Shown here piece after piece: positions 1 to 64,000 of a DNA stretch of 64,000 nucleotides. The DNA is from Desulfobacterales bacterium (lineage in GTDB: Bacteria > Desulfobacterota > Desulfobacteria > Desulfobacterales > Desulfosalsimonadaceae), in contig JAXHNP010000006.1 of the NCBI GenBank assembly GCA_034520365.1, positions 861,001 through 925,000 of the forward strand. Direction: 5' to 3'. A program made the translations under genes and the position numbers. The notes beneath the pieces are model-generated. The model worked only from the letters and a program-made list of their open reading frames with translations, was not told where the DNA came from and ran no database searches. Within the stretch, counting starts at the first letter, position 1. Every line of letters starts with the position of its first letter.

Positions 1-83
1 GAATATGTGGTTAACGCCCCGGCTGCCTGATACCGTTCCAGAAAATTTCGGATTTGATCGATATGTTTGTCAAACAGCTGCAT
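1..83 (-). CDS. Start of an unknown gene, cut by the left edge
   Basis: An ATG at 83-81 opens a frame that stays open to the window edge (27 codons). Its protein begins MQLFDKHIDQIRNFLERYQA, a plausible amphipathic N-terminus. It overlaps the end of the preceding ATPase gene by 14 bases, in the tightly packed style of the rest of this operon, so it is probably the next cistron of the aryl-CoA reductase operon. Too little is visible to name a family. The first four residues match those of the BzdN-like protein further up the operon, but this may be chance. Confidence 0.45.
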   Translation of the reverse strand, partial: MQLFDKHIDQIRNFLERYQAAGALTTY

Positions 84-867
84 GCAAAGCTTCTGCTTTT
101 TCCATGGCATACAGGGCCGCGCCCAGGGCCCCGATAATCTGGGGATCCGTTCCGTCAAGCGATCGTAATGGCAGCCCCAGGGCCTCTGACAAAGCGTCAA
201 AGACCCCTTGATTTTTGGCCACCCCGCCGGTCATGACGACCTCCGGGGTTACCTCGATGCTTCTGGCCAGGGACGCTACCCGCCGGGCCATGGCATGATG
301 GAGGGCGTTGATGATATCCGGTATCTCTTTTCCGTCATTTACCAGGGAGATGACCTCGGATTCCGCAAATATGACGCACTGGTTGGAGATGGAGAGTTTT
401 TCCGCGGCTTGGGCACCGATACTGCCCATCTGGTCGAGCGGGACCTCAAGGGCCTCGGCCATCACCTCCAGAAACCGGCCGGTGCCGGAGGCGCATTTGT
501 CGTTGTAGATAAACCGGGCCACGCTGCCGTTTTCATCAATTTTTGTGGCTTTGGCATCCTGGCCGCCGATATCAACAACCATGCGGACAGAGGGCGCAAG
601 ATGCCAGGCGCCTTTGGCGTGGCAGGAGATTTCGGATTCAACGGCATGGACAAACGGTATCTGCTCGCGGCCGTAGCCGGTGCCAACCATATAATCGAGA
701 TTATCAAATGTCAGGCCGGCATCGGCAAGCGCCAGCCGCATCACCTCGCTTGCCGAATCCGAGGGCCGGGGTTTGGCCCGGATCACCGCCTCGGAAAAGC
801 GCTCGCCGTTTTTCAATATCACAGCCTTAGCCGTTAAGGAGCCCACATCGCATCCTGCTACAATCAT
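70..867 (-). CDS. ATPase/activator subunit of class I aryl-CoA reductase (BzdQ/BcrD-like)
   Basis: 265-aa BadF/BadG/BcrA/BcrD-type ATPase of the acetate kinase/HSP70 fold. Such subunits hydrolyse ATP to drive low-potential electron transfer from a [4Fe-4S] cluster into the catalytic partner. Visible are the first phosphate loop (CDVGSLTAKAV, near residue 6), the second phosphate motif DIGGQDAK (near 99), the adenosine motif MTGGVAKN (near 212), and the two cysteines that would hold the cluster between subunits, in NDKCASGTGR (about residue 125) and SNQCVIF (about 164). The ATG at 867 is preferred to the GTG two codons upstream because GAGG lies 7 bases before the ATG but only one base before the GTG. 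It is separated from the paralogous ATPase by about 280 bases carrying a repeat element. A single-activator 2-hydroxyacyl-CoA dehydratase is the alternative, but two distinct activators favour a reductase. Confidence 0.85.
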   Translation of the reverse strand: MIVAGCDVGSLTAKAVILKNGERFSEAVIRAKPRPSDSASEVMRLALADAGLTFDNLDYMVGTGYGREQIPFVHAVESEISCHAKGAWHLAPSVRMVVDIGGQDAKATKIDENGSVARFIYNDKCASGTGRFLEVMAEALEVPLDQMGSIGAQAAEKLSISNQCVIFAESEVISLVNDGKEIPDIINALHHAMARRVASLARSIEVTPEVVMTGGVAKNQGVFDALSEALGLPLRSLDGTDPQIIGALGAALYAMEKAEALHAAV

Positions 868-914
868 TGGCACACCTCTATCCCGTCTTAATCTTAATCT
901 TCAAAAATATGCCT

Positions 915-1101
915 CTAAGTAACTTCAGGGGTATTAGGTTAATGAAATCAAGAATTTATGGTCGGCACGGTGGCCGACCCTACGATGAATCGGGTTTTTC
1001 CCCATTCGTAGGGCGGGCCACCGTGCCCGCCTGAAAAATAGATAGAACAAATTTATCGTGTCTCAGTGCCTTTAAAGTTACTTTTACGCTCGGTCCCGGG
1101 C
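915..1101. repeat. Hairpin repeat element R1, copy a
   Basis: Copy of an interspersed element whose core is a long imperfect inverted repeat. One arm reads GTCGGCACGGTGGCCGAC and is followed by CCTACGAT; the other arm is the GTAGGGCGGGCCACCGTGCC type. The core is followed by a conserved end, AACAAATTTATCGTG. This copy sits inside the reductase operon, between its two ATPase genes. Other copies are near 7771, 21057, 31129, 49690, 51091, 59291 and 61258. Confidence 0.85.
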
Positions 1102-1146
1102 AACATAGCCCGGAAACATTTCCAAATATCTGTTTTAAAATTCCCG

Positions 1147-1947
1147 CTAATTCTCCAAAACCCGGCTTGTTATCTCCTCATAGGCCATCACCGCCGCGCC
1201 GATCGCGCCCGCCATCTGCGGATCCGCCCGTCTGGCCTTTTTGATCCGAAGGCCCAGCAGTTTTTCAAGTGTGGCCACCACCCCCATGTTTTTGGCCACC
1301 CCGCCGGTCATCAGGACATCCCCTTCGGGTTTTACGGTATTGGCCAGAATGGCCACCCGTTTGGCCATGGCCGTGTTGACCCCCGCCCCGATGTCTTCAA
1401 TCGGGGTTCCGGAATTTAAATATTTGATGACATCCGCCTGGGCCCAGACTGTGCAGGTAGAAGCCAGGGTAATCGGTGAGCGCGCTTTTCTGGAGAGCGG
1501 CCCCAGTTCATTGATATCCATGCCCAGAACGTTTGCCATCACTTCAAGAAACCGGCCGGTGCCGGACGCGCACTTGTCATTGGCGTTAAACCGCTCCACC
1601 TGGCCGTCCGAATCCAGTTTCATGGCCTTGCAGTCCTGGCCGCCGATATCAATCACGGTTCGGGCAGATGGCAGCAGCCATTTCGCGCCCTTTCCGTGGC
1701 AGGAGATTTCCGAGACCGAATGATCCGCAAAGGCCATTCTGTCCCGGCCGTAGCCGGTACCGATGCAATAGGTTATATCTTCAAGGGCTAGCCCGGCCGC
1801 GTCAAGCGCCCCTTTAACCGCTGCATCCGCCGAATCCCGGGGCCGCGGTTTGGATCTCAGGATAAAACTTCCGATAATTTTATTGTGCTTCATGATCACC
1901 GCCTTTGAGGTCAGTGATCCCACGTCGCATCCGGCAACAATACTCAT
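1147..1947 (-). CDS. ATPase/activator subunit of class I aryl-CoA reductase (BzdP/BcrA-like)
   Basis: 266-aa paralogue of the neighbouring ATPase with the same fold: CDVGSLTSKAV near residue 7, DIGGQDCK near 100, MTGGVAKN near 213. The putative cluster-ligating cysteines are in NDKCASGTGR (126) and STCTVWA (165). The two ATPases have clearly diverged from each other, as expected of a heterodimeric activator module. Both are short (about 265 aa). From memory, this resembles the Azoarcus-type Bzd enzyme more than the Thauera-type Bcr enzyme, in which one ATPase subunit is much longer. The ATG overlaps the stop of the upstream subunit gene as ATGA, indicating translational coupling. Confidence 0.85.
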   Translation of the reverse strand: MSIVAGCDVGSLTSKAVIMKHNKIIGSFILRSKPRPRDSADAAVKGALDAAGLALEDITYCIGTGYGRDRMAFADHSVSEISCHGKGAKWLLPSARTVIDIGGQDCKAMKLDSDGQVERFNANDKCASGTGRFLEVMANVLGMDINELGPLSRKARSPITLASTCTVWAQADVIKYLNSGTPIEDIGAGVNTAMAKRVAILANTVKPEGDVLMTGGVAKNMGVVATLEKLLGLRIKKARRADPQMAGAIGAAVMAYEEITSRVLEN

Positions 1948-3344
1948 AGCAGGCCTCTTACGGTAAAAAATTCGTCCAGTCGCTCCCTTGTCGCCTCCCA
2001 GGATTCCACCCGGTCGTCAAAAGCGTCGTCATTCATGATATGGACCGGTATCCCCTGTTTTTCGATATCCCGGGCAAAGGGCTTGACCATACCCCAGGTG
2101 TTGCGGCACCCGGGGGTTCCGTTGTAGATGATGCAGTCCACGCTGTATAATCTGGCAAGGGCCAGGCATTCATCCAGCCACATCCCGTGCTGGTCATAGG
2201 GGCCCCGGATGGAGCGCACCATGGGGAGTCGGGCGTTCATCTGGGCGACTGTGTCAAGCATTGCCTCCGGCGAGGAAAGATCAACCCCGTAGCAGGAGCC
2301 CTCCAAAGCCTGGCAGTAGGGGTTGTAGTCCCGGAAATTGCGGGTCAGAATCGAGCCGGCATTGGCGATGCCGCGCTCTTCCAAATAATTGTAGAAATTT
2401 ATATCAACGGTGTAATGATCAATGTAGCACATTAACACGCGCAGATTTTCCGCACCGGCTTTCAAGGCGGGCACGCCGGCGGCCATCCGTTTTTGCGCTT
2501 CATCCCGCAAAAGTTCCAGCAGCCGGGTATATCCCGGATGGCCGGCAAAACAGAACCGGCCCGCATAAATCATGAGCGTATAAATCGGCGGAATCGGGGT
2601 GGGGACCATCATGAGCATGTCTTCAAGGTCTGCAGTGATGGCATCCTGGGCTTCCACCTCTTTCAAGTTTTCCGCGAGCCGGTCATAATCGATTTTTTTG
2701 CCGGTTTGTTCCTCCAGAAACCGGATCATGGCCTGAAAGTCTTTCACATGGTAGGCCTGGCTCCGGCTGTCACCGAGGGTGCTCGGATAGTTTAACTGGA
2801 AGAAGGGTTTGTCCAGATATTCGGCGGCAAATACAAAGGCGTTGGCATTCGTATCGCAGACACCCGGCGTATCGCAGAGCACTATATCAATGTTTTCTCC
2901 CATATCCGCCAAATAGGCACCGAGCGCGCCGCGCTGGGATGAGCAGGCGGTCTCCGGCATGCCGACTTCACAGCAGTAATCCATGTAGTCAAACATGCCC
3001 CGCTTCCAGACCATGGCACCGATGGCGGTTAACACCTCAAAGGTCAGCGGTACGATGTCCATTGCGTAAAAAATGACCGGTGAACTGCAGAATGTGGTGG
3101 CGGCGATTTTTTTTCCCTGTGCGTGGGCGTCAAGAATGTTTTGGTAGTACCCGGCGAGCAGATCCATAAAATAAATGCCGGGGGGGCCCGCATCGACGAA
3201 ATTTTTTACAATACCCTTGAAGTAGGGAATATAACGGTATGCCCAGGCGATCTCTTTTGCCGTACCTGCCGGGAATTTGGCCGCCGCGCTGAGTGTGCTG
3301 CCCATGAGCCAGTCATAATTGTATTCCTTAATTGCTGCTCGCAT
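1944..3344 (-). CDS. Catalytic-type subunit of class I aryl-CoA reductase (BzdO/BcrB-like)
   Basis: 466-aa protein of the 2-hydroxyglutaryl-CoA dehydratase D-component family (HgdA/B, BcrB/C, BzdN/O). Such subunits bind iron-sulfur cofactor and the CoA thioester and receive electrons from the ATPase pair. Cysteine-containing segments typical of the family are visible: ATTFCSSPVIFYAMDIVP (about residue 85), DYCCEVGMPETACSSQRG (about 125) and, near the C-terminus, YNGTPGCRNTWG. The ATG at 3344 is chosen because GGGGGAGG lies about 5 bases upstream; an in-frame start nine codons earlier lacks such a site. It overlaps the end of the upstream gene by 17 bases. Substrate (benzoyl-CoA or another aryl or enoyl-CoA) cannot be decided from sequence. 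Confidence 0.82.
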   Translation of the reverse strand: MRAAIKEYNYDWLMGSTLSAAAKFPAGTAKEIAWAYRYIPYFKGIVKNFVDAGPPGIYFMDLLAGYYQNILDAHAQGKKIAATTFCSSPVIFYAMDIVPLTFEVLTAIGAMVWKRGMFDYMDYCCEVGMPETACSSQRGALGAYLADMGENIDIVLCDTPGVCDTNANAFVFAAEYLDKPFFQLNYPSTLGDSRSQAYHVKDFQAMIRFLEEQTGKKIDYDRLAENLKEVEAQDAITADLEDMLMMVPTPIPPIYTLMIYAGRFCFAGHPGYTRLLELLRDEAQKRMAAGVPALKAGAENLRVLMCYIDHYTVDINFYNYLEERGIANAGSILTRNFRDYNPYCQALEGSCYGVDLSSPEAMLDTVAQMNARLPMVRSIRGPYDQHGMWLDECLALARLYSVDCIIYNGTPGCRNTWGMVKPFARDIEKQGIPVHIMNDDAFDDRVESWEATRERLDEFFTVRGLL

Positions 3345-4488
3345 ATTTCCTCCCCCGGCCGAGCCTTTCAAGAAAGGCGTTGATCCGTAATTTCAAACGG
3401 CCCTTGTCAATCATCGGGCCGTATTCGCGTTCCAGCCGAAGGCAGGGAATTCCTTCCGCCTCCAGGTCCTTTTCAAACAGGGCGTTTTCAGCCCCGTGCA
3501 GATCGCAGAAGCGGATATTCTGCATGATGACGCCGTCCACATGGCTTTGCTCGATTTTTTCCTTCAAAACGGCCAGCCGCTGCTTGTACCGGCCATACAT
3601 GCGCGGGCACGTGGATTCGCCGAGATAATGTTCGGCCAGGGCGCTTATCGGATCTGCGTCTTCATCCACCGGCCGGCCTTCGGACCGGACCCCGAAGCAC
3701 AGGTTTTCCGCCACCACCATTGCATCGGTATCGGTTTCAATCAAACGGATAAGATCCGGGTCGTCGGTGATGCTGCCGATCAGCATAATCCGTTTGCGGA
3801 CATTTTCCATGGGGGGGCTTTGGCTTAAGGATGCCATCCACTGCGTCAACTCTTCGTTATATTGGGCCCTTGGCATCACCGTGCCGGCAATGGTGGCGGC
3901 AAACATGTCCGAGCCTGATACCACGGGTGTTTCGGATGTCCGCATGGATTCAATTTCAGAGAGCAGCCGCCGCCCCTTATTGTATTCCAAAATCGCCGCG
4001 CGCAGATTTTCATCCGTAATCGTCACTTTGAAATAATCCTCGATTTCGGCGATTAAGTACTCAATTTCCTCGACAAACCATTCCATGCCGTGGCCTTCGG
4101 CCTTGTGGGGCACATCAAAGTAGTAGAAAAAGCCGGGTATAATGCCGTCATAGTCTTCGCCCGCCTTGCGCCAGCATTCATCCAGGCGCCGCATGGCATC
4201 GCAGCCGGGCGTGATGACCGCGCCGTCAATAAATTTGTAGGCGCCCTTGCCGACAAGCTGGAGCAGGCACTTGGGAAAACTGCAGATAAACGGCCCGTAA
4301 TAGGCGTCTCCGATATCCATGCCGTCCGTTTCGATGCCCCGCATTCGAATCGGCAGAATCCCGGCGGCATGAAAAATTTCAGCCGGCACCTGGGAGCAGG
4401 TATATCCGACCACCGGCCGGTTTAGGGCCTTCCAGTCAATCAGCGGCTGGCATTTAATCTGGTTGGCCACATCATGGAAGAGCTGCAT
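3328..4488 (-). CDS. Catalytic-type subunit of class I aryl-CoA reductase (BzdN/BcrC-like)
   Basis: 386-aa second member of the 2-hydroxyglutaryl-CoA dehydratase D-component family, paired with the 466-aa subunit just downstream. Conserved cysteine segments are GYTCSQVPAEIFHAAG (about residue 28), FICSFPKCLLQLVGKG (about 68), TPGCDAMRRLDECW (about 93) and QNIRFCDLHGAEN (about 330). The length suits BzdN/BcrC-type subunits. A GGAGG motif inside the end of the upstream gene lies 8 bases before the ATG, so the two genes are probably translated together. Gene order from here is subunit, subunit, ATPase, ATPase, the same as bzdNOPQ. Confidence 0.82.
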   Translation of the reverse strand: MQLFHDVANQIKCQPLIDWKALNRPVVGYTCSQVPAEIFHAAGILPIRMRGIETDGMDIGDAYYGPFICSFPKCLLQLVGKGAYKFIDGAVITPGCDAMRRLDECWRKAGEDYDGIIPGFFYYFDVPHKAEGHGMEWFVEEIEYLIAEIEDYFKVTITDENLRAAILEYNKGRRLLSEIESMRTSETPVVSGSDMFAATIAGTVMPRAQYNEELTQWMASLSQSPPMENVRKRIMLIGSITDDPDLIRLIETDTDAMVVAENLCFGVRSEGRPVDEDADPISALAEHYLGESTCPRMYGRYKQRLAVLKEKIEQSHVDGVIMQNIRFCDLHGAENALFEKDLEAEGIPCLRLEREYGPMIDKGRLKLRINAFLERLGRGRKYASSN

Positions 4489-4491
4489 GGC

Positions 4492-5979
4492 TTATGCCTC
4501 CATCATGGAAAAGAGATTTGCCAGGGCCTCGCGCGCCTGGGCGGCGTCTGCTTCAAATTCGTCGTCTTCCGGTTTAAGGATTTCACACACCCATGAGACA
4601 AGCCCCGGCACAACCGCCCGGGCTGCCGGCTTTAATTCCGTCTGGCTGTCTTCCAAGAGGTTGCGGGCCGCTGCCGAGAGCTCATCCAGATCAATGGCGT
4701 CCGTAAACTGGCGGATAAACCCGGCGGCTGCCTCGGGCCGGGTCTCATAGAGACGGTTTAAAAGTCTGAGGGTGCTGTTTATGTATTCAGCGGTTTCCTG
4801 AATGTCATATGCGTCAACCGCCCGGGCCAGTGATCCGGTAAGGGTTTCGTCATCCAGGGTGTCCAGAAAGGCAAGCCGTCGATTGACCGCCCGCATTCGG
4901 ATGTTTGCCATCACGGGCTTTTTTTCGATTTCTTCCTGAATGAATTCCTCTTTTCGGGCAGCTGCATCAAAAAATGCCTGATTGACCTGGTCCTTTAATT
5001 CACTGAGCAAAATCCGGGACTTCCACAGCGCAGCCGGATCGGTCAGGTCCAGGATTTCATCCAGCTTTTCGGAAAGGGTCCTGTAGATTTGGGGATTTCC
5101 CGCATCCCCCAAAAGGGCACTGCCGGTATGGATCTTTCTGACGATCTCTGAGAGCTCATTGGTCAACCCGGCAATGGCCGGCCCCTCCAGATCCCGGATA
5201 AACCCGCAGATAACATCGGTTAGAAGGTCCGGGGGGAGCTCGTTCATTTTTTTAATCGAGATGTTAAGGGAATCCGCAATGAGGTTGGCAATCAGCGGCA
5301 GCATGGAAAGCGCCACGACAACCTTTGCCGGATACTGCCAGATAATATGGTTGACCATCCGGACAATGGCCCGGATATCTGCGCCTGAATTCTCAAGCGC
5401 CTCCCGGACTTCCCCGAAATCGATGGATTCCACCCACTTGGAAAATCCGGGTTCAAGAATCCCGGCGAAGAATACAGGGTCGTTTTGGTGGATATCGTTT
5501 AGAATCCGTGAAGCCCGGGTGATTATCTCCCCGGACCCGCCGCCGGCGATCCCGGAGATCAGGTCTTTTACGATGGCCTGTTTCTCTTCGGCAGGGAGGG
5601 ATTCAATGGTTTTAAGCGTGTTCGCCGCCGCTTCGGTCAATGCTTGGCATATTTCCGGCAGTCGGGCGGCCAGGCTTTCAATCATTGCCGGGTCTTCAAA
5701 AAGCTGCTGAAGGTTTTTGGCCTGGCCCAACATGTCAGGCCCGGCAAAGCTTTGCTGAAGGCTTTTTCCCACCATGCGGGAGATGAGGTTTTTGAAAAGG
5801 CTGCGATCCGCCCAAACGTGTAAAACTTCCGGAATTAATTCCCCGATTAGCTCGCGGACCTCCCGGGTCATCAAAAACTGCCGGACAACGCCGGCCTGAA
5901 ATGATGGTTCGCTTCGATCAAGGTCGGATTTTTTGTATATCCCCACCGGGGTGGGAGACGCCGCATTGCCTGGACTCAT
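4492..5979 (-). CDS. Helical protein of unknown function, first gene of the reductase operon
   Basis: About 495 aa, rich in Ala, Leu, Glu and Ile with almost no cysteine. No family recognised. It is predicted largely helical, with a hydrophobic segment (VVVALSMLPLIANLIADSL, about residue 220) and no signal peptide. It ends three bases before the BzdN-like start and carries that gene's ribosome binding site, so it is co-translated with the reductase. ATG at 5979 has GGAGG 9 bases upstream; a TTG two codons earlier is possible. By context it could be an assembly, substrate-channelling or electron-transfer scaffold protein, but this is inference only. It lacks the ferredoxin motifs expected of an electron donor. 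Confidence 0.7.
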   Translation of the reverse strand: MSPGNAASPTPVGIYKKSDLDRSEPSFQAGVVRQFLMTREVRELIGELIPEVLHVWADRSLFKNLISRMVGKSLQQSFAGPDMLGQAKNLQQLFEDPAMIESLAARLPEICQALTEAAANTLKTIESLPAEEKQAIVKDLISGIAGGGSGEIITRASRILNDIHQNDPVFFAGILEPGFSKWVESIDFGEVREALENSGADIRAIVRMVNHIIWQYPAKVVVALSMLPLIANLIADSLNISIKKMNELPPDLLTDVICGFIRDLEGPAIAGLTNELSEIVRKIHTGSALLGDAGNPQIYRTLSEKLDEILDLTDPAALWKSRILLSELKDQVNQAFFDAAARKEEFIQEEIEKKPVMANIRMRAVNRRLAFLDTLDDETLTGSLARAVDAYDIQETAEYINSTLRLLNRLYETRPEAAAGFIRQFTDAIDLDELSAAARNLLEDSQTELKPAARAVVPGLVSWVCEILKPEDDEFEADAAQAREALANLFSMMEA

Positions 5980-6318
5980 CAGCAATATCCTCCGATAGCA
6001 GCTTCCTTAATTTATTATTTATTATTTGATCTCTTTTTATCTCGCAGAGATCGCTAAAGACGCAGAGAATTTTTTTTCTAAAAAGCGATTTATGCCGCAG
6101 CCTCGGTATTTTCGCAGAAAGTAACTCAAAAAGGCCCTGAAAATCCGTCCATACTGTCATTTCGAGCGCCAGCGAGAAATCTTTACAATAAGATTCCTCG
6201 TCGCTTTCGCTCCTCGGAATGACAGTGGCGGAACGGTTTGGAATAACCACATATAGTATTTAGTAGATCAGAAGGCATTTACGTCCCTGACGGCTTTGCG
6301 AGAGATTACCTGGCCCGG
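5980..6318. repeat. Spacer with repeat R2, copy 1 (about 6155-6225)
   Basis: No gene seen. The spacer holds one copy of an interspersed sequence beginning TGTCATTTCGAGCGCCAGCG, then GAGAAATCTT, and ending CGCTCCTCGGAATGACAG. It is an imperfect inverted repeat, and related copies occur near 47407 and 48661. It probably also contains the promoter of the reductase operon, but no convincing boxes were identified. Confidence 0.65.
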
Positions 6319-7689
6319 CTATGCACTTACGGCTTTTTGGGGTTCAGCTTCGTCATCTGATGGCACTGAAAAATTCGCGTCTTTTTTCTGGCTGCCAGCA
6401 TCCGCCGCAACCAGATGCCCGGCCAGGCGTTTACCGAGCGAAAGCAGCGTCCAGGTGGGGGGAAGCCCCAGTTCCTTCGGGATGACAGAGCAGTCGCAGA
6501 CATAAAGGTTGTCATATTTCGTTTTTAAGTCCGCATCGAGAATCTCGCCGATTTTAACCGTTCCGCCGGGATGAGCGGCCACCACCCAGCTTTGATAAAT
6601 GTCGGAAGCGCCGGCATTCTGAAGAATGCGCTTGGCATGCACGGCCCCTTTGTGGAGTTTCAGCTTGTCATCCCGGGTGAGCGGTTTTCGGATCCACCCG
6701 TTTTTTGTAAGCTCCCCGCCGAGATTATCCCGGACTTTGATCATGATGGGCAGGGTATCGGCATAGGAAAATGCCTGTTTGAGCTTCAAGACTTCCAGAT
6801 CAAGGATGATTTTCAAAAGATGCGGCATGTTAAAATCAGTCATGACAATGCCGTCATCCGCAAAATGCACGCCGGTGCTCATGGGCACGGATTTGCCGCT
6901 GCCCAGGCCCTTTATTTTGCCATATACAAAAATCAGGGGATCAAAGAAGAACTTGCTGCCGGTGTCTTTTATGCCGCTCTTGCGCAGAATCATGGGCGAT
7001 CCCAGCCCCCCGGCGGCAATAATGGTGACCGGCGCGAATGCCTGGTAGGTTTCCCGGTTGCGCCGGTATTCAACGCCTACAGCTTTGTTGTTTTCAATGA
7101 GTGCCCTGGAAACTTTGGCCTTGTTAATAATGGTGGCTCCGTTTTCAAGGGCTTCATCCACGAAATGCCGGGCGTTCCATTTGGCTCCGTAAGGGCAGCC
7201 GTAACTGCAGAGCTGGCAATTCAGGCGGCATTTGTCCGGGTAGATGAATTTATTCATCTTGTGAACATCGTAACCGGCATTTCCGGCGCTGTCTAAAAAC
7301 CGACGCGGGCCGGGCCCCATAAGATCCTCAGAGAGTGGAGCGACAGGAATATCAGCCGGTATGCCGGCAGCATCCTCCGAAATATCCACGCCATAGGATT
7401 TCAGCATATCAACCGGGGGATCAAAGGCCGTGGCGCAGTATAACATGGAGCTGCCGCCGGTGGTAATGCCGCGAATTGTGGCCAGCATCTGATTGGTAAA
7501 AAAAAGGCTTTTGCCCGGGATGGATGCCTGTGGAATCACCTGCGCGGCGCTGCCGCGGGTTGGTTCATAATCCCCCCATTCAAGGATCAGCACTTTTTTC
7601 CCGGCCCTGGAAAGCTCCCTGGCAACGGTGGCACCCCCTGGTCCCGTGCCCACAACAATGGCATCGAATTCGGTTTTTGGCAGCGGCAT
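6319..7689 (-). CDS. GMC-type FAD-dependent oxidoreductase
   Basis: 456-aa flavoprotein. The FAD-binding Rossmann motif GTGPGGATVARELSRAG lies near residue 14, with the acidic end of the second strand in LILEWGD. The C-terminal block contains HPGGTVKIG, CDCSVIPKELG and PPTWTLLSLGKRLA, characteristic of glucose-methanol-choline oxidoreductases. A cysteine-rich insert, CRLNCQLCSYGCPYG (about residue 160), occurs in the sterol-oxidase/alcohol-dehydrogenase-like branch found in anaerobes. At 456 aa it is shorter than typical GMC enzymes (500-600). GGGGGGAG precedes the ATG by about 8 bases. It is isolated from neighbours by repeat-filled spacers, so a role with the reductase operon is only a possibility. 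Substrate unknown. Confidence 0.82.
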   Translation of the reverse strand: MPLPKTEFDAIVVGTGPGGATVARELSRAGKKVLILEWGDYEPTRGSAAQVIPQASIPGKSLFFTNQMLATIRGITTGGSSMLYCATAFDPPVDMLKSYGVDISEDAAGIPADIPVAPLSEDLMGPGPRRFLDSAGNAGYDVHKMNKFIYPDKCRLNCQLCSYGCPYGAKWNARHFVDEALENGATIINKAKVSRALIENNKAVGVEYRRNRETYQAFAPVTIIAAGGLGSPMILRKSGIKDTGSKFFFDPLIFVYGKIKGLGSGKSVPMSTGVHFADDGIVMTDFNMPHLLKIILDLEVLKLKQAFSYADTLPIMIKVRDNLGGELTKNGWIRKPLTRDDKLKLHKGAVHAKRILQNAGASDIYQSWVVAAHPGGTVKIGEILDADLKTKYDNLYVCDCSVIPKELGLPPTWTLLSLGKRLAGHLVAADAGSQKKDANFSVPSDDEAEPQKAVSA

Positions 7690-7770
7690 GATGCGTCTCC
7701 CCCCTAAGCTTTTAATTTTTTTAACCTAATACCTAACACCTAATCCCCAAAGTTATTCAGAAGTATTCTC

Positions 7771-7995
7771 CCCGGGCCGTGCGCCCGGGACCGAGCGTAT
7801 AAATAACTTTAAAGGCACTGAGGCACGGTAAATTTGTTCTGTCTATTTTTCAGGCGGGCACGGTGGCCCGCCCTACGAATGGGGAAAAACCCGATTCATC
7901 GTAGGGTCGGCCACCGTGCCGACCATAAATTCTTGATTTCATTAACCTAATACCTAATACCCAAAACCTAAAACCCGTCAAGTTACTTAGAAGAC
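7771..7995. repeat. Hairpin repeat element R1, copy b (full-length type)
   Basis: One of the two longest copies (about 225 bp). It starts with a GC-rich hairpin (CCCGGGCCGTGCGCCCGGGA), then TAACTTTAAAGGCACTGAGG, CACGGTAAATTTGTTCT and the main inverted repeat. It ends with a heptamer-like CCTAATA array and AAGTTACTTAGAAGAC. It fills most of the 440-base spacer between two genes; nothing else was seen there. Confidence 0.85.
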
Positions 7996-8129
7996 AACGG
8001 CAAAAAGCCTTCCCTGATGGAAATACAAAGTAAGCACAGCAAAACAATGTTTACTCTGTCGACCGTCGACCGCCGACGAATACATTAAGGACCTATTGAA
8101 ACGAAATGTCAAGGGAAAAGTTGGACTTT

Positions 8130-9782
8130 TTAGAGTGGCTCAAATCCCGGGGCCGGACCGTCGGAATCGGCATCCGGCGTTGCCGCATTCTCTCCTTGCG
8201 GGTAGGTTTTGGGAAGCAGGGGGTCGGATGCGGGCCGGAGGTTCATCTTGTAGCCCCGGATTTTTCCGGTTTCCCGGTAAGATCCGGTTTTAAGGCGCAG
8301 TTCATCCATGGGTGTCACCACGATGGCCGCATCATTCTGCACCGGGCAGTAGTGCTCGCAGTAACCGCAGCCGGCGCACCGGTCTTCTTTTACATGCGGC
8401 ACCGGGTAGGGCAGTTCGGGCTTTTTTTCAAATTCAACCGCATCGTAGGGGCAGACCTCGTCACAGACCATGCAGCTTTTTTTGTGCTCCCATGCCAGGC
8501 ACTTCTGCCGGTAGATCACAGCTGTCCCGGTTTTGGCCCAGACCCGCTCGCCGGAGGAGAGCGCTCGGATCGCGCCGGTGGGGCATACCTCGCCGCAGAC
8601 GGTGCATCGCGGATCACAGTATTTGCGCCTTGGGATAATGGCCGGGCTGAACATCCCAATAAAACCGGCATCAAACCATATGGGCTGCAGGGTGTTGGTG
8701 GGGCAGGCTGTCATGCACTCCCCGCAGCGGACACAGGCAGACAGGAAGCTCGCCTCCGGCAGCGCACCCGGCGGCCGGATCAAGCGGGCGGCGCGGACCT
8801 CGCCTTCGGTATATTTGTCGGTGGCCGCGGTCAAGCCGGTAAGGCTTATCGCTGCGGTCCCCATGCCCGCTGCACCGGCAAGCAGAAACTGCCGCCGGGA
8901 AGGGGAGATCGGGGAATTGGCGGCTGCATGCGTATTAAGTGGCGCGGATAAGCTGAATTCAATCGCATCCTGGGGGCATAGTTTTGAACACTTTTGACAG
9001 GTAATGCAGGCCGAGTGATCGGTTTTTGACGGATCATCGATGCCAATCGCCCCCATGGGACAGTTTCTTGCGCATATGCCGCACTGGTTGCATGCATCGC
9101 TTACTTGGCGCCGGATTAGAGGTCTTTTGGCGGCAAGGGCCAGCATGCCCCCGGCCGGGCAGAGATAGCGGCACCAGAACCTGGGGGTAATTTTACCGGC
9201 CGCAAAGATCAGAATAAAAATAACCAGTACGAAAAATTGCGCGGCAAATCGGGACGGTTCAATTTCCGCAAACATGAGGGAGCGGATATCCAGGCGGTCG
9301 GCGATGGGGTATATGGCGGCCAGGCCAAAATCGGCGGTTAGTTCAATAACCGGATAGACAAGCAGGCCATACAGCCGGGTAATCAGGCCAAGGGGGGTGA
9401 GCCAGAAAATCAGGGAAACCCCGAATAAACCGGCGCCGGCCAGGAATATGAGGAGATAGAGATTTAGATGCGGTGAGAGCCATTCCGGCCCGTTTTGTGC
9501 CTTTGTCCCCCGTTTTTTCAGGCATCGGTCGGATAGATCAATGGTGGTCCCCATGGGGCAGATATAGCCGCAAAAGGCCCGGCCCAAAAAAACGGCCGAA
9601 ACCAGAACGATCAGCGCCGGAATAAAGATCCATTTCAGGACGCGGGCCGACAGGGCGGTAACCCCGACCAGCGAAGGGTCCAGGCGAAGAAATAAGTCTG
9701 ATGCCGCCAGATGACCGGCGCCGGCCAGAAGCGCCAGAAACAAGACCAGGCAAAAACCTTGAACAACTCGCCGGAAATTCAT
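8130..9782 (-). CDS. Membrane polyferredoxin, NapH-NapG-like fusion
   Basis: 550-aa electron-transfer protein. The N-terminal half (about 1-230) has four or five membrane helices and two CxxxCP motifs, CGYICPMG and CRYLCPAG, as in NapH/CcoG-type quinol-linked proteins. Two [4Fe-4S] motifs follow, CNQCGICARNCP and CITCQKCSKLCP (about 230-275). A twin-arginine-like stretch, SRRQFLLAGAAGMG (about 295), resembles the start of NapG, and is followed by four more cluster motifs: CVRCGECMTACP, CTVCGEVCP, CMVCDEVCP and CAGCGYCEHYCP. It looks like NapH and NapG joined in one chain. It shares a TAATG stop/start overlap with the DUF362 gene upstream. Likely role: moving electrons between the quinone pool and a periplasmic or cytoplasmic partner; the partner is not identified. 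Confidence 0.85.
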   Translation of the reverse strand: MNFRRVVQGFCLVLFLALLAGAGHLAASDLFLRLDPSLVGVTALSARVLKWIFIPALIVLVSAVFLGRAFCGYICPMGTTIDLSDRCLKKRGTKAQNGPEWLSPHLNLYLLIFLAGAGLFGVSLIFWLTPLGLITRLYGLLVYPVIELTADFGLAAIYPIADRLDIRSLMFAEIEPSRFAAQFFVLVIFILIFAAGKITPRFWCRYLCPAGGMLALAAKRPLIRRQVSDACNQCGICARNCPMGAIGIDDPSKTDHSACITCQKCSKLCPQDAIEFSLSAPLNTHAAANSPISPSRRQFLLAGAAGMGTAAISLTGLTAATDKYTEGEVRAARLIRPPGALPEASFLSACVRCGECMTACPTNTLQPIWFDAGFIGMFSPAIIPRRKYCDPRCTVCGEVCPTGAIRALSSGERVWAKTGTAVIYRQKCLAWEHKKSCMVCDEVCPYDAVEFEKKPELPYPVPHVKEDRCAGCGYCEHYCPVQNDAAIVVTPMDELRLKTGSYRETGKIRGYKMNLRPASDPLLPKTYPQGENAATPDADSDGPAPGFEPL

Positions 9783-10702
9783 TAAACGGTTGTTTTCCGG
9801 ACCTTCAGGTTCTCAATGTCCATTCGGCCGAGGCCCCGTTCATGGGCCAGGCGGATATGCTTGACCTGTTCCGGTGCATATTTTTTCCCATACCATTCAA
9901 ATGCGGAGACCGTATAGGCATCCGCTGCCACCATATCGGTTGCCGCAATAATGGTTCCGGGCTCAATAACTTTGCCGGGCCCGCCAGGTCCCCCGGTGGT
10001 CAACACCCGGGTGGCATCCACCACGACGAGATCCGGCGTCAGGAGTGAGGCCAGATCAACAATGCTCTCGTGCAGGCCGATCCGGTGCATAATGCTCCGG
10101 TTCTGGATCAGCCCCATCATGCCTTTCATGGAAATGCTGACGCCGGCGCCGGAGTGGGATTTGGCCACAGGCACGGCAATCAGAACATCGGCATCCAGCA
10201 CGGATTTTATCACATCGGTTTCTTTAAGGGTTTTGCCGTTTTTGATTTCAATTTCCTTAAAGCTCCGGGGGTTGGTTACCATCTGGGTCATGCCCGGTTC
10301 AATGGAATCACAAGCCGCGGCAATGCCGGAGGCTTCAAGGCAGCGCTCTGCCGGGGACAGGGGGTTGTCCAGTACCAGCACGCGGGCGGCGCCGGCTTCC
10401 TTGCACATGGCGGCAATGGTTTTGACTGCCAGCGGATGGGTGTTGGAAGCCCGCTCCGGACCCGTGGGAAAGCTCATGTTGGGTTTAATGACCACCTGGC
10501 TGCCCTTTTTGACAAATTTGGAGATGCCGCCGATCATTTCAACGGATTTTCGGACCGCCGCCTCAATGTCACCTTTAACCACGGCGATATCGGTCTGGTT
10601 TTGGGCAAACAGCCGGGCCGGGGCCAGAAGGGATGCGCCGGCCGCCCAGAGCATGCCGCCGGCCTGGTATCTTAAAAAATTTCGTCTGCTTATCAGCTTC
10701 AT
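9782..10702 (-). CDS. Tat-exported DUF362 protein
   Basis: 306 aa. A twin-arginine signal (SRRNFLRYQAGGMLWAAG) spans residues 5-25, with cleavage likely after LFAQ. The rest is a DUF362 domain: VVIKPNMSF (about 72), a glycine-rich Asp/Asn-containing middle and VDATRVLTTGGPGGPG (about 225). In other proteins DUF362 is fused to or paired with [4Fe-4S] ferredoxins; its biochemical function is uncertain. Here it is translationally coupled (TAATG) to the membrane polyferredoxin, and the two probably form one membrane redox unit. This copy has no cluster motif of its own. Confidence 0.85.
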   Translation of the reverse strand: MKLISRRNFLRYQAGGMLWAAGASLLAPARLFAQNQTDIAVVKGDIEAAVRKSVEMIGGISKFVKKGSQVVIKPNMSFPTGPERASNTHPLAVKTIAAMCKEAGAARVLVLDNPLSPAERCLEASGIAAACDSIEPGMTQMVTNPRSFKEIEIKNGKTLKETDVIKSVLDADVLIAVPVAKSHSGAGVSISMKGMMGLIQNRSIMHRIGLHESIVDLASLLTPDLVVVDATRVLTTGGPGGPGKVIEPGTIIAATDMVAADAYTVSAFEWYGKKYAPEQVKHIRLAHERGLGRMDIENLKVRKTTV

Positions 10703-11163
10703 TGCATAATCCTTAAAAATATGGGGTTGGTTTGAAAATTATTTAAGCATATCATTCTTAATAATATACGTAATCTGATGCATTTCAATGCGCTGGCTTC
10801 AAAATTTTTTAAATACAGGCCTGAACACCTCTGCTGACTCGTACTCGTAATCGTAATCGTAATCGTAATGGGCTTTTGATCTTTTCGAGTACGAGTACGA
10901 GAACCGTCCCGCTTGCGCGGGACTGAGTACGATTAAGCCCCATAGGAGCAAGATTAAACCGAGTGTTAATAAGCCAGCAGCGTCGCCAAAAGGCCTGAGA
11001 TTACAATCCCGTCAAATTTTTTCCCGGGTGCTGAAAATTGGCATGACGCACAAACCGGGGTTATGTTATTTGAGAAACAATATAGAGTTAAGAGTAAAAT
11101 TGGATAGCCTTGGACTGTATACCTGAAGTTATTCAGAAAACCTTTTAAAGATAAAGGAATCGC
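10703..11163. repeat. Spacer with hexamer arrays in inverted arrangement
   Basis: No gene seen. At 10837-10870 there is a short array of TCGTAC/TCGTAA units. After about 25 bases comes GAGTACGAGTACGAGAACC, the reverse-complement type, then a CCCGC/GCGGG hairpin and GAGTACGATTAAG. The whole can fold into a long imperfect cruciform. It separates the DUF362 gene from the oppositely directed FmdE-fusion gene and so must also contain both promoters. Confidence 0.6.
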
Positions 11164-12837
11164 GTGACCATGTGCCTTTCTGATCAGCGCATATGCGGTA
11201 AAACCTGGGATGAATTTTTGGAAATGATTCAATCCTTTCACGGATTTCCGGCCCCCGGGCTTGTGCTGGGCTCCTTTATGGTGGATTTGGCCAAATCCCT
11301 GATTGGCGAAGAGGTGGAGGCGGATGCCATTGTTGAAACCCGCCACTGCCTGCCGGATGCCGTGCAGATTTTTACCCCCTGTACCATCGGCAACGGGTGG
11401 ATGAAAATCATGGATTGGGACAAATTTGCCCTGACCCTCTACGACCGTCACAATCTGGATGGGTACCGGGTTTGGTTTGATCTTGAAAAGGCCAAAGCCT
11501 ATCCGGATCTTTACAATTGGTACATGCGGCTTGTACCCAAAAAGGATCTGCCGATTTCGGTGCTTTTAAAGGTTTTGGCCGAGGCGGGACATTCAGTGCT
11601 ATCCTATGCGCCCGTTACAATGACAAGCCATTACACGCGCGAGAAGAAAAAGACCATTAATATCTGTGCCGGATGCGGCGAGGCATATCCCGCATGGCAG
11701 GGTTCTTTATGCCGGGCCTGTCAGGGGGAAGGCTATTATGCCGCACGCGTTGAAGATGAAAACACTGGTTCCGGTGCAGCGGATGCGGACGGCGCAGGCG
11801 CGGATTCTCCCAAATTAAAGAAAGTGCCGGTGGAGCAGGCGGTGGGCAAACGTTTGACCCATGATATCACCGAGATCCGCAAAGGCGAATTTAAGGGGCG
11901 GGCCTTTAAAAAAGGCCATGAAATCAGGCATGAGGATATCTGCCACTTCCATCGCCTGGGCAAGCAGCATGTATATATCGAGGAAGTCGAGTCCGCGCAT
12001 ATTCATGAAAATGAAGCGGCTGAACGTATGGCCAACGCCTTTTGCGGACCGGGGGTGATATGGCGGGGCGAACCGGTTGAAGGAAAGCTCAAGCTCCAGG
12101 CCAAAACCGACGGTCTGCTTACGGTTTCAAAACCCGCACTGGCGGATATCAATATGCTCGGCGAGGTCATGTGCGCCACCCGCCACACCCATACGATGGT
12201 CAAAGCCGGCGACATCGTCGCGGCAACGCGCGCCATTCCGCTTTTGGTCCGTAAAGCGGTGGTTGACCGGGCGGTTGAGATTGCGGCGGCGGCATCGGGC
12301 ATCATTGACGTCATACCGCTCAATCAGGCCAGCGTGGGGATTATCATTACCGGCAACGAGGTCTATCATCAGATCATTGAGGATCAGTTCGAGGCGATTC
12401 TTCGGTCAAAAGTCACGGAGCTTGGCTCGAATGTCGCGGATGTGGCATTTGCGCCGGATGATGCCGATAAAATCGCAGTGATTCTCCGCCGCCTGCTTTC
12501 TGCCGGTGTGGATTTGATTCTTACTTCCGGCGGTATGTCGGTTGATCCGGATGACGTCACCCGCATGGGCGTGGTTAAGGCCGGCGGCAAGGCTTGCACC
12601 TATGGGTCGCCGGTGCTGCCCGGGGCCATGTTTATGATCGCCTATGTGGAGGATGTTCCGGTTTTGGGGGTGCCGGCCTGCGGCATTTATCACAAGACCA
12701 CCATGCTGGACCTGATTCTGCCCCGCGTGCTCGCCGGCGAGCGGCTGGACCGCTCTGATATTTCAGAAATGGGCCATGGCGGTCTGTGCCTTGACTGCAA
12801 GGTCTGCCGCTTCCCGGAATGTCCGTTTGGCAAATAA
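11164..12837 (+). CDS. FmdE-type domain fused to a molybdopterin-binding (MoeA/MogA-like) domain
   Basis: 557 aa. Residues 1-150 resemble FmdE/FwdE (FHGFPAPGLVLGSFMVDLA, then ETRHCLPDAVQIFTPCTIGNG). A zinc-ribbon-like stretch, CAGCGEAYPAWQGSLCRAC, follows at about 165-185, and then an acidic Gly/Ala linker. Residues about 205-520 match a molybdopterin-binding domain, including TGNEV and TSGGMSVDPDDVTRMG (about 455). The C-terminus ends in a cysteine cluster, CLDCKVCRFPECPFGK. Such fusions are linked to molybdenum/tungsten cofactor or formate-dehydrogenase-type metabolism in anaerobes; the exact reaction is not known. GTG at 11164 has AAAGGA just upstream; ATG at 11170 is the alternative. A decayed moeA follows directly. 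Confidence 0.8.
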   Translation: MTMCLSDQRICGKTWDEFLEMIQSFHGFPAPGLVLGSFMVDLAKSLIGEEVEADAIVETRHCLPDAVQIFTPCTIGNGWMKIMDWDKFALTLYDRHNLDGYRVWFDLEKAKAYPDLYNWYMRLVPKKDLPISVLLKVLAEAGHSVLSYAPVTMTSHYTREKKKTINICAGCGEAYPAWQGSLCRACQGEGYYAARVEDENTGSGAADADGAGADSPKLKKVPVEQAVGKRLTHDITEIRKGEFKGRAFKKGHEIRHEDICHFHRLGKQHVYIEEVESAHIHENEAAERMANAFCGPGVIWRGEPVEGKLKLQAKTDGLLTVSKPALADINMLGEVMCATRHTHTMVKAGDIVAATRAIPLLVRKAVVDRAVEIAAAASGIIDVIPLNQASVGIIITGNEVYHQIIEDQFEAILRSKVTELGSNVADVAFAPDDADKIAVILRRLLSAGVDLILTSGGMSVDPDDVTRMGVVKAGGKACTYGSPVLPGAMFMIAYVEDVPVLGVPACGIYHKTTMLDLILPRVLAGERLDRSDISEMGHGGLCLDCKVCRFPECPFGK

Positions 12838-13347
12838 CTTAATGCCGGTGAGGGGTATGGGTGAGCATATTGACATCGGGTTTGACCGGGCCTATCGCCT
12901 GGGTGGGAGATGTTTTTTCACCGGGTCCGCATGGGGCCGGGGAAAGCTCTGGGGGCCGGGCGCCTGAAGGGAAAACCGGTTTTTTGTCTGCCCGGCGGTC
13001 CGGCCTCTAACGAAGCTGCATTTATCATGATTGCGTTCCCGGCGATTTTAAAAACAGCCGGATTTCGGCACTGCCCATATCTGTATCTGACGGGAAGACT
13101 GGAAACCGAGTTATACGGCCAGTCGGACTGGACCCAGCTCATCCAATGCGAGATCCGGCAGACATCGCCGGAGATTTTGCTTTTTCCCAGTAAATTGAAA
13201 AGCCGCCTCGCTGCCATGACCCGGACGCCGGCGATTGTGAAAATTTCGGAAGGGGTGGAAAGGATTGCGGCCGGTTCGCTGGTGCCATTTATTTGCCTTG
13301 ATCGCCAAGTGTTTGAATGGCCGATAAATGACACCCCCTCACCTTAA
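12838..13347 (+). pseudogene. moeA remnant (C-terminal part, frameshifted)
   Basis: From about 12901 the frame reads WEMFFHRVRMGPGKALGAGR, then KGKPVFCLPGGPASNEAAF. This is the signature of the MoeA molybdotransferase core, followed by a recognisable MoeA C-terminal domain to the stop. No in-frame start precedes it (TGA at 12883-12885). Weak similarity continues upstream in another frame, where FDRAYRLGG just precedes the junction. The N-terminal two-thirds of MoeA are absent. The reading frame ends inside a 67-bp repeat (13331-13397), which has replaced the natural C-terminus (…NDTPSP). Confidence 0.75.
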
Positions 13348-13397
13348 TCCTCTCCCCCGCAGGCGGGGGAGAGGAGATTGGGGCGCCGCGCGTGGGG
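13331..13397. repeat. 67-bp direct repeat A, copy 1
   Basis: Sequence starting ACACCCCCTCACCTTAATCC, then a CTCTCCCCCGC/GCGGGGGAGAG hairpin, ending GGCGCCGCGCGTGGGG. By eye it is identical over 67 bases to 13959-14025, on the other side of the DUF559 gene. Confidence 0.9.
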
Positions 13398-13575
13398 CAT
13401 CTTCGAAATGTAGTTTGTATCGTCGGTTTGTGCAGTCAGCTTCGGGTTAGTAAGGCAGGAAAAGAGCCGCCAGATCGGGTATAATAGCCTGAGCCTTTGC
13501 TATCTTTCCTGATGGCGTGTCAGTTATCATAATAACCGTGTCTGCTATCATAATAAAAACAGACTGAACACCTTT

Positions 13576-13624
13576 AGTTCCCTTCTCCCCTTTGAAGGGG
13601 AGAAGGTCAGGATGAGGGGATGAT
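13576..13624. repeat. 49-bp direct repeat B, copy 1
   Basis: AGTTCCCTTCTCCCC, then TTTGAAGGGGAGAAGGTCAGG and ATGAGGGGATGAT: a REP-like hairpin directly before the DUF559 start. The same 49 bases recur at 14196-14244. Confidence 0.9.
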
Positions 13625-13627
13625 CGG

Positions 13628-13975
13628 GTGACAAAAACAAGGGCCAGAAACCTCAGAAAAAATCAGACAGACGCGGAAAAATGCCTTTGGCGATATCTGC
13701 GAAATCGGGGGTTAAAAAACCATAAATTCCGGCGGCAGCATCCGGTCGGCCCGTATATTGCTGATTTTGCGTGTGTGGAAAAAGGCCTTATCGTTGAGCT
13801 TGACGGCGGCCAGCACGCGCTCCAGGCGGAAGATGACGCCGGGCGGACGGCTTATCTTCAATCCAGAGGTTTTCAGGTATTAAGGTTTTGGAACAATCAG
13901 GTGTTAACAGAGACCGCTGCAGTTTTGGAAATGATTGTAGCGGTTTTAGAAGGAAGTAACACCCCCTCACCTTAA
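13628..13975 (+). CDS. DUF559 (Vsr-like endonuclease fold) protein
   Basis: 115 aa, the usual length for the family. The N-terminus (ARNLRKNQTDAEKCLWRYLR) and the core (FRRQHPVGPYIADFACVEKG, then LIVELDGGQHA…FRFWNNQV-type ending) are diagnostic of DUF559, which has a very-short-patch-repair/PD-(D/E)XK-like fold. The candidate metal ligands are D of IADF, E of VELDG and the Gln/His after it. GTG start at 13628. The last residues (NTPSP) come from repeat A, as in the moeA remnant, which suggests that the gene travels with these repeats. Function unknown; a DNA-processing role is inferred from the fold. Confidence 0.88.
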   Translation: MTKTRARNLRKNQTDAEKCLWRYLRNRGLKNHKFRRQHPVGPYIADFACVEKGLIVELDGGQHALQAEDDAGRTAYLQSRGFQVLRFWNNQVLTETAAVLEMIVAVLEGSNTPSP

Positions 13976-14025
13976 TCCTCTCCCCCGCAGGCGGGGGAGA
14001 GGAGATTGGGGCGCCGCGCGTGGGG
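13959..14025. repeat. 67-bp direct repeat A, copy 2
   Basis: Identical copy of 13331-13397, overlapping the 3' end of the DUF559 gene. Between here and 14196 there are three degenerate copies of a TTGATGTGATA-containing unit (14110-14175) and no gene. Confidence 0.9.
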
Positions 14026-14195
14026 AAGTCTCAAAATGTTAAAGTGCTGTTGGTTCGTGCTGATGGCGTGTTTGTCCATCATGCATACAAGTATCTGCAT
14101 GTCATAATCGAAAAGTCTGTTTGATGTGATAGAAGAGTTCGTATGATGTGATAAAAAAGTCTGCTTGATGTGATAGAAATGGATTAAATACCTCT

Positions 14196-14244
14196 AGTTC
14201 CCTTCTCCCCTTTGAAGGGGAGAAGGTCAGGATGAGGGGATGAT
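14196..14244. repeat. 49-bp direct repeat B, copy 2
   Basis: Second copy of the sequence at 13576-13624. The order across the region is A-B-DUF559-A-B. Confidence 0.9.
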
Positions 14245-14279
14245 AGAAATTGACAAAAAACTGAGAGCTTACCCTGGTT

Positions 14280-15278
14280 TTAAAAATCTCCGGCTTTTTC
14301 CTTCAACGCCTCGAACTTCGGGCCTACCGCCTCAACAATTTCCTCAATGACCGCGGCGGCGCTTTTGACTTCATTTATCATGCCGGCAAACTGGCCGCAG
14401 CAGATTTCCGCTTCATCGGCATTTCCCAGGTTCTGGGCATGGTACTGGGAATGGGCGTTCAGGTATGCCGCAAGTTCTTCCGGATCGGCCCCGGATTTGT
14501 GTCTCTCTGTATATTGCTCCGTAAATTTATTGCGAAGATCCCGGGCGACCATAAAGTCCTTGGAAATCGTCACCGTGCAGGCATCCCGGCAGTTTATGAT
14601 CGCCTCCTTGACCCTATGGTGGCTTTCCGATTCCTGGGTCGCCATAAACCGGGTGCCCATATAAATCCCGTCTGCGCCAAGGGCCATGGCGGCCAGCACG
14701 CCCCGGGCATCCCCGATGCCGCCGCCGGTGACGACCGGGATGCTTACCGCATCGGCCACCATGGGAGTCAGGGCAAATGTGGTCAGCTCTGTAAAGCCTT
14801 TGTGGCCGCCCGCCTCATAGCCTTCGCAGATCACCGCGTCCACACCGGCTGCCTCGGCTTTCTGGGCATGCCGGCCGGTGGATATGGCATGGAGAACCTT
14901 GATGCCGGCTTGCTTTAACCGGTCCGTATAGATATCCGGCCGCCCCACAGAGGCGATAACCACCGGCACCTGCTCGTCAATGATCACTTCAACGATTTTT
15001 TCCGAATACTTTACGGTTTCCCCCACGCCGATCACCACGTTAACGCCAAAGGGTGCATCCGTGAGCGCCCTTACTTTGCGAATCTGTTCACGCATGCGCT
15101 CTGCCGTGAGATCCACATCATGGGTAATTTCCGAGGCCCCGGAATTGGGCCCCAGGGTGCCCAACCCGCCGGCGCCGGATACGGCGGCGACCAGTTCAGC
15201 CCCGCTCACCCAGTTCATCGGGGCCTGGATAATCGGGTAGCGGATGTCAAGCAGATCACAAATCCGGTTTTTGGCCAT
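14280..15278 (-). CDS. Nitronate monooxygenase / FabK-like FMN protein
   Basis: 332-aa TIM-barrel flavoprotein of the 2-nitropropane dioxygenase family. The first strand reads YPIIQAPMNWVSGAELVAAV (residue 13 on), followed by GGLGTLGPNS. GYEAGGHKG carries the active-site histidine region, and PVVTGGGIGDARGVLAAM plus GADGIYMGTRFMAT is the FMN phosphate site. AGGAGG lies about 6 bases before the ATG. Members either oxidise alkyl nitronates or act as enoyl-ACP reductases (FabK); in anaerobes the physiological substrate is usually unknown. It is followed on the same strand, after repeats, by nothing obviously related. Confidence 0.88.
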   Translation of the reverse strand: MAKNRICDLLDIRYPIIQAPMNWVSGAELVAAVSGAGGLGTLGPNSGASEITHDVDLTAERMREQIRKVRALTDAPFGVNVVIGVGETVKYSEKIVEVIIDEQVPVVIASVGRPDIYTDRLKQAGIKVLHAISTGRHAQKAEAAGVDAVICEGYEAGGHKGFTELTTFALTPMVADAVSIPVVTGGGIGDARGVLAAMALGADGIYMGTRFMATQESESHHRVKEAIINCRDACTVTISKDFMVARDLRNKFTEQYTERHKSGADPEELAAYLNAHSQYHAQNLGNADEAEICCGQFAGMINEVKSAAAVIEEIVEAVGPKFEALKEKAGDF

Positions 15279-15308
15279 GATTTTCCTCCTTTGATAAAAG
15301 GAAATATA

Positions 15309-18300
15309 TTACCGATCCAGAGCCTCGCGAACCTTTTTCAGCATTCTCTCCAAAGGGTAGGGTTTTTGCAGGAAATAAAAGCGGTTTTTTTCAATAATAT
15401 CGATCCGGGCCTTCTCTTCGGTATAGCCGCTGCTAAGAAGAATGCGGGTGCCCGGGGTTTTTTGAATGATTTTTTGGGCAAGCTCAATGCCGTTGCCATC
15501 CGGCAGGATCACATCGCTGAACAACAGGTCAAACCCGGGTTTTGCCTGGTCGATGAATTGGCTGGCTTCGGCAACAGAGGCCGTTGCCTCGACCTGATAG
15601 CCATTCATAAGAAGCGCTGAACAGATCATTTCCCGGACCTCGTCCTGATCCTCAACCAGCAGAATCCGCTCGCCCTCTCCCCGGTTTTTGGGTTGGGCGT
15701 GCATATCATCCGGCAGATCTTTATCTTCAGCTGTTTCTTCGCTTTGCTCAAGGACCGGCAGGTAGATCTTAAAGCGCGTCCCATGCCGGGGTTCGCTGTA
15801 GACATTGATCCAGCCGCCGTGCTGTTTGATCACGCCGTAGACCACGGACAAGCCCAGGCCGGTGCCCTGGCTTGAGACTTTGGTGGTAAAAAACGGTTCG
15901 AATATATTTTCCGCCACTTCAGGCGCCATGCCGCAGCCGTTGTCTTCGAAGGTCAGGCAGACGAAATCCCCCGGGCGGGCGTAGGCAAACTGTCGGCTGT
16001 AAAATTCGTCGATATGAATGTTTTCCGTAATGATGCGAAGCGTTCCGCCTTCAGGCATGGCATCCCGGGCATTAACGACAAGGTTCAGGATGATCTGCTC
16101 CATCTGGGCGGGATCGGCGTTGATCCGGCTTAAATCTTCGGCCAGTTCCGTTCGGAGTTCGATGTTTTCGCCGATCAGGCGCCGGAGCATTTTGTTCATA
16201 TCCGCCACCACCTGGTTTAAGTTAATCGCCGATTTCTCGAGTATCTGCCGTCGGCTGAAGGCCAGCAGCTGGCGGGTCAGTGCCGCGGACCGATCCGCGG
16301 CGTTTTTGATTTCATGGAGATATTTTTCCCGGGCCGCCGGCTCGTCTTTTTTAAGCTGCATCAGCTCGGCGCAGCCCAGAATGGTGGTCAAATAGTTGTT
16401 GAAATCATGGGCCACCCCCCCGGCCAGCGTGCCGATGGCCTCCATTTTCTGGGAGTGATAAAGCTGGGTCTGGATCTGATCCTTTTCCTGCCGGGCCTTA
16501 TTGAGATCGGTGATGTCTGTTAAAATCCCCAAAAAACCGGCAAATTCGCCGTCTTCATTAAACATGGGGTTGGGGGATACGATCGTGGATAGCACCCGCT
16601 CATCTTTGCCGATCCAGTCGATTTCAAAAACATGCGTGTCGCTTTGCGGCCAGTTGGCCACTTCAGTCTCAAGTTTTTGCTGATTTTTTTCATCCAAAAA
16701 TTCAATCGCCGGCCGGCCGATAATTTCTTCAGCCGCGTATCCGGACATCCGGCAGAGGGCCTTGTTGACATAGCTGATATAAAGCTGATGATCAATAATG
16801 GTCACGCCGTCGTTCATGGTTTCCACAAGCGTTCGGTAATTCCTGAGTGCGGCTTCAGCTTCTTTTCGCTGGCTGATATCCCGAACCAGCCCCTGGATCA
16901 CCTGCCGGCCGTTTAGTTCAAAGGCAGACGCAGAGACTTCCGCCGGGAATCGCCGGCCGGTTTGGGTCTCGAATTCGATTTCGAAATTGACAAATCCCTC
17001 ACTGAAAAGGGATTCAAAAGCGGCGTCGCTGCTCGCCTGGGATTCAGAGGAGTGGAGATCCTGGACGTTTAAACCCAGCATTTCGGATTTGGAATAGCCG
17101 AAAAGCTCAAGCGCCTTATTATTGACATCAAGGATCACGCCGTCCGTCTGGTGGATGAAGATGCCGTCATTTGAGTAAAGGAAGAGCTTGCTGTATTTTT
17201 CTTCGCTTTCACGGATTTTGAGCTCGTTTTCCCGGCGCTTGGCGCTCATGTCATCAAGCTCATCCTTGATGAGCTTAATGGAGTTGAAAACGCTGGCAAA
17301 CGGATGCTTGGGGTCAATTTCTTCAAAATCCGTATCAATCCCTTCTTTTTCCCAGTTAATGCTGCCGATAAACAGAAGCAGATCATCCACATAGCGCTGG
17401 ATCAGCCCCTGCTGGGCTTCATCTTCGGTCCTGGGATGCTTAGGGGCCGCCTTTTGATCCGCCCGGATCATTTCAAATGCCTGGTTGATGTCGTCGGCTA
17501 CGGCGATGGCAAAGGGCATAAAGGGCCTGGCCATCTTAACGGCCGTTGCGACCAGGGGATTGGCGCCAAACAACAGGTACATCCGGAAGGGGATTTCCCG
17601 GTGCCAGTTGAGCACGTATTTCATGAATAATTGGCGGCTCTTGCGGCTGAACCCCGAAATTTTCGATGCATCCACCACAATATAGTCAAAATCCGCCTGC
17701 TGTTTGACCGAATTATGAATTTTATTGACCATCGGAATGTGCTCGGCCTTAAGCTGGCCATCCGGCTGGGAAAAGAGGATTTTACGGTCAATAATAACGG
17801 TTTTGCTGCAGTAGTCCGGCGTTTTGAATTCCCAGTCCGGTGTGGTGAGAAGTTCTGTCGGAGACAGGGTTTTATCCTCACCGCCGTATTTAAAGGGCTG
17901 ATCGAATATGAAATCCCCCGGCTTCAACTCGTTGGCTTTGCAGACTTCAAGGGCTTTTTCAATGGCCTGGCGGTATCGCTTGACGGCGAAGACTTTGTTA
18001 CCGGTAAGGGCAAAGCGCTGCCCGATTTTTACGGCCAGTTTCATCAGCTGAGAAAGATTGCAGAAAATTAAAGAGAGGAGCCGATCTTTGCTGTTGAAAT
18101 GGTCGATAAAATATTTTCTGGCGTCAATACTGGCATTTTTGAGGCGGAGATAGTCTTCGATCTGCAGATAATGGCCGGATCCGCCGGCCACATGGGCGGC
18201 GACGGCTTCATTCAATGCAAGTGAGGCTTCAACGCCCTGAAGGCTGACATGGCCTTCAGGGCGGGAATAAATGATGCGATCGCCGATCAGCCAGAAATTG

Positions 18301-18425
18301 GCGAAGTAATCCGCATCGAGTTTTTGACTTTGCCATTCCGGTCGGGTATATATTTCTAATCCGGTGAGCGGACAAAAATATTTGATGGTGTCTGTGGGCT
18401 GGTTTTCATCCGGTGCCATGTTCAT
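15309..18425 (-). CDS. Hybrid sensor histidine kinase with an unusual N-terminal domain pair
   Basis: 1038 aa and cytoplasmic; no membrane segment seen. Residues 1-340 contain two related segments ([20 protein letters not shown] and, later, [20 protein letters not shown]). The second leads into a STAS-like stretch, [20 protein letters not shown]. Two PAS domains follow (about 405-520, with [18 protein letters not shown], and about 525-645). The HisKA box is [16 protein letters not shown] (phosphoacceptor His about 671), then HATPase_c with [14 protein letters not shown] and [13 protein letters not shown]-terminal receiver has [14 protein letters not shown] (Asp about 968) and LQKPYP. The chain can phosphorylate its own receiver. 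No output gene is adjacent, so the phosphorelay target is unknown. Confidence 0.92.
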
Positions 18426-18530
18426 ATCGAATAATGCCGCTTTAAGTTTGGTTTGTGTTTTAATAATAGAAAATTGAATTTATATAAAGAAAAATTTTAA
18501 TCCGGGCGGCGTCCATCAAGGAGGTGTGTT

Positions 18531-19343
18531 TTGGGCTGGGAAACCTGTGATACTTCGATTTTTAAGGATCTTTTTAAAAAATACAAACACTTAAATCCCA
18601 TCCGGATCCTGGCGGAAGGCGATTCCTGGTTCACCTATCCGCGGCGCTTCCTGCTTATCGGCAAAGACGTCAACATAATTGACCATCTGGCCCGGGAAGA
18701 CAACCTCTTGATTTTAAATACCGCATCAAACGGGGATGAGATCGTTGATATGATCTCCGGCGAGCAGAAATTCGCGCTGCTTAAACGCCTGCACCATATC
18801 GATTTTGATGTGGTGCTGCTCTCAGGCGGGGGCAATGATATTGTGGGCCGCTATGATCTCGGCTTTCTGCTGTATGAGAAAACCCCGGAAATGGAGTGGC
18901 GGGAATGCATTAACGCCACCCGTCTGTTTATTAAAATCCGGCAGGTGGAGCTGGCCTATCGGGAGCTTATAGAACGGATCATCGAAATCCGGCCCCAAAT
19001 CCGCATCGTGATGCACACCTATGATTTCCCCATACCCTCGGACAAGGGCTATGAGCTCTTTGATGTGATACCCCTCGGAAAGTCCTGGATCTACCCCTAT
19101 TTTATGCAAAAAAAGATCCATGACCCGGAAGATCAGCGAAAGATCATCCGCAATATGCTGCTCAGGCTCAAAAGTACCCTTAGCAAAATTGAAAAAGATT
19201 ATCCCCGGAATGTGGTGGTCGTAAACACCCAGGGGCTTTTAGAAAAGCGCCACTGGGCCAATGAAATCCACCCAACATCACAGGGATTCGGCCTTCTCGC
19301 CCAGAAGATCTATTTTGAGGGAATCATCGGCCGGAAAGCCTGA
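18531..19343 (+). CDS. SGNH/GDSL-like hydrolase
   Basis: 270 aa, no signal peptide. Block I is AEGDSWFTYPRR (Ser about 31), block II Gly in NTASNGDEIVDM, block III LLSGGGNDIVG (Asn about 103) and block V NEIHPTSQGF, where the usual Asp-x-x-His appears as Glu-x-x-His (EIHPT). It is therefore a GDSL-type esterase or lipase with a conservative change in the catalytic dyad. The TTG start at 18531 is supported by AAGGAGGTG at 18518-18526. A lipase gene follows 67 bases downstream on the same strand, so the two may be co-transcribed and act on lipids or esters. Confidence 0.85.
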   Translation: MGWETCDTSIFKDLFKKYKHLNPIRILAEGDSWFTYPRRFLLIGKDVNIIDHLAREDNLLILNTASNGDEIVDMISGEQKFALLKRLHHIDFDVVLLSGGGNDIVGRYDLGFLLYEKTPEMEWRECINATRLFIKIRQVELAYRELIERIIEIRPQIRIVMHTYDFPIPSDKGYELFDVIPLGKSWIYPYFMQKKIHDPEDQRKIIRNMLLRLKSTLSKIEKDYPRNVVVVNTQGLLEKRHWANEIHPTSQGFGLLAQKIYFEGIIGRKA

Positions 19344-19410
19344 TACGGAAAACATGCATAATGCCACAAATGAATACATCTTTCTTTAATTTCTTTCATT
19401 GGAATGGCTT

Positions 19411-20286
19411 ATGATCATCATCTACATTCTTTTAATTCTTTATCTGATTGCGCTTATTGCGACCATAAACCTGTATTTTGTGGCCTGGTATGATTATGTC
19501 AACTTCCGGGCCGCTCAACCGGACAGCGGGGAGTGGCGGCAGTCCATCCACACCGGGAGAATGCTCTTATACGTGTTTTTGGAGTCGCTCGCCCTTTTTT
19601 TTCATGTCATTACGCAGCCGCTCCGGTATCTTTTTGACCGGATGCCGCCCAAAAAGGTTTCGGATCCCCGCCCCCCGATTCTTCTGGTTCACGGCTGGAG
19701 CTCGGGCAGCCACGCCTTTATGCTGATTTCCTGGTATTTGAAACGGAAAAAATTTAAAAATATCTATACCATGACCTACCGGCCGGTGATGGCTGACCTT
19801 GAGGGGCTATCCCAAAAAGTGGCGGATCGCATCAATGAGGTGCTTAAGAAAACCGGCGCAGAAAAGGTCAATATTGTTGCCCACAGCCTGGGCGGTGTAT
19901 TGGCCCGCTATGCCATCAAGAATCTGTATATGGAAGACAAGGTGAGCCGGCTCATATCCATCGGCTCCCCGCACCGGGGCAGTCGGGTGGCCGCGCTGTG
20001 GCCCTATGGCCGAAACACGCTGCAGCTCTTGTATGAAAGTGATTTTATAAAGGCGCTTGAAGAGGGCGGCCTAACCCCGGGCCGGGTCAAATATGTATCC
20101 ATCTATTCGGCGTTTGATAATTTTATCATCCCCCAGGAATCCGCGAACCTGGGCGATAGCGCGGTTAACCATAAGTTATCCTACCACGGCCATCTCCGGC
20201 TGCTATACAGCCATAAGGTCAACCGGCTTGTCCGGGAAGCGCTCGAAGGCGGGCTCGATGCCGGGGACGCATCGGCCAAACATTAA
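19411..20286 (+). CDS. Membrane-anchored alpha/beta-hydrolase lipase
   Basis: 291 aa from the ATG at 19411; a TTG four codons upstream is possible. A hydrophobic N-terminal helix (about residues 1-28) anchors the protein. The oxyanion region is PILLVHGWSSGSHAF (about 89), the nucleophile elbow VNIVAHSLGGVLARYA (Ser about 153), and the following strand SIGSPHRGSRVA is typical of bacterial triacylglycerol lipases. Catalytic Asp is probably in the YSAFDNFIIP segment (about 230) and His in SYHGHLRLL (about 267). Follows the SGNH hydrolase; its last codons overlap a receiver-domain remnant on the other strand. Confidence 0.85.
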   Translation: MIIIYILLILYLIALIATINLYFVAWYDYVNFRAAQPDSGEWRQSIHTGRMLLYVFLESLALFFHVITQPLRYLFDRMPPKKVSDPRPPILLVHGWSSGSHAFMLISWYLKRKKFKNIYTMTYRPVMADLEGLSQKVADRINEVLKKTGAEKVNIVAHSLGGVLARYAIKNLYMEDKVSRLISIGSPHRGSRVAALWPYGRNTLQLLYESDFIKALEEGGLTPGRVKYVSIYSAFDNFIIPQESANLGDSAVNHKLSYHGHLRLLYSHKVNRLVREALEGGLDAGDASAKH

Positions 20287-20357
20287 GACAGCATTTGTTT
20301 TACCGTCTCAAGCATCTCCGAGATCTGGAAGGGTTTCTGCAAAAACTGATATTTCAT
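20283..20357 (-). pseudogene. Remnant of a receiver domain C-terminus
   Basis: Read on the minus strand, this 75-base stretch encodes MKYQFLQKPFQISEMLETVK, then QMLS and a stop: the conserved KP motif and last helix of a CheY-like receiver domain. No further receiver or kinase sequence precedes it. It is close to, but not the same as, the end of the intact kinase at 15309. It is probably the tail of a deleted hybrid kinase or response regulator. Confidence 0.65.
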
Positions 20358-20495
20358 GAACCTAAATTTTCAATGTCAAAGCGGTTGTGCCGCAATATGC
20401 GTTTTAAACGCATGCTTTATTGACATGAACCCGGGTATGCTTTAATAATAAAAGAGATTTAAATCTGTGGCGTTCATTCCGATTTAGAGGTGTAT

Positions 20496-20918
20496 ATGCC
20501 CAAAAAACACAAACGAACCAGCACAAGATCCCAGGTGTGGCCGGAGACGCAGGCCATTGTCACAGCCACTGACCCGCTTTCCGCAAGCGGCCGGGGAGAG
20601 ATCAAAATTGATGGTAAAGTAAAGGACATCGGATCGCTCGGCATGTTTCTGATTACCAAGGAATATCTCCCCAACAATGATGATGTTGAAGTTGAAATCA
20701 TATTCGACCCGGACTCGCAGGTTCCCAATTTAAAGATCAAGGCGATAGGCAAAACTGTGCATAGGACGCATGAGGGCATTGGAATTAAGTTTACCAGTAT
20801 CGATCTTTCCCGATTGCAGAAATGCATTGTTGAAAAAATGAACCGGGAAGAAAGAGCCGCAAATTCAATGTATACATTGGGAGAAGGGCATTCAAAAGCC
20901 CGGGAGCAGAAGAACTGA
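20496..20918 (+). CDS. PilZ-domain protein
   Basis: 140 aa. A basic N-terminus includes RTSTR, fitting the RxxxR arm of PilZ. It is followed by KVKDIGSLGMFLIT (D-x-S-x-x-G-type motif, about residue 45) and the later beta strands VEVEIIFDP, LKIKAIGKTVHR and GIGIKFTSID, the usual PilZ signature. It would bind cyclic di-GMP, and a GGDEF cyclase is encoded 8 kb away (28364-30733). ATG at 20496 with GAGG 5 bases upstream is preferred to the GTG two codons earlier. Confidence 0.82.
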   Translation: MPKKHKRTSTRSQVWPETQAIVTATDPLSASGRGEIKIDGKVKDIGSLGMFLITKEYLPNNDDVEVEIIFDPDSQVPNLKIKAIGKTVHRTHEGIGIKFTSIDLSRLQKCIVEKMNREERAANSMYTLGEGHSKAREQKN

Positions 20919-21056
20919 TGCCATCCTTTTCTTAATCTCATTCTTGCAAAGCCGCAAAGAACGCAAAGATTTTGAAAGCCATGCGGTTTTTTGCTGTTAT
21001 TGCTATACCCCGCCTTTTTTCCGCCTCTATCCAATCTTTTTTTATACGGTTAATCT

Positions 21057-21226
21057 GTTCTAACCGCAAAGCCCATAACCACGGTCCTGTTAACGGACAG
21101 ATAGTCGGCACGGTGGCCGACTCTATGACGCATGTCGCCGTAGTAGTAGTAGGGCAGGCCACCGCGCCTGCCTAAAAAAAGCAGGCCACCGTGCCTGCCT
21201 AAAAAAGACAGAACAAATTTACCGTG
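21057..21226. repeat. Hairpin repeat element R1, copy e (variant)
   Basis: Variant copy in the 480-base spacer between the PilZ and receiver genes. It has ACCACGGTCCTGTTAACGGA, then AGTCGGCACGGTGGCCGACT, a GTAGTAGTAGT run, two successive GCAGGCCACCG arms and the conserved ACAAATTTACCGTG end. The copy at 31129 is the same variant in the opposite orientation. No gene seen in the spacer. Confidence 0.8.
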
Positions 21227-21399
21227 CTTTTTTTAATGCAGAAATTGAATCTGCTTTAAAGATTTGGTATAAGAAAATTCTAGTTCGTTCGAGCAGTTTT
21301 GGTGCGGATCGTTAAAATTCGAAACCAACGGCACGCTGGAGTAAAATCAACCAATGCCGGGCTTTCAGCATATATCTGCCGGCCGCAAAAGGCAATGCT

Positions 21400-21813
21400 A
21401 TGGCGTCTGATACAAAGCGCGGGAAAAAAGATGAAATTCTGCATGGCTCTGAGTCTGTGCTCTTAGTTGATGACGAGGAGATGGTTCTGGATGTGAGCAG
21501 GGAACTTTTGGAGGGGCTGGGCTACTCGGTGGAAACCGCTGGCAGCGGAAGCGCAGCCCTTGAAATCCTTGAGGCGAAAACCGATGCCATTGATCTGGTG
21601 ATTCTGGACTTTACCATGCCGGAAATGGGCGGAGAGGAGACTTTCCGGCACCTCAAGTCAATCCGTCCGGATGTGCCGGTGCTGGTATCCAGCGGTTTTT
21701 CATTAAACGCCGAGGTGGGCGAAATCCTCCGGCATGAGCGGACCGGATTTATCCAGAAACCCTTCCGGCTGCATACGCTTTCGCAGAAGGTCCGTGAGAT
21801 ATTGGATGCATAG
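21400..21813 (+). CDS. Single-domain response regulator (CheY-like receiver)
   Basis: 137 aa containing one receiver domain and nothing else. Acidic pocket VLLVDDEEMV (about residue 22), phosphoacceptor Asp in LVILDFTMPEMGGEE (about 70), Thr/Ser switch in PVLVSSGFS and Lys in FIQKPF. There is no DNA-binding or enzymatic output, so it probably acts as a phosphorelay intermediate or by protein contact. Its sequence is close in style to the C-terminal receivers of hybrid kinases in this window. Confidence 0.9.
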   Translation: MASDTKRGKKDEILHGSESVLLVDDEEMVLDVSRELLEGLGYSVETAGSGSAALEILEAKTDAIDLVILDFTMPEMGGEETFRHLKSIRPDVPVLVSSGFSLNAEVGEILRHERTGFIQKPFRLHTLSQKVREILDA

Positions 21814-21888
21814 CCGGTTTAGGAAAGGATCATATTAAACCGCCGAAAAAGGAAGATTAACCTTTTTATTTGAGAAACGGAGCCTCTT

Positions 21889-22251
21889 ATGTTTGTTAAA
21901 AAAATAGACAGCGTCCCCAAGGTTAAGGTCACAACCGGCGAAAAGGCATGGAAGCAGGTTCTGATCAGCGTGCAGGAGGCGCCGAATGCGGCCCTGCGCC
22001 GGTTTATACTGGAGCCGGGCGGCCATATCTCCAATCATACCAATACGGTTGAGCATGAACAATTCGTGCTAAACGGTCGCGCCCGCATCGGCATCGGGGA
22101 GAAAGTCTATGACGTGGCCAAAAATGACACCGTCTATATTCCGGCCGGCACGCCGCACTGGTATCAGGTGTCCGGGGAGGAGCCGTTTGAGTTTATCTGC
22201 GTTGTCCCGAACAAGGAGGATGTTATCGAGGTGCTGGAAGAAAAAAGCTGA
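21889..22251 (+). CDS. Small cupin protein
   Basis: 120-aa single-domain cupin. Motif 1 is ISNHTNTVEHEQFVLNGRAR (metal ligands His, His, Glu) and motif 2 is VYIPAGTPHWYQVSGEEP (His). Such proteins bind a divalent metal and either act on a small substrate or sense one; the substrate cannot be read from sequence. Five bases before the PAP2 gene, so the two are probably one transcription unit. Confidence 0.85.
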   Translation: MFVKKIDSVPKVKVTTGEKAWKQVLISVQEAPNAALRRFILEPGGHISNHTNTVEHEQFVLNGRARIGIGEKVYDVAKNDTVYIPAGTPHWYQVSGEEPFEFICVVPNKEDVIEVLEEKS

Positions 22252-22256
22252 CCCGA

Positions 22257-23246
22257 ATGTTTCAGACAGACTTCATACTTTTTATCCAATCGTATGCCTC
22301 CGCGTCTTTAAATACGTTTTTTCTATTTATTACCAGCCTAAACGACGAGAGCACCATCCAGGCCGTTATCATTTCCTTTCTTTTTGGCGTCAATTTCCGC
22401 AAGGGATTTCTTCTTCTTCAACTGACGGTGGTAAACGGCATTGCCACCGGATTTTTCAAAAATTTTTTTGCCCTGCCGCGGCCGTTTAACGTGGATGCCG
22501 CCATTCAGACCCCGGGCTATACTCCGGATCCGGCCGGCGTTTTAAACGGACAAGATGCGAAAACCTTATGGGGATTGCTTCCGGAAGAGGCAGTGGCAGA
22601 TTTCCGCATGCACCGGTTCAACAGCTTTGGGTTTCCTTCCGGCCATACCAGCAGCGCCGTGGCCCTGTGGGGCGGGATTGCCCTGCTGTTTAAAGACTGG
22701 CGGATCAGGGCGGGCTGCCTGCTGCTTATCCTGCTTATCCCATTCTCCCGGATTTATCTGGGCCGGCATTTCCCCGCGGATGTTTTGGGCGGATATGTTC
22801 TTGGCGGCGGCCTGCTTTTTCTGTTTCATTGGTTTGCATTTGCAAATCCCAGCATTCAGGCCATCCTGTTTGAAAAATCCGGCGAAGGCCGGGGGAAGGG
22901 TTGGATTCTGGCGGCATTGGGGTTTCTGGTGCCTGTGCTCTTGATCGGCTTAAGGGTTCAGCCCGAGTACGCGGCCATGTGGCTGGGGGTAAACATCGGG
23001 TTTTTTGGGGTTCGGCTAAGGGGGATTCCGGATGACAGGGCCCCTGTGATAAAACGTATCGGCCGCATCCTGCTGGCCGGGGCATTGTTTTTGGTTCTGG
23101 AGCAGCTGGCCGAACCTATGATCGACTGGTGCCGGTCCGCAGATGCCCCTCTGCTGATGTATTTTATTATCACCTGCCTGATGATGCTTTTTATCTGGCT
23201 TTCCACGGAAGCCATGGTGAAACTGGGATGGATGCATAGGGAATGA
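22257..23246 (+). CDS. PAP2-family membrane phosphatase
   Basis: 329-aa multi-spanning membrane protein. The three phosphatase motifs are present: KNFFALPRP (KxxxxxxRP, residues 68-76), PSGHTSSA (about 135) and SRIYLGRHFPADVLGG (about 175, SRxxxxxHxxxD). It would remove phosphate from a lipid phosphate or undecaprenyl pyrophosphate at the membrane. An extra C-terminal block of about four helices (about 210-329) extends beyond the PAP2 core. Directly follows the cupin gene. Confidence 0.9.
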   Translation: MFQTDFILFIQSYASASLNTFFLFITSLNDESTIQAVIISFLFGVNFRKGFLLLQLTVVNGIATGFFKNFFALPRPFNVDAAIQTPGYTPDPAGVLNGQDAKTLWGLLPEEAVADFRMHRFNSFGFPSGHTSSAVALWGGIALLFKDWRIRAGCLLLILLIPFSRIYLGRHFPADVLGGYVLGGGLLFLFHWFAFANPSIQAILFEKSGEGRGKGWILAALGFLVPVLLIGLRVQPEYAAMWLGVNIGFFGVRLRGIPDDRAPVIKRIGRILLAGALFLVLEQLAEPMIDWCRSADAPLLMYFIITCLMMLFIWLSTEAMVKLGWMHRE

Positions 23247-23512
23247 ATGGATGCCGGCCGTTTTTGAAATCCCCCCCGAAATCCCCCTAAATCCCCCTTT
23301 GGCCAAAGGGGGACTTAACGGAAATGGCCGTTTTTTATGAGCCTTTTCCAAAGCCAAAAGCACTGAGGGAAAAAAGGAACAATAGGTTTCAGGTTTCAGG
23401 TTTCAGGAAAGATTATGCGAGCGAGCCCAAAATTTTGCAAGCCTGAACACTGAACACTGAACACTGAAACCTTGAACCTTGAACTGTGAACCGTGAACCT
23501 CAAGTTATTCCA
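23247..23512. repeat. C-rich REP and heptamer-period arrays
   Basis: No gene. It holds a CCCCCTTTGG/CCAAAGGGGG hairpin (about 23285-23313), then an array of GGTTTCA units at 23385-23407, and at 23442-23500 an array of CTGAACA/TTGAACC units, roughly the reverse complement with the same 7-base period. Could act as a bidirectional transcription end for the convergent genes either side. Confidence 0.6.
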
Positions 23513-24676
23513 TCAATCAATAATCGGAAAAAACACCCGGAAAATACTGCCTCTGCCTTCTTCGCTTTCAACCGAGATCCCGCCGTTGTGCGCTGCAGCA
23601 ATGCCCAGGGCCACGGGCAGACCCAACCCACGGCCCATAAAGTTGGTGGAGTAGAACGGATCAAAGATATCTTCAAGGTTCGAATCGGCGATTCCGCACC
23701 CGGCGTCGCTGATTTCAAGACAGGCATAGTCCGCATCCATGGGCGCCCATTCAAGAGGAAAGCAGTGAGTGCGGGTAAAATCCGAGGGATGCCCGGTCTT
23801 TACAGAAAGACAGATCATGCCTTTGCCCCCGTTCATGGCCTCCCGGGCATTGGTGATCAGATGGGTGATCATCTGATGGATCTGCGCGGTATTGGCTTTT
23901 ATGACCGGCCCGGGGGTTTCCAGGTCAGTGGTTAAAATTGTCTGTTCGGAAACAATCGCCTGAAAAAGGGGCAGATTCGTTCGGCAGTAATCAGAGAGAT
24001 CCACAGTTTCATTTCTGCCGGGGGTTTTGCCGGTATAGGTGAGCATCAGTCCACTCAGTTCAGCCGCGCTTTCAGCCGATTCCATGGCGGCATAAAGCGT
24101 TTTGGGCACCGGCCCGATTTCAGCCACATCACTGATGCCCATTTCAAGGTTTCCCATCATCGCCTGAAGGTAATTGTTGAATTTGTGGGCAATGGCGCCG
24201 GCCATACGCATCAGGCTTTTAGCTTTCAGGACCTGCTGATGCTGGGCCTCTTTTTTCCGCAATGATTCTTTGGCATGGACGAGCGCCAGGTGGGTCTCAA
24301 TCCGGGCCAGCACCTCAGGCTCCTGGAAAGGCTTGGTGATGTAATCCACCCCGCCGGCGGCAAATGCTTTCAGCTTCTCCTCCAGCTCATCCAGGGCGGT
24401 AATAAATATAACGGGTATCTCCCAGGTCTCAGGCGCGGCCTTTAGCTGCCGGCAGACCTCATAGCCGTCCATTTCCGGCATCATGATATCCAGCAGGATC
24501 ATGCCAGGCGATTTGTCAAAAATCGCGTCCAGTGCCATGGCCCCGCTGATGACCGGTCTGGCCTGATATCCCCGGTTTTTCAGGATACCCGCAAGAATGC
24601 GCAGGTTGTCCGTATTGTCGTCAACAATGACAATGTCAGGTTTTTGCTCTTCCATACCAAATAAAGTCCCCGTCAA
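23513..24676 (-). CDS. Receiver-histidine kinase protein
   Basis: 387 aa. N-terminal receiver (residues 13-130) with VIVDDNTDN, phosphoacceptor Asp63 in MILLDIMMPEMDG, and YITKPF. A coiled segment then leads to a kinase core whose H-box is AGAIAHKFNNYLQAM (His about 166), with ITNAREAMNGG, ISDAGCGI and GRGLGLPVALGI for ATP binding. The N-terminal receiver means that it probably takes phosphate from the upstream kinase and controls its own kinase domain. Its start (TTG at 24676, or ATG at 24655) overlaps or abuts the end of the upstream kinase gene. Third gene of the solute-binding protein/kinase operon. Confidence 0.88.
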   Translation of the reverse strand: MTGTLFGMEEQKPDIVIVDDNTDNLRILAGILKNRGYQARPVISGAMALDAIFDKSPGMILLDIMMPEMDGYEVCRQLKAAPETWEIPVIFITALDELEEKLKAFAAGGVDYITKPFQEPEVLARIETHLALVHAKESLRKKEAQHQQVLKAKSLMRMAGAIAHKFNNYLQAMMGNLEMGISDVAEIGPVPKTLYAAMESAESAAELSGLMLTYTGKTPGRNETVDLSDYCRTNLPLFQAIVSEQTILTTDLETPGPVIKANTAQIHQMITHLITNAREAMNGGKGMICLSVKTGHPSDFTRTHCFPLEWAPMDADYACLEISDAGCGIADSNLEDIFDPFYSTNFMGRGLGLPVALGIAAAHNGGISVESEEGRGSIFRVFFPIID

Positions 24677-26541
24677 CGTCTATCCGCCCGGATCAGCTGC
24701 AGGATTTTATCATAGGCGAAATTGTCCACCAGTTCTGCAAAACGTGCGGCCATATGCGCGTCATATGCCTTTATCTTTGCAATAAGCGCATGCAGCGACT
24801 CCATTTCCGCCCGACGGGCAGCGGTTTCCATCTCAATGAGCAGGTTCTCCGGAACATGGGCGATTTGCTCGGCAGGCAAACGATTCGGCGGGGCGCCGGT
24901 TTTGTCCGGCACGGCTACCAGATAATCCGAAGCCACCCGGTCATGGGCATCACCAGCCGCTTCCGCCGCAGCTTCAGCCGGCACCAGGGTAATTGAAAAT
25001 AAAAAAACACTGCCCTGGCCCAACGCGCTTTTTGCTGTCAATTCGCCGCCCATGAGCTCTACATATTTTCTGCTGATGGAAAGCCCAAGACCCGCGCCAT
25101 TTAATTTTTTCCCCTTGTTTTCGCCCTGCACGAACGCCTCGAATATGTCATCCAGATAATCCGTGGCAATTCCGCACCCCGTATCCTCAATCGTAAAGCG
25201 CACCCTATGGCTTTCCCGGCCGGCCGCCATCTCGTTTTCCTTTGCGACAGAAACCTGAATATTTCCGCTTTCCGTAAACTTCAAAGCATTCTGAACCAGA
25301 TTGATCAACACCTGCCGGAGTTTAACACTGTCAGCCTTTATCAGGCGGGGTATATCCGGCGCCAGAAAATACTCAAATTTAAGCCCTTTGGCCTCAGCCA
25401 TGGATGCAAACATTTCCCTTAAATCTTCCATCAGATGCCGGATATCTGTCGCCTGCTCATTCAATGGAATCCGGCCGGCCTCGATTTTGGCCATGGTGAG
25501 CACCTCATTAATAAGCGCCAGCAGGTGCCGGCCGTTTCTGTTGACACTGGCCAGCTGCTTTTTTTGCTCCGTCCCCAGACTGCTGTTTTGGGATATGAGC
25601 TGGGAAAAACCGATGATCGCATTAAGCGGGGTTTTCAGCTCATGGCTCATGTTGGCCAGAAACAGGCTTTTGGAGCGGTTGGCGGATTCAGCCGCTTCCT
25701 TGGTCGCAGACAGCTCTTCAATCCGCTTGTTAAGTTCCTTATGAATGGCCCTCAGATTATCCGCGGTTAAATTAATGGCAGTGGACATGGCACTGATTTC
25801 ATCTTTACCCGGAGCTTTCAGCTTTTCCGGAAAACCGCCCCGGCCGAGGGAGTCCATGGCCTGGCGCCAGGCGGAAAAGCTCTGGTTTAACTGCAGGAGA
25901 AAAGCCACAAGGATGGTGCACACAATCATCCCGATCAAAAGACTCATCAGAATAATTTGTTTGACGGTGGTGTTCATCCGGTGATTGATTTCCTGCTCCA
26001 CCATTTTACTAAGTGTGGCAAGCTTGGCTTCAAATTGTGAGCCTAAAAATAAGACGGCGGTATCCACACTGTTTTTGAGGGCCAGCACCTGATAATCCCC
26101 GGAGTCCATATACTGATAGATAAGTCCGTCCCTTGAGGCATTAGGTTTTTGAAAATAGGCTGTCAGCTGGCGGTCTACCCGGTCGAGCCGGCCCTGGGTA
26201 GTTTCCCAGAACGCATTCATGGACTTTATCATGGCCTGCTGTTCTTCGGTTTTAAGCAGCGCGTTGATAGATGATGATGCGGCGAGTTGTCTCAGCCGAT
26301 CCTGAAGCGTGCGGTAATTTCTGCGCCATTCGGCAAATGTATTGTCCAGGGTTTCAGCGGAGAGCATCTCGTTCGTCAGCCGCTGCAGATCCATCAGCGT
26401 ATGCATGGCATCATGGCAGATGGCTTCGGCATCTTTTAAATTTTTCACGGTTGACAGCAGATAACCGGAAAGTCCCGATATGCTGGCCAGTCCGAATACC
26501 ACCACCAGGACGATGATTAAAAAGTGGGTCTTTAGCTTCAT
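24673..26541 (-). CDS. Transmembrane sensor histidine kinase
   Basis: 622 aa. Membrane helix at about 8-30, extracytoplasmic helical sensor region (about 31-195), second membrane helix about 196-218, HAMP-like linker, then a coiled coil. The HisKA box is FLANMSHELKTPLNAIIGFS (His about 297). HATPase_c has NLVQNALKFTESG, EDTGCGI and GLGLSISRKYVELMGG. A C-terminal tail of about 85 aa follows the kinase core without a receiver. AAAGGGGG lies before the ATG. It lies 18 bases downstream of a solute-binding protein gene, which may supply the ligand-loaded protein that this kinase senses. Confidence 0.9.
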   Translation of the reverse strand: MKLKTHFLIIVLVVVFGLASISGLSGYLLSTVKNLKDAEAICHDAMHTLMDLQRLTNEMLSAETLDNTFAEWRRNYRTLQDRLRQLAASSSINALLKTEEQQAMIKSMNAFWETTQGRLDRVDRQLTAYFQKPNASRDGLIYQYMDSGDYQVLALKNSVDTAVLFLGSQFEAKLATLSKMVEQEINHRMNTTVKQIILMSLLIGMIVCTILVAFLLQLNQSFSAWRQAMDSLGRGGFPEKLKAPGKDEISAMSTAINLTADNLRAIHKELNKRIEELSATKEAAESANRSKSLFLANMSHELKTPLNAIIGFSQLISQNSSLGTEQKKQLASVNRNGRHLLALINEVLTMAKIEAGRIPLNEQATDIRHLMEDLREMFASMAEAKGLKFEYFLAPDIPRLIKADSVKLRQVLINLVQNALKFTESGNIQVSVAKENEMAAGRESHRVRFTIEDTGCGIATDYLDDIFEAFVQGENKGKKLNGAGLGLSISRKYVELMGGELTAKSALGQGSVFLFSITLVPAEAAAEAAGDAHDRVASDYLVAVPDKTGAPPNRLPAEQIAHVPENLLIEMETAARRAEMESLHALIAKIKAYDAHMAARFAELVDNFAYDKILQLIRADRR

Positions 26542-26559
26542 GCATCCCCCTTTAACGTC

Positions 26560-27861
26560 TTAATGGCCCATTCTATCCGCATGCTCGGTCCAGTAAGTAT
26601 CCGCTTCCGCTGTCAGCTCCTGGATGACCGCCTCCATTTCATCCGGATTTAAAATAAACCGGGCAAAAAGCTCCACCGCTTTATCCACGATGGGCGTTGG
26701 CGCGGCCTCCCAGTATCGATTGAAAATCCGGTAGTCTGCCCCCCGAATGGTGGTGAGCAGTTGCTGCTTGACCGGATGAAGATGGCTTGTATCCGCGCGA
26801 TTGTTGGCTGAATAGGATTGGAATGTTTCAGAAAAAGGGGTGTTTCCCTCCGGCCCCATCCACCAGTCGGCGATTTTTTCCGCCGCTGCGCGTTGCCCGG
26901 CGTTTTTAGCTGTAAAAATCGGTCCGGATTCCATCACAATATTCTTGCCGGCCTCCGGGTTGTGGGAGGGGAGAATGAAGACCCCGATATTTTCCGGATC
27001 AACGCCCTGCTCCAGCAGGACCGTGGAATAGTACCAGGTGCCGCAAAGCACCATCCCGAATTTCTCATTGTTCCATAAATGGCCGGCATTGGAAAACATA
27101 TGGGCGGAGGGGTCGGTAAAATATCCCTGCTTGATCATGTCCTGCCAGAGCAGCATGGCTTTTAGGGCCGGCGCATCCGAATACCCGGCCTGCCCGCGGC
27201 ACAATTTTTTGTAAAAATCCGGGTTCTCGCCGATTACCAGCGCTTGAAACCATACAAAGGCATACCATTCAAACTGCAGGGAGGAGAGGATGGGCGGGAT
27301 GCCGTTGGCTTTTAATACCTGGCAGGCGCGGATAAAGTCCTCCCAGGTTTCTGGCTGCCTGATATTTAATCGATCAAAAAGCGGCTTGTTATACCAGACC
27401 GGCCAGTATTCAATGCTGTAGGGAAACCCGTATACCCGGCCGTTTAGCGTATGGGCCTCGCGGATGGCCCGTGGATAATCGTCCGCGTGTTTGTCCCAGA
27501 GATGGGTCAGGTCCGCCACCAGGTCCTGTTCCACCAGTTTTTTGACCCGATAAGTGGTCCACCAGGTGAAAAGCGCCGGCGCGTTCCGGGTGGGAAGTGA
27601 GGCATGCATCTGCTGGATGTAGAGATCCGTGCTGGGGTAGGCCATTGGCGTAAAGCCCAGGTTAATGGCCTGTTTTGCCTCTTCCCCCTGGAGTTCAAAG
27701 TTCCGCTGAAAGCCGGGCAGATTGCCCTTGTCATGGGCCAGTATAATTTTCGGCTCAGAATCCGCCGCTTGCGGCCCTGAACCAAACATAATCAGGCCGG
27801 CCAGACCGGCCATGGCAAGCAGCAGCACACAGACAGCTGCGGTTTTGGTTTTTGTCTGCAT
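26560..27861 (-). CDS. Extracellular solute-binding protein (sugar-type, family 1)
   Basis: 433 aa with an N-terminal signal sequence (AAVCVLLLAMAGLAGLIMFG, cleavage likely near residue 32). The mature part shows the features of carbohydrate-type binding proteins: ALFTWWTTYRVKKLVEQ, GRVYGFPYSIEYWPVWYNKPLFDRL (read in segments), WEDFIRACQVLKANGIPP and MVLCGTWYYSTVL. No permease or ATPase gene is adjacent. Instead it starts an operon with two kinases, which suggests a signalling rather than a transport role. Ligand unknown. Confidence 0.88.
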   Translation of the reverse strand: MQTKTKTAAVCVLLLAMAGLAGLIMFGSGPQAADSEPKIILAHDKGNLPGFQRNFELQGEEAKQAINLGFTPMAYPSTDLYIQQMHASLPTRNAPALFTWWTTYRVKKLVEQDLVADLTHLWDKHADDYPRAIREAHTLNGRVYGFPYSIEYWPVWYNKPLFDRLNIRQPETWEDFIRACQVLKANGIPPILSSLQFEWYAFVWFQALVIGENPDFYKKLCRGQAGYSDAPALKAMLLWQDMIKQGYFTDPSAHMFSNAGHLWNNEKFGMVLCGTWYYSTVLLEQGVDPENIGVFILPSHNPEAGKNIVMESGPIFTAKNAGQRAAAEKIADWWMGPEGNTPFSETFQSYSANNRADTSHLHPVKQQLLTTIRGADYRIFNRYWEAAPTPIVDKAVELFARFILNPDEMEAVIQELTAEADTYWTEHADRMGH

Positions 27862-28026
27862 ATCTGCATCCAGATTCTGTAAATAGCCATCTGCAAATGA
27901 TACGTAAAAAGAGGAAGCCGGAGCAGATAGATTTTTACGTTTTTAAAAACCGTCATATTGGTAGATTCACTCTGCCATTGTTACACGCTGATGTCCATAA
28001 GTTTTCCGGCGTCTCCGGAGTGAGTT

Positions 28027-28048
28027 AAAAGCGCCATAAAGCGCTTTT
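28027..28048. terminator. Possible intrinsic terminator
   Basis: AAAAGCGC, a 6-base loop and GCGCTTTT form a perfect 8-bp stem followed by T residues on either strand. It lies between two minus-strand genes and could end transcription from the cyclase gene, although about 315 bases after its stop. Confidence 0.35.
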
Positions 28049-28214
28049 TAAAATCGGTCTTGCGCCGTATGAATAAAGTCTTATAATAAAACTAGGCCAG
28101 ATTCTCCAATTCATTTCCTGCTGTTTGCGTATCTTTCTAAAACAAAGGCTTGGAAGCAAGCTTTAAGCTGCCCTCACGTCTATTCATCCCGGCCGCCCAT
28201 AACATGGCGGGAAT

Positions 28215-28352
28215 CGCTGGAAATACATCGAAGAAATTATAGCCGATATGCAGAATCGGCTTGGCAAGCTGGAGGATAAATTTTCAAAAATTCTGGAGCC
28301 GGTGAAACTGCCGGCAAAGCCGTCAAAACGGACACCCGCCGCCAGGCAGTAG
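28215..28352 (+). pseudogene. C-terminal fragment of an unknown protein
   Basis: An open stretch without a start codon (TAA just upstream, stop at 28350-28352) encodes RWKYIEEIIADMQNRLGKLE, then DKFSKILEPVKLPAKPSKRT and a short basic tail. It looks like a genuine coiled-coil protein end rather than random translation. Family not recognised. It is the only coding-like material in the 500-base gap between the cyclase and the solute-binding protein gene. Confidence 0.35.
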
Positions 28353-28363
28353 TGGGCCCACGT

Positions 28364-30733
28364 TTAACTTTTTTCTGTTTCCACCCGGTTCCGGCCCTCA
28401 TCCTTGGCCCGGTATAATGCTTTATCCGCCAGGCGCAGCAGTTCATCCTTATCGCGAATATTTGGATGGTAGGCGGCCGCGCCGATGCTGACCGTATAAA
28501 ATATTTCCCGGTCTTGGTATGCGGCGGGGGTTTTTTCAATGCTCCATCGCAGCCGTTCAGCCAGGGTCAGGGCGTCGTCGAGGCCGGTATTCGGCAAAAT
28601 CAGGCTGAATTCCTCGCCCCCTATCCGGGCAGCAACATCCGGGTGCCGGAGACTGTTTCTCAAAATTTCCGCCATGTGCTGTAAAACCATATCCCCAGCT
28701 GCATGGCCGAAAGTGTCATTGATATGCTTGAAATAATCGATATCAAGCGTCAAAAGTGAAAACACGTGGCCATATCGCCTGGCGCGCTCAATCTCTCTGG
28801 CAAGGGCATCCATAAAATACCGGCGGTTCCATAGACCGGTGAGGTCGTCGGTGGTGGCGAGCTTGTTGGCCCGTTCGACGGCGCGTTTGAGCTCTTGATT
28901 GGCCTTTTCCTCCCGCAGAAACAGTTTTTGGCGGGCAAAGGTGGCGGCAAAGTTGTCCGCGGCAAGGCTTAGCAGTCCATGGTCCGTGTCCGTGAAAACG
29001 CGTTCCTCAGCCGTATCAAAAAATGCGAGAAACCCGATCAGCTGCCCGTCCACCAGCATGGGCTGCATAATCAGGGCCTTCACCTGTTTTTTTAAAAGCC
29101 GCTCCCAGGCGGAATTCATTGTCTCGGGAAGCTCCGCCCGGCTCGCTAAGGCGATTCTTTCCCCGCGGGCAAACCGTTCCACAAGCCCGGGAAAGGTATC
29201 AAATGCCAGATGCCGGAAGGGTATCGTCTGCGAGGGATCGCCCTTATCGCACCATTCATGGGTTTTAGTCCACATGCTGTTTTCAAAATCGCTGCTGAAT
29301 ATATAGCCCTGCTGGGCGGACAGATAATTGCCCAAGATGGCCAGGCACTGCTGAATGCCTTCGTCCATTGAATCAATCCGCATGTTGGCGATGGCCGTGG
29401 CCAGCTCAGCCGCCGCCTCATGAAACCGGCTGGTTTCCCGGAGCTGTTTTTCCCGCTCCTTGCGTTCGGAGATATCAAGGCCGATCCCCTGGAATTTGAC
29501 GGCCTGCCCGGACTCATCAAAGATCGCCCGGTTCCGCCATTCAAGCCAGCGGGGCATGTCGTGCCGGGTGGTTTTGAACTCGCTGACCGCCACCGGCTGC
29601 CGGGGGGTTAATGCCATGTATTTTTCTTTTGCGGATTTGCGTTTTTCTGGCGGGAGAAAATCCAGAAACTGACGGCCGATCAGCTTTCTGGCGGACATGC
29701 CGAAGTATTCGCAATAGGCTTTGTTAACAAAGGTAAGTGTGCCGTCCGGCAGAAACTCACAGATCAGGGCGGGCAGATCATTTGACAGTACCCGGAATTT
29801 CTTCTCGCTCTCCCGAAGCTCAATCTCTGCCCGCTTGCGGCTGGTAATATCCGTATCGCTGCCGCGATAGCCGGCCAGGGTGCCGTCATCATTTAAAACC
29901 GGCAAGCCGGTGGTGGAAATCCATATCAGTTCGCCGGTTTTGGACAGGAATTTGTGTTCCAGGTCCTTAAATGATCTTTTTTCCTCAAAGATTTTAAATA
30001 CCGATGTTTTAAACGCCTCGCGTCCGGTCTCGGGATGCAGGTCGTAGAAATGCCGTTGCCCCATGATTTCTTCCGGCGGATAGCCATATAAGGTTTCCGC
30101 CACATGGCTGACATAGGTAAAAAGCCCGTTTGAATCCACTTCCCAGATTACCGTCCGGTTTTGTTCAGCCATCTGGGCAAAGCGCGCCCGGCTCTCCCGC
30201 AGGGCCAGTTCCAGCTCTTTGCGCTCGGTAATATCCCAGAAAGCGCTTAAGATTTCAATTGGTTGGTCTGCATCGGATACAACCTTCTGCTGATCATAAA
30301 GCCAGTGGTATTTGCCGTTTTTATCCCTGAACCGGTATTCATATTCCCGCCGATCATCCCGGGGTTTGGCCCGGCGCATGCGCTCAATGAGATCGTCAAT
30401 ATCATCCGGGTGCACGCAGCTTTGCCATTGCTTGAAAGCGCCCGCAAGCTCGGCCGGGTCAAATCCAAGAACGCCTTCGATATTATCGCTTACGTAGGTT
30501 ATTTCCCATTGATCATCGCCGATCCGGTGGGCGCATATAACTGCAGGCGACTGATAGATAAGGGTGTCGAGATATTCCTCGATTTCCCGGAATTGTTCAT
30601 CAATCGGGGCGTCAGTGTTTGCCCGCGCCCCGTTCCGGGCTGTTGGACCATTTTTTTTATGATTGGTTTTTTTGTTCATCACGCGTGTTTTCGTAGCTGT
30701 TTGACAGGGTCGCAATTTGCCTGTGAAGTCCAC
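28364..30733 (-). CDS. Diguanylate cyclase with multiple PAS and a GAF domain
   Basis: 789 aa, or 771 from the ATG at 30679. Three or four PAS/PAC modules span about 50-430 (repeated endings such as FWDITERKELE, GSDTDITSRKRAE and GIGLDISERKERE). A GAF domain occupies about 435-595 (QQCLAILGNYLSAQQGYIFS). A complete GGDEF domain follows: TTDDLTGLWNRRYFMDAL, DIDYFKHINDTFGH and the active-site loop RIGGEEFSLILP (about 707). It makes cyclic di-GMP; the PAS and GAF domains would sense redox, oxygen or small ligands. No transmembrane segment. The PilZ protein at 20496 is a plausible receptor. Confidence 0.92.
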   Translation of the reverse strand: MDFTGKLRPCQTATKTRVMNKKTNHKKNGPTARNGARANTDAPIDEQFREIEEYLDTLIYQSPAVICAHRIGDDQWEITYVSDNIEGVLGFDPAELAGAFKQWQSCVHPDDIDDLIERMRRAKPRDDRREYEYRFRDKNGKYHWLYDQQKVVSDADQPIEILSAFWDITERKELELALRESRARFAQMAEQNRTVIWEVDSNGLFTYVSHVAETLYGYPPEEIMGQRHFYDLHPETGREAFKTSVFKIFEEKRSFKDLEHKFLSKTGELIWISTTGLPVLNDDGTLAGYRGSDTDITSRKRAEIELRESEKKFRVLSNDLPALICEFLPDGTLTFVNKAYCEYFGMSARKLIGRQFLDFLPPEKRKSAKEKYMALTPRQPVAVSEFKTTRHDMPRWLEWRNRAIFDESGQAVKFQGIGLDISERKEREKQLRETSRFHEAAAELATAIANMRIDSMDEGIQQCLAILGNYLSAQQGYIFSSDFENSMWTKTHEWCDKGDPSQTIPFRHLAFDTFPGLVERFARGERIALASRAELPETMNSAWERLLKKQVKALIMQPMLVDGQLIGFLAFFDTAEERVFTDTDHGLLSLAADNFAATFARQKLFLREEKANQELKRAVERANKLATTDDLTGLWNRRYFMDALAREIERARRYGHVFSLLTLDIDYFKHINDTFGHAAGDMVLQHMAEILRNSLRHPDVAARIGGEEFSLILPNTGLDDALTLAERLRWSIEKTPAAYQDREIFYTVSIGAAAYHPNIRDKDELLRLADKALYRAKDEGRNRVETEKS

Positions 30734-30850
30734 TGTAGGCCTTTTGTACTATAAATATCTAATATATCATAAACATCAAAAACTTTATTTGCAAAACAGC
30801 CGAAAAAGCATTCTGTAATCGCAACAGCGGTCCGGCCGGATGCTTCCATT

Positions 30851-31038
30851 CTTCTCCTTCTCCCTCTTGGAGAAGCCCGGAATGTTGCCATTGGGCCCCT
30901 TCTCCCTCTAAGGCAAGCCCGGGTGCTTCCACTGCTCAGAAGCCCGGGATGTTGCAATTGAACCCCTTCTCCCGCTTGGAGAAGCCCGGAATGTTGCCAT
31001 TGGGCCCCTTCTCCCTCTGGGAGAAGGTCGGGATGAGG
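30851..31038. repeat. Tandem REP-like C-rich units
   Basis: Three to four related units of the type CTTCTCCCTCTTGGAGAAGC, then CCGGAATGTTGCCATTGGGC, each a small hairpin, within the 780-base spacer before the methyltransferase gene. A similar hairpin with CTCTCCCGC/GCGGGAGAG lies at about 31432-31453, upstream of the methyltransferase start. No gene seen in the spacer. Confidence 0.65.
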
Positions 31039-31128
31039 GTAAAAATGGCTTAAATCATCCCCTAGAAAATATCAGTAATACAATGTGGCATTTTTACATT
31101 TTTATTCAACACCTTGCCCGGCATTTAT

Positions 31129-31262
31129 CACGGTAAATTCGTTCTATCTTTTTTTAGGCAGGCACGGTGGCCTACGGCGACATGCGTCGTAGAGTCGGCC
31201 ACCGTGCCGACTATCTGTCCGTTAGCAGGACCGTGGTTATGGGCTTTACGGTTAGAACAAAT
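31129..31262. repeat. Hairpin repeat element R1, copy f (variant, inverted)
   Basis: Starts CACGGTAAATTCGTTCTATC, then the GGCAGGCACGGTGGCC arm, the opposing GTCGGCCACCGTGCCGAC arm, and CGTTAGCAGGACCGTGGTTA. It is the reverse-complement orientation of the variant at 21057. Confidence 0.8.
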
Positions 31263-31511
31263 TAGTCGTGCGACATTTATCTTTTTTTATAACATATCAC
31301 TTTACAAAAACCGGCGGTTCTGAGAAGGTAAATTTTTACGGATAGACACTGGGAAATCTTCTCCCTTTACCCCTCTTCCATTGATAGGAGAGAACGAATG
31401 AGGGGTGGCGACAACAACTTTCCCTTTACCCCTCTCCCGCCAAAGCGGGAGAGGGATTGGGTGAGGGGGGACATCAGCCAAAAACCAAAACCTGCGCTCA
31501 CACAAAACCCC

Positions 31512-32090
31512 ATGCCCGACTTCTATCAGACAAACTACAAAACCTATGACCAGCGCACCTTCACCATCGATCCCTCACCATTCCTGAATCCAGTCCTCGA
31601 AGCCATTCCTTCCGGCGCCTCCATCCTGGATATCGGCTGCGCCTCCGGCCGCGACCTCGTATGGTTTAAAAACAAGGGCTTCACCGTCACCGGATTTGAA
31701 AAATCCCCCGGCCTTGCCGCCCTGGCCCGCAAAAATGCCCGGTGCGACGTTATAGAAGGCGATTTTGAAACCTATGATTTCTCCATTCTATCATTTGACG
31801 CGGTCCTTTCCTCCGGCGCCTTTGTGCATGTGCCGCACGCCCGGCTGCCCGAGGTAATCAAAAGCATCAGCTTGGCGCTGGTTCAAAAGGGCTATTTCTA
31901 CATATCGCTCAAAAAAGGCGAGGGCACCAAAACCGATGATACCGGCAGAACCTTCTACCTGTGGCAGGATGCGGACTTAAGACAAATCTTTGACCGCACA
32001 GGCTTTGCGGTGCTAAACTATCAAACCAGTGAATCGGTCATGAATTCAAGGGATGTGTGGCTGGGGTATGTACTGCGGTTGAATAGATAG
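31512..32090 (+). CDS. Class I SAM-dependent methyltransferase
   Basis: 192 aa from the ATG at 31512. The frame is open further upstream but those codons are made of REP repeat sequence, so they are not counted. Motif I is SILDIGCASGRDLVWF (about 36); GFEKSPGL follows as the ribose-binding acidic strand, then VIEGDFETYDF and DAVLSSGAFVHV. The overall pattern is of a TehB/UbiE-like small-molecule methyltransferase; the substrate is unknown, and no N6-adenine or C5-cytosine DNA-methylase signature is present. 13 bases before the HNH endonuclease gene, so possibly co-transcribed. No clear ribosome binding site. Confidence 0.82.
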   Translation: MPDFYQTNYKTYDQRTFTIDPSPFLNPVLEAIPSGASILDIGCASGRDLVWFKNKGFTVTGFEKSPGLAALARKNARCDVIEGDFETYDFSILSFDAVLSSGAFVHVPHARLPEVIKSISLALVQKGYFYISLKKGEGTKTDDTGRTFYLWQDADLRQIFDRTGFAVLNYQTSESVMNSRDVWLGYVLRLNR

Positions 32091-32103
32091 TGTAATTGAC
32101 GGA

Positions 32104-33093
32104 ATGGATATGAAACATTCTGCACTTGATAAATTCAGCTTGAAACTAATCCGCCTGCGGACCGATAAAAACCGCAAGAAATGGTCTTTCCAAACCTGCC
32201 ATCAGGCGCCGCACAAGCCGTTTCTCCTGCTTGCAATTATGGATCACTTTGCTCAGGGTTTGATTACAGAAAATTTTATTGAGCCCGTTTTTGAGCTTGT
32301 GGATACATTTAATCATTACTGGCAGTCCATCATGCCGGTCGGCACCAAAGGCAATATGGCCTATCCCTTTCCCAGGCTTCAGAATGACGGAATTCTTCAA
32401 CTGATTCCCAACCCTGAATTTAACGGCAGAATCAATATTGAATCCATCTCCTCCATGAAAAAGCTCCGTCAACTCTGCATTGGGGCAAGGCTGGATGATG
32501 AGCTGTTCTTTCTCTTGAGTCAGCCACCCTCGAGAGAACAGCTAAGGGCGGCAATCATCAATCATTATTTCTCAGAAGCAATTCGGCCGGCAGTTTTAGA
32601 ATGCGGCGAAGTAAATATTAAATCCTATGAATACAGCCAGGAACTTTTAAAGGTTTCTGAAGAGCAAAGTTCATTCAAAACCGAGGATGAAATTACCCGG
32701 AACATAAAAATCCGGGATCAAGGATTTAGAAAGGCCATTGTCAGGCTGTATGAACATCGGTGCGCTCTATGCGGCATCCGGATGCTCACCCCCGAAGGCC
32801 ACACCGTGGTCGAGGCGGCCCACATTAAACCATGGAGCGAATCCCATGATGACCGCCCGACAAACGGCATGTCCCTATGCCGCCTCTGCCATTGGTCGTT
32901 TGATGAGGGCCTGATGAGTGTGGGCAGCGATTACGAGGTGCTGGTTTCAAAGCGGGTGGCCACTGAAAATAATTATCCCGGCCACATATTTACATTATCT
33001 GACAGGGTCATTTTTAAACCGGAAGGCCAAGCATTCTGGCCGGGTCAGAAGAATTTGGCATATCACCGGAATAATATTTTTATGGCCCAATGA
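32104..33093 (+). CDS. HNH endonuclease with an N-terminal DNA-binding head domain
   Basis: 329 aa. The C-terminal third is an HNH nuclease with two zinc knuckles: HRCALCGIR (about 218), EAAHIKPWSE (catalytic His), NGMSLCRLCHWSFDEG (Asn and His). The N-terminal domain (about 1-160) reads APHKPFLLLAIMDHFAQG, then AYPFPRLQNDGILQLIP. It resembles, from memory, the sulfur-binding head domain of ScoMcrA-type nucleases that cut phosphorothioated DNA; this is a suggestion only. No dnd modification genes are present. It lies between the methyltransferase and hsdR on the same strand, 34 bases before hsdR. Confidence 0.82.
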   Translation: MDMKHSALDKFSLKLIRLRTDKNRKKWSFQTCHQAPHKPFLLLAIMDHFAQGLITENFIEPVFELVDTFNHYWQSIMPVGTKGNMAYPFPRLQNDGILQLIPNPEFNGRINIESISSMKKLRQLCIGARLDDELFFLLSQPPSREQLRAAIINHYFSEAIRPAVLECGEVNIKSYEYSQELLKVSEEQSSFKTEDEITRNIKIRDQGFRKAIVRLYEHRCALCGIRMLTPEGHTVVEAAHIKPWSESHDDRPTNGMSLCRLCHWSFDEGLMSVGSDYEVLVSKRVATENNYPGHIFTLSDRVIFKPEGQAFWPGQKNLAYHRNNIFMAQ

Positions 33094-33127
33094 CTATGAC
33101 TTTTGACTATAAACCAATGGATCCGGC

Positions 33128-35470
33128 ATGAATAAAAAGTCTTTGAGCGAAAGGGTTATCTGCAGCAAATACATTACGCCGGCGCTGCAGGAAGCAGGCT
33201 GGGATTTGCATACCCAGATCCGCGAGGAAGTGACCTTTACCAACGGCCGGGTGATTGTAAAAGGGCAGGTGGCGGCCAGAGGCAAAGCCAAACGGGCGGA
33301 TTACATTCTTTATTATAAACCAAATATCCCGGTGGCTGTCATTGAGGCAAAGGATAACAATCACGCCGTCGGTTCAGGCATGCAGCAGGCCCTGGATTAT
33401 GCCGACATATTGGATGTGCCTTTTGTATTCAGCTCAAACGGAGACGGCTTTTTATTTCATGACCGGAGCAGCACCGGCGACCAAACAGAAACCGAGCTGA
33501 CACTTTCGGGATTTCCTTCGCCTGGTGTCTTGTGGCAGCGGTATTGTGCATATAAAGATATCGAACATACCGACCTCTCAATTGTTAAGCAGGACTATTA
33601 TACGGATGTTACCCGAAAAACCCCGCGCTATTATCAACGTATCGCCATTAACCGAACCATCGAAGCCATTGCCAGGGGGCAGAACCGGATTCTTTTGGTC
33701 ATGGCCACCGGCACCGGTAAAACCTTCACCGCCTTTCAGATTATCTGGCGGTTGTGGAAGGCCCGGGCCAAAAAGCGGATTTTATTTCTGGCGGATCGCA
33801 ATATCCTGGTGGATCAAACCATGGTCAATGATTTTAAACCATTCGGCTCGGCCATGACCAAGATCAAAAACCGGCAGGTGGACAAGTCTTATGAGATTTA
33901 CCTGGCGCTTTATCAAGCGGTTAGCGGCACCGAGGACTTCCAGAATATTTATAAGGATTTTTCCCGCGATTTTTTTGATTTGGTGATTATCGACGAATGC
34001 CACCGCGGCAGCGCGGCAGAAGATTCCGCATGGCGGGAAATCCTTGAATATTTTTCTTCCGCCACCCAGATCGGCATGACCGCAACACCCAAAGAAACCA
34101 AGTATGTCTCAAACATCCATTATTTCGGCGAACCCGTTTATGTCTATTCCCTGAAGCAAGGCATTAATGATGGATTCCTGGCGCCCTACAAAGTCATTCG
34201 GATCGATCTGGATAGAGACCTGACCGGCTGGCGGCCGGAAAGCGGCAAATGCGACAAATACGGCCAGGAGATTGAAGACCGGATTTATAACCAGAAGGAT
34301 TATGATAAGCAGCTTGTCTTGGAAAAGCGCACCCTGCTCGTGGCGAAAAAGGTTTCCGAATTTTTGAAAGCTATAGACCGCTGGGCCAAGACCATCGTAT
34401 TCTGTGAAGACATTGACCATGCCGAGCGGATGCGCCAGGCCCTTGTAAATGAAAACCCGGACCTGGCAGGTGCCAACAATAAATACATTATGCGAATCAC
34501 CGGTGACAGTCAGGAAGGAAAGCTTGAGCTGGACAATTTTATCATGCCGGACAGCGACTATCCGGTGATCGCCACCACTTCCCGCCTGCTGTCCACCGGC
34601 GTGGACGTGCAGACCTGCAAGCTGATCGCCCTTGACCGGGTGATTAATTCCATGACCGAGTTCAAGCAGATCATCGGCCGGGGCACCCGCATACACGAAG
34701 ATTACGGCAAGTACTTTTTTTCAATCATGGATTTTAAAAAAGCCACCGAGCTTTTTGCCGACCCCCAGTTTGACGGCGAGCCGGTGCAAATTTATGAGCC
34801 CGGCCCGGAAGAGCCGCCGGTGCCGCCCGATCCGCCGCCGGGCGAGGGCGGGCAAGACGGCGATGATGAAGGCGTCATTATTGACCCGCCTGAGCCAACC
34901 CCCGGCCGGATGAAATATTTTGTCCATGATGTTGAAGTCAATATCGTTGCCGAGCGCATTCAGTATTACGGAAAAGACGGCAAGCTGGTAACCGAATCCA
35001 TCAAGGATTACACCAAAAAGACGGTTAAAAAAGATTATGCCTCAATGGCCGAGTTTCTGAAACGCTGGTCTGCTGCTGAGCGAAAAAAGGCGGTGATTGA
35101 AGAGCTTGAGGAAGAAGGCGTTTTGTTTACGCCTTTGACAGAGGCCGTGGGTAAAGACTATGATCCGTTTGATTTGATCTGCCATGTTGTCTATGACCAG
35201 CCGCCCCTGACCCGGCGGGAACGCGCCGAGAATGTGCGCAAAAATAATTATTTCACCAAGTACGGCGAGAAGGCGGGCAAAGTCCTTGAGGCATTAATTC
35301 AAAAATACGCGGATGAAGGCATAGAAAACATTGAAGACATGAACGTCCTGCGGTTGAAACCCATAAATGAGCTTGGCACGCCGGTTGAGATCATCCAAAG
35401 CTTCGGCGGCCGCGATAAATACATAAATGCAGTCCGGGAGCTGGAAGAGGAAATCTACAGCGCCGCATAA
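33128..35470 (+). CDS. hsdR: Type I restriction enzyme R subunit
   Basis: 780 aa, the endonuclease/translocase chain of a type I restriction system. The PD-(D/E)XK nuclease is near the N-terminus (ADYILYY…AVIEAKDN: Asp58, Glu73, Lys75). Superfamily 2 helicase motifs follow: motif [11 protein letters not shown] (about 192-199), motif [10 protein letters not shown] (about 288), motif III GMTATP, and motif [15 protein letters not shown] Pro-rich linker ([18 protein letters not shown], about 557) leads to the C-terminal EcoEI-type domain that docks on the methylase. Shorter than many HsdR (about 1000 aa) but typical of this branch. Overlaps hsdM by one base (TAATG). Confidence 0.95.
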
Positions 35471-36948
35471 TGTCACTTTACCTGAAAGAGCGCAAACATA
35501 TGAACATCAGCACCACCATTAAAGCCATACAAGATATCATGCGAAAAGACGTGGGCGTTGACGGCGACGCACAGCGGATCAGCCAGATGGTCTGGATGAT
35601 TTTTTTAAAAATATTTGATGACCGGGAACAGGAGCTGGAAGTCCTGGATGACAATTACCAAAGCCCCATCCCAGCCCACCTCCGCTGGCGGAACTGGGCC
35701 CATGATCCGGAAGGCATGACCGGCGAAGAATTGGAGGAGTTTGTCAACAACCAGCTCTTTCCCGGGTTAAAGGAAATCGCCGTATCATCGGAGACGGACC
35801 GGAAGGCCCTCCTGATCCGGGATATTTTTCAAGGGGCCTACAATTACATGAAATCCGGCACCCTGATGCGGCAGGTGATCAACAAATTAAATGAGATCGA
35901 CTTCAACCGCTCAGAGGACCGGCACCTGTTCGGCGATATTTACGAGCAGATTTTAAAAGATCTCCAAAGCGCGGGCAATGCCGGCGAATACTATACACCG
36001 CGGGCGGTCACCCAGTTTATGGTGGATATGACTGACCCCAAACTCGGTAAAACCGTATTGGACCCGGCCTGCGGCACCGGCGGGTTTCTCACCTGCGCCA
36101 TCGAACATATGCGGAAACACGATGTCAGCACCGTGGATGATGAAATCCGGCTGCAGAATTCCATTTACGGGGTTGAAAAAAAACCCCTGCCGCACCTGTT
36201 GTGCACCACCAACATGCTGCTTCACGGCATTGATGTGCCGGTGCAGATCCGGCATGATAACACCCTGGCCCGGCCGCTAAAGGATTATTCAAAAAAGGAG
36301 CGGGTCGATGTGGTGGTCACCAATCCGCCCTTCGGCGGCATGGAGGAAGACGGGATTGAAGCCAACTTCCCCAAAAAATTCCAGACCCGGGAAACAGCGG
36401 ATCTTTTCCTGGTGTTGCTCATGCATCTTTTAAAAGAGGGCGGCCGGGCCGGCATCGTCCTGCCGGACGGCACCCTTTTCGGTGAAGGCGTGAAAACCCG
36501 GATCAAGGAAAAGCTCCTCTCCGAATGCAACCTCCACACCATTGTCCGGCTGCCAAACGGCGTGTTCAACCCCTATACCGGCATCAAGACCAACCTGCTG
36601 TTTTTTACCAAGGGCCAAAAGACAACCGATATCTGGTATTTCGAGCACCCCTATCCGCCGGGTGTTAAATCCTACAACAAGACCAAACCGATCCGGATTG
36701 AGGAGTTCGACCTTGAAAAACAGTGGTGGGAAAACCGGGAGGAAACTCCATACGCCTGGAAGGTCTCAGCCGAGCAGGTAAAGGCCAGCAATTACAACCT
36801 GGACATCAAAAACCCTTATACAAAAAAACAAGACAACGGCGACCCGGAAAAACTGCTGGCCGAGTATAAACAGATGCTCGCCGATATTGCCGATACCCGA
36901 AACAATCTGAAACAAGAACTCATGGCCTGCCTGGGGAGGGCGTCCTGA
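35470..36948 (+). CDS. hsdM: Type I restriction-modification M subunit (adenine-N6 methylase)
   Basis: 492 aa. HsdM N-terminal helical domain (about 12-160: MNISTTIKAIQDIMRKDVGV…WMIFLKIFD), then the N6-adenine methylase core with the SAM site DPACGTGGFL (about 198) and catalytic NPPFGG (285-290). DEIRLQNSIYGVEKKPL marks the following region. The C-terminal tail contacts HsdS. ATG at 35470 overlaps the hsdR stop; an internal ATG ten codons later is an alternative. Gene order hsdR-hsdM-hsdS with overlapping ends indicates one operon. Confidence 0.95.
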   Translation: MSLYLKERKHMNISTTIKAIQDIMRKDVGVDGDAQRISQMVWMIFLKIFDDREQELEVLDDNYQSPIPAHLRWRNWAHDPEGMTGEELEEFVNNQLFPGLKEIAVSSETDRKALLIRDIFQGAYNYMKSGTLMRQVINKLNEIDFNRSEDRHLFGDIYEQILKDLQSAGNAGEYYTPRAVTQFMVDMTDPKLGKTVLDPACGTGGFLTCAIEHMRKHDVSTVDDEIRLQNSIYGVEKKPLPHLLCTTNMLLHGIDVPVQIRHDNTLARPLKDYSKKERVDVVVTNPPFGGMEEDGIEANFPKKFQTRETADLFLVLLMHLLKEGGRAGIVLPDGTLFGEGVKTRIKEKLLSECNLHTIVRLPNGVFNPYTGIKTNLLFFTKGQKTTDIWYFEHPYPPGVKSYNKTKPIRIEEFDLEKQWWENREETPYAWKVSAEQVKASNYNLDIKNPYTKKQDNGDPEKLLAEYKQMLADIADTRNNLKQELMACLGRAS

Positions 36949-38672
36949 TGCGGCCGGATCTGCTGTTTGACAACTTCAACCTGGTCACCGAAGCCTCTGA
37001 CGGCATCCCCAAAATGCGGGAGATGATCCTGCAGCTGGCCGTGCAGGGCAAACTTGTACCCCAGGACCCCAATGATGAACACGCATCAGAACTGCTCAAG
37101 CGGATTTCAGCAGAAAAAGAGCGGCTGGCAAAGGAAGGCAAAATAAAGAAGAGCAAGCCGCTTCCGCCGGTTGATCCGGATGAAGTGCCGTATGAGTTGC
37201 CAGTAGGGTGGGAGTGGGTTCGTTTGGGTGAAATCCAAACATTTATTAATGGTTATGCATTTAAAAGCGCTGATTATCAGAATGAAGGGGTTGGCATTGT
37301 AAGAATTGGAGATATATCTAATGGTCAAATTTCAAAACATAATATGAAATATGTCTCCTTTGAGTTAGCGGATTCATTAGATCCAAATCTTTTTGTTCAG
37401 AAAAATGACCTATTAATTGCAATGTCAGGGGCAACAACAGGTAAGCTTGGTCTCAATAGAACTGATGAAATTTTGATCTTAAATCAACGTGTTGGAAAAT
37501 TTGACACCATCTTGATTAACAAAGAATTTCTGTATTTTTATTTAAATACAAGAATTAAAGAAAACTTAAGGATCTCGGCGGGAAGCGCTATACAAAATTT
37601 GAGTACAAAACAAATAAATAATACCTTTACGCCACTTCCTCCCATTAAAGAACAAGAGCGAATTGTTGAAAAAGTCGACCAACTCATGACCCTATGCGAC
37701 CAAATGGAGGCAGAAAAAGAGAAAACACTAAAACACCGGGTAACACTGAACGCCACCGCCATCGATCACCTTCTTGGAGCCAGATCAGCCGATGAGTTTG
37801 ACAAGCACTGGCACCTGATCGCAAATAATTTTGATCTCCTCTATGATAACCCGGAAAACGTCCAAAAACTGCGACAAGCCATTCTGCAGCTTGCCGTCTC
37901 CGGCAAGCTCATCCCCCAGGACCCCAGCGACGAACCCTCATCAGAACTCTTAAAACGCATCAAAGCCGAAAAAGACCGCCTGATCAAAGAAGGCAAAATC
38001 AAAAAGCCCAAATCCCTGACGCCTGTTGAGCCGAATGAGGTGCCTTATGAATTGCCGGAGGGCTGGGCGTGGACAAGATTGGGCACAGTCGGCCTTATCA
38101 ATCCAAGAAATAGCTCTGATGATAAATCCCCTGTATCCTTTGTCCCTATGACATTAATTCCTTCAAAATATGGGGAAACCATTATAACTGAAAAAAGAAC
38201 GTGGGGCGAAATTAAATCTGGTTACACGCACTTTGCGGAAAATGACGTGGTACTTGCCAAAATAACGCCATGCTTTCAGAACGGTAAATCAGCAGTCATG
38301 AAAGGCCTTGAAAACGGGATAGGTGCCGGAACAACTGAGCTGCACGTATTCCGCCGAATTGGTAACACAATTGTCCCAGAATATGTCTTGCTATACTTGA
38401 AATCACCTAAATTTATTGAAGAGGGTATTCCTAAGATGACAGGCTCAGCAGGACAAAAACGAGTCCCTAAGGATTATTTCTCACAAAACCCTTTTCCTTT
38501 ACCACCGATAGAAGAGCAGAAAAGAATTATTCTGAAAGCCAATCATCTAATGAACCTATGCGACCAAATGGAGGCTTATTTAGAAAATTCCTCCTCTCAA
38601 GCCGATACCTTATTCAATGCCATTGCCGAGCAAGTAACCGCTTCATCAACGAATAGCGCATATGTCAATTGA
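36948..38672 (+). CDS. hsdS: Type I restriction-modification specificity subunit
   Basis: 574 aa with two target-recognition domains, each preceded by the same spacer helix module: QLAVQGKLVPQDP…ELLKRISAEKERL (about 26-65) and QLAVSGKLIPQDP…ELLKRIKAEKDRL (about 312-350). The linkers VPYELPVGWEWVRLGEI and VPYELPEGWAWTRLGTV also repeat. Recognition domains lie about 85-235 and 370-530, each ending in LPPIKEQERIV or LPPIEEQKRII. The recognition-domain DNA is visibly richer in A and T than the repeats, as is common for exchanged target-recognition domains. Overlaps hsdM as TGATG. Confidence 0.95.
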   Translation: MRPDLLFDNFNLVTEASDGIPKMREMILQLAVQGKLVPQDPNDEHASELLKRISAEKERLAKEGKIKKSKPLPPVDPDEVPYELPVGWEWVRLGEIQTFINGYAFKSADYQNEGVGIVRIGDISNGQISKHNMKYVSFELADSLDPNLFVQKNDLLIAMSGATTGKLGLNRTDEILILNQRVGKFDTILINKEFLYFYLNTRIKENLRISAGSAIQNLSTKQINNTFTPLPPIKEQERIVEKVDQLMTLCDQMEAEKEKTLKHRVTLNATAIDHLLGARSADEFDKHWHLIANNFDLLYDNPENVQKLRQAILQLAVSGKLIPQDPSDEPSSELLKRIKAEKDRLIKEGKIKKPKSLTPVEPNEVPYELPEGWAWTRLGTVGLINPRNSSDDKSPVSFVPMTLIPSKYGETIITEKRTWGEIKSGYTHFAENDVVLAKITPCFQNGKSAVMKGLENGIGAGTTELHVFRRIGNTIVPEYVLLYLKSPKFIEEGIPKMTGSAGQKRVPKDYFSQNPFPLPPIEEQKRIILKANHLMNLCDQMEAYLENSSSQADTLFNAIAEQVTASSTNSAYVN

Positions 38673-38822
38673 TCCAAAATAATACGCACCATTATTAACA
38701 TAACCGGGTCGAACAAAAACCATCTGAATTTATTTGAAAAGGTCGCACAAGTGCAATTTGCTAATGATGTTGAGCTCTATGTCAAAATGACCTTTTTCGA
38801 TATTGATAAGTTATTAAATTAA
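38673..38822 (+). pseudogene. Possible C-terminal gene fragment between hsdS and the DUF262 gene
   Basis: In frame with hsdS but after its stop codon, 49 codons read SKIIRTIINITGSNKNHLNL, then FEKVAQVQFANDVELYVKMT and FFDIDKLLN before a TAA. It has no start codon and no recognised family, but the composition is protein-like. It may be the tail of a gene removed when the DUF262 gene or hsdS was rearranged. Chance open frame cannot be excluded. Confidence 0.25.
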
Positions 38823-38838
38823 CGAAGGATTTTTAAGC

Positions 38839-40974
38839 ATGCAAATTTATCAAATATTGGACAAAATAGATGACAATCAGCTTTTCGTGCCAGCTTTTCA
38901 ACGGGAATACGTTTGGCGAAAAGACGATGCCAAGAAATTGATGTCATCGCTCATTAAGGAGTATCCTACAGGAACCATGCTGACATGGGAAACAACGAAT
39001 CCGCCGGAGCTTAAGGGAAATGTTAAGTATGATGAGCGGATGGGATCAGTTAAGCTGATACTTGACGGGCAACAGCGCATCACTACCCTTTATATGCTGA
39101 TTCGTGGGAAAATTCCGCCTTATTACACCAAGGAAGAAATTAAAAATGATCCCAGGAAACTCTATGTAAATTTGGAAACGCTTGAGCTGGAGTATTATAA
39201 AATTAAAAAGATGCAGAACAATCCGTTATGGGCAGAATTAACCGAAATATTTTTAGGAAATATAAAATATCGACATATTATTAAAGCGCTAAAGAGCAAA
39301 GGGGATACGATTACAGATGAAAGAGACGATCTTATATATGACAATTTCTCAGCCATAGAGAAAATATGCGATCGCGATTTTGTTGAACAGGTAATACCGG
39401 TGCACGCCAATATACGGGAGGCGATTAATATATTTTACATCGTGAATGCCAGCGGGGTTAACCTGAGTGATGCAGAATTAGCCCTCGCACAAATCTCCGG
39501 TTATTGGCCAAAGGCAAGAGAGAGATTTAAATCTAAACTGTTTTCCATGGAAAAAGAGGGTTTTGTATTTTCATTGGATTTTATTGTCTATGTTTTATTG
39601 GGGGTTCTTCACCACGGAGGATCTGAAATGACCAAACTGCATTCTCCGGAAAACAAAGAGCGGTTAATTAATGCTTGGGATCAACTAGAATCCCAGACCC
39701 TTGATTATTTGATTAACATATTGCGACAGCATTTTTTTATCGATCATACAAAGGAGATAAATTCCGTTTATGCCTTGGTGCCGATTATTGTCTATACTTT
39801 CAATAAAGGCAAAAATCATCTTACAGGTGAAGAAATCCAAAAAATCAAAAAGTGGTTCTATTATTCTCAAATTCGGCAGCGATATGTAAGCCAGCTACCC
39901 CAGAAATTGGACAAGGATGTCGGTATTGTCGTTAAATCAGAGCAACCGTTTGATGATCTCCTGAATATTATTAAGCTTGAACGTTCTCTTGAAATAACCT
40001 CGGATGAATTTGTCGGTCGTGATATCAGACATCCGTTATATGCTCTAATGCGGTGGTATTTTAAAAGTCAAAATGCGGTTTGTTTTTCAACAGGCATTGG
40101 AATCCGTCGGAATATGGGTGAAAAATATATGCTGGAATGGGATCATATCTTTCCTTATTCGGTGTTGAAGGATAATGGCTATAATCCGAAAAATCGTATT
40201 CATTATTCGCTTATGCAGGAAATTACCAATCGGGCCATACTTACGCAAGTTGCAAATCGCACAAAATCCAATTTAATGCCGGAGGACTATCTGGCATGGG
40301 TTGAAAACAGGTTTCCGGATGCACTTCGCCGTCAATGCATACCAATGGACAAAAATCTGTGGAAAATTGATAGATTTAGAGACTTTTTAGAGGCAAGGCG
40401 GCGCATGCTGGCAGATGAGTTGAATGCTTTTCTTCAAGCAATTACCGAAACCCAAGAAACCGAAATGGAGATGTCCGTTGAAGAACTCATATCAGAGGGC
40501 GAAAGTAATGAACTTGAATTTAAATCGTCTTTGCGTTGGGACTATAGGCAAGGCAAAGTCAACTCAGAGCTTGAGCAGGTAGTTTTAAAAACCCTTGCGG
40601 CATTCAGCAATTCAGACGGTGGCACGCTTTTAATAGGCGTGAAAGATGATGGGGAGTTATTGGGGCTACAACCGGATTTTAATTCATTAAATGGAAACAA
40701 AGATAAATTTGAATTGCATCTGAGAAACCTTATAAACAAAACATTTGGAAAGGTATTTGCCACAAATAATATAAATATTGGTTTTTATGTACTCGATGAT
40801 GAAGAAATCTGTAAAATTGAAATAAAAAAAGGTGAAAAGCCGCAATTCATAGAAGAAACTGACAGGCATGGCAAAAAAATCAAAAAATTTTATGCCCGAA
40901 GCGGCAATTCTTCGCAAGAGTTTGCTATAGATGAAGCAACCGAATTTATTAAATCAAGATTTAATAATAGTTGA
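38839..40974 (+). CDS. DUF262-HNH-AlbA_2 fusion, GmrSD-like defence nuclease
   Basis: 711 aa. Residues 1-200 are DUF262 (ParB-like): VPAFQREYVW (about 17-26) and the nucleotide-site motif LILDGQQRITTLY (DGQQR 76-80). About 230-420 is helical. An HNH/DUF1524-like site follows: LEWDHIFPYS (Asp-His about 435), then TNRAILTQVANRTKSNLMP with conserved Asn and Lys. These are the two parts of GmrS-GmrD type IV restriction enzymes. A C-terminal AlbA_2/Schlafen-like domain is added from about 553: ESNELEFKSSLRW, TLAAFSNSDGGTLLIGVKDDG and KFYARSGNSS. GAAGGA precedes the ATG. A/T-richer than its neighbours, suggesting transfer. Role: probable restriction of modified phage DNA. Confidence 0.88.
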   Translation: MQIYQILDKIDDNQLFVPAFQREYVWRKDDAKKLMSSLIKEYPTGTMLTWETTNPPELKGNVKYDERMGSVKLILDGQQRITTLYMLIRGKIPPYYTKEEIKNDPRKLYVNLETLELEYYKIKKMQNNPLWAELTEIFLGNIKYRHIIKALKSKGDTITDERDDLIYDNFSAIEKICDRDFVEQVIPVHANIREAINIFYIVNASGVNLSDAELALAQISGYWPKARERFKSKLFSMEKEGFVFSLDFIVYVLLGVLHHGGSEMTKLHSPENKERLINAWDQLESQTLDYLINILRQHFFIDHTKEINSVYALVPIIVYTFNKGKNHLTGEEIQKIKKWFYYSQIRQRYVSQLPQKLDKDVGIVVKSEQPFDDLLNIIKLERSLEITSDEFVGRDIRHPLYALMRWYFKSQNAVCFSTGIGIRRNMGEKYMLEWDHIFPYSVLKDNGYNPKNRIHYSLMQEITNRAILTQVANRTKSNLMPEDYLAWVENRFPDALRRQCIPMDKNLWKIDRFRDFLEARRRMLADELNAFLQAITETQETEMEMSVEELISEGESNELEFKSSLRWDYRQGKVNSELEQVVLKTLAAFSNSDGGTLLIGVKDDGELLGLQPDFNSLNGNKDKFELHLRNLINKTFGKVFATNNINIGFYVLDDEEICKIEIKKGEKPQFIEETDRHGKKIKKFYARSGNSSQEFAIDEATEFIKSRFNNS

Positions 40975-41032
40975 TATCCAATCATTGCAACTTTTAATTT
41001 CTCAAAGACCGCCGTTAAATTTTACGGGAAGT

Positions 41033-41085
41033 AAAATAGTTTATGAAAATCTCAAATTATACTTGAGATTTTCATAAACTATTTT
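41033..41085. repeat. Perfect 23-bp inverted repeat (hairpin H1)
   Basis: AAAATAGTTTATGAAAATCTCAA (shown as its first 20 bases AAAATAGTTTATGAAAATCT) and its exact complement are separated by a 7-base loop. No T-run follows, so it is not a standard terminator. A related hairpin lies at 44242-44284; the two bracket the DUF2293-rloA-rloB-yaiI unit. Confidence 0.9.
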
Positions 41086-41142
41086 GGTTCAATTGCTATC
41101 CGCATACAAACCATGAGAAAGTCTTTAGGATTAGGAAGCAAA

Positions 41143-41814
41143 ATGGCAAAAACAGAAGATCTGAAGGTTTTTATTTCAAACCGCGAATCAACGTGCGATG
41201 AATGCGGGGAGGAGCTGGGTCGAAAGGCATGGATTACTCTGGATAAGGATAAGGGCGCGCTTTGCCTTTCCTGTGCGGATATGGATCATTTGGTGTTCCT
41301 GCCTTCCGGGGATGCGGCATTGACGCGCCGTGCCAAGAAGCATTCAAAGTTGTCGGCAGTGGTTCTCAAGTGGAGCAGGGCCAGGAAGCGCTATGAACGC
41401 CAGGGGCTTATTGTTGAAGAGCCGGCGCTGGATCGGGCGGAAACCGAGTGTCTGGCCGATGAAGAATTGCGGGAAAGCCGCCGACAGCGTGAGGCGGAGC
41501 GGCGGGAAAATCTTGATCGCGAATATGTCAAAAAGTTTGCCGGGCGGATAGGGGAGTTGTATCCCAAGTGTCCGAAAAAGACGGCTATGGCGGTGGCCGA
41601 GCATGCCTGTCGCAAGCATAGCGGCCGGGTGGGCCGTTCGGCTGCGGCAAAAGAATTTGACGAAGAAGCCGTGCGGCTGGCGGTGAGGGCGCACGTGCGC
41701 CACGAAGAAACGCCGTATGATGAGCTGCTCTTGAAGGGGTTTGATCGACTTTCCGCCCGCATGGAGGTCGAGGATCAGGTGCGGGATGTGCTTGATCGGT
41801 GGAAGGGGCGGTGA
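41143..41814 (+). CDS. DUF2293 protein, copy 1
   Basis: 223 aa. N-terminal zinc-binding-like pair (CDECGEELGRKAW and CLSCADMDHL), a basic charged middle (RESRRQREAERRENLDREYV) and the C-terminal DUF2293 domain (RVGRSAAAKEFDEEAVRLAV, HVRHEETPYDELLLKGFDR). Function of the family is unknown. The ATG at 41143 matches the start of copy 2 at 45498; upstream codons in the same frame are not shared by copy 2. The two copies are nearly identical except at both ends, indicating a recent duplication or gene conversion. Confidence 0.85.
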   Translation: MAKTEDLKVFISNRESTCDECGEELGRKAWITLDKDKGALCLSCADMDHLVFLPSGDAALTRRAKKHSKLSAVVLKWSRARKRYERQGLIVEEPALDRAETECLADEELRESRRQREAERRENLDREYVKKFAGRIGELYPKCPKKTAMAVAEHACRKHSGRVGRSAAAKEFDEEAVRLAVRAHVRHEETPYDELLLKGFDRLSARMEVEDQVRDVLDRWKGR

Positions 41815-41849
41815 AACATGCTGATCAGAAGGAATGAGGAAAATATTTT

Positions 41850-41926
41850 TTAAATCCTCCCAATCCCTCCTTTTCCAAAGGAGGGGTGTACAATCCTCCC
41901 AGACCCTTCTTTTCAAAGGAGGGGTA
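41850..41926. repeat. REP-like hairpins after DUF2293 copy 1
   Basis: Two units of the type CCCTCC…CAAAGGAGGGGTGTACAATC. A matching pair follows DUF2293 copy 2 at about 46205-46275, as part of the same duplication. Confidence 0.7.
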
Positions 41927-41930
41927 AGAA

Positions 41931-42012
41931 ATGGCCGTTTTTCCAGGATGGGGTGCTGAATTTATCGGTTTTCAGGAAAAGACCGGCGGTCCAAATTTTT
42001 ATCCCCTGAAAA
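41931..42012 (+). other. Short duplicated segment with coding-like translation, copy 1
   Basis: In one frame it reads FPGWGAEFIGFQEKTGGPNF, then YPLK. A diverged copy at 47503-47584 reads FPGKDAELIGFQEKAAGPGF, then YRLK. Conservation at the protein level suggests that both are remnants of one gene, not recognised. The rest of the spacer up to 42200 is A/T-rich and presumably carries the promoter of the following ATPase gene. Confidence 0.4.
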
Positions 42013-42209
42013 TATTGATCTGCAAATGCTTTCGGTCTTGGCAAGAGGTGCTGAAACAAAGGTCAAACCCGTTTCGAGATCTTTTCACCAACCTTCCAAA
42101 TGTTTCCCAATGGCCTCTTTTTTGAGAGAAAAAATCTCTTGAAAAGATTATTTTACGTGTTAAATATAAAATAAAAACGTAATTGAGCGATTTTTTCTCG
42201 GAGGGTATC

Positions 42210-43553
42210 ATGTTAATATCATTTACCTTAGAAAACTGGCTGTCATTTAAAGAGCGCTCCACGTTCTCCATGGTGGCAAGCCGTGAAAAGCAGCACGCAA
42301 CCCGGGTGCCCCGGATCAATGAATATAAAATGAGTCTGCTGCCTGTCGCAGCCATCTACGGCGGTAATGCGTCCGGCAAAACCAATCTGCTCAAGGCCTT
42401 AAGCTTTGCCAAAAACTTGATTGTCCGGGGGACCCAGCCGGAGTCGCATATTCCGGTGGAACCTTTCCGTCTGGATCCGGCCTGCCTGAAAGCCCCGACC
42501 CGGCTTTCTTTTGAATTGTTCACCGAGAACCGCTGCTATGAATTCGGATTCAAGGTGACCAGTGAAAAGGTGGTTGAAGAATGGCTGGTTGAAATCCGCA
42601 AGACCACGGAAAAAGAATTATACCACCGGCAAGGGGATCAAATCCGGTTTGCCCCGGAGCTAAAGAAAAAGCAGTTCCTGCAATTTGCCTTTCAGGGCAC
42701 CCGGGATAATCAATTGTTTTTAACCAATGCCGTCCATCAGAAGGTTGAGACCTTCAAGCCGATCTATAAGTGGTTTCGGGACAAGCTGGTATTGATCGCA
42801 CCGGACAGCCGCTTTGGGCCACTCGAAATCGTCCTTCAAAAAGATCATCCTTTGAGCCAGCAGATGAGCAAAACATTGAGCCAGTTGGATACGGGCATTG
42901 CCCGTTTGGGTGACGAGTACATTGAACTGGAAAACCTGCCCATGCCGGAAAAGCTTCAGCAGCAGTTAATGGGCGATTTGTCTGAAGGAGAACGGGTGGA
43001 CTTCAGAATCGAGCCGGATCAGGACCGTTTTCTGATTACCAAAAAGGATGGGCGGATAAAAGCCCGCAAACTGGTCAGTTACCACAGCAACACCCAGGGC
43101 GAAGAAATCCGGTTTGAAATTACCCATGAATCCGATGGCACCCGGCGCGCCATTGACCTGCTGCCCGCATTTCTGGATTTAATCGGCGGAACGGACAGGG
43201 TCTATGCCATTGATGAGCTGGATCGCAGCCTGCACACGCTTCTCTCTCAATCCCTGTTGAATGGGTGTCTGGATTCAGTAGATCCGGATTCCCGCGCACA
43301 GCTGCTGTTTACAACGCATGACGTGCTGCTGATGGATCAAAAAATTTTCCGCCGGGATGAAATGTGGGTGACTGAGCGCGATCCCATGGGATGTGCAAGC
43401 CTTATTGCTTTTAGCGATTACAAGGATATCCGTTCGGATAAGGACATCCGGAAGAGTTATCTCCAGGGGCGGATTGGCGGTATTCCCCGTATATTGTTGT
43501 CCGATCTGTCAAATCAGCGTTTCACGGACAAAGCCCAAGGAGATGCTAGCTGA
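42210..43553 (+). CDS. RloA-like AAA ATPase (defence-associated)
   Basis: 447 aa. Walker A is AAIYGGNASGKTNLLKAL (about 50-66), the ABC-type signature region is ESDGTRRAIDLLP (about 309), Walker B VYAIDELDRSLH (about 331) and the switch His LLFTTHDVLLMD (about 366). This is the layout of RloA/OLD-like SMC-type ATPases (AAA_15/AAA_21). GGAGGG lies about 6 bases before the ATG. It is followed with a TGATG overlap by the start of a RloB-like partner, which is broken. RloA/RloB pairs were first noticed beside type I restriction genes, as here; the pair is thought to act in phage defence, so this copy may have lost its effector. Confidence 0.85.
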   Translation: MLISFTLENWLSFKERSTFSMVASREKQHATRVPRINEYKMSLLPVAAIYGGNASGKTNLLKALSFAKNLIVRGTQPESHIPVEPFRLDPACLKAPTRLSFELFTENRCYEFGFKVTSEKVVEEWLVEIRKTTEKELYHRQGDQIRFAPELKKKQFLQFAFQGTRDNQLFLTNAVHQKVETFKPIYKWFRDKLVLIAPDSRFGPLEIVLQKDHPLSQQMSKTLSQLDTGIARLGDEYIELENLPMPEKLQQQLMGDLSEGERVDFRIEPDQDRFLITKKDGRIKARKLVSYHSNTQGEEIRFEITHESDGTRRAIDLLPAFLDLIGGTDRVYAIDELDRSLHTLLSQSLLNGCLDSVDPDSRAQLLFTTHDVLLMDQKIFRRDEMWVTERDPMGCASLIAFSDYKDIRSDKDIRKSYLQGRIGGIPRILLSDLSNQRFTDKAQGDAS

Positions 43554-43773
43554 TGACGAAAAAACGCCGTCCATTTAGACGACGTAAACCCGTACTGGAT
43601 TAAATGGCAACCTGGCGGTTCACAAGCTTTACCCTAAAATACCGGATGCGATTCGCCGGGCAAAAGAAAAGGACCAGCCGCCATGTAAGAAATGGCCGAA
43701 ACAAAAAGGCTCCACGGTTTATCTGCTGGTGGAAAAGCTTTTTGTGGACACGGCCTGCCTGCCAAAGGAATGA
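43553..43773 (+). pseudogene. rloB remnant 1 (internal deletion and frameshift)
   Basis: The frame opens MTKKRRPFRRRKPVLD and stops at 43601-43603, a typical basic RloB N-terminus. In another frame (43588-43773) the C-terminus of the same kind of protein is intact: NGNLAVHKLYPKIPDAIRRA, then KEKD…GSTVYLLVEKLF and VDTACLPKE, stop. About two-thirds of a normal RloB (around 200 aa) is missing between the two parts. The missing middle survives as a fragment in the duplicate at 46283-46415, which supports this reading. Confidence 0.7.
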
Positions 43774-43783
43774 GGGATACGAT

Positions 43784-44242
43784 TTGTTAAACATTTTTGT
43801 AGATGCTGATGCCTGTCCGGTGAAATCCGAAGTATACCGGGTTGCGGACCGGTACCGCCTGGAGGTCACGCTGGTGGCCAATTCCCGGATGCGCGTGCCA
43901 AAAGAAGGAAGGGTGGCTTTGAAGATTGTGGCTGAGGGCCCTGATGCGGCAGATGACTGGATCGCGGATCAGGCGGAGGCGGGTGATATTGTGGTCACTG
44001 CCGATATTCTGCTGGCCGGCCGCTGCATCAAAAAGGGCGCACGCGTCATTGCCCCCACAGGCAAGCCGTTTACGGAAGACAACATAGGTTCGGCTGTCGC
44101 AGGCCGGGACCTGATGGCCGAGATTCGGAGCACCGGGGAGATGACACCCGGCCCGCCGCCTTTGCAGAAGCGCGATCGATCCCGTTTTCTGCAGCAGCTT
44201 GAGAATGTGATACAGGCCATTCGGAGAGAGCCTGGCAAGTAA
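43784..44242 (+). CDS. yaiI: YaiI/YqxD family protein (DUF188), copy 1
   Basis: 152 aa, full family length. Opening motif LNIFVDADACPVKSEVYRVA, followed by VANSRMRVP, GPDAADDWIADQAEAGDIVV, TADILLAGRCIKKGA and RDLMAEIRSTGE. This is a PIN-like fold family with conserved acidic residues (DADACP, DAADDWI, TADI), and nuclease activity is suspected but unproven. TTG start at 43784 with GAGGGA upstream; the family usually begins just before this motif. Follows the rloB remnant by ten bases. A nearly identical second copy at 46426 is broken by a stop codon. Confidence 0.9.
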   Translation: MLNIFVDADACPVKSEVYRVADRYRLEVTLVANSRMRVPKEGRVALKIVAEGPDAADDWIADQAEAGDIVVTADILLAGRCIKKGARVIAPTGKPFTEDNIGSAVAGRDLMAEIRSTGEMTPGPPPLQKRDRSRFLQQLENVIQAIRREPGK

Positions 44243-44284
44243 GTTTATGAAAATTTTAAATTCAACTTGAGATTTTCATAGACT
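44242..44284. repeat. 18-bp inverted repeat (hairpin H2), related to H1
   Basis: AGTTTATGAAAATTTTAA and TTGAGATTTTCATAGACT are separated by 7 bases. The three mismatches would all be G-U pairs in the plus-strand RNA. Same core (TTTATGAAAAT…ATTTTCATA) as the perfect hairpin at 41033-41085. It begins at the last base of the yaiI stop and ends 16 bases before the next ATG, so it could act in RNA or as an operator. Confidence 0.75.
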
Positions 44285-44300
44285 ATGATATGGTCAAGTC

Positions 44301-45470
44301 ATGATAAAGCGAGATATTAGCCAGGAATTAATCGAATCCGCTAAAGAATACCCGGTTGTCACTGTTTTCGGGCCCCGCCAGTCAGGAAAAACCACCCTGG
44401 TCCAAATGGTATTCCCCGACAAGCCGTATTTCTCACTTGAAAATCCGGATATCCGCCTGGCTGCGGAAGAAGATCCCAGGGGATTTTTAAATGATGTGCC
44501 GGCGGGAGCGGTTCTCGACGAAGTCCAGCGTTTGCCGGTATTGCTTTCTTATATTCAGGGCATTGTTGATCAGAAGAAGCACAATGGCATGTTTATTCTG
44601 ACAGGCAGTCATCAGCCGGATGTCCATCAGGCTGTCAGCCAGACACTGGCAGGACGGACGGCTTTATTGACCCTGCTGCCTTTTTCTTTGTCGGAACTTC
44701 GCAATTACAAATCTCAATGGGATGCTTATGAGATTATTGTAAAGGGTTCTTATCCGAGACTCCATGAGGAGGGTCTGACGCCCGGGAGATTCTATAACGG
44801 ATATATTCAGACCTATGTTGAGCGCGATGTCAGAACACTTATTAATGTAAAAGATCTTGAACTGTTCCAACGGTTTTTGGTGCTGCTCGCCGGCCGGGTC
44901 GGTCAGGTGCTGAATTATACATCGCTTGGCAATGATATCGGGGTATCGGGAACAACCGTTAAAAACTGGATCAGCGTTTTAAAAGCGTCGTTTGTGGTGT
45001 TTGAACTCCAGCCCTTTTATGAAAACATTAACAAGCGGGTCATAAAGTCTCCCAAACTTTATTTTACAGATACCGGCCTGGTGGCCCATCTCCTGGGTAT
45101 TGAAACCCCGGACCAGGCCAAGCGGGACCCCCTGCGGGGCGGACTTTACGAAAACCTCATTATCCTTGAAGCGCTGAAAGCCTTATACAATGCCGGAAAA
45201 AGACCGCAGATGTATTTTTACCGGGATACGAACGGAAATGAAGTGGATCTGATCATAAAGCATCAGCGCCATCTGGTTCCGATTGAAATTAAATCAGCCG
45301 AGACTTTCGCAAGAGATTTTTTAAAGGGGATTGAGCAGTTTTGCAGTGCTGCCAAGGGACCGTGCAAACCGGGTTATGTTTTGTATAACGGTTCGGAATC
45401 CTTTAATATCAGGGGTATTTCAGTGCAGAATCCTTTAATTCATGGCTTTTATAAGGCGGAATGGCTTTGA
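44301..45470 (+). CDS. AAA_14/DUF4143 ATPase
   Basis: 389 aa. Walker A is FGPRQSGKTTLV (24-34), Walker B VLDEVQRLP (71-79), and the sensor strand is FILTGSHQPDV (about 97). After the AAA_14 part, a winged-helix-like stretch (NDIGVSGTTVKNWISVL, about 213) leads to DUF4143 with a PD-(D/E)XK-like core, GNEVDLIIKHQRHLVPIEIK (about 311-330). These proteins are abundant and mobile in bacteria and archaea; function is unclear. No ribosome binding site is evident, but a hairpin (H2) sits just upstream. It lies between the two copies of the DUF2293-yaiI unit and looks like a later insertion with H2, or was part of the original unit. Confidence 0.88.
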   Translation: MIKRDISQELIESAKEYPVVTVFGPRQSGKTTLVQMVFPDKPYFSLENPDIRLAAEEDPRGFLNDVPAGAVLDEVQRLPVLLSYIQGIVDQKKHNGMFILTGSHQPDVHQAVSQTLAGRTALLTLLPFSLSELRNYKSQWDAYEIIVKGSYPRLHEEGLTPGRFYNGYIQTYVERDVRTLINVKDLELFQRFLVLLAGRVGQVLNYTSLGNDIGVSGTTVKNWISVLKASFVVFELQPFYENINKRVIKSPKLYFTDTGLVAHLLGIETPDQAKRDPLRGGLYENLIILEALKALYNAGKRPQMYFYRDTNGNEVDLIIKHQRHLVPIEIKSAETFARDFLKGIEQFCSAAKGPCKPGYVLYNGSESFNIRGISVQNPLIHGFYKAEWL

Positions 45471-45497
45471 AATGGTTTTTGAGGATGGGGTTATAAG

Positions 45498-46193
45498 ATG
45501 GCTAAAACAGATGATCTGAAGGTTTTTATTTCAAACCGCGAATCAGTGTGCGACGAATGCGGCGAGGAACTGGGACGAAAGGCATGGATTACGCTGGAAA
45601 AGGATAAGGGCGCGCTTTGCCTTTCCTGTGCGGATATGGATCATTTGGTGTTCCTGCCTTCCGGGGATGCGGCATTGACGCGCCGTGCCAAGAAGCATTC
45701 AAAGTTGTCGGCAGTGGTTCTCAAGTGGAGCAGGGCCAGGAAGCGCTATGAACGCCAGGGGCTTATTGTTGAAGAGCCGGCGCTGGATCGGGCGGAAACC
45801 GAGTGTCTGGCGGATGAAGACTTGCGGGAAAGCCGCCGACAGCGTGAGGCGGAGCGGCGGGAAAATCTTGATCGCGAATATGTCAAAAAGTTTGCCGGGC
45901 GGATAGGGGAGTTGTATCCCAAGTGTCCGAAAAAGACGGCTATGGCGGTGGCCGAGCATGCCTGCCGCAAGCATAGCGGCCGGGTGGGCCGTTCGGCTGC
46001 GGCAAAAGAATTTGATGAAGAGGCTGTCCGGCTGGCGGTTAGGGCGCACGTGCGCCACGAAGAAACGCCGTATGATGAGCTGCTCTTGAAGGGGTTTGAT
46101 CGACATTCCGCCCGCATGGAAGTCGAGGATCAGGTGCGGGATGTGCTTGATCGGTGGAAGGGGGCGGGGAAACATGCTGATCAGAAGGAATGA
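45498..46193 (+). CDS. DUF2293 protein, copy 2
   Basis: 231 aa; nearly identical to the protein at 41143 (CDECGEELGRKAW, DUF2293 core HVRHEETPYDELLLKGFDR with one Leu-to-His change). Extra G residues near the end shift the frame so that the protein ends GAGKHADQKE instead of stopping after KGR. GAGGATGGGG lies upstream of the ATG. The REP-like hairpins that follow (46205-46275) are also duplicated. Confidence 0.85.
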   Translation: MAKTDDLKVFISNRESVCDECGEELGRKAWITLEKDKGALCLSCADMDHLVFLPSGDAALTRRAKKHSKLSAVVLKWSRARKRYERQGLIVEEPALDRAETECLADEDLRESRRQREAERRENLDREYVKKFAGRIGELYPKCPKKTAMAVAEHACRKHSGRVGRSAAAKEFDEEAVRLAVRAHVRHEETPYDELLLKGFDRHSARMEVEDQVRDVLDRWKGAGKHADQKE

Positions 46194-46282
46194 GGAAAAT
46201 ATTTTTTAAATCCTCCCAATCCCTCCTTTTTCAAAGGAGGGGTGTACAATCCTTTCAGATTTTCAAAGGAGGGGTGTGCAAT

Positions 46283-46415
46283 CCTATCAGCAATCCGAAG
46301 TTTGAGTATTGGCTGCTGCTTCATTTTGAACGATGAAGATGGCGGCGGTGTTAAAAGCTCCCGGGCATGTTCGGAAAAGCTTTTTGTGGACACGGCCTGC
46401 CTGCCAAAGGAATGA
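46283..46415 (+). pseudogene. rloB remnant 2 (central and terminal fragments)
   Basis: Reads SNPKFEYWLLLHFE (46289 on), the hallmark central motif of RloB. After a one-base frameshift it continues NDEDGGGVKSSRACSEKLFV, then DTACLPKE, stop. The last 14 codons are identical to the end of remnant 1. The N-terminus is absent, and no rloA copy is present here. Together with remnant 1 this shows that both copies descend from a complete rloB. Confidence 0.72.
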
Positions 46416-46425
46416 GGAATCCGAT

Positions 46426-46884
46426 TTGCTAAACATATTTGTAGACGCTGATGCCTGTCCGGTGAAATCCGAAGTATACCGGGTTGCGGACCGCTACCGG
46501 CTGGAGGTCACGCTGGTGGCCAATTCCCGGATGCGCGTGCCAAAAGAAGGAAGGGTGGCTTTGAAGGTTGTGGCTGAGGGCCCTGATGCGGCAGATGACT
46601 GGATCGCGGATCAGGCGGAGGCGGGTGATATTGTGGTCACCGCCGATATTCTGCTGGCCGGCCGCTGTATCAAAAAGGGCGCACGCGTCATTGCCCCCAC
46701 AGGCAAGCCGTTTACGTAAGACAACATTGGTTCGGCTGTCGCGGGCCGGGACCTGATGGCCGAGATTCGGAGCACCGGGGAGATGACACCCGGCCCGGCG
46801 CCTTTGCAGAAGCGCGATCGATCCCGTTTTCTGCAGCAGCTTGAGAATGTAATACAGGCCATTCGGAGAGAGCATACGGGATAG
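46426..46884 (+). pseudogene. yaiI: yaiI copy 2, broken by a nonsense codon
   Basis: Nearly identical to copy 1 (43784-44242) over 152 codons, but the Glu codon after GKPFT is TAA here (46717-46719), leaving 97 codons. The remaining frame is otherwise intact to the stop at 46882-46884, so the inactivation is recent. The duplicated block runs from 46373 to 46873 (43731 to 44231 in copy 1) and includes the last rloB codons. The truncated product lacks the C-terminal third. Confidence 0.85.
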
Positions 46885-46889
46885 AACAG

Positions 46890-47021
46890 ATTATGTGTTT
46901 TCTGACGGAAATACAGCGCCCAAAGCTCTATGCGGGAAATGTTTTGTATGGCACCGGTCATATCGCGAATCCAGGCGGCGCGTTCGGCGACGACATCGCT
47001 GCGGATATGGGTCGGTGTCAT
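46890..47021 (-). pseudogene. HepT-like toxin remnant (N-terminal part)
   Basis: The ATG at 47021 overlaps the upstream stop (ATGA). The protein begins MTPTHIRSDVVAERAAWIRD, matching the HepT/DUF86 RNase toxin N-terminus. After about 30-40 codons the frame runs into the duplicated yaiI block read backwards, so the catalytic RxxxxH region is missing. The toxin is therefore inactive. Confidence 0.65.
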
Positions 47022-47359
47022 TTTCCGCCCTCTTCCAGGATCATGCGGGTTCTGGATTTCTTGAACGGAAGCAGATCGCCGGCCCTTCTCAGCACAAACA
47101 GCTCGTATCTGGCCTGCTGGTCAGGATCACATGTAAACAGCAGTTCCCCGCGTATGATATCCACGGCGACAAACGGGTCAGCCTCGGGAAGAAACACCAG
47201 GTCAACCCGGGACACTTCAAATAAATCTTCGAGTTCAATTGCCAGATCCACTTTTTTTTCAGGTTGCCATTCGTTGATTGAGGCAGGAAGTACGCCGATG
47301 TCCACATCTGAATCCGGTTGGCGGCGGGTGACGGGCCGGATAATATACTTATATTGCAT
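47018..47359 (-). pseudogene. MntA-like nucleotidyltransferase antitoxin, N-terminally truncated
   Basis: 113 aa. Most of a minimal nucleotidyltransferase antitoxin is present: PDSDVDIGVLPASINEWQPE, then VDLAIELEDLFEVSRVDLVF and RYELFVLRRAGDLLPF. But the GSxAxG loop and about 25 preceding residues are lost; the sequence before the DSDVD motif reads IIRPVTRRQ where GS is expected. MntA AMPylates HepT in intact modules. Here both partners are damaged, so this is a dead toxin-antitoxin locus. Confidence 0.65.
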
Positions 47360-47406
47360 TAAATATCAACATGGAGAACCGGGGAAATCCGGTATCACCG
47401 TCTGAC

Positions 47407-47493
47407 AGCGAGAAATCTTATAATTATATGATATTTTCAGATTCCTCGTCGCTGTCGCTTCTCGGAATGATAGCGGCGGAAGGCTAAAGTTGG
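47407..47493. repeat. Repeat R2, copy 2
   Basis: ACAGCGAGAAATCTTATAAT, then TATATGATATTTTCAGATTC and CTCGTCGCTGTCGCTTCTCG, ending in AATGATAGCGGCGG and AAGGCTAAAGTT. Nearly the same as 48661-48750; the two lie in the same orientation on either side of the TetR gene. Confidence 0.8.
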
Positions 47494-47502
47494 GGTGAGG
47501 AA

Positions 47503-47584
47503 AGGCCATTTTTCCAGGAAAGGATGCTGAATTGATTGGTTTCCAGGAAAAGGCCGCCGGTCCAGGTTTTTATCGCCTGAAAAA
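47503..47584 (+). other. Short duplicated segment with coding-like translation, copy 2
   Basis: Diverged copy of 41931-42012 (FPGKDAELIGFQEKAAGPGF). No longer open reading frame is attached. Confidence 0.4.
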
Positions 47585-47631
47585 TTCCCGGATATGCCCA
47601 CCGCTTTTGGGTGCGGGCGGAATTTTTTGCA

Positions 47632-47680
47632 TTGACAAGCGCGAGATTCTCATAATATTAGAATGAACGTTCGTTCTAAT
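47632..47680 (+). promoter_or_regulatory. Promoter with overlapping TetR-type operator palindrome
   Basis: A consensus -35 box TTGACA (47632-47637) is followed after about 15-17 bases by an A/T-rich TAATAT/ATATTA -10 region. Overlapping it is a 24-bp palindrome with one mismatched pair, ATTAGAATGAAC/GTTCGTTCTAAT (47657-47680). A factor bound there would block transcription start. The TetR-family gene at 47941 is the obvious candidate, which would make it autoregulated. Confidence 0.7.
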
Positions 47681-47763
47681 GGAAAGCGGTCCCGGAAATC
47701 CGGCGCTGGTTCACAGGCGGCATGCCTGCCTGTATCCGGTGGGATTATACGCTGATACAATAA

Positions 47764-47925
47764 TTTATTTTCTGCGGCATAATTGCACTGTTTTATTTTC
47801 CGGGAGTGACTGGGGCGAGCGTTGCCTTCGCCTCCATGCTTGGGTTTTTTGCCTTTCTTGAGGCGGCCTTCGGGTTTTGTGTGGCATGCAAGCTCTACCC
47901 GTTTATGCCGGCATTTGTGAAATAG
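47764..47925 (+). pseudogene. DUF4395-like remnant (C-terminal half)
   Basis: No start codon (TAA just upstream). The frame reads GIIALFYFPGVTGASVAFAS, then MLGFFAFLEAAFGFCVACKL and YPFMPAFVK, stop. The LEAxFGFCxxCKLY ending matches DUF4395 membrane proteins. It lies between the operator palindrome and the TetR gene, so the repressor may once have controlled this membrane protein. The N-terminal half is missing. Confidence 0.55.
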
Positions 47926-47940
47926 GGGGCTATAATCAAA

Positions 47941-48525
47941 TTGCAGAACGCCGCAGCAAACGACAGGCAGCGGCGGATTTTGGACACCGCCCTGGATTTG
48001 TTTACCCGCAAAGGCTATTTCAACACCTCGGTGCATGATATCCAGCGGGCCGCGGATATCAGCATCGGCTCGATTTATCATCATTTTGGAAACAAGGAAG
48101 GCATTGCCAGGGCCTTATACGATGATCTGGTCGGGCAGATGACCGAGGCCGTTGCCAAAATCAGGGAGCGAAATAAAGGACTGCATCAGCGGGGGCGGGT
48201 CTTTATCGCCTATTTGTTCGAGATGGCGGAAACCCGGCCGGCGGCCATGAATTACATCCTATATGCCCGGCACCGGGAGTTTATGCCCGGCGAAAAGCCG
48301 ATCTGCTCGTCAAAGCCCTTTGAGTTGATACAGGATATGGTTGGCGAAGCCATGACGGCGGGCGAAATAAAATCGCAGGACCCGGTCATTGCATCTGCGG
48401 TGATTTTTGGCGGGGCGATCCGGCTTATTCATCTTCGGCTGGACGGGGTACTTGAAAAACCGCTGCCCGATTGTGAGGCCGAGGTCTGGCGGTGTGCCTG
48501 GCGTTCAGTAGCGGTGCCGGAATGA
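47941..48525 (+). CDS. TetR-family transcriptional regulator
   Basis: 194 aa. N-terminal helix-turn-helix: RILDTALDLFTRKGYFNTSV, then HDIQRAADISIGSIYHHFGN and KEGIARALYDDL. The C-terminal ligand domain is not assignable to a ligand. TTG start at 47941 with AGGGGGC at about 47925; no ATG is available before the HTH. About 260 bases downstream of a near-perfect operator palindrome that is likely its own binding site. No intact target gene lies beside it. Confidence 0.88.
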   Translation: MQNAAANDRQRRILDTALDLFTRKGYFNTSVHDIQRAADISIGSIYHHFGNKEGIARALYDDLVGQMTEAVAKIRERNKGLHQRGRVFIAYLFEMAETRPAAMNYILYARHREFMPGEKPICSSKPFELIQDMVGEAMTAGEIKSQDPVIASAVIFGGAIRLIHLRLDGVLEKPLPDCEAEVWRCAWRSVAVPE

Positions 48526-48660
48526 AGCAGAGGCGGCCTTAGACATACCTTATCTCCGATGCCTGAATGGTTTCGTTAAACGTGTTTTTATCAAAGAAGC
48601 AGCTCAGGGCCCAATGCCGTTAACTTAAGATTGAAAATTGGATCAGTTGTCATTTATTGA

Positions 48661-48750
48661 GCGCCAGCGAGAAATCTTATGATTATATGATATTTTCAGA
48701 TTCCTCGTCGCTGTCGCTTCTCGGAATGACAGCGGCGGAAGGCTAAAGTT
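48661..48750. repeat. Repeat R2, copy 3
   Basis: GCGCCAGCGAGAAATCTTAT, then GATTATATGATATTTTCAGA and a CTCGTCGCTGTCGCTTCTCGG arm, ending GGAAGGCTAAAGTT. Same orientation as 47407-47493. Confidence 0.8.
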
Positions 48751-48762
48751 AATGACATTGAC

Positions 48763-49584
48763 TCAGGGCTGGAAGCTCAGATCAACAGGCGCCCCGTTTC
48801 GGGTGACTTTGATGTGCACCGAGGATGCAGTGCGGAATGTTTCATAGATTTCCATGGCGTCATCTACGATGGTGATTTTTTTGTCGTTGATCGAATGGAT
48901 GATGTCGCCTTGTTTTAATCCCGCCTTGTCAAACACGGATCCGGATTTCACAGCCCGGACCACCACACCGCCGGCCTCTCCGTCGGATGTGTGTTCATTT
49001 AATTCGATCTGCCGCATTAATGTCTGGACAGCTTCCCACCCCTTTTCGATCTGGTCGATATTGGGTCGGGAAAAATCCGTCGGGGGCAGGTCATGTCCCG
49101 GGGGCAGGGTATCTTCGGGTGTTTTGGAGTTGAATCCGGCCCGGGGCAGAACGTATTTTTCTTTCTCTTTCTCCACTAAAACCCCGTTTCTTTCAATGCG
49201 GATGATGCGGCCGTTGTCAATGGTATCTTCTATACAGTAAATATCCTCGATCTCTTCGGCCTTGTTCCGGATGACAGCGCAGGGGTTTTCCGCTTCTTTT
49301 TTGACAGTGCCGATAAATTCAAGATGCGCTGGCGGCGGGCCCATGGGTTTGACCGCCCCGGTTTTATGAGCCGGTTTCTCATTAGTTTCTGCTGTTTTAA
49401 CAGTTTTCGGCGCGGGAGATTGTTGGGGTTTTGACCTTCCATAGCTGCCGGACTCGGCTGTCGGGGCAGGAGCGGATGCCGTTGCCGGTAAATTTTCATG
49501 GCCGCCGGACCAGGGGTAAATGATGAGTCCGATAATGAACACACCGGCAAGGGATAAAACGGTTAGGATTGTTTTACGCGACAT
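48763..49584 (-). CDS. GspC-like protein with C-terminal PDZ domain
   Basis: 273 aa. One N-terminal membrane helix (TILTVLSLAGVFIIGLIIYP), a Pro/Ala/Lys-rich periplasmic linker, a GspC-like homology region (LEFIGTVKKEAENPCAVIRN, IYCIEDTIDNGRIIRIERNG) and a PDZ domain from about 185 (GGVVVRAVKSGSVFDKAGLK, DIIHSINDKKI). This is the plan of the type II secretion inner-membrane protein GspC/PulC. It stands alone, without other gsp genes, and differs from a second GspC-like protein 4 kb away (53936-54826). Confidence 0.8.
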   Translation of the reverse strand: MSRKTILTVLSLAGVFIIGLIIYPWSGGHENLPATASAPAPTAESGSYGRSKPQQSPAPKTVKTAETNEKPAHKTGAVKPMGPPPAHLEFIGTVKKEAENPCAVIRNKAEEIEDIYCIEDTIDNGRIIRIERNGVLVEKEKEKYVLPRAGFNSKTPEDTLPPGHDLPPTDFSRPNIDQIEKGWEAVQTLMRQIELNEHTSDGEAGGVVVRAVKSGSVFDKAGLKQGDIIHSINDKKITIVDDAMEIYETFRTASSVHIKVTRNGAPVDLSFQP

Positions 49585-49689
49585 ACCTGAAGCCTGCCCT
49601 TTGAAAAATTGTTATAATTTTACCCGTATCGATATTTTTTTTAGCAGCATCCAAATAGCGCGGTCAAGTTTGATGGCTTCGTAAAACAG

Positions 49690-49791
49690 GGTAAATTTGT
49701 TCTGGTGTTAAATCCCATAACTATGGGGTTGTTCACATGGACGGGAGGCACGGTGGCCGACCCTGCGAAATTCCGTCATGCCTGCCCGAAA
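49690..49791. repeat. Hairpin repeat element R1, copy g (diverged)
   Basis: GGTAAATTTGTTCTGG, then CATAACTATGGGGTTG and GGAGGCACGGTGGCCGACCC followed by a shortened second arm. It fills much of the 400-base spacer before the secreted lipase. No gene seen in the spacer. Confidence 0.65.
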
Positions 49792-49982
49792 ACTTTCTCC
49801 ATAGGGGATTTCGAGGCTAAATTTCAGGGTTCCCCTGATTGACGGGAATTCAAATATCGGGGTATAGAATAATAAACGCTGTTTTTTTAATCAATCTTAG
49901 TTTATCAATGCAGCCTGCGGCCATGGGGGCCCTGGCGTTTAAGTTCAGGATGAACAAACCTTTCAAGCACAGGGGGGAACAG

Positions 49983-50828
49983 ATGAAATTAAATGTTAAA
50001 CGGTTCGTTTTACTGCTTCTGGCCGGGATAATTTTTTCCGGCATGCTGGCCGCCTCGGCCGCGGCTTATGACCTGGTGTTGGTCCATGGCCTGACCAACA
50101 AGCATCACTGGAGCGACAGCTTTTTAAATGAATGCCTGGAGCGCTATGGCTCCGGAAACGTCTACGCGATTTATACCAATGACTCCACCCAGCTCTGGAG
50201 CCGCTGGATCAACGGCCGAAAACTTAATTGCTCCGGTCCGAATGATTACAGCGCAGGGGATGATTCGGTGGCCCGCCAGTCCCAGTTAATGCGCACCAAA
50301 ATTCAAATGCTTCAACAGTACCGCGGCCTTGATGATAAATTCAAAATTATCGCCCACAGCATGGGGGGGCTGGTGGCTCGTCAATACATTTATGACAACC
50401 CCAATACCGTGGCCGGCCTGGTTACCCTGGGTACGCCGCATCAGGGCTCCCCGCTGGCCTATGTGGGTGACTTTGTCGATTTCTTTGTGGGCGCGGATGC
50501 AGCGGTGGAAAATTTGAAACCCAGCTGGGCCAAGGGATATTTTAACCCGAACTTTCCGGCGCCCGGCCCCATGGCAGACGGTGGCAAGATTTATACGATC
50601 CGCGGCGACGGCGATGGCTGGGACTGCTGGGGATGGGGCGGCGAGCTTCAGGTCGGATGGAATTCCTTGTTCTGGGTTTACTGGACAGACAGCGATGGCG
50701 CGGTCCCCCGGGATGCTTCCCAGATTTCCGGCGCTACGCATATTGCCACGTTCTGGAGTTATGACCATTATGAGCTGGTCAGAAAGTCCAGTGTTGCCGA
50801 CAAAGCGCTGGATTATCTGCCGAAATAA
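49983..50828 (+). CDS. Secreted alpha/beta-hydrolase lipase
   Basis: 281 aa from the ATG at 49983, which has AGGGGGG upstream. Signal peptide at residues 1-25 (FVLLLLAGIIFSGMLAASAA, cleavage near AAAYD). Catalytic layout: oxyanion region YDLVLVHGLTNKHHW (right after the signal), nucleophile elbow FKIIAHSMGGLVARQY (Ser about 123), then VTLGTPHQGSPLAY; probable Asp in WTDSDGAVPRD and His near ATHIATFWSYDHYE. It resembles triacylglycerol lipases of the LipA type. No foldase gene is adjacent. An orphan GspC-like protein is encoded just upstream on the other strand. Confidence 0.87.
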   Translation: MKLNVKRFVLLLLAGIIFSGMLAASAAAYDLVLVHGLTNKHHWSDSFLNECLERYGSGNVYAIYTNDSTQLWSRWINGRKLNCSGPNDYSAGDDSVARQSQLMRTKIQMLQQYRGLDDKFKIIAHSMGGLVARQYIYDNPNTVAGLVTLGTPHQGSPLAYVGDFVDFFVGADAAVENLKPSWAKGYFNPNFPAPGPMADGGKIYTIRGDGDGWDCWGWGGELQVGWNSLFWVYWTDSDGAVPRDASQISGATHIATFWSYDHYELVRKSSVADKALDYLPK

Positions 50829-51244
50829 TAAGTCTCTTACGCGGCCGGAGGCGGCATCGTTTCCCGTTTCCGGCCGTGTGATTTAAAACTCGTTGGGCAT
50901 TCTTCTGCTTAACTCGTTTATTGCCTTTCTCCTTTCCCGAAACCTTCTTCCTCCTTAACGGTAACAGGAGGGAGAGGGGGCTCGGGCCTCACAAAAAGAC
51001 CAATATCTTTATTGCTGCCCCCTCGGAATTTCATGTATGATTCAATATTCTGTATTTTTCTGGATTGGCGCACCGCGATCTTGAATTTTTTAGGGCGGGC
51101 CTCCGTGCCTGCCGGAAAAATAGATAGAATAAATTTACCGTGCTCCGCCGCTGTCACTGATTGACACGAGATACGCCTCATGCCAATAATAACAGGAAAA
51201 ACGGCCAGCTGAAAATATATTTATTATATCCAGGAGAGGAATCG
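50829..51244. repeat. Spacer with R1 copy h (51091-51142) and a GC hairpin
   Basis: No gene. CGGCCGGA…TCCGGCCG after the lipase (about 50840-50877) could form a terminator-like stem, but without a T-run. Near 51091 a partial R1 element retains one arm (TAGGGCGGGCCTCCGTGCC) and the conserved AATAAATTTACCGTG end. Confidence 0.6.
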
Positions 51245-51649
51245 ATGGGCAAGATTGGACCGAATGATCCGTGTCCTTGCGGCAGCGGGGAAAAATATAA
51301 AAAGTGCTGCCTGGCCGGGGAGGCGGCCGTGGCGGCCAATCTGGATCAGACCGGCTTTGGCCGGCATAAGCTGAGAAAAACCGAGGGCGAGCTGACCTCC
51401 CTGCTATATGACGAAGCCGGTGAAATGGAGAGCATCCGGTTTACCTGGCGGAAAAAGGGCAACGAGATGCATCCGGAATGGGATAATACGATCATGGGCA
51501 CTATTGCCATTGACAGGGGCCGCCTGACAGTGGAGGTCAACTCTGAGAAGCGCTCCCAGGCCATACAAAGAGAAATTAAAAATCGTTTAAAAGATAAGGC
51601 GGTTTATAAAAATGCGGTCATGAGCTCTGCGAAACTAAAACCGACCTAA
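51245..51649 (+). CDS. SEC-C motif protein
   Basis: 134 aa from the ATG at 51245, which has AGGAGAGG upstream. The N-terminus is a SEC-C zinc finger, [18 protein letters not shown] (residues 5-22), as found at the end of SecA and in many small proteins. The remainder ([20 protein letters not shown] on) has no recognised domain, but lysine- and arginine-rich stretches suggest nucleic-acid or protein binding. Role unknown. Confidence 0.8.
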
Positions 51650-51651
51650 AT

Positions 51652-51813
51652 TCATTCTTCCACTTTATGGCAGTCGCAATACTTCTCTCCGCATTTATCG
51701 CATACATAGGTGGCCTCTACTTTGTCCACGTTTGCTTCTGTGGCGGTTCGCTGCCAGTACATATAGGATACAGCAATTGCAATGCCGATGATTACAGCAA
51801 TCAGGTATTCCAT
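51652..51813 (-). CDS. Small membrane protein with C-terminal cysteine cluster
   Basis: 53 aa from the ATG at 51813. One membrane helix (MEYLIAVIIGIAIAVSYMYW) and a C-terminal CDKCGEKYCDCHK with four cysteines and a histidine, suggesting a metal site on one face of the membrane. AGGAAGG lies about 8 bases before the ATG; longer in-frame starts have none. It ends two bases from the convergent SEC-C gene. Confidence 0.6.
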   Translation of the reverse strand: MEYLIAVIIGIAIAVSYMYWQRTATEANVDKVEATYVCDKCGEKYCDCHKVEE

Positions 51814-51909
51814 TGTTTGGTGTCCTTCCTGTTTAATTTTTAGAGTTTTGTGGTAATAAGATAATCGTCGGAGGCTGTTTGGCAAGGGGCTTTTATCTTG
51901 GTACTCGCC

Positions 51910-52086
51910 CTCATCCTGGCCTTCTCCCAGGGGAGAAGGAAACAGAAGGAATAGGTCGTTTTATATCCCCTCATCCTGACCTTCTCCCGGGGGGCGAAGG
52001 GAACAGAAGGAGTGGGGCGTTTTATATTCCCTCATCCTGGCCTTGTCTCGGGGGGCGAAGGGAAAACTGGTGGAGTAGGGCGTTTT
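51910..52086. repeat. Three tandem REP-like units of about 61 bp
   Basis: Three successive units starting CTCATCCTGG/AC at about 51910, 51970 and 52031, each with a CTTCTCCC…GGGGAGAAGG-type hairpin and ending in a CGTTTTATAT-like stretch. They lie upstream of the GalT-like gene. Units diverge from each other and there are no CRISPR-like unique spacers. Confidence 0.75.
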
Positions 52087-52113
52087 TTCATTGTTTTAAC
52101 GAAGAGGTGAGTG

Positions 52114-53136
52114 ATGGCGATACAATTTATCACCGAGGATAAGGTGGCCCGGTTTTTAAATCCGTTTACCAATTTTGAAGAATCCGAGGCCAAGTGCCAG
52201 CTCCGCTGGGACCCGCTGACCCATCGAAGCGGACGGCTGGCCCATTTTGTGGGGTTTAAGCCGCCGCCGGCCGATCTTTCAAAGATTATCGAGGACTCGG
52301 CGGAGAACTGTCCGTTTTGTCCGGATAAGGTGAATGCCATAACACCGAAGTTTTCTCCGGAGCAGATCCCCGAGGGGCGGCTGGAGAAGGGCGAATCCGT
52401 GGTGTTTCCGAATCTGCTGCCCTATGATGAGCACAGCGCGCTGACCGTGCTGTGCCGGGATCATTACAAGTCTCTTGAAGATTTTACCCCGATGATCCTG
52501 ACGGATGCGCTAAAAAATTCCGCGGCATATCTGGACCGGGTGGTGCCCTATAAAGACGATATTTACGGCCTGATCACCTGGAACTATCTGCCCGCGGCCG
52601 GCTCCAGTCAGGTGCATCCGCATTTTCAGGTATATGCCACATCCGTGCCCGGCAATTTCCTGCAGACCGTGTTAGATGCCAGTAAGGACTATTATCAGAC
52701 AAAGGCTTGCATCTATTGGGAGGACTATATAGAGGCGGAGATCAACGCCGGGGAGCGGCTGATAAAAGAGGCGGCGCACAGTGTATGGCTGACGGATTTT
52801 GTATCGCTAAGCGCCCTGACCGATATTATCGCCATATTTCCGAACCGGCAGACGGTGTTTGATCTGACCGAGACGGAGTGGGCGGAGACCGCTAAGATTC
52901 TTGATTCAGTATTAAAATACTTAGGCAGCCAGGGGGTTTACAGCCTGAATATGGCCTGGATGCCGGCGCTTTCGGGCAGGGCGGATTACTGGCTGCAGCT
53001 TCGGATTTCGCCCCGGATGTATATGGCCCCGCATGTGTGGTGCACGGAGACGCCGTCCCTGGTTTACCAGTACCAGGAGTCGTTTATGGTCTGGTCGCCG
53101 GAGGATACGGCAAAGGAGATGCGGGGCGCGGTTTAG
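52114..53136 (+). CDS. GalT/HIT-superfamily nucleotidyltransferase
   Basis: 340 aa from the ATG at 52114 (GAGG 7 bases upstream; GTG one codon earlier possible). A zinc-type CPFC motif lies near residue 68 and the catalytic GSSQVHPHFQVYA motif (HPHxQ, about 167-171) is that of galactose-1-phosphate uridylyltransferase; LPYDEHSALTVL and LQLRISPR also fit. Overall similarity to classical GalT is low, so the nucleotide (UDP or ADP) and sugar phosphate are uncertain. No galactose genes are adjacent. Confidence 0.78.
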   Translation: MAIQFITEDKVARFLNPFTNFEESEAKCQLRWDPLTHRSGRLAHFVGFKPPPADLSKIIEDSAENCPFCPDKVNAITPKFSPEQIPEGRLEKGESVVFPNLLPYDEHSALTVLCRDHYKSLEDFTPMILTDALKNSAAYLDRVVPYKDDIYGLITWNYLPAAGSSQVHPHFQVYATSVPGNFLQTVLDASKDYYQTKACIYWEDYIEAEINAGERLIKEAAHSVWLTDFVSLSALTDIIAIFPNRQTVFDLTETEWAETAKILDSVLKYLGSQGVYSLNMAWMPALSGRADYWLQLRISPRMYMAPHVWCTETPSLVYQYQESFMVWSPEDTAKEMRGAV

Positions 53137-53142
53137 CTGGGG

Positions 53143-53919
53143 TTAAAATTCAACCCCGGCTTCGAAAAAGGGGCCGGCAAAGTCCACGTCAAACTCAAGG
53201 TCCCAGTCATGGGATTCGCCGGCTTCGTAGCGGTAGCCGGCGGCAGCGAAGAAGGGGCCAATGGCATTGACCCTGGCGCGGCCGATCAGGCTGTAAAGAT
53301 CGCTGTCGCTGTATGACATGCCCCTGAATTCGCCTTCCAGGGCGAATCGTTCGATGGGCCGGAAGCAGACGCCCAGATAAACCATGGGAACCAGAATGGT
53401 TTCCTGCTCGGACTCCCGGACATCGATGCCGGGAATGGTTCTCTGGATGACCGAGGCCTCGGCGTCATATATTCGGGCATTAAGGCCCAGTTCGATATTC
53501 AGGCGGTTAAGCGTGGCTGTTTCAAGGAGCGGGATATCATAGTAGAGCCCCAAGTCATACTGATCCAGCACAAGCTTTGATTGAAACCGGAAACCGGGGG
53601 TGATGACGATATCGCCGAATTCGTAGAAGTCATCGGTGACGGCGGTTTCTTCAAACTCCATGGGTGCGGCCATGAGATAGATGTTGGGGATCAGAAACGG
53701 CATGCCGATTTTTAAGCGGCCGAAGAAGCGGCTTTCATCGTCATAGTCCAGAAGCGACTCAAGATCCAGCCGGTCATCGGATTCATAGGAGAAATAGCCG
53801 CCGGGCGACTGGCGCCATCCGCCCACAGCAGCTTCGATATCTATCATGGGCATGGCAGAAAGCGGCATGGGCAGGCTAAGCAGGATGATTAAGCTGATGA
53901 TCCGAATGAAATGTTTCAT
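53143..53919 (-). CDS. Outer-membrane beta-barrel protein (TIGR04219-like)
   Basis: 258 aa with signal peptide (IISLIILLSLPMPLSA, cleavage near residue 22). The mature part starts MPMIDIEAAVGGWRQSPGGY and alternates hydrophobic and polar residues, with aromatic residues at strand ends (FFGRLKIGMPFLIPNIYLMA). It ends in Phe (FFEAGVEF), as outer-membrane barrels do. The opening segment matches the TIGR04219 family as remembered. It lies 16 bases downstream of the GspC-like gene on the same strand. Confidence 0.78.
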   Translation of the reverse strand: MKHFIRIISLIILLSLPMPLSAMPMIDIEAAVGGWRQSPGGYFSYESDDRLDLESLLDYDDESRFFGRLKIGMPFLIPNIYLMAAPMEFEETAVTDDFYEFGDIVITPGFRFQSKLVLDQYDLGLYYDIPLLETATLNRLNIELGLNARIYDAEASVIQRTIPGIDVRESEQETILVPMVYLGVCFRPIERFALEGEFRGMSYSDSDLYSLIGRARVNAIGPFFAAAGYRYEAGESHDWDLEFDVDFAGPFFEAGVEF

Positions 53920-53935
53920 GGGGTGTCGATCCTTT

Positions 53936-54826
53936 CTATTCTACGGTATATTCAATTATTTCCGGGCGGCCTCGCCGTTTTAACTCGATGGAGAGGGTTT
54001 CTCCGGAGCGGAGCTTTTCATAAAAAGCCATGGCGTCATCCGCGGTCTTGATTTCCCGGCCGTTGATGCCGGTGACGATATCACCGGTTTTAAGGCCCAT
54101 ATCCCGGACAACCGAATCCCGGGCAATGTTTGAGAGTATAAATCCGGAGGCTTGCCCGTCCTGGAAATAGGGCCGGATTTTTACCTCGCTCATGAGCTGA
54201 TTCAGGTTCTTTAGGGCGCTGTCTACTTCGCTGCGTTTCAGCGAAATCTTTCTGCTGGGTCCGCCCCGCAGGCGAGCGGCAGTTTCCGAAGGGGCGGGTC
54301 GTGACGACCGGGCGATGGCGCCGTTGCCGTCCTTTTCTTCGGCCAGGGTGAGTTTTTCCGTTTTACCGTTTACATCCAGCACAACCCCGCTTCGAAAGAT
54401 TTCCAGGATTGTGGCCTCCTGGATGGCGTCACCCACCCGATAAAGTCCCTGGCGGTGGAGTTCTGGCTCTTCAATGACCGCCCGGGCGATCCCGGCTTTC
54501 CGGTTATCCGTGGCAACCGTGCCCCAGAGCTTTAGGTTTAAGCGGGTCTGCTCAAGCTTTTCAAGGTCAAAAGACGGCTCCGCGGATTTGGCGGCTGTTT
54601 TTTTTGTTGTATCGAAGAGGTCCCGATCCACAATGGCCTGGTAGGTGTCAAAGCGGGGGTGGTTTTCTTGCGCCGGGGCGCTGGTTTTGGGCTCTGCTGC
54701 GGTAACGCCGGCGGGCGTGGATTGGGTAATCTCCATTCTGACGAATTGATAGAAGAGTTTAACACCGAAGAAGATGGCTGCGGCGGCAAGCGCCAGGTTG
54801 GCTATTTGAAAGCTTTTTCGGATCAT
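53936..54826 (-). CDS. Type II secretion GspC-like protein
   Basis: 296 aa. Membrane helix near the N-terminus (ANLALAAAAIFFGVKLFYQF), then the GspC homology region (YQAIVDRDLFDTTKK; LNLKLWGTVATDNRKAGIAR; LYRVGDAIQEATILEIFRSG; VVLDVNGKTEKLTL) and a C-terminal PDZ domain (about 215-296; GFILSNIARDSVVRDMGLKT, GDIVTGINGREI). It would link the outer-membrane secretin GspD to the inner-membrane platform. No gspD or other secretion genes are nearby, so it may serve a system encoded elsewhere. Confidence 0.88.
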   Translation of the reverse strand: MIRKSFQIANLALAAAAIFFGVKLFYQFVRMEITQSTPAGVTAAEPKTSAPAQENHPRFDTYQAIVDRDLFDTTKKTAAKSAEPSFDLEKLEQTRLNLKLWGTVATDNRKAGIARAVIEEPELHRQGLYRVGDAIQEATILEIFRSGVVLDVNGKTEKLTLAEEKDGNGAIARSSRPAPSETAARLRGGPSRKISLKRSEVDSALKNLNQLMSEVKIRPYFQDGQASGFILSNIARDSVVRDMGLKTGDIVTGINGREIKTADDAMAFYEKLRSGETLSIELKRRGRPEIIEYTVE

Positions 54827-54997
54827 AAAAGATATTGGACTTTATGCGAAGCCATCCGTGCTTTATGAATTTTTAAAAATCATGCCATGATTATAGGGGT
54901 TAGTCAACTAAGACCTGAGGGACGCGATACTTGACATGAACAGGCGCTGCATATACAACATAAATTCAAACCACAAATAAAATCAGGGGGATTGAAA

Positions 54998-55774
54998 ATG
55001 GGATCAAAGAAGCCGTTTATTTTTGTGGCAGTGTGGCTATGCCTTTTACTTGTTACTTCGCCCTTGGCCTGCAAGAAAACCGAAAATTCTGGTAATGATA
55101 GAAAAAGACCCCTTAATTTCTATGCGGGCAAGGACATTAAGCCGGAGTATTCCCGCTCCAAATTGGAGAAGGCGAACAGCGAATACGTCTTTGAGCCCGC
55201 GCTGCAGGGCGATATCGTCAAGCATGATTTTATCATCAAAAATGACGCCATGGTCCCTCTTGAGCTAAACGATGCGGAGGGCTGCTGCGGCTGCTTTGTG
55301 AAATCCTACACCCGGAAAATACCGCCGGGCGAAAGCGGAGCCATCTCAGTGCTGCTGCTCACGGATTCCCGGGGCGGTGATATAATCAACGGAACAGTTA
55401 GAGCCGAGACCAATGATCCAAACCGCCCTGAGATTACCATTGATGTTAAAATGAAGGTAAAGGAGTTTGCCGATCTCAATCCTTACCGGGTGTGGCTGAA
55501 GGGATCCGTGGATGAGAAGATTGTTGAAAAATGCATTGTTATGCCGAACGAGAATTATCCGTTTAACATTACTGATATTAAAAACCGGGCGCCGGAGGGG
55601 TGGATCGATTACAGCTACAAGGAGATCGTAAAGAACGGCCGCAAGGCCTATGAAATAACCGTCAAAAACACGAGAGAAACGCCGGGCGCCTACCAGGATG
55701 TGCTCTTTGTCCAGACCGACCACAGCGCCCGGCCGGAGTTTAAAATTCGGGTGGAAGGACGGATTACCGAGTAA
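54998..55774 (+). CDS. DUF1573-type lipoprotein
   Basis: 258 aa from the ATG at 54998 (AGGGGG upstream). Lipoprotein signal with lipobox SPLAC at about residue 25. A DUF1573-like Ig-type domain follows (HDFIIKNDAMVPLELNDAEG, then CCGCFVKSYTRKIPPGESGA), and a second beta-rich half to the end. DUF1573 proteins are extracytoplasmic and of unknown function. The gene converges with the membrane protein on the other strand; their last 11 bases overlap. Confidence 0.75.
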   Translation: MGSKKPFIFVAVWLCLLLVTSPLACKKTENSGNDRKRPLNFYAGKDIKPEYSRSKLEKANSEYVFEPALQGDIVKHDFIIKNDAMVPLELNDAEGCCGCFVKSYTRKIPPGESGAISVLLLTDSRGGDIINGTVRAETNDPNRPEITIDVKMKVKEFADLNPYRVWLKGSVDEKIVEKCIVMPNENYPFNITDIKNRAPEGWIDYSYKEIVKNGRKAYEITVKNTRETPGAYQDVLFVQTDHSARPEFKIRVEGRITE

Positions 55775-56516
55775 GGCCGGGTTTGCCCAAGTCTGCGGGC
55801 AGCTCCCGTTGGGTTGCCTGAGAGGCGGCAAGCTGGCCCGCATCCTTCTGGTAAAGGTTTAGGCTCACTTTTTGGCCGCTGATGGTCATCATGGCCAGTA
55901 CATCGTCGTTGATGAACTTGACCACGTTGTAGATGGTTTTTCCGTAATAGTCGACCTCGTTGACGAACTCTTTATGCTCTGCATCGTATTTGTAGGATCT
56001 GGGTGTTTCAAAGAAGCTGTATTTCCTGGCTGTGGCCGGACCCGGGTTAAACACCAGGCCGCCGTCCTCATTTTTTTCAAGGGTAAAGCCGTTTTCCTCC
56101 CTTTTCCAGTCATCCACGCTGCTCCAGCCGTCCCCCCAGAACTGCCGAACGTCCTTGTTGCCGGTTTGCACGATTTCATCTAACAGCGGAATCTGGTCCA
56201 CCGATTCGATCTGTTTTTCATAAACCTGTTCTTTGATGTCTTCGATGTATTTGGGGTAATCCTTTTCCGCTTCAGCCGGTTTCTCTATGGGGCGTTTTTT
56301 AAGCACGGGTTTTTCAGCCGTTTCTTTTGACGCTTTTTGGATTGGCCGTGTCCTCGGTAAATGTTTGGGTGCGTCTGTTTTCTGCGGACTGCGCCTGGCC
56401 ACCGCGTCATAGGCGGTCTTGTCCACCGGCTCAATACCATACCAGAAAAATAAAACCCCGCCGACAAACAGCATGATTAATAAAATATATCCGGAGAGTT
56501 TGAGATATTTTCGCAT
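55764..56516 (-). CDS. Single-pass membrane protein of unknown function
   Basis: 250 aa. One membrane helix (YILLIMLFVGGVLFFWYGIE, about 9-28), a Lys/Pro/Glu-rich linker (KKRPIEKPAEAEKDYPKYIE), then a compact domain (QFWGDGWSSVDDWKREENGF, AEHKEFVNEVDYYGKTIYNV). Family not recognised. The plan (short cytoplasmic tail, helix, charged linker, periplasmic domain) recalls secretion-system bridging proteins such as GspC, but no PDZ or homology region is present. AAGGG precedes the ATG. Confidence 0.65.
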   Translation of the reverse strand: MRKYLKLSGYILLIMLFVGGVLFFWYGIEPVDKTAYDAVARRSPQKTDAPKHLPRTRPIQKASKETAEKPVLKKRPIEKPAEAEKDYPKYIEDIKEQVYEKQIESVDQIPLLDEIVQTGNKDVRQFWGDGWSSVDDWKREENGFTLEKNEDGGLVFNPGPATARKYSFFETPRSYKYDAEHKEFVNEVDYYGKTIYNVVKFINDDVLAMMTISGQKVSLNLYQKDAGQLAASQATQRELPADLGKPGLTR

Positions 56517-56637
56517 ATGGCCCTTTGATGTCTTTTTAAATCCCCCTGCATCCTCTTTTCAAAGGAAACAATGAATACTGCCGATCAATTTGTTAGAAAA
56601 AGCAAGCGGCAATGCTTCGGGGTTGAGGGTTGATAGT

Positions 56638-57378
56638 TTAGTTATAATAGTTCCGCTGGGTCATGACACCCCAAATCATGTTGGCCAGTTTTTCGGAGCC
56701 GCTGTACGTGGGGTGAATGCCATCGGATTTCAGGTCGGACGTGTAAATGTAATTTCTCGGGTCGCCCAGGGCAATTTGGAAGCCATAGTATTCGCTGCCG
56801 TAATAGGGGCCGTAGCTGGTAGAACCGGAAAATGAAGTACCGCTGCCATACAGGTTGAACAAGCCCGGATAAATATTGTCATAGGTATAGTCAATGGCTT
56901 CATTTTTCTCTTCATCGTCACCGGTGACATGATAATATCCCATCCAGACATGGTCATCCGACGGGCCGTAATACATATCCCCAATCATCGCCCACATTCT
57001 GTCGCCGATATAGTCCAGAACATCGAGGCAGCCCTGGGTCAGCGGGTCTGAGTCGCAGTCCATGCTGCCCTGCAGAATGTCGTTGGCGCCGCCGTCTGCG
57101 ATGACAGTTTTCAGCGAAGATCTTCTTTCCGCGTAATTCAGCTGGTCTTCGATGGCCGCGATTTTTGCCCCGCTCACCGACCGATCCTTGTAGGATTTGC
57201 CGGAAAGATCCTGCAGCACATCATGGATGTCGCCGGACAGGTCAAAGACCGAGTCGCCGACGATCTGCACATCCCATTCATCTGCATAGGGGTTGTTAAA
57301 ATCCCAGCTGCATCCGCCAACGGCGAAGGCTAATGCTGAGGCTAAGATGAGTGCCATAAATAATTTGAAAAATTTCAC
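56638..57378 (-). CDS. SGNH/GDSL-like hydrolase lipoprotein
   Basis: 246 aa. Lipoprotein signal (LILASALAFAVGGC, lipidated Cys about 23). Block I QIVGDSVFDLSG (Ser about 42), block III VIADGGANDILQG (Asn about 98) and block V SDGIHPTYSGSEKL (Asp and His about 217-220) give a complete SGNH catalytic set. A Gly/Ser/Tyr-rich insert (SGTSFSGSTSYGPYYGSEYY) precedes block V. GTG start at 57378 with GGAGGGG about 5-10 bases upstream. It would be a periplasmic or surface esterase. Confidence 0.85.
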   Translation of the reverse strand: MKFFKLFMALILASALAFAVGGCSWDFNNPYADEWDVQIVGDSVFDLSGDIHDVLQDLSGKSYKDRSVSGAKIAAIEDQLNYAERRSSLKTVIADGGANDILQGSMDCDSDPLTQGCLDVLDYIGDRMWAMIGDMYYGPSDDHVWMGYYHVTGDDEEKNEAIDYTYDNIYPGLFNLYGSGTSFSGSTSYGPYYGSEYYGFQIALGDPRNYIYTSDLKSDGIHPTYSGSEKLANMIWGVMTQRNYYN

Positions 57379-57918
57379 TTTTCTCCCCTCCTCTTTATGG
57401 TTGGATGGTTGATGGTGGGATGCCGCTTGCTTTTATCTAACCTCTTATGGCCAGGCAATCATCCGGCGTTTTGGAGGGCTGAATTGTTTGGCCGGCCATT
57501 TATTATCATCGATTTTTTTTGAAACGATTGAACGGGTTAAAAGCATAATGGCTGACGCCAATCACCTGTTTTCCGGTCGAGAAGGCGGGGGAAGGGATTT
57601 AAAGCCGTTTGAGGGCAGATCGAAGAGATTTTTTTAAACAGGTTTATTATAAATTAATATACAGGGAGGACAATTTTTGTCAACAAAAAATTGACGGCCG
57701 CGTAAAGCGTCCCATATTATTGTTGCGCTGCATTCATAGGGATTTGCGCGCCGCGATCATGAACATTTTTTTTGCGTTTAAGGGCGCTTAATTAGTTTTT
57801 CAAACTCTAGAGCGTGAGCTGTGCCTAATCCCCCTTAAAAAGGATCCCACCTGAACCCCCCCTTTGAAAAAGGCTACTGCCTGAGCCCCCCTTTGAAAAA
57901 GGGGGGATTGGGGGGATT
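57379..57918. other. 540-base spacer with hairpins and REP repeats
   Basis: No convincing gene. It contains an A/T-rich part with a CAATTTTT/AAAAATTG hairpin (57671-57693). From about 57823 to 57918 there are C-rich REP units (CCCCCTTTGAAAAAGG types) lying against the stop of the next minus-strand gene. Confidence 0.5.
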
Positions 57919-58836
57919 TCACATCGGGGCTATTTTATTCACGATCCTTTGGACGGTGCGGTCGAATTCCTGGTTGAACTGCTTATTTTCTTTATCAGTA
58001 AAGGATTTAAAATCCACCAGTTCGAGATCCTTCATTACGCTAAGCATCTGGAAAACTGTTTTTTCGGCCAGTTCTTTGAACTGGGCCATTCGGCTGTCCG
58101 CATCCGTTAGGGCCCGGATGGCGGATACCCGTTCTTCAAAAATGGCATCCGGATTGTCAACCCGCTTTTTAAAGGTTTCATAGATCAGCATGAACATGGC
58201 GTCAATGCGGTTGCTTTTGATGAGGCTGGGGCGGTGGAAAAATGAAAAGTCCTCGTCCAGGGCGACGCCGCCCTTGTAGAGGTCCATAACCCGTTCAAAC
58301 CAGTTGACCGTGTAGCGTTTGTAATCCTCTGTCTGCCATTTGGTTTTTTCCCAGATATGGGTACGCAGGATTTTTTGGAGATGGGATAAAAATTCCGCCC
58401 GATCCTGGAAATCATAATTTCCCAGCAAGGCACCGGCCTGAAATATGTCAAGCCCGGGTTTATTCGCCTGGGGCGAGAATTCGGCGGATAAAACCCGGAT
58501 GTCTTCGCCGGGCCGGATGATAATGATTTTATAGGAAGGCTTTCCCGGGTCGATGCGCAGGATCTCTTCCGCAGAAGCCGGCGGGGTGATTTTATCCGCC
58601 ACAGCCGGGGGCAGGAAGGCGGCCAGCAGATTGGGACTTAAGTCCGCCGCTTCCAGGGCCTCCTGGAATATCGGGATGTCGGCTTCTTCCATAGGCTGAA
58701 TCGGGGTCAGTTTGCCGGCTTCCAGATATGGTTTAAACACATCCATAACGGATTCAAGACCGGCCTGCCAGTAGGCGCTGCGCGGGTCCTTGCCTTCGTC
58801 TATCCATTGTTTGGCTTTTTTGGGGGTGGTATCCAT
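57919..58836 (-). CDS. Protein of unknown function (305 aa)
   Basis: 305 aa from the ATG at 58836, with GGAAA upstream; a TTG 14 codons earlier is less likely. Soluble, mostly helical, no signal. Segments such as WIDEGKDPRSAYWQAGLESV, YTVNWFERVMDLYKGGVALD and FDRTVQRIVNKIAP are protein-like, but no family is recognised. Near its stop the spacer holds REP hairpins. A 77-aa unknown protein lies upstream on the same strand; both contain WKN/SAYW-like Trp-Tyr-rich helices, which may mean a shared pathway. Confidence 0.65.
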   Translation of the reverse strand: MDTTPKKAKQWIDEGKDPRSAYWQAGLESVMDVFKPYLEAGKLTPIQPMEEADIPIFQEALEAADLSPNLLAAFLPPAVADKITPPASAEEILRIDPGKPSYKIIIIRPGEDIRVLSAEFSPQANKPGLDIFQAGALLGNYDFQDRAEFLSHLQKILRTHIWEKTKWQTEDYKRYTVNWFERVMDLYKGGVALDEDFSFFHRPSLIKSNRIDAMFMLIYETFKKRVDNPDAIFEERVSAIRALTDADSRMAQFKELAEKTVFQMLSVMKDLELVDFKSFTDKENKQFNQEFDRTVQRIVNKIAPM

Positions 58837-58954
58837 TGATATATTTCCTATCTGCAATCTATTTTTAGAAAAGATCAAAACAGCAGTATCAAAACAGATT
58901 CCCTATCGAATTGTCAATTTTGAATTTGCCGGGAAGCGGGCCTTGCTTAAACCC

Positions 58955-59188
58955 TTAGTCAGCGGACAATGAAAGTGAGCGGAAGGCAGTCTCGCCAAAA
59001 AGGCCGAGTTTTTCAACCGTGGTTTTGGTGCGCCAGTAGGCAAGCTGCGGGTTCTTCGACCAGCCGTTTTCCAGATCAAGCAATATCTTGCTGTATGCGA
59101 GGTCGATCGCAAAGGCGTACGCCAGAAGATATCCCTTGATCGGACCGGCCGGAATGTCAAAAGTGGTGCGGCTCAATTCTTTTATCAT
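58955..59188 (-). CDS. Small protein of unknown function (77 aa)
   Basis: 77 aa: IPAGPIKGYLLAYAFAIDLA, then YSKILLDLENGWSKNPQLAY. Helical and moderately hydrophobic, not clearly membrane-spanning. No family recognised. No ribosome binding site is visible; instead the start codon lies within a 10-bp inverted repeat. Could be a truncated gene. Confidence 0.5.
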   Translation of the reverse strand: MIKELSRTTFDIPAGPIKGYLLAYAFAIDLAYSKILLDLENGWSKNPQLAYWRTKTTVEKLGLFGETAFRSLSLSAD

Positions 59189-59207
59189 ATAACATTAATA
59201 TGATAAA
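59181..59207. promoter_or_regulatory. Inverted repeat over a start codon
   Basis: TTTATCATAT, 7 bases, ATATGATAAA: perfect 10-bp arms. The ATG of the 77-aa gene (59188-59186) lies in one arm. Could be an operator or an RNA hairpin limiting translation. Confidence 0.5.
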
Positions 59208-59290
59208 AATGAGGCACCTTGTCAATACAGCTATCACGGGTAGTTGTTCTGGCAAACAACCCCAGAACCATGGGGTTTCTCGCATTTAAG

Positions 59291-59390
59291 GTCGGCACGG
59301 TGGCCGACCCTACGATGGATCGGGTTTTTCCCCATTCGTAGGGCGGGCCACCGTGCCCGCCTGAAAAACAGATAGAACAAATTTACCGTG
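59291..59390. repeat. Hairpin repeat element R1, copy d
   Basis: Core GTCGGCACGGTGGCCGACCC, then TACGATGGATCGGGTTTTTC and the opposite GTAGGGCGGGCCACCGTGCC arm, ending ACAAATTTACCGTG. In the spacer before the flavoprotein; preceded by a small CCCCAGAACCATGGGG hairpin. Confidence 0.85.
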
Positions 59391-59531
59391 ATATAGCGAG
59401 AAGCGTCCCTTTAGGGAGTCGGTAAGAATTTAAACCTATTGATGGGCCAGAAAACATTTGACCCGGAGGTAGTAAAAAAGTAACCTGCTATAATTCATGT
59501 GAATTACTTTTCTACAGGGAGAGATGGCGCT

Positions 59532-60956
59532 ATGGGATCTGATAAGGATTACTACCAGGTGGTGATTGCCGGGGCCGGCCCGGGCGGCGCACTGCTTGCC
59601 AGGGAACTGGCCGGGGCCGGGGTGTCGGTTGCGGTTTATGAATCCAAAACGGAAACCGGGCTGGGGCATAGCTGGTCGGATGCAGTGGAAAAATCCGCCC
59701 TGGCTGCCGCCGGTTTCGAGATTCCCGCGGCAAATCACAACAAATACGAAGGCCGCCTCGTTAAAACCGACGAATACGACGACAACCTGTTTGAGCCGCA
59801 CCGTATCGCCCCGCTTGAGATCCGGTTTCCGGATGGAACCGGCAAGACCCGCAGCGGCGTGGATTTTGGCTATATTACGACCGATCGAAAAGTTCTGGGG
59901 CAACGGCTGGCTGAATACGCCGCCCAGGCGGGGGCCAAAATTTTCTACCAGCATCGGGCCGATGGGCTTTTGGGCGATACGAAAGGGCCGCTGGAAAAAA
60001 TCAGGGTCAGGGGGCTTCGCGTTACGGATAAGAGCAGCGGCGTTTCCAGCAAAGTAGGTGCGGATCTGGTAGTTGATGCCACAGGATACCTTTCCTGTTT
60101 GCGGAGCGGATTGGCCGGTGCTCCGGCCTTAAACAAAGAGTTCTCCGGCGGGGATCTGGCTTATGCCTGTCGGACCGTGCGCCGGCTGGATACCCGCTGC
60201 GCGCAGACTGATGATTTGACCGACCATTATCGCTACGGGGCATACAAGGGCTATTTCTGGACCCATCTGCATAATTCGGACACTATTGACATCGGCGGCG
60301 GGGTCCGCGAGGAGCCCGGTCGCATAGATCCCATGCGCGTGGTTCGGGAAATGATTGCCGATCGGCCATCCGTCAGCGAAGAAGAACTGCGCGGGGGCGG
60401 GGGCGTCGTGCTGGTGGGAAAATCGCCCTGGACGCTTGTGGCCGGAGGGTTTGCCGCAGTAGGGGATGCGGCCGGCCAGGTGATTCCCACAACCGGCTGC
60501 GGGGTGGGCGGTGCATTGACCGGGGCCATGTTTGCCGCTGAAGTAATTAAAACCGCCATTGATAACGGGGGCTGTACCCTGAGCGCCTTGTGGCCGTATA
60601 ACCGCAACTGGTTTTTTAACAGGGGCTGCCATTTTGCCGCGCTCTCTGCATTAAAAGAGATCCTTCAAAACCTCTCCCACGAGGAAATTTCCTTTTTGAT
60701 GAGAAAAGATATTATGAGCGGGGAGATACTGACTCCCACCATAAACGGGGTCTTCCAAACCCCGGATCTGCCGACCATGGCAAAGACATTGATAAACGGG
60801 ATCTCCCGGCCGGCGCTGCTCATGCGTTTGAACAAGGCCACAACCCTGGGCAAAAAGATTTTTAAGCATTATAAAAATTATCCGTCCCGATGGGATCCGG
60901 CTGAGTTCCAAAACTGGACACAAAAAGCGGAGTTACTGTTTTCAAAGGTTGAGTGA
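59532..60956 (+). CDS. FAD-dependent geranylgeranyl-reductase-like oxidoreductase
   Basis: 474 aa from the ATG at 59532; a GTG 11 codons earlier is possible. FAD-binding motif YQVVIAGAGPGGALLARELA (residues 8-27), second-strand VAVYESK, conserved VVDATGY and the FAD motif FAAVGDAAGQVIPTTGCGVG (about 310), as in geranylgeranyl reductases and related p-hydroxybenzoate-hydroxylase-fold enzymes. It may reduce isoprenoid or other unsaturated chains. Not linked to isoprenoid genes here. A small zinc-finger gene converges just after it. Confidence 0.83.
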   Translation: MGSDKDYYQVVIAGAGPGGALLARELAGAGVSVAVYESKTETGLGHSWSDAVEKSALAAAGFEIPAANHNKYEGRLVKTDEYDDNLFEPHRIAPLEIRFPDGTGKTRSGVDFGYITTDRKVLGQRLAEYAAQAGAKIFYQHRADGLLGDTKGPLEKIRVRGLRVTDKSSGVSSKVGADLVVDATGYLSCLRSGLAGAPALNKEFSGGDLAYACRTVRRLDTRCAQTDDLTDHYRYGAYKGYFWTHLHNSDTIDIGGGVREEPGRIDPMRVVREMIADRPSVSEEELRGGGGVVLVGKSPWTLVAGGFAAVGDAAGQVIPTTGCGVGGALTGAMFAAEVIKTAIDNGGCTLSALWPYNRNWFFNRGCHFAALSALKEILQNLSHEEISFLMRKDIMSGEILTPTINGVFQTPDLPTMAKTLINGISRPALLMRLNKATTLGKKIFKHYKNYPSRWDPAEFQNWTQKAELLFSKVE

Positions 60957-60972
60957 GTTTTTAAGGCAAGGC

Positions 60973-61209
60973 CTACTGGTTGCCGAAGCCGTTTAATTCG
61001 GCGCAGTCCGGGCAGATCCAGGTAATACCGTTGCAGGACATCCCCCAGACATTTTCATACATGCAGGTCTGACAGATCGCAAAGCCGCAGCGGCAGCTCC
61101 ACACAAAAGGGGCGGTTTCGCCGCAGAACTGGCATTTTCTGTTTTTCATCCGGCTTCGGCGTTTTTCCCTTAGCCGGTTTATATCCGTCTTTTCATTTGA
61201 AGAGGCCAT
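60973..61209 (-). CDS. Small zinc-finger-like protein
   Basis: 78 aa with eight or more cysteines in CxxC pairs: CQFCGETAPFVWSCRCGFAI, then CQTCMYENVWGMSCNGITWI and CPDC. A lysine/arginine-rich N-terminus (NRLREKRRSRMKNRK). It would bind two zinc ions. Likely real because the cysteine spacing is regular and it is a compact frame. Family not recognised; nucleic-acid or protein binding is inferred. Confidence 0.7.
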   Translation of the reverse strand: MASSNEKTDINRLREKRRSRMKNRKCQFCGETAPFVWSCRCGFAICQTCMYENVWGMSCNGITWICPDCAELNGFGNQ

Positions 61210-61257
61210 AATAAAATCAATGCTGTGTCATTCCGTTCTTTTTGGTAGTATCCCCCC

Positions 61258-61482
61258 CCTCGGGCCGTGCGCCCGGGATCGAGCTAAAAATAACTTTAAA
61301 GGCACTGAGGCACGGTAAATTTGTTCTATCTATTTTTCAGGCGGGCACGGTGGCCCGCCCTACGAATGGGGAAAAATCCGATTCATCGTAGGGTCGGCCA
61401 CCGTGCCGACCATAAATCCTTGATTTCATTAACCTAATACCTAATACCCAAAACCTAATACCCGTGAAGTTACTTAGAAGAC
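61258..61482. repeat. Hairpin repeat element R1, copy c (full-length type)
   Basis: The second long copy, about 225 bp, with the same parts and orientation as 7771-7995: GC-rich hairpin, TAACTTTAAAGGCACTGAGG, CACGGTAAATTTGTTCTATC, the main inverted repeat, the CCTAATA array and AGTTACTTAGAAGAC. Differences from copy b are few. No gene seen in the spacer 61210-61651. Confidence 0.87.
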
Positions 61483-61651
61483 GGAAGATAGCTCTGTTCC
61501 CCCAAGGTGTCAAGCGGAAGGGCTTCTTAGGACTCTGTCAGGGACGCAAAAAGGGGTTGTGAATTTGGCCATTTTCGGTATGCTCATTTGGCAAAAAACG
61601 ACCGGAATCAGCCATTCAACCCAATTTAATCATCGACTGAAGGCGGCTAAG

Positions 61652-62743
61652 ATGTCTTCGTATTTATCTTTCTGGGCCGGTAAAAAAGCCTATTCAAAAA
61701 TCAAGGATGCCGGCATCCGGCCCGAAGATGTCAAAATTGTTGCCGGCGCGGCCGGCGGGCCCAAGTGGCTGATTTTAAGCCGCCTGGATCGCGCCCTGTT
61801 TGCCGACTGGCTTAAGCCCCGAGAAACGCCGCTGTTTCTGATCGGCTCATCCATTGCCGCCTGGCGGTTTGCCGCCGTCTCACAGAAGGAGCCGGCTGCC
61901 GCCCTAAAACGATTCGAATCAGCCTATCTGGCGCAATCCTATGATATCAACCCGCCGCCCGCCGCCATAAGCCGGGAGCTGGATAAGATTCTTCGCCGGT
62001 TGATGGACGGGAACGGAGCGGAAGAAATCCTTTCCCACCCGTCCTTCAGGTTAAATATCATGGCCGTTCGGTGCAAGGGCCTGACCAATACGGATAAAAA
62101 GCCGCATCTAATGTCCGGACTCTTAGCGGCGGCCCTCGGCAATGCGGTGCGGCGGAAAAATTTGGGGTTGTTCTTTGAACGCACCCTTTTTTATGATCCG
62201 CGGGATCTGCCGCCGTATTTTGACATGCCGGGGTTTCCGATAAACCGGGTGCCGCTTACCAGCCAAAATATCGAACCGGCCCTTCGGGCCTCCGGCTCCA
62301 TTCCGCTTTTAATGACCGGTGTCACCGATATTCCGGATGCGCCCGCCGGTATGTACCGGGACGGCGGCATCATCGACTATCATATGAATATTCCGTTTAT
62401 GAACGAAGAAGACGGCATTGTCCTGTTTCCGCATTATGCCGAGCAGATCGTGCCCGGCTGGCTGGACAAAAAGGTGCCCTGGCGCAAACCGGATCTGGGA
62501 TATATGGATCATGTGTTGATGGCCGCGCCCACTGCGGCGGTTTTGGATCAGCTGTCGGATGGCCGGATTCCGGATCGTAAGGATTTCGATAACTATGCCG
62601 GGCAGGATGAGACGCGCCTGGCCAAATGGCGCAAAGCCATTGAACTCAGCCGAAAAATGGCGGATGAGTTTATGGATGTGGTGGAAACAGGCAAAATCCG
62701 GGACCGCATAAAACCTATGGCCGAACTGGATGCCCGCGGATAG
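61652..62743 (+). CDS. Patatin-like phospholipase family protein
   Basis: 363 aa from the ATG at 61652; the longer frame is unsupported. GAAGGPKWLIL (about 32) is the oxyanion/glycine-rich region, LIGSSIAAWR (about 65, GxSxA) contains the nucleophile Ser, and YRDGGIIDYH (about 237, DGG) has the catalytic Asp. The family hydrolyses acyl esters of lipids. No signal peptide. The next gene starts on its stop codon (TAGTG), indicating coupling. Confidence 0.82.
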   Translation: MSSYLSFWAGKKAYSKIKDAGIRPEDVKIVAGAAGGPKWLILSRLDRALFADWLKPRETPLFLIGSSIAAWRFAAVSQKEPAAALKRFESAYLAQSYDINPPPAAISRELDKILRRLMDGNGAEEILSHPSFRLNIMAVRCKGLTNTDKKPHLMSGLLAAALGNAVRRKNLGLFFERTLFYDPRDLPPYFDMPGFPINRVPLTSQNIEPALRASGSIPLLMTGVTDIPDAPAGMYRDGGIIDYHMNIPFMNEEDGIVLFPHYAEQIVPGWLDKKVPWRKPDLGYMDHVLMAAPTAAVLDQLSDGRIPDRKDFDNYAGQDETRLAKWRKAIELSRKMADEFMDVVETGKIRDRIKPMAELDARG

Positions 62744-63528
62744 TGGCACAGGAAGAAAAAGGATTGATCAGTATACAGATGGCATTAAAAATTGAGGAGC
62801 AACTGGATTTAATCAAGGCATGCTTTGATTCTGAGGCGTTCGATCTGTTGGAGGTATCCGGCTCTTTCCGGGTGACATTAGGCTCCGGCCAGCATATCTA
62901 TATCTTCCCGGAAACATATGATAATACCATCACCGCGCGTTTTGAAACAAAAGAGTCTGATCCGGATAAACGGGCTTCAGAAATTAATGCGGTCCGGGAG
63001 ACGCTGGCATCCATACTGCCGTTTGTCGCTATTAGTGATTTTTCAAATACTCAGACGCTGGGTTCAAAACAGGTTTATACGGCCAAGCTGAATATTCCGT
63101 CTTCGCAGCCGGCTGCAAAAAACAAAAATTCCCCGGTAGGCGGAAAACAGGCGGCATACCTTCATACTTCAGAGCACTCGGATCCACCGGAGGTGGTTGA
63201 AGGTCCGCCGGAATTAAACTCATCAAGCCGCCTGGTCACCATGGATGAGTTGCAGGAACTCCTCGGGATGCTTGACCCGTATGCGCTGGAGCAAAGCCTT
63301 GACTGGATGTACATTGATGAATCAAGCCGGGTGCGCATGGCTTTGAGGCGGATATTTAAAAGTAAAACGGATAAAAAACGATTGATTCATACCCTCCAGC
63401 AGGAGGCCAGAAAGCTGCGGGCGATCGAGGATCTTGAGGAATTGGAGATTGTTAAGCAGGTGAACAGGGATATTGTGCTCCAGCCGGTTATTAATATTCT
63501 AAGACACATTGCCCTAAAAATTCATTAA
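62743..63528 (+). CDS. Protein of unknown function, coupled to the patatin gene
   Basis: 261 aa from the GTG at 62743, or 249 from the ATG at 62779. N-terminal part about 1-120 (LIKACFDSEAFDLLEVSGSF, IYIFPETYDNTITARFETKE) is alpha/beta-like. A low-complexity linker about 125-165 follows, then a helical, charged C-terminus (DELQELLGMLDPYALEQSLD, LIHTLQQEARKLRAIEDLEE). Family not recognised. Its start overlaps the patatin stop, so it may work with that enzyme. Confidence 0.68.
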   Translation: MAQEEKGLISIQMALKIEEQLDLIKACFDSEAFDLLEVSGSFRVTLGSGQHIYIFPETYDNTITARFETKESDPDKRASEINAVRETLASILPFVAISDFSNTQTLGSKQVYTAKLNIPSSQPAAKNKNSPVGGKQAAYLHTSEHSDPPEVVEGPPELNSSSRLVTMDELQELLGMLDPYALEQSLDWMYIDESSRVRMALRRIFKSKTDKKRLIHTLQQEARKLRAIEDLEELEIVKQVNRDIVLQPVINILRHIALKIH

Positions 63529-63700
63529 TGGCACAGACAGTGTAGCGGAAGTCTTTAGGCTTCCATAACTTTCGTTCATAGGAATGACAACGGCAAAACA
63601 ATACGGAATAACTTGATATAGTGTTGAATCCCGTCGAAGTTTAGATGTTCCCCAACTTTTTCCGGGCAAAAGCATCTTGACATTCGGTTCCATATTGCAT

Positions 63701-64000
63701 TTAATTACGTTGTGACAAAGTCGAACCCATCGAGAGGTGGGGGCGGAAAGTCACGGGTCTTTGATCAGTTAATTTAAATTTTGATGAGACAGCCGGGCTG
63801 CCACAAAAGGGGCACAACTCGGCTTTTTTATTACCATGCCGTTTTGCCGCAATATTCGCCCGAATGGCGGAGGATTTTGCGATCTTTTCGGAATGGATTA
63901 TATCAACAAAGTCCCATCTGATACAGCGTGGAATCACCAAATTATCATCCCCGTGAAATAGTATTTCAGGATCGCCTCTTCGCCAAAAAGCGCCGAGCCG
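63701..64000 (-). CDS. Unknown protein, cut by the right edge
   Basis: The minus-strand frame is open from the edge to a stop at 63701 (99 codons). It contains GDPEILFHGDDNLVIPRCIR, WDFVDIIHSEKIAKSSAIRA and a CPFCGSPAVSSKFK motif. The CxxC and the conserved-looking core suggest a real protein. Family not recognised. The start lies outside the window. Confidence 0.5.
   Translation of the reverse strand, partial: RLGAFWRRGDPEILFHGDDNLVIPRCIRWDFVDIIHSEKIAKSSAIRANIAAKRHGNKKAELCPFCGSPAVSSKFKLTDQRPVTFRPHLSMGSTLSQRN

Follow-up and report, generated by a model that had tools for sequence, protein, structure and literature searches.

A DUF262-HNH-AlbA_2 fusion protein that accompanies type I restriction-modification genes: a candidate GmrSD/BrxU-like restriction enzyme with a built-in Schlafen-type RNase effector

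Both GmrSD-like proteins embedded in restriction loci (TgvAB and HEC-05/BrxU) and a restriction-embedded tRNase (PrrC) are known. TgvAB, encoded on VPI-2 of Vibrio cholerae, is a GmrSD-like system that is located in a type I operon and protects against phages with hypermodified DNA. BrxU (PADLOC model HEC-05) consists of a DUF262 domain, a helical middle, and an HNH domain, and is found beside other defence loci. SspE senses phosphorothioate DNA, and in both SspE and BrxU the HNH nuclease is controlled by NTP. In EcoprrI, the gene encoding PrrC, a translation-stopping RNase, lies inside a type I operon; proteins of the PrrC type are ABC-type ATPases with a HEPN-like nuclease, which is an anticodon nuclease, and to our knowledge they contain no DUF262, HNH, or AlbA_2 domain. 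A GmrSD-like DNase is combined with a predicted RNase domain in VNG7073 (DUF262-HNH-HEPN; PMC3710099). The additional domains of GmrSD proteins given in the accessible portion of Machnicka et al. (2015) are DUF4268, DUF4357, and DNA_binding_1, and no word beginning with AlbA was found in that portion. In the accessible portion of PMC12839542, GmrSD and Schlafen RNases are separate accessory BREX effectors.

Here, we analyzed a window (the whole stretch of DNA under study, 64,000 nucleotides from a member of the Desulfobacterales) in which a single gene encodes DUF262, HNH, and AlbA_2 domains (Table 1). The protein, hereafter the fusion protein, matches BrxU over residues 1 to 533, whereas BrxU/HEC-05 lacks AlbA_2. 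It shares with TgvAB the embedding in type I R-M genes, the DUF262 motifs, and the H/N/N residues of the HNH domain, although TgvAB consists of two proteins instead of one, and the accessible text on TgvAB makes no mention of AlbA_2. The predicted fold over residues 1 to 540 is shared with SspE, which also lacks AlbA_2. The gene is in a place similar to that of prrC, with an RNase role that we infer. The AlbA_2 fold, an acidic triad, and an ExK motif are common to the fusion protein, the SAMD9 tRNase, and the corresponding domains of SLFN11, SLFN13, and SLFN14; however, SAMD9 and the Schlafens are animal proteins of other architectures, and the N-domain of SLFN13 has two lobes compared to the single lobe of the fusion protein. 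VNG7073 carries HEPN where the fusion protein has AlbA_2.

The preliminary description of this DNA knew of no functional account of such a protein, and in agreement with this, no description of a fusion of DUF262/GmrSD with AlbA_2/Schlafen was found in the portion of the open-licence PMC literature that was covered; as far as that literature goes, the three-part fusion itself has not been found described. Our main reading, to which we assign a probability of roughly 0.5, is that the fusion protein combines, in one chain and in linkage with type I R-M, a restriction enzyme like GmrSD and BrxU with an RNase effector of the Schlafen type.

Table 1. Positions in the window of the fusion gene, its domains, and the adjoining features.
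Feature	Positions	Strand	Basis or remark
Class I methyltransferase, first in same-strand run	31398..32090	+	
HNH_2 endonuclease, upstream of hsdR	32104..33093	+	
HsdR, EcoAI family	33128..35470	+	NCBIfam restrict_EcoAI, 1212 bits
HsdM	35470..36948	+	N6_Mtase, HsdM_N
HsdS, two specificity stretches	36948..38672	+	Methylase_S, two stretches
Fusion gene DUF262-HNH-AlbA_2, 711 aa	38839..40974	+	One open frame, ATG start
GmrSD_N/DUF262 domain, aa 3-218	38845..39492	+	Pfam E 4e-30
DUF262 motifs: QR (21-22), DGQQR (76-80), FxxxN (199-203)			
His-Me finger HNH core, aa 430-476 (D435, H436, N464, N473)	40126..40266	+	HNH_4 sub-threshold, invariant residues, fold match
SLFN_AlbA_2 domain, aa 548-709	40480..40965	+	Pfam; fold similar to SAMD9 and SLFN (Z 9-13)
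Span of the Schlafen-type acidic triad, with K562	40501..40647	+	E555 (40501-40503), E560 (40516-40518), D603 (40645-40647)
Terminator-like hairpin, 20-bp stem, T-rich tail	41036..41082	+	Shortly 3' of the fusion gene; consensus match only

Domains, predicted structure, and conserved residues

The preliminary description had pointed to a DGQQR motif, a DHIFPYS motif, and a C-terminal AlbA_2 domain in the 711-aa protein, and had read the first two domains as GmrSD-like and the third as Schlafen-like. All three are present, with D76 to R80 in the DUF262 domain and D435-H-I-F-P-Y-S441 as the HNH motif, and both readings were borne out by profiles, predicted fold, and invariant residues. The DUF262 motif set that we used (QR, DGQQR, FxxxN) was that given in PMC11411939. 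The best PADLOC profile, HEC-05, covered residues 2 to 534 (E 1e-46) and 27 to 595 of its 600 model positions, so that nearly the full model is represented and AlbA_2 lies outside the matched part; the SLFN_AlbA_2 match of Pfam spans residues 555 to 694 (E 1e-19; score 71 bits, cut-off 25) and, like that of GmrSD_N, clears its cut-off by a wide margin. The HNH_4 score on residues 430 to 450 (20.7 bits) was slightly under its cut-off of 22. In a diverse alignment of 42 fusion members, GmrSD_N and SLFN_AlbA_2 were each found in 42, HNH_4 in 13, and GmrSD_C (PF07510) in one; therefore, the HNH call leans on the invariant residues and on the BrxU match more than on Pfam. An NCBIfam search with the fusion protein gave no match at E 0.01. 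No PrrC-like domain was present among the Pfam or PADLOC matches, and the likeness to PrrC is one of operon position only.

An AlphaFold model of the fusion protein, built with the 42-sequence alignment, had a mean pLDDT of 87.1 and a pTM of 0.58, and the domain folds are therefore surer than their mutual placement. In Foldseek, BrxU was the top match (E 6.5e-15), followed by SAMD9 and a bacterial AlbA_2 protein, and then by Schlafens (about E 2e-3 and above). VIA-align placed BrxU on residues 1 to 533 with Z 21.5 (461 aligned, 20% identity) and an rmsd of 15.9, which, in a predicted model, fits a differing placement of the domains. Full-length SspE chains aligned with residues 1 to 540 (Z 10.4 to 11.2, with large rmsd) and a C-terminal SspE chain with residues 208 to 540 (Z 12.1); the DndBCDE-DndI entry 9jfl gave Z 10 to 12, and the HNH domain of NmeCas9 gave a match on residues 397 to 512 that is weak by its Z of 5.0 (rmsd 4.0, 99 aligned).

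Structure prediction had been proposed as a check on the C-terminal part, and the AlbA_2 fold was recovered. On residues 544 to 711, the matches were the Corynebacterium protein 3lmm (Z 13.7, rmsd 3.1, 141 aligned), human SAMD9 (Z 12.7, rmsd 3.5, 156 aligned), the rabbit SAMD9 tRNase domain (Z 11.7, rmsd 3.4, 149 aligned), and SLFN5, 11, 12, 13, and 14, the best chain of each having Z 9.0 to 9.9, with SLFN5 at Z 9.9 (rmsd 4.1, 131 aligned). The DNase I-like subdomain of RNase E, which the SLFN13 authors considered topologically related, gave a weak Z of 4.4 to 4.5.

Residue conservation was evaluated in an alignment of 75 full-length fusion proteins (74 distinct) from bacteria and archaea. Of these, 68 came from the 80 genome loci described below and three from genomes of the window's phylum; the others were the window copy and the plasmid copies of Sinorhizobium, Haloquadratum, and halophilic archaeon DL31. 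Invariant in all 75 rows were the DUF262 residues Q21, R22, D76-G-Q-Q-R80, F199, and N203, the HNH residues H436, N464, and N473, and, among others, the AlbA_2 residues E555, E560, K562, N591, G594, G595, G600, D603, R687, and G689. Position 435 was D in 72 rows and H in three. The least conserved stretch examined was residues 538 to 550, with a mean majority share of 0.41 compared to 0.63 to 0.74 in the three domains. In the main set, pairwise distances in the DUF262 and AlbA_2 domains were correlated (r = 0.76, or 0.68 without three divergent rows), and by these sequence comparisons the two domains travel together. The dN/dS ratio of AlbA_2 was at most 0.15 in every computable pair, most pairs being saturated.

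By motif and predicted fold, we assign E555, E560, and D603 as the counterparts of the triads E205/E210/D248 of rat SLFN13, the activity of which is diminished by mutation of any one of them, and E184/E196/D241 of SAMD9, in which nucleic-acid binding needs K198, K214, and R221. The spacing of E555 and E560 equals that of E205 and E210 in SLFN13, and K562 is two residues past E560, as K198 is past E196 in the ExK motif of SAMD9. Stand-alone AlbA_2 relatives with a hydrophobic N-terminus likewise have the triad; therefore, its invariance characterizes this AlbA_2 branch and is not specific to the fusion. Sequence and model thus make cleavage of RNA or tRNA by the AlbA_2 domain plausible.

Close stand-alone AlbA_2 relatives were present at four loci (L012, L013, L014, and L018; 40 to 43% identity). 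Their hydrophobic N-terminal part is possibly membrane-anchoring, and a similar gene of 185 aa adjoins three of the four.

The AlbA_2 domain could instead serve only to bind nucleic acid or to oligomerize, keeping a GmrSD-like DNase on its DNA without cleaving RNA; the protein would then be an ordinary type IV enzyme with an additional arm. AlbA_2 is described in PMC11221667 as typically DNA- and/or RNA-binding and multimerizing, SLFN5 is cited there as binding tRNA without cleavage, the SAMD9 domain structure was solved with DNA, and a close relative without AlbA_2 exists (L099). However, the acidic triad, invariant in 75 of 75 rows, is not obviously needed for plain DNA binding, and an active tRNase domain, that of rabbit SAMD9, is among the nearest folds, and so we consider a purely binding role unlikely, albeit one that deserves weight.

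Distribution and a second fusion lineage

Relatives of the fusion protein were collected, and the best-scoring 80 of 261 were kept as genome loci. The fusion was one open frame in 68 of these 80, which rules out an artefact of annotation or frameshift, although selection of the 80 by score from 261 means that this is not an unbiased rate of AlbA_2 carriage. The 12 other loci comprise five that are interrupted (L032, L071, L078, L094, L098), three cut by a contig end (L075, L085, L095), two that stop inside AlbA_2 (L080, L097), and two that stop before it: L099 clearly, and L092, for which one frame was read, with only 166 bp left before the contig ends. The remainder of the protein can therefore apparently exist alone, as in the close relative L099.

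Judging by the record titles as deposited, many for MAGs, the best 80 of 261 relatives come from about 17 phyla, including Cyanobacteria, Bacteroidota, Proteobacteria, Verrucomicrobia, Chlorobiota, Omnitrophota, Planctomycetota (Brocadiaceae), Atribacteria, Gracilibacteria, Peregrinibacteria, and Aenigmatarchaeota. Haloarchaeal copies form a deeper branch at 34 to 35% identity. Another copy is carried by pSymA of Sinorhizobium meliloti (L004, WQO97353.1). A tree of residues 1 to 535 was discordant with taxonomy, which, MAG labels permitting, speaks for transfer between phyla. At least four full-length copies were listed among 395 genomes of the window's phylum, one of them in the window's own genome. 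A viral scan with the single fusion protein as query gave no relative. A phage origin of the gene was also considered and is ruled out, as no match extended beyond residue 556, the start of AlbA_2, in 15 IMG/VR relatives and eight phage records.

A second lineage is represented by a 750-aa protein with GmrSD_N and SLFN_AlbA_2 (L150), the gene of which is between hsdS and hsdR with ends that overlap or nearly touch, and by its close relative of 751 aa in another genome (L130), near which hsd genes were not found. In the DUF262-HNH tree, which carries a long-branch warning, L130 and L150 group with the AlbA_2-less proteins of L132 and L139 at 100/100, outside the main clade. Therefore, GmrSD-like proteins probably acquired AlbA_2 on at least two independent occasions. 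The case for a second fusion rests on this tree; an AlbA_2-alone tree was not used because 12 of its 39 inner branches were starred. In a sample of 32 long DUF262 proteins from the window's phylum, AlbA_2 was found on one, which by E-value is the second fusion; AlbA_2 is thus uncommon on other DUF262 proteins. At L019 (G389:C54), which is at a contig end, an AlbA_2 fragment follows a tail that resembles the end of a DUF262-HNH protein, and this may be a third fusion case cut by the contig end.

Gene order and defence neighbours of the fusion gene

In the window, the fusion gene closes a same-strand run directly after a complete type I R-M set. Between hsdS and the fusion gene lie 166 bp without a promoter-like site; in the region 38500-41200 there were six such sites, fewer than in shuffles (mean 9.5). 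An AAGGA sequence ends 9 nt upstream of the ATG. The fusion gene has a GC fraction of 0.381, lower than that of hsdRMS (0.488) or of the window as a whole (0.51), and therefore the fusion was possibly acquired apart from its neighbours.

Several other features of the window were observed. The hsdS frame stays open for 49 codons past hsdS (38673-38822), ending DVELYVKMTFFDIDKLLN, and this stretch is perhaps the tail of a lost gene. At the opposite end of the run from the fusion gene, the HNH_2 protein scored 133 bits against the NCBIfam model of a phosphorothioate-DNA restriction endonuclease, below its cut-off of 180, and is a possible modification-sensing nuclease. Downstream, DUF2293 genes (41140-41925 and 45495-46275; 95.9% over 787 bp) and DUF188 genes (43731-44231 and 46373-46873; 97.0% over 501 bp) occur as near-duplicates. 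An AAA_21/AbiLi-like gene (42183-43553) separates DUF2293 from DUF188 in the first copy, and a DUF4143 ATPase gene (44301-45470) separates one copy from the other, an arrangement that looks like insertion of defence genes into a duplicated site. Two related palindromic stretches of 45 nt, one shortly past the fusion gene (41038-41082) and one where the first DUF188 gene ends (44242-44286), are 89% alike.

Gene order was compared at 83 loci, namely the 80 plus L147 (which repeats L035), L148, and L150 (the second type). Within 5 kb on the same strand (F, fusion gene; M, S, and R, the hsd genes), the orders were MS-F-R at 10 loci, R-F-MS at 10, MSR-F at five, M-F at four, F-MSR, RS-F-M, and F-R at three each, and others at eight; no hsd gene was present at 37, partly owing to short contigs. 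The slot of the fusion gene in the operon thus varies, and the type I association therefore outlives rearrangement. Nearest gaps numbered 71 in this set, and 30 of them were between -8 and +12 bp. Among the 80 loci, hsd genes were on both sides at 22 and on at least one side at 43. The suggestion that homologues be looked for in defence islands was therefore answered affirmatively, type I R-M operons being the most frequent setting.

The association was compared with that of other DUF262 genes by using M, R, and S profiles derived from the hsd genes near fusions, on loci with at least 4 kb of both flanks, the 46 fusion loci being from many phyla and the 19 control loci from the window's phylum only (L130 was excluded from the controls because it carries AlbA_2). 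It was found that hsdM or hsdR was present on the same strand within 6 kb at 33/46 fusion loci and 4/19 control loci (Fisher p 2.6e-4), both were within 6 kb at 26/46 and 1/19 (p 8.6e-5), and an hsd gene was within 300 bp at 23/46 and 1/19 (p 5.4e-4). These p-values overstate independence because several fusion loci are closely related (Sphingomonadales-type L046, L047, L049, L073, and L074; Chitinophaga MAGs L060, L065, and L069; Flavihumibacter L052 and L086). Without the flank filter, the values were 43/80 and 6/31 for M or R, and 32/80 and 1/31 for M and R.

At loci without clear hsd genes, chosen neighbours were scanned, and eight of 10 matched PADLOC defence models, with none at L041 and L039. 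The matches were a DUF499 ATPase and a DUF1156 methylase, with weaker HmaC and HmaB, at L070; TmtA and a type II REase model at L057; a type IIG enzyme and a helicase at L029; a TIR-like protein at L042; and a type IIG enzyme at L050. Pfam on 10 more neighbours gave Mrr_cat (L007), Eco57I (L050), SIR2_2 (L038), a helicase (L026), a nucleotidyltransferase (L037), and AAA/SMC-type ATPases (L028, L071), as well as ordinary neighbours, an aldo/keto reductase (L051) and a Cpn60 chaperonin (L054); there was no match at L042. In DL31, an annotated DUF1156 protein and a helicase are 6-9 kb downstream of the fusion copy. Mostly, although not always, the fusion gene accompanies DNA-modifying defence loci, type I above all.

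A location inside the operon in shifting slots, like that of prrC in EcoprrI, and genes that overlap or nearly touch are also what a PrrC-like guard would show, that is, a protein kept latent by its cognate type I complex and freed when a phage inhibits or bypasses HsdR/M/S, such that lost type I function and not modified DNA is the trigger. We consider such a guard quite unlikely, as the HsdR partners of about 780, 920, and 1060 aa belong to different type I lineages, which speaks against a single fixed partner, and some copies adjoin DUF499/DUF1156 or type IIG-like genes instead. That the gene is an independent passenger, a mobile defence gene merely landing in R-M operons and functionally unlinked to type I restriction, would agree with its low GC relative to hsdRMS, with the copies away from hsd genes, and with the use of the hsdS-hsdR slot by DarTG2 and another gene pair, but is improbable given the hsd enrichment over other DUF262 genes and the second fusion lineage, in which one of the two genomes likewise has the gene between hsdS and hsdR.

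Proposed working and meaning

In architecture, the DUF262 and HNH parts resemble BrxU, TgvB, and SspE, and AlbA_2 resembles animal domains that cleave tRNA. In the preferred reading, a restriction enzyme with a built-in RNase effector, the DUF262 part would bind NTP and detect DNA that the type I enzyme has failed to stop, modified phage DNA being the likeliest, as judged from the distant relatives BrxU and TgvAB. Turnover of the NTP would alter the shape of the protein, the HNH domain would then cut or nick the DNA, and the same switch would free the AlbA_2 domain, leading to cleavage of tRNA or other RNA and a stop in translation. For the cell, the sequence of events would be type I restriction, type IV-like restriction, and translation shut-off, the last two residing in one polypeptide and directed at phages that evade type I restriction. 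The fuller proposal, that DNA cutting and a Schlafen/SAMD9-type tRNase are joined in one NTP-gated chain that serves as the second and third defence line in type I operons and was assembled at least twice, is put forward tentatively, at slightly less than even odds.

The fusion occurs widely, is encoded by one gene, and has clear active-site residues that can be mutated; its distribution suggests repeated recruitment of two-step effectors by type I operons. If AlbA_2 is an active RNase, DNA restriction and a Schlafen/SAMD9-type RNase would be present on one prokaryotic chain, and the question of which DNA signal switches the RNase on would become directly askable. If the fuller proposal is true, GmrSD restriction would be tied directly to the tRNase chemistry of the human SAMD9/SLFN antiviral proteins.
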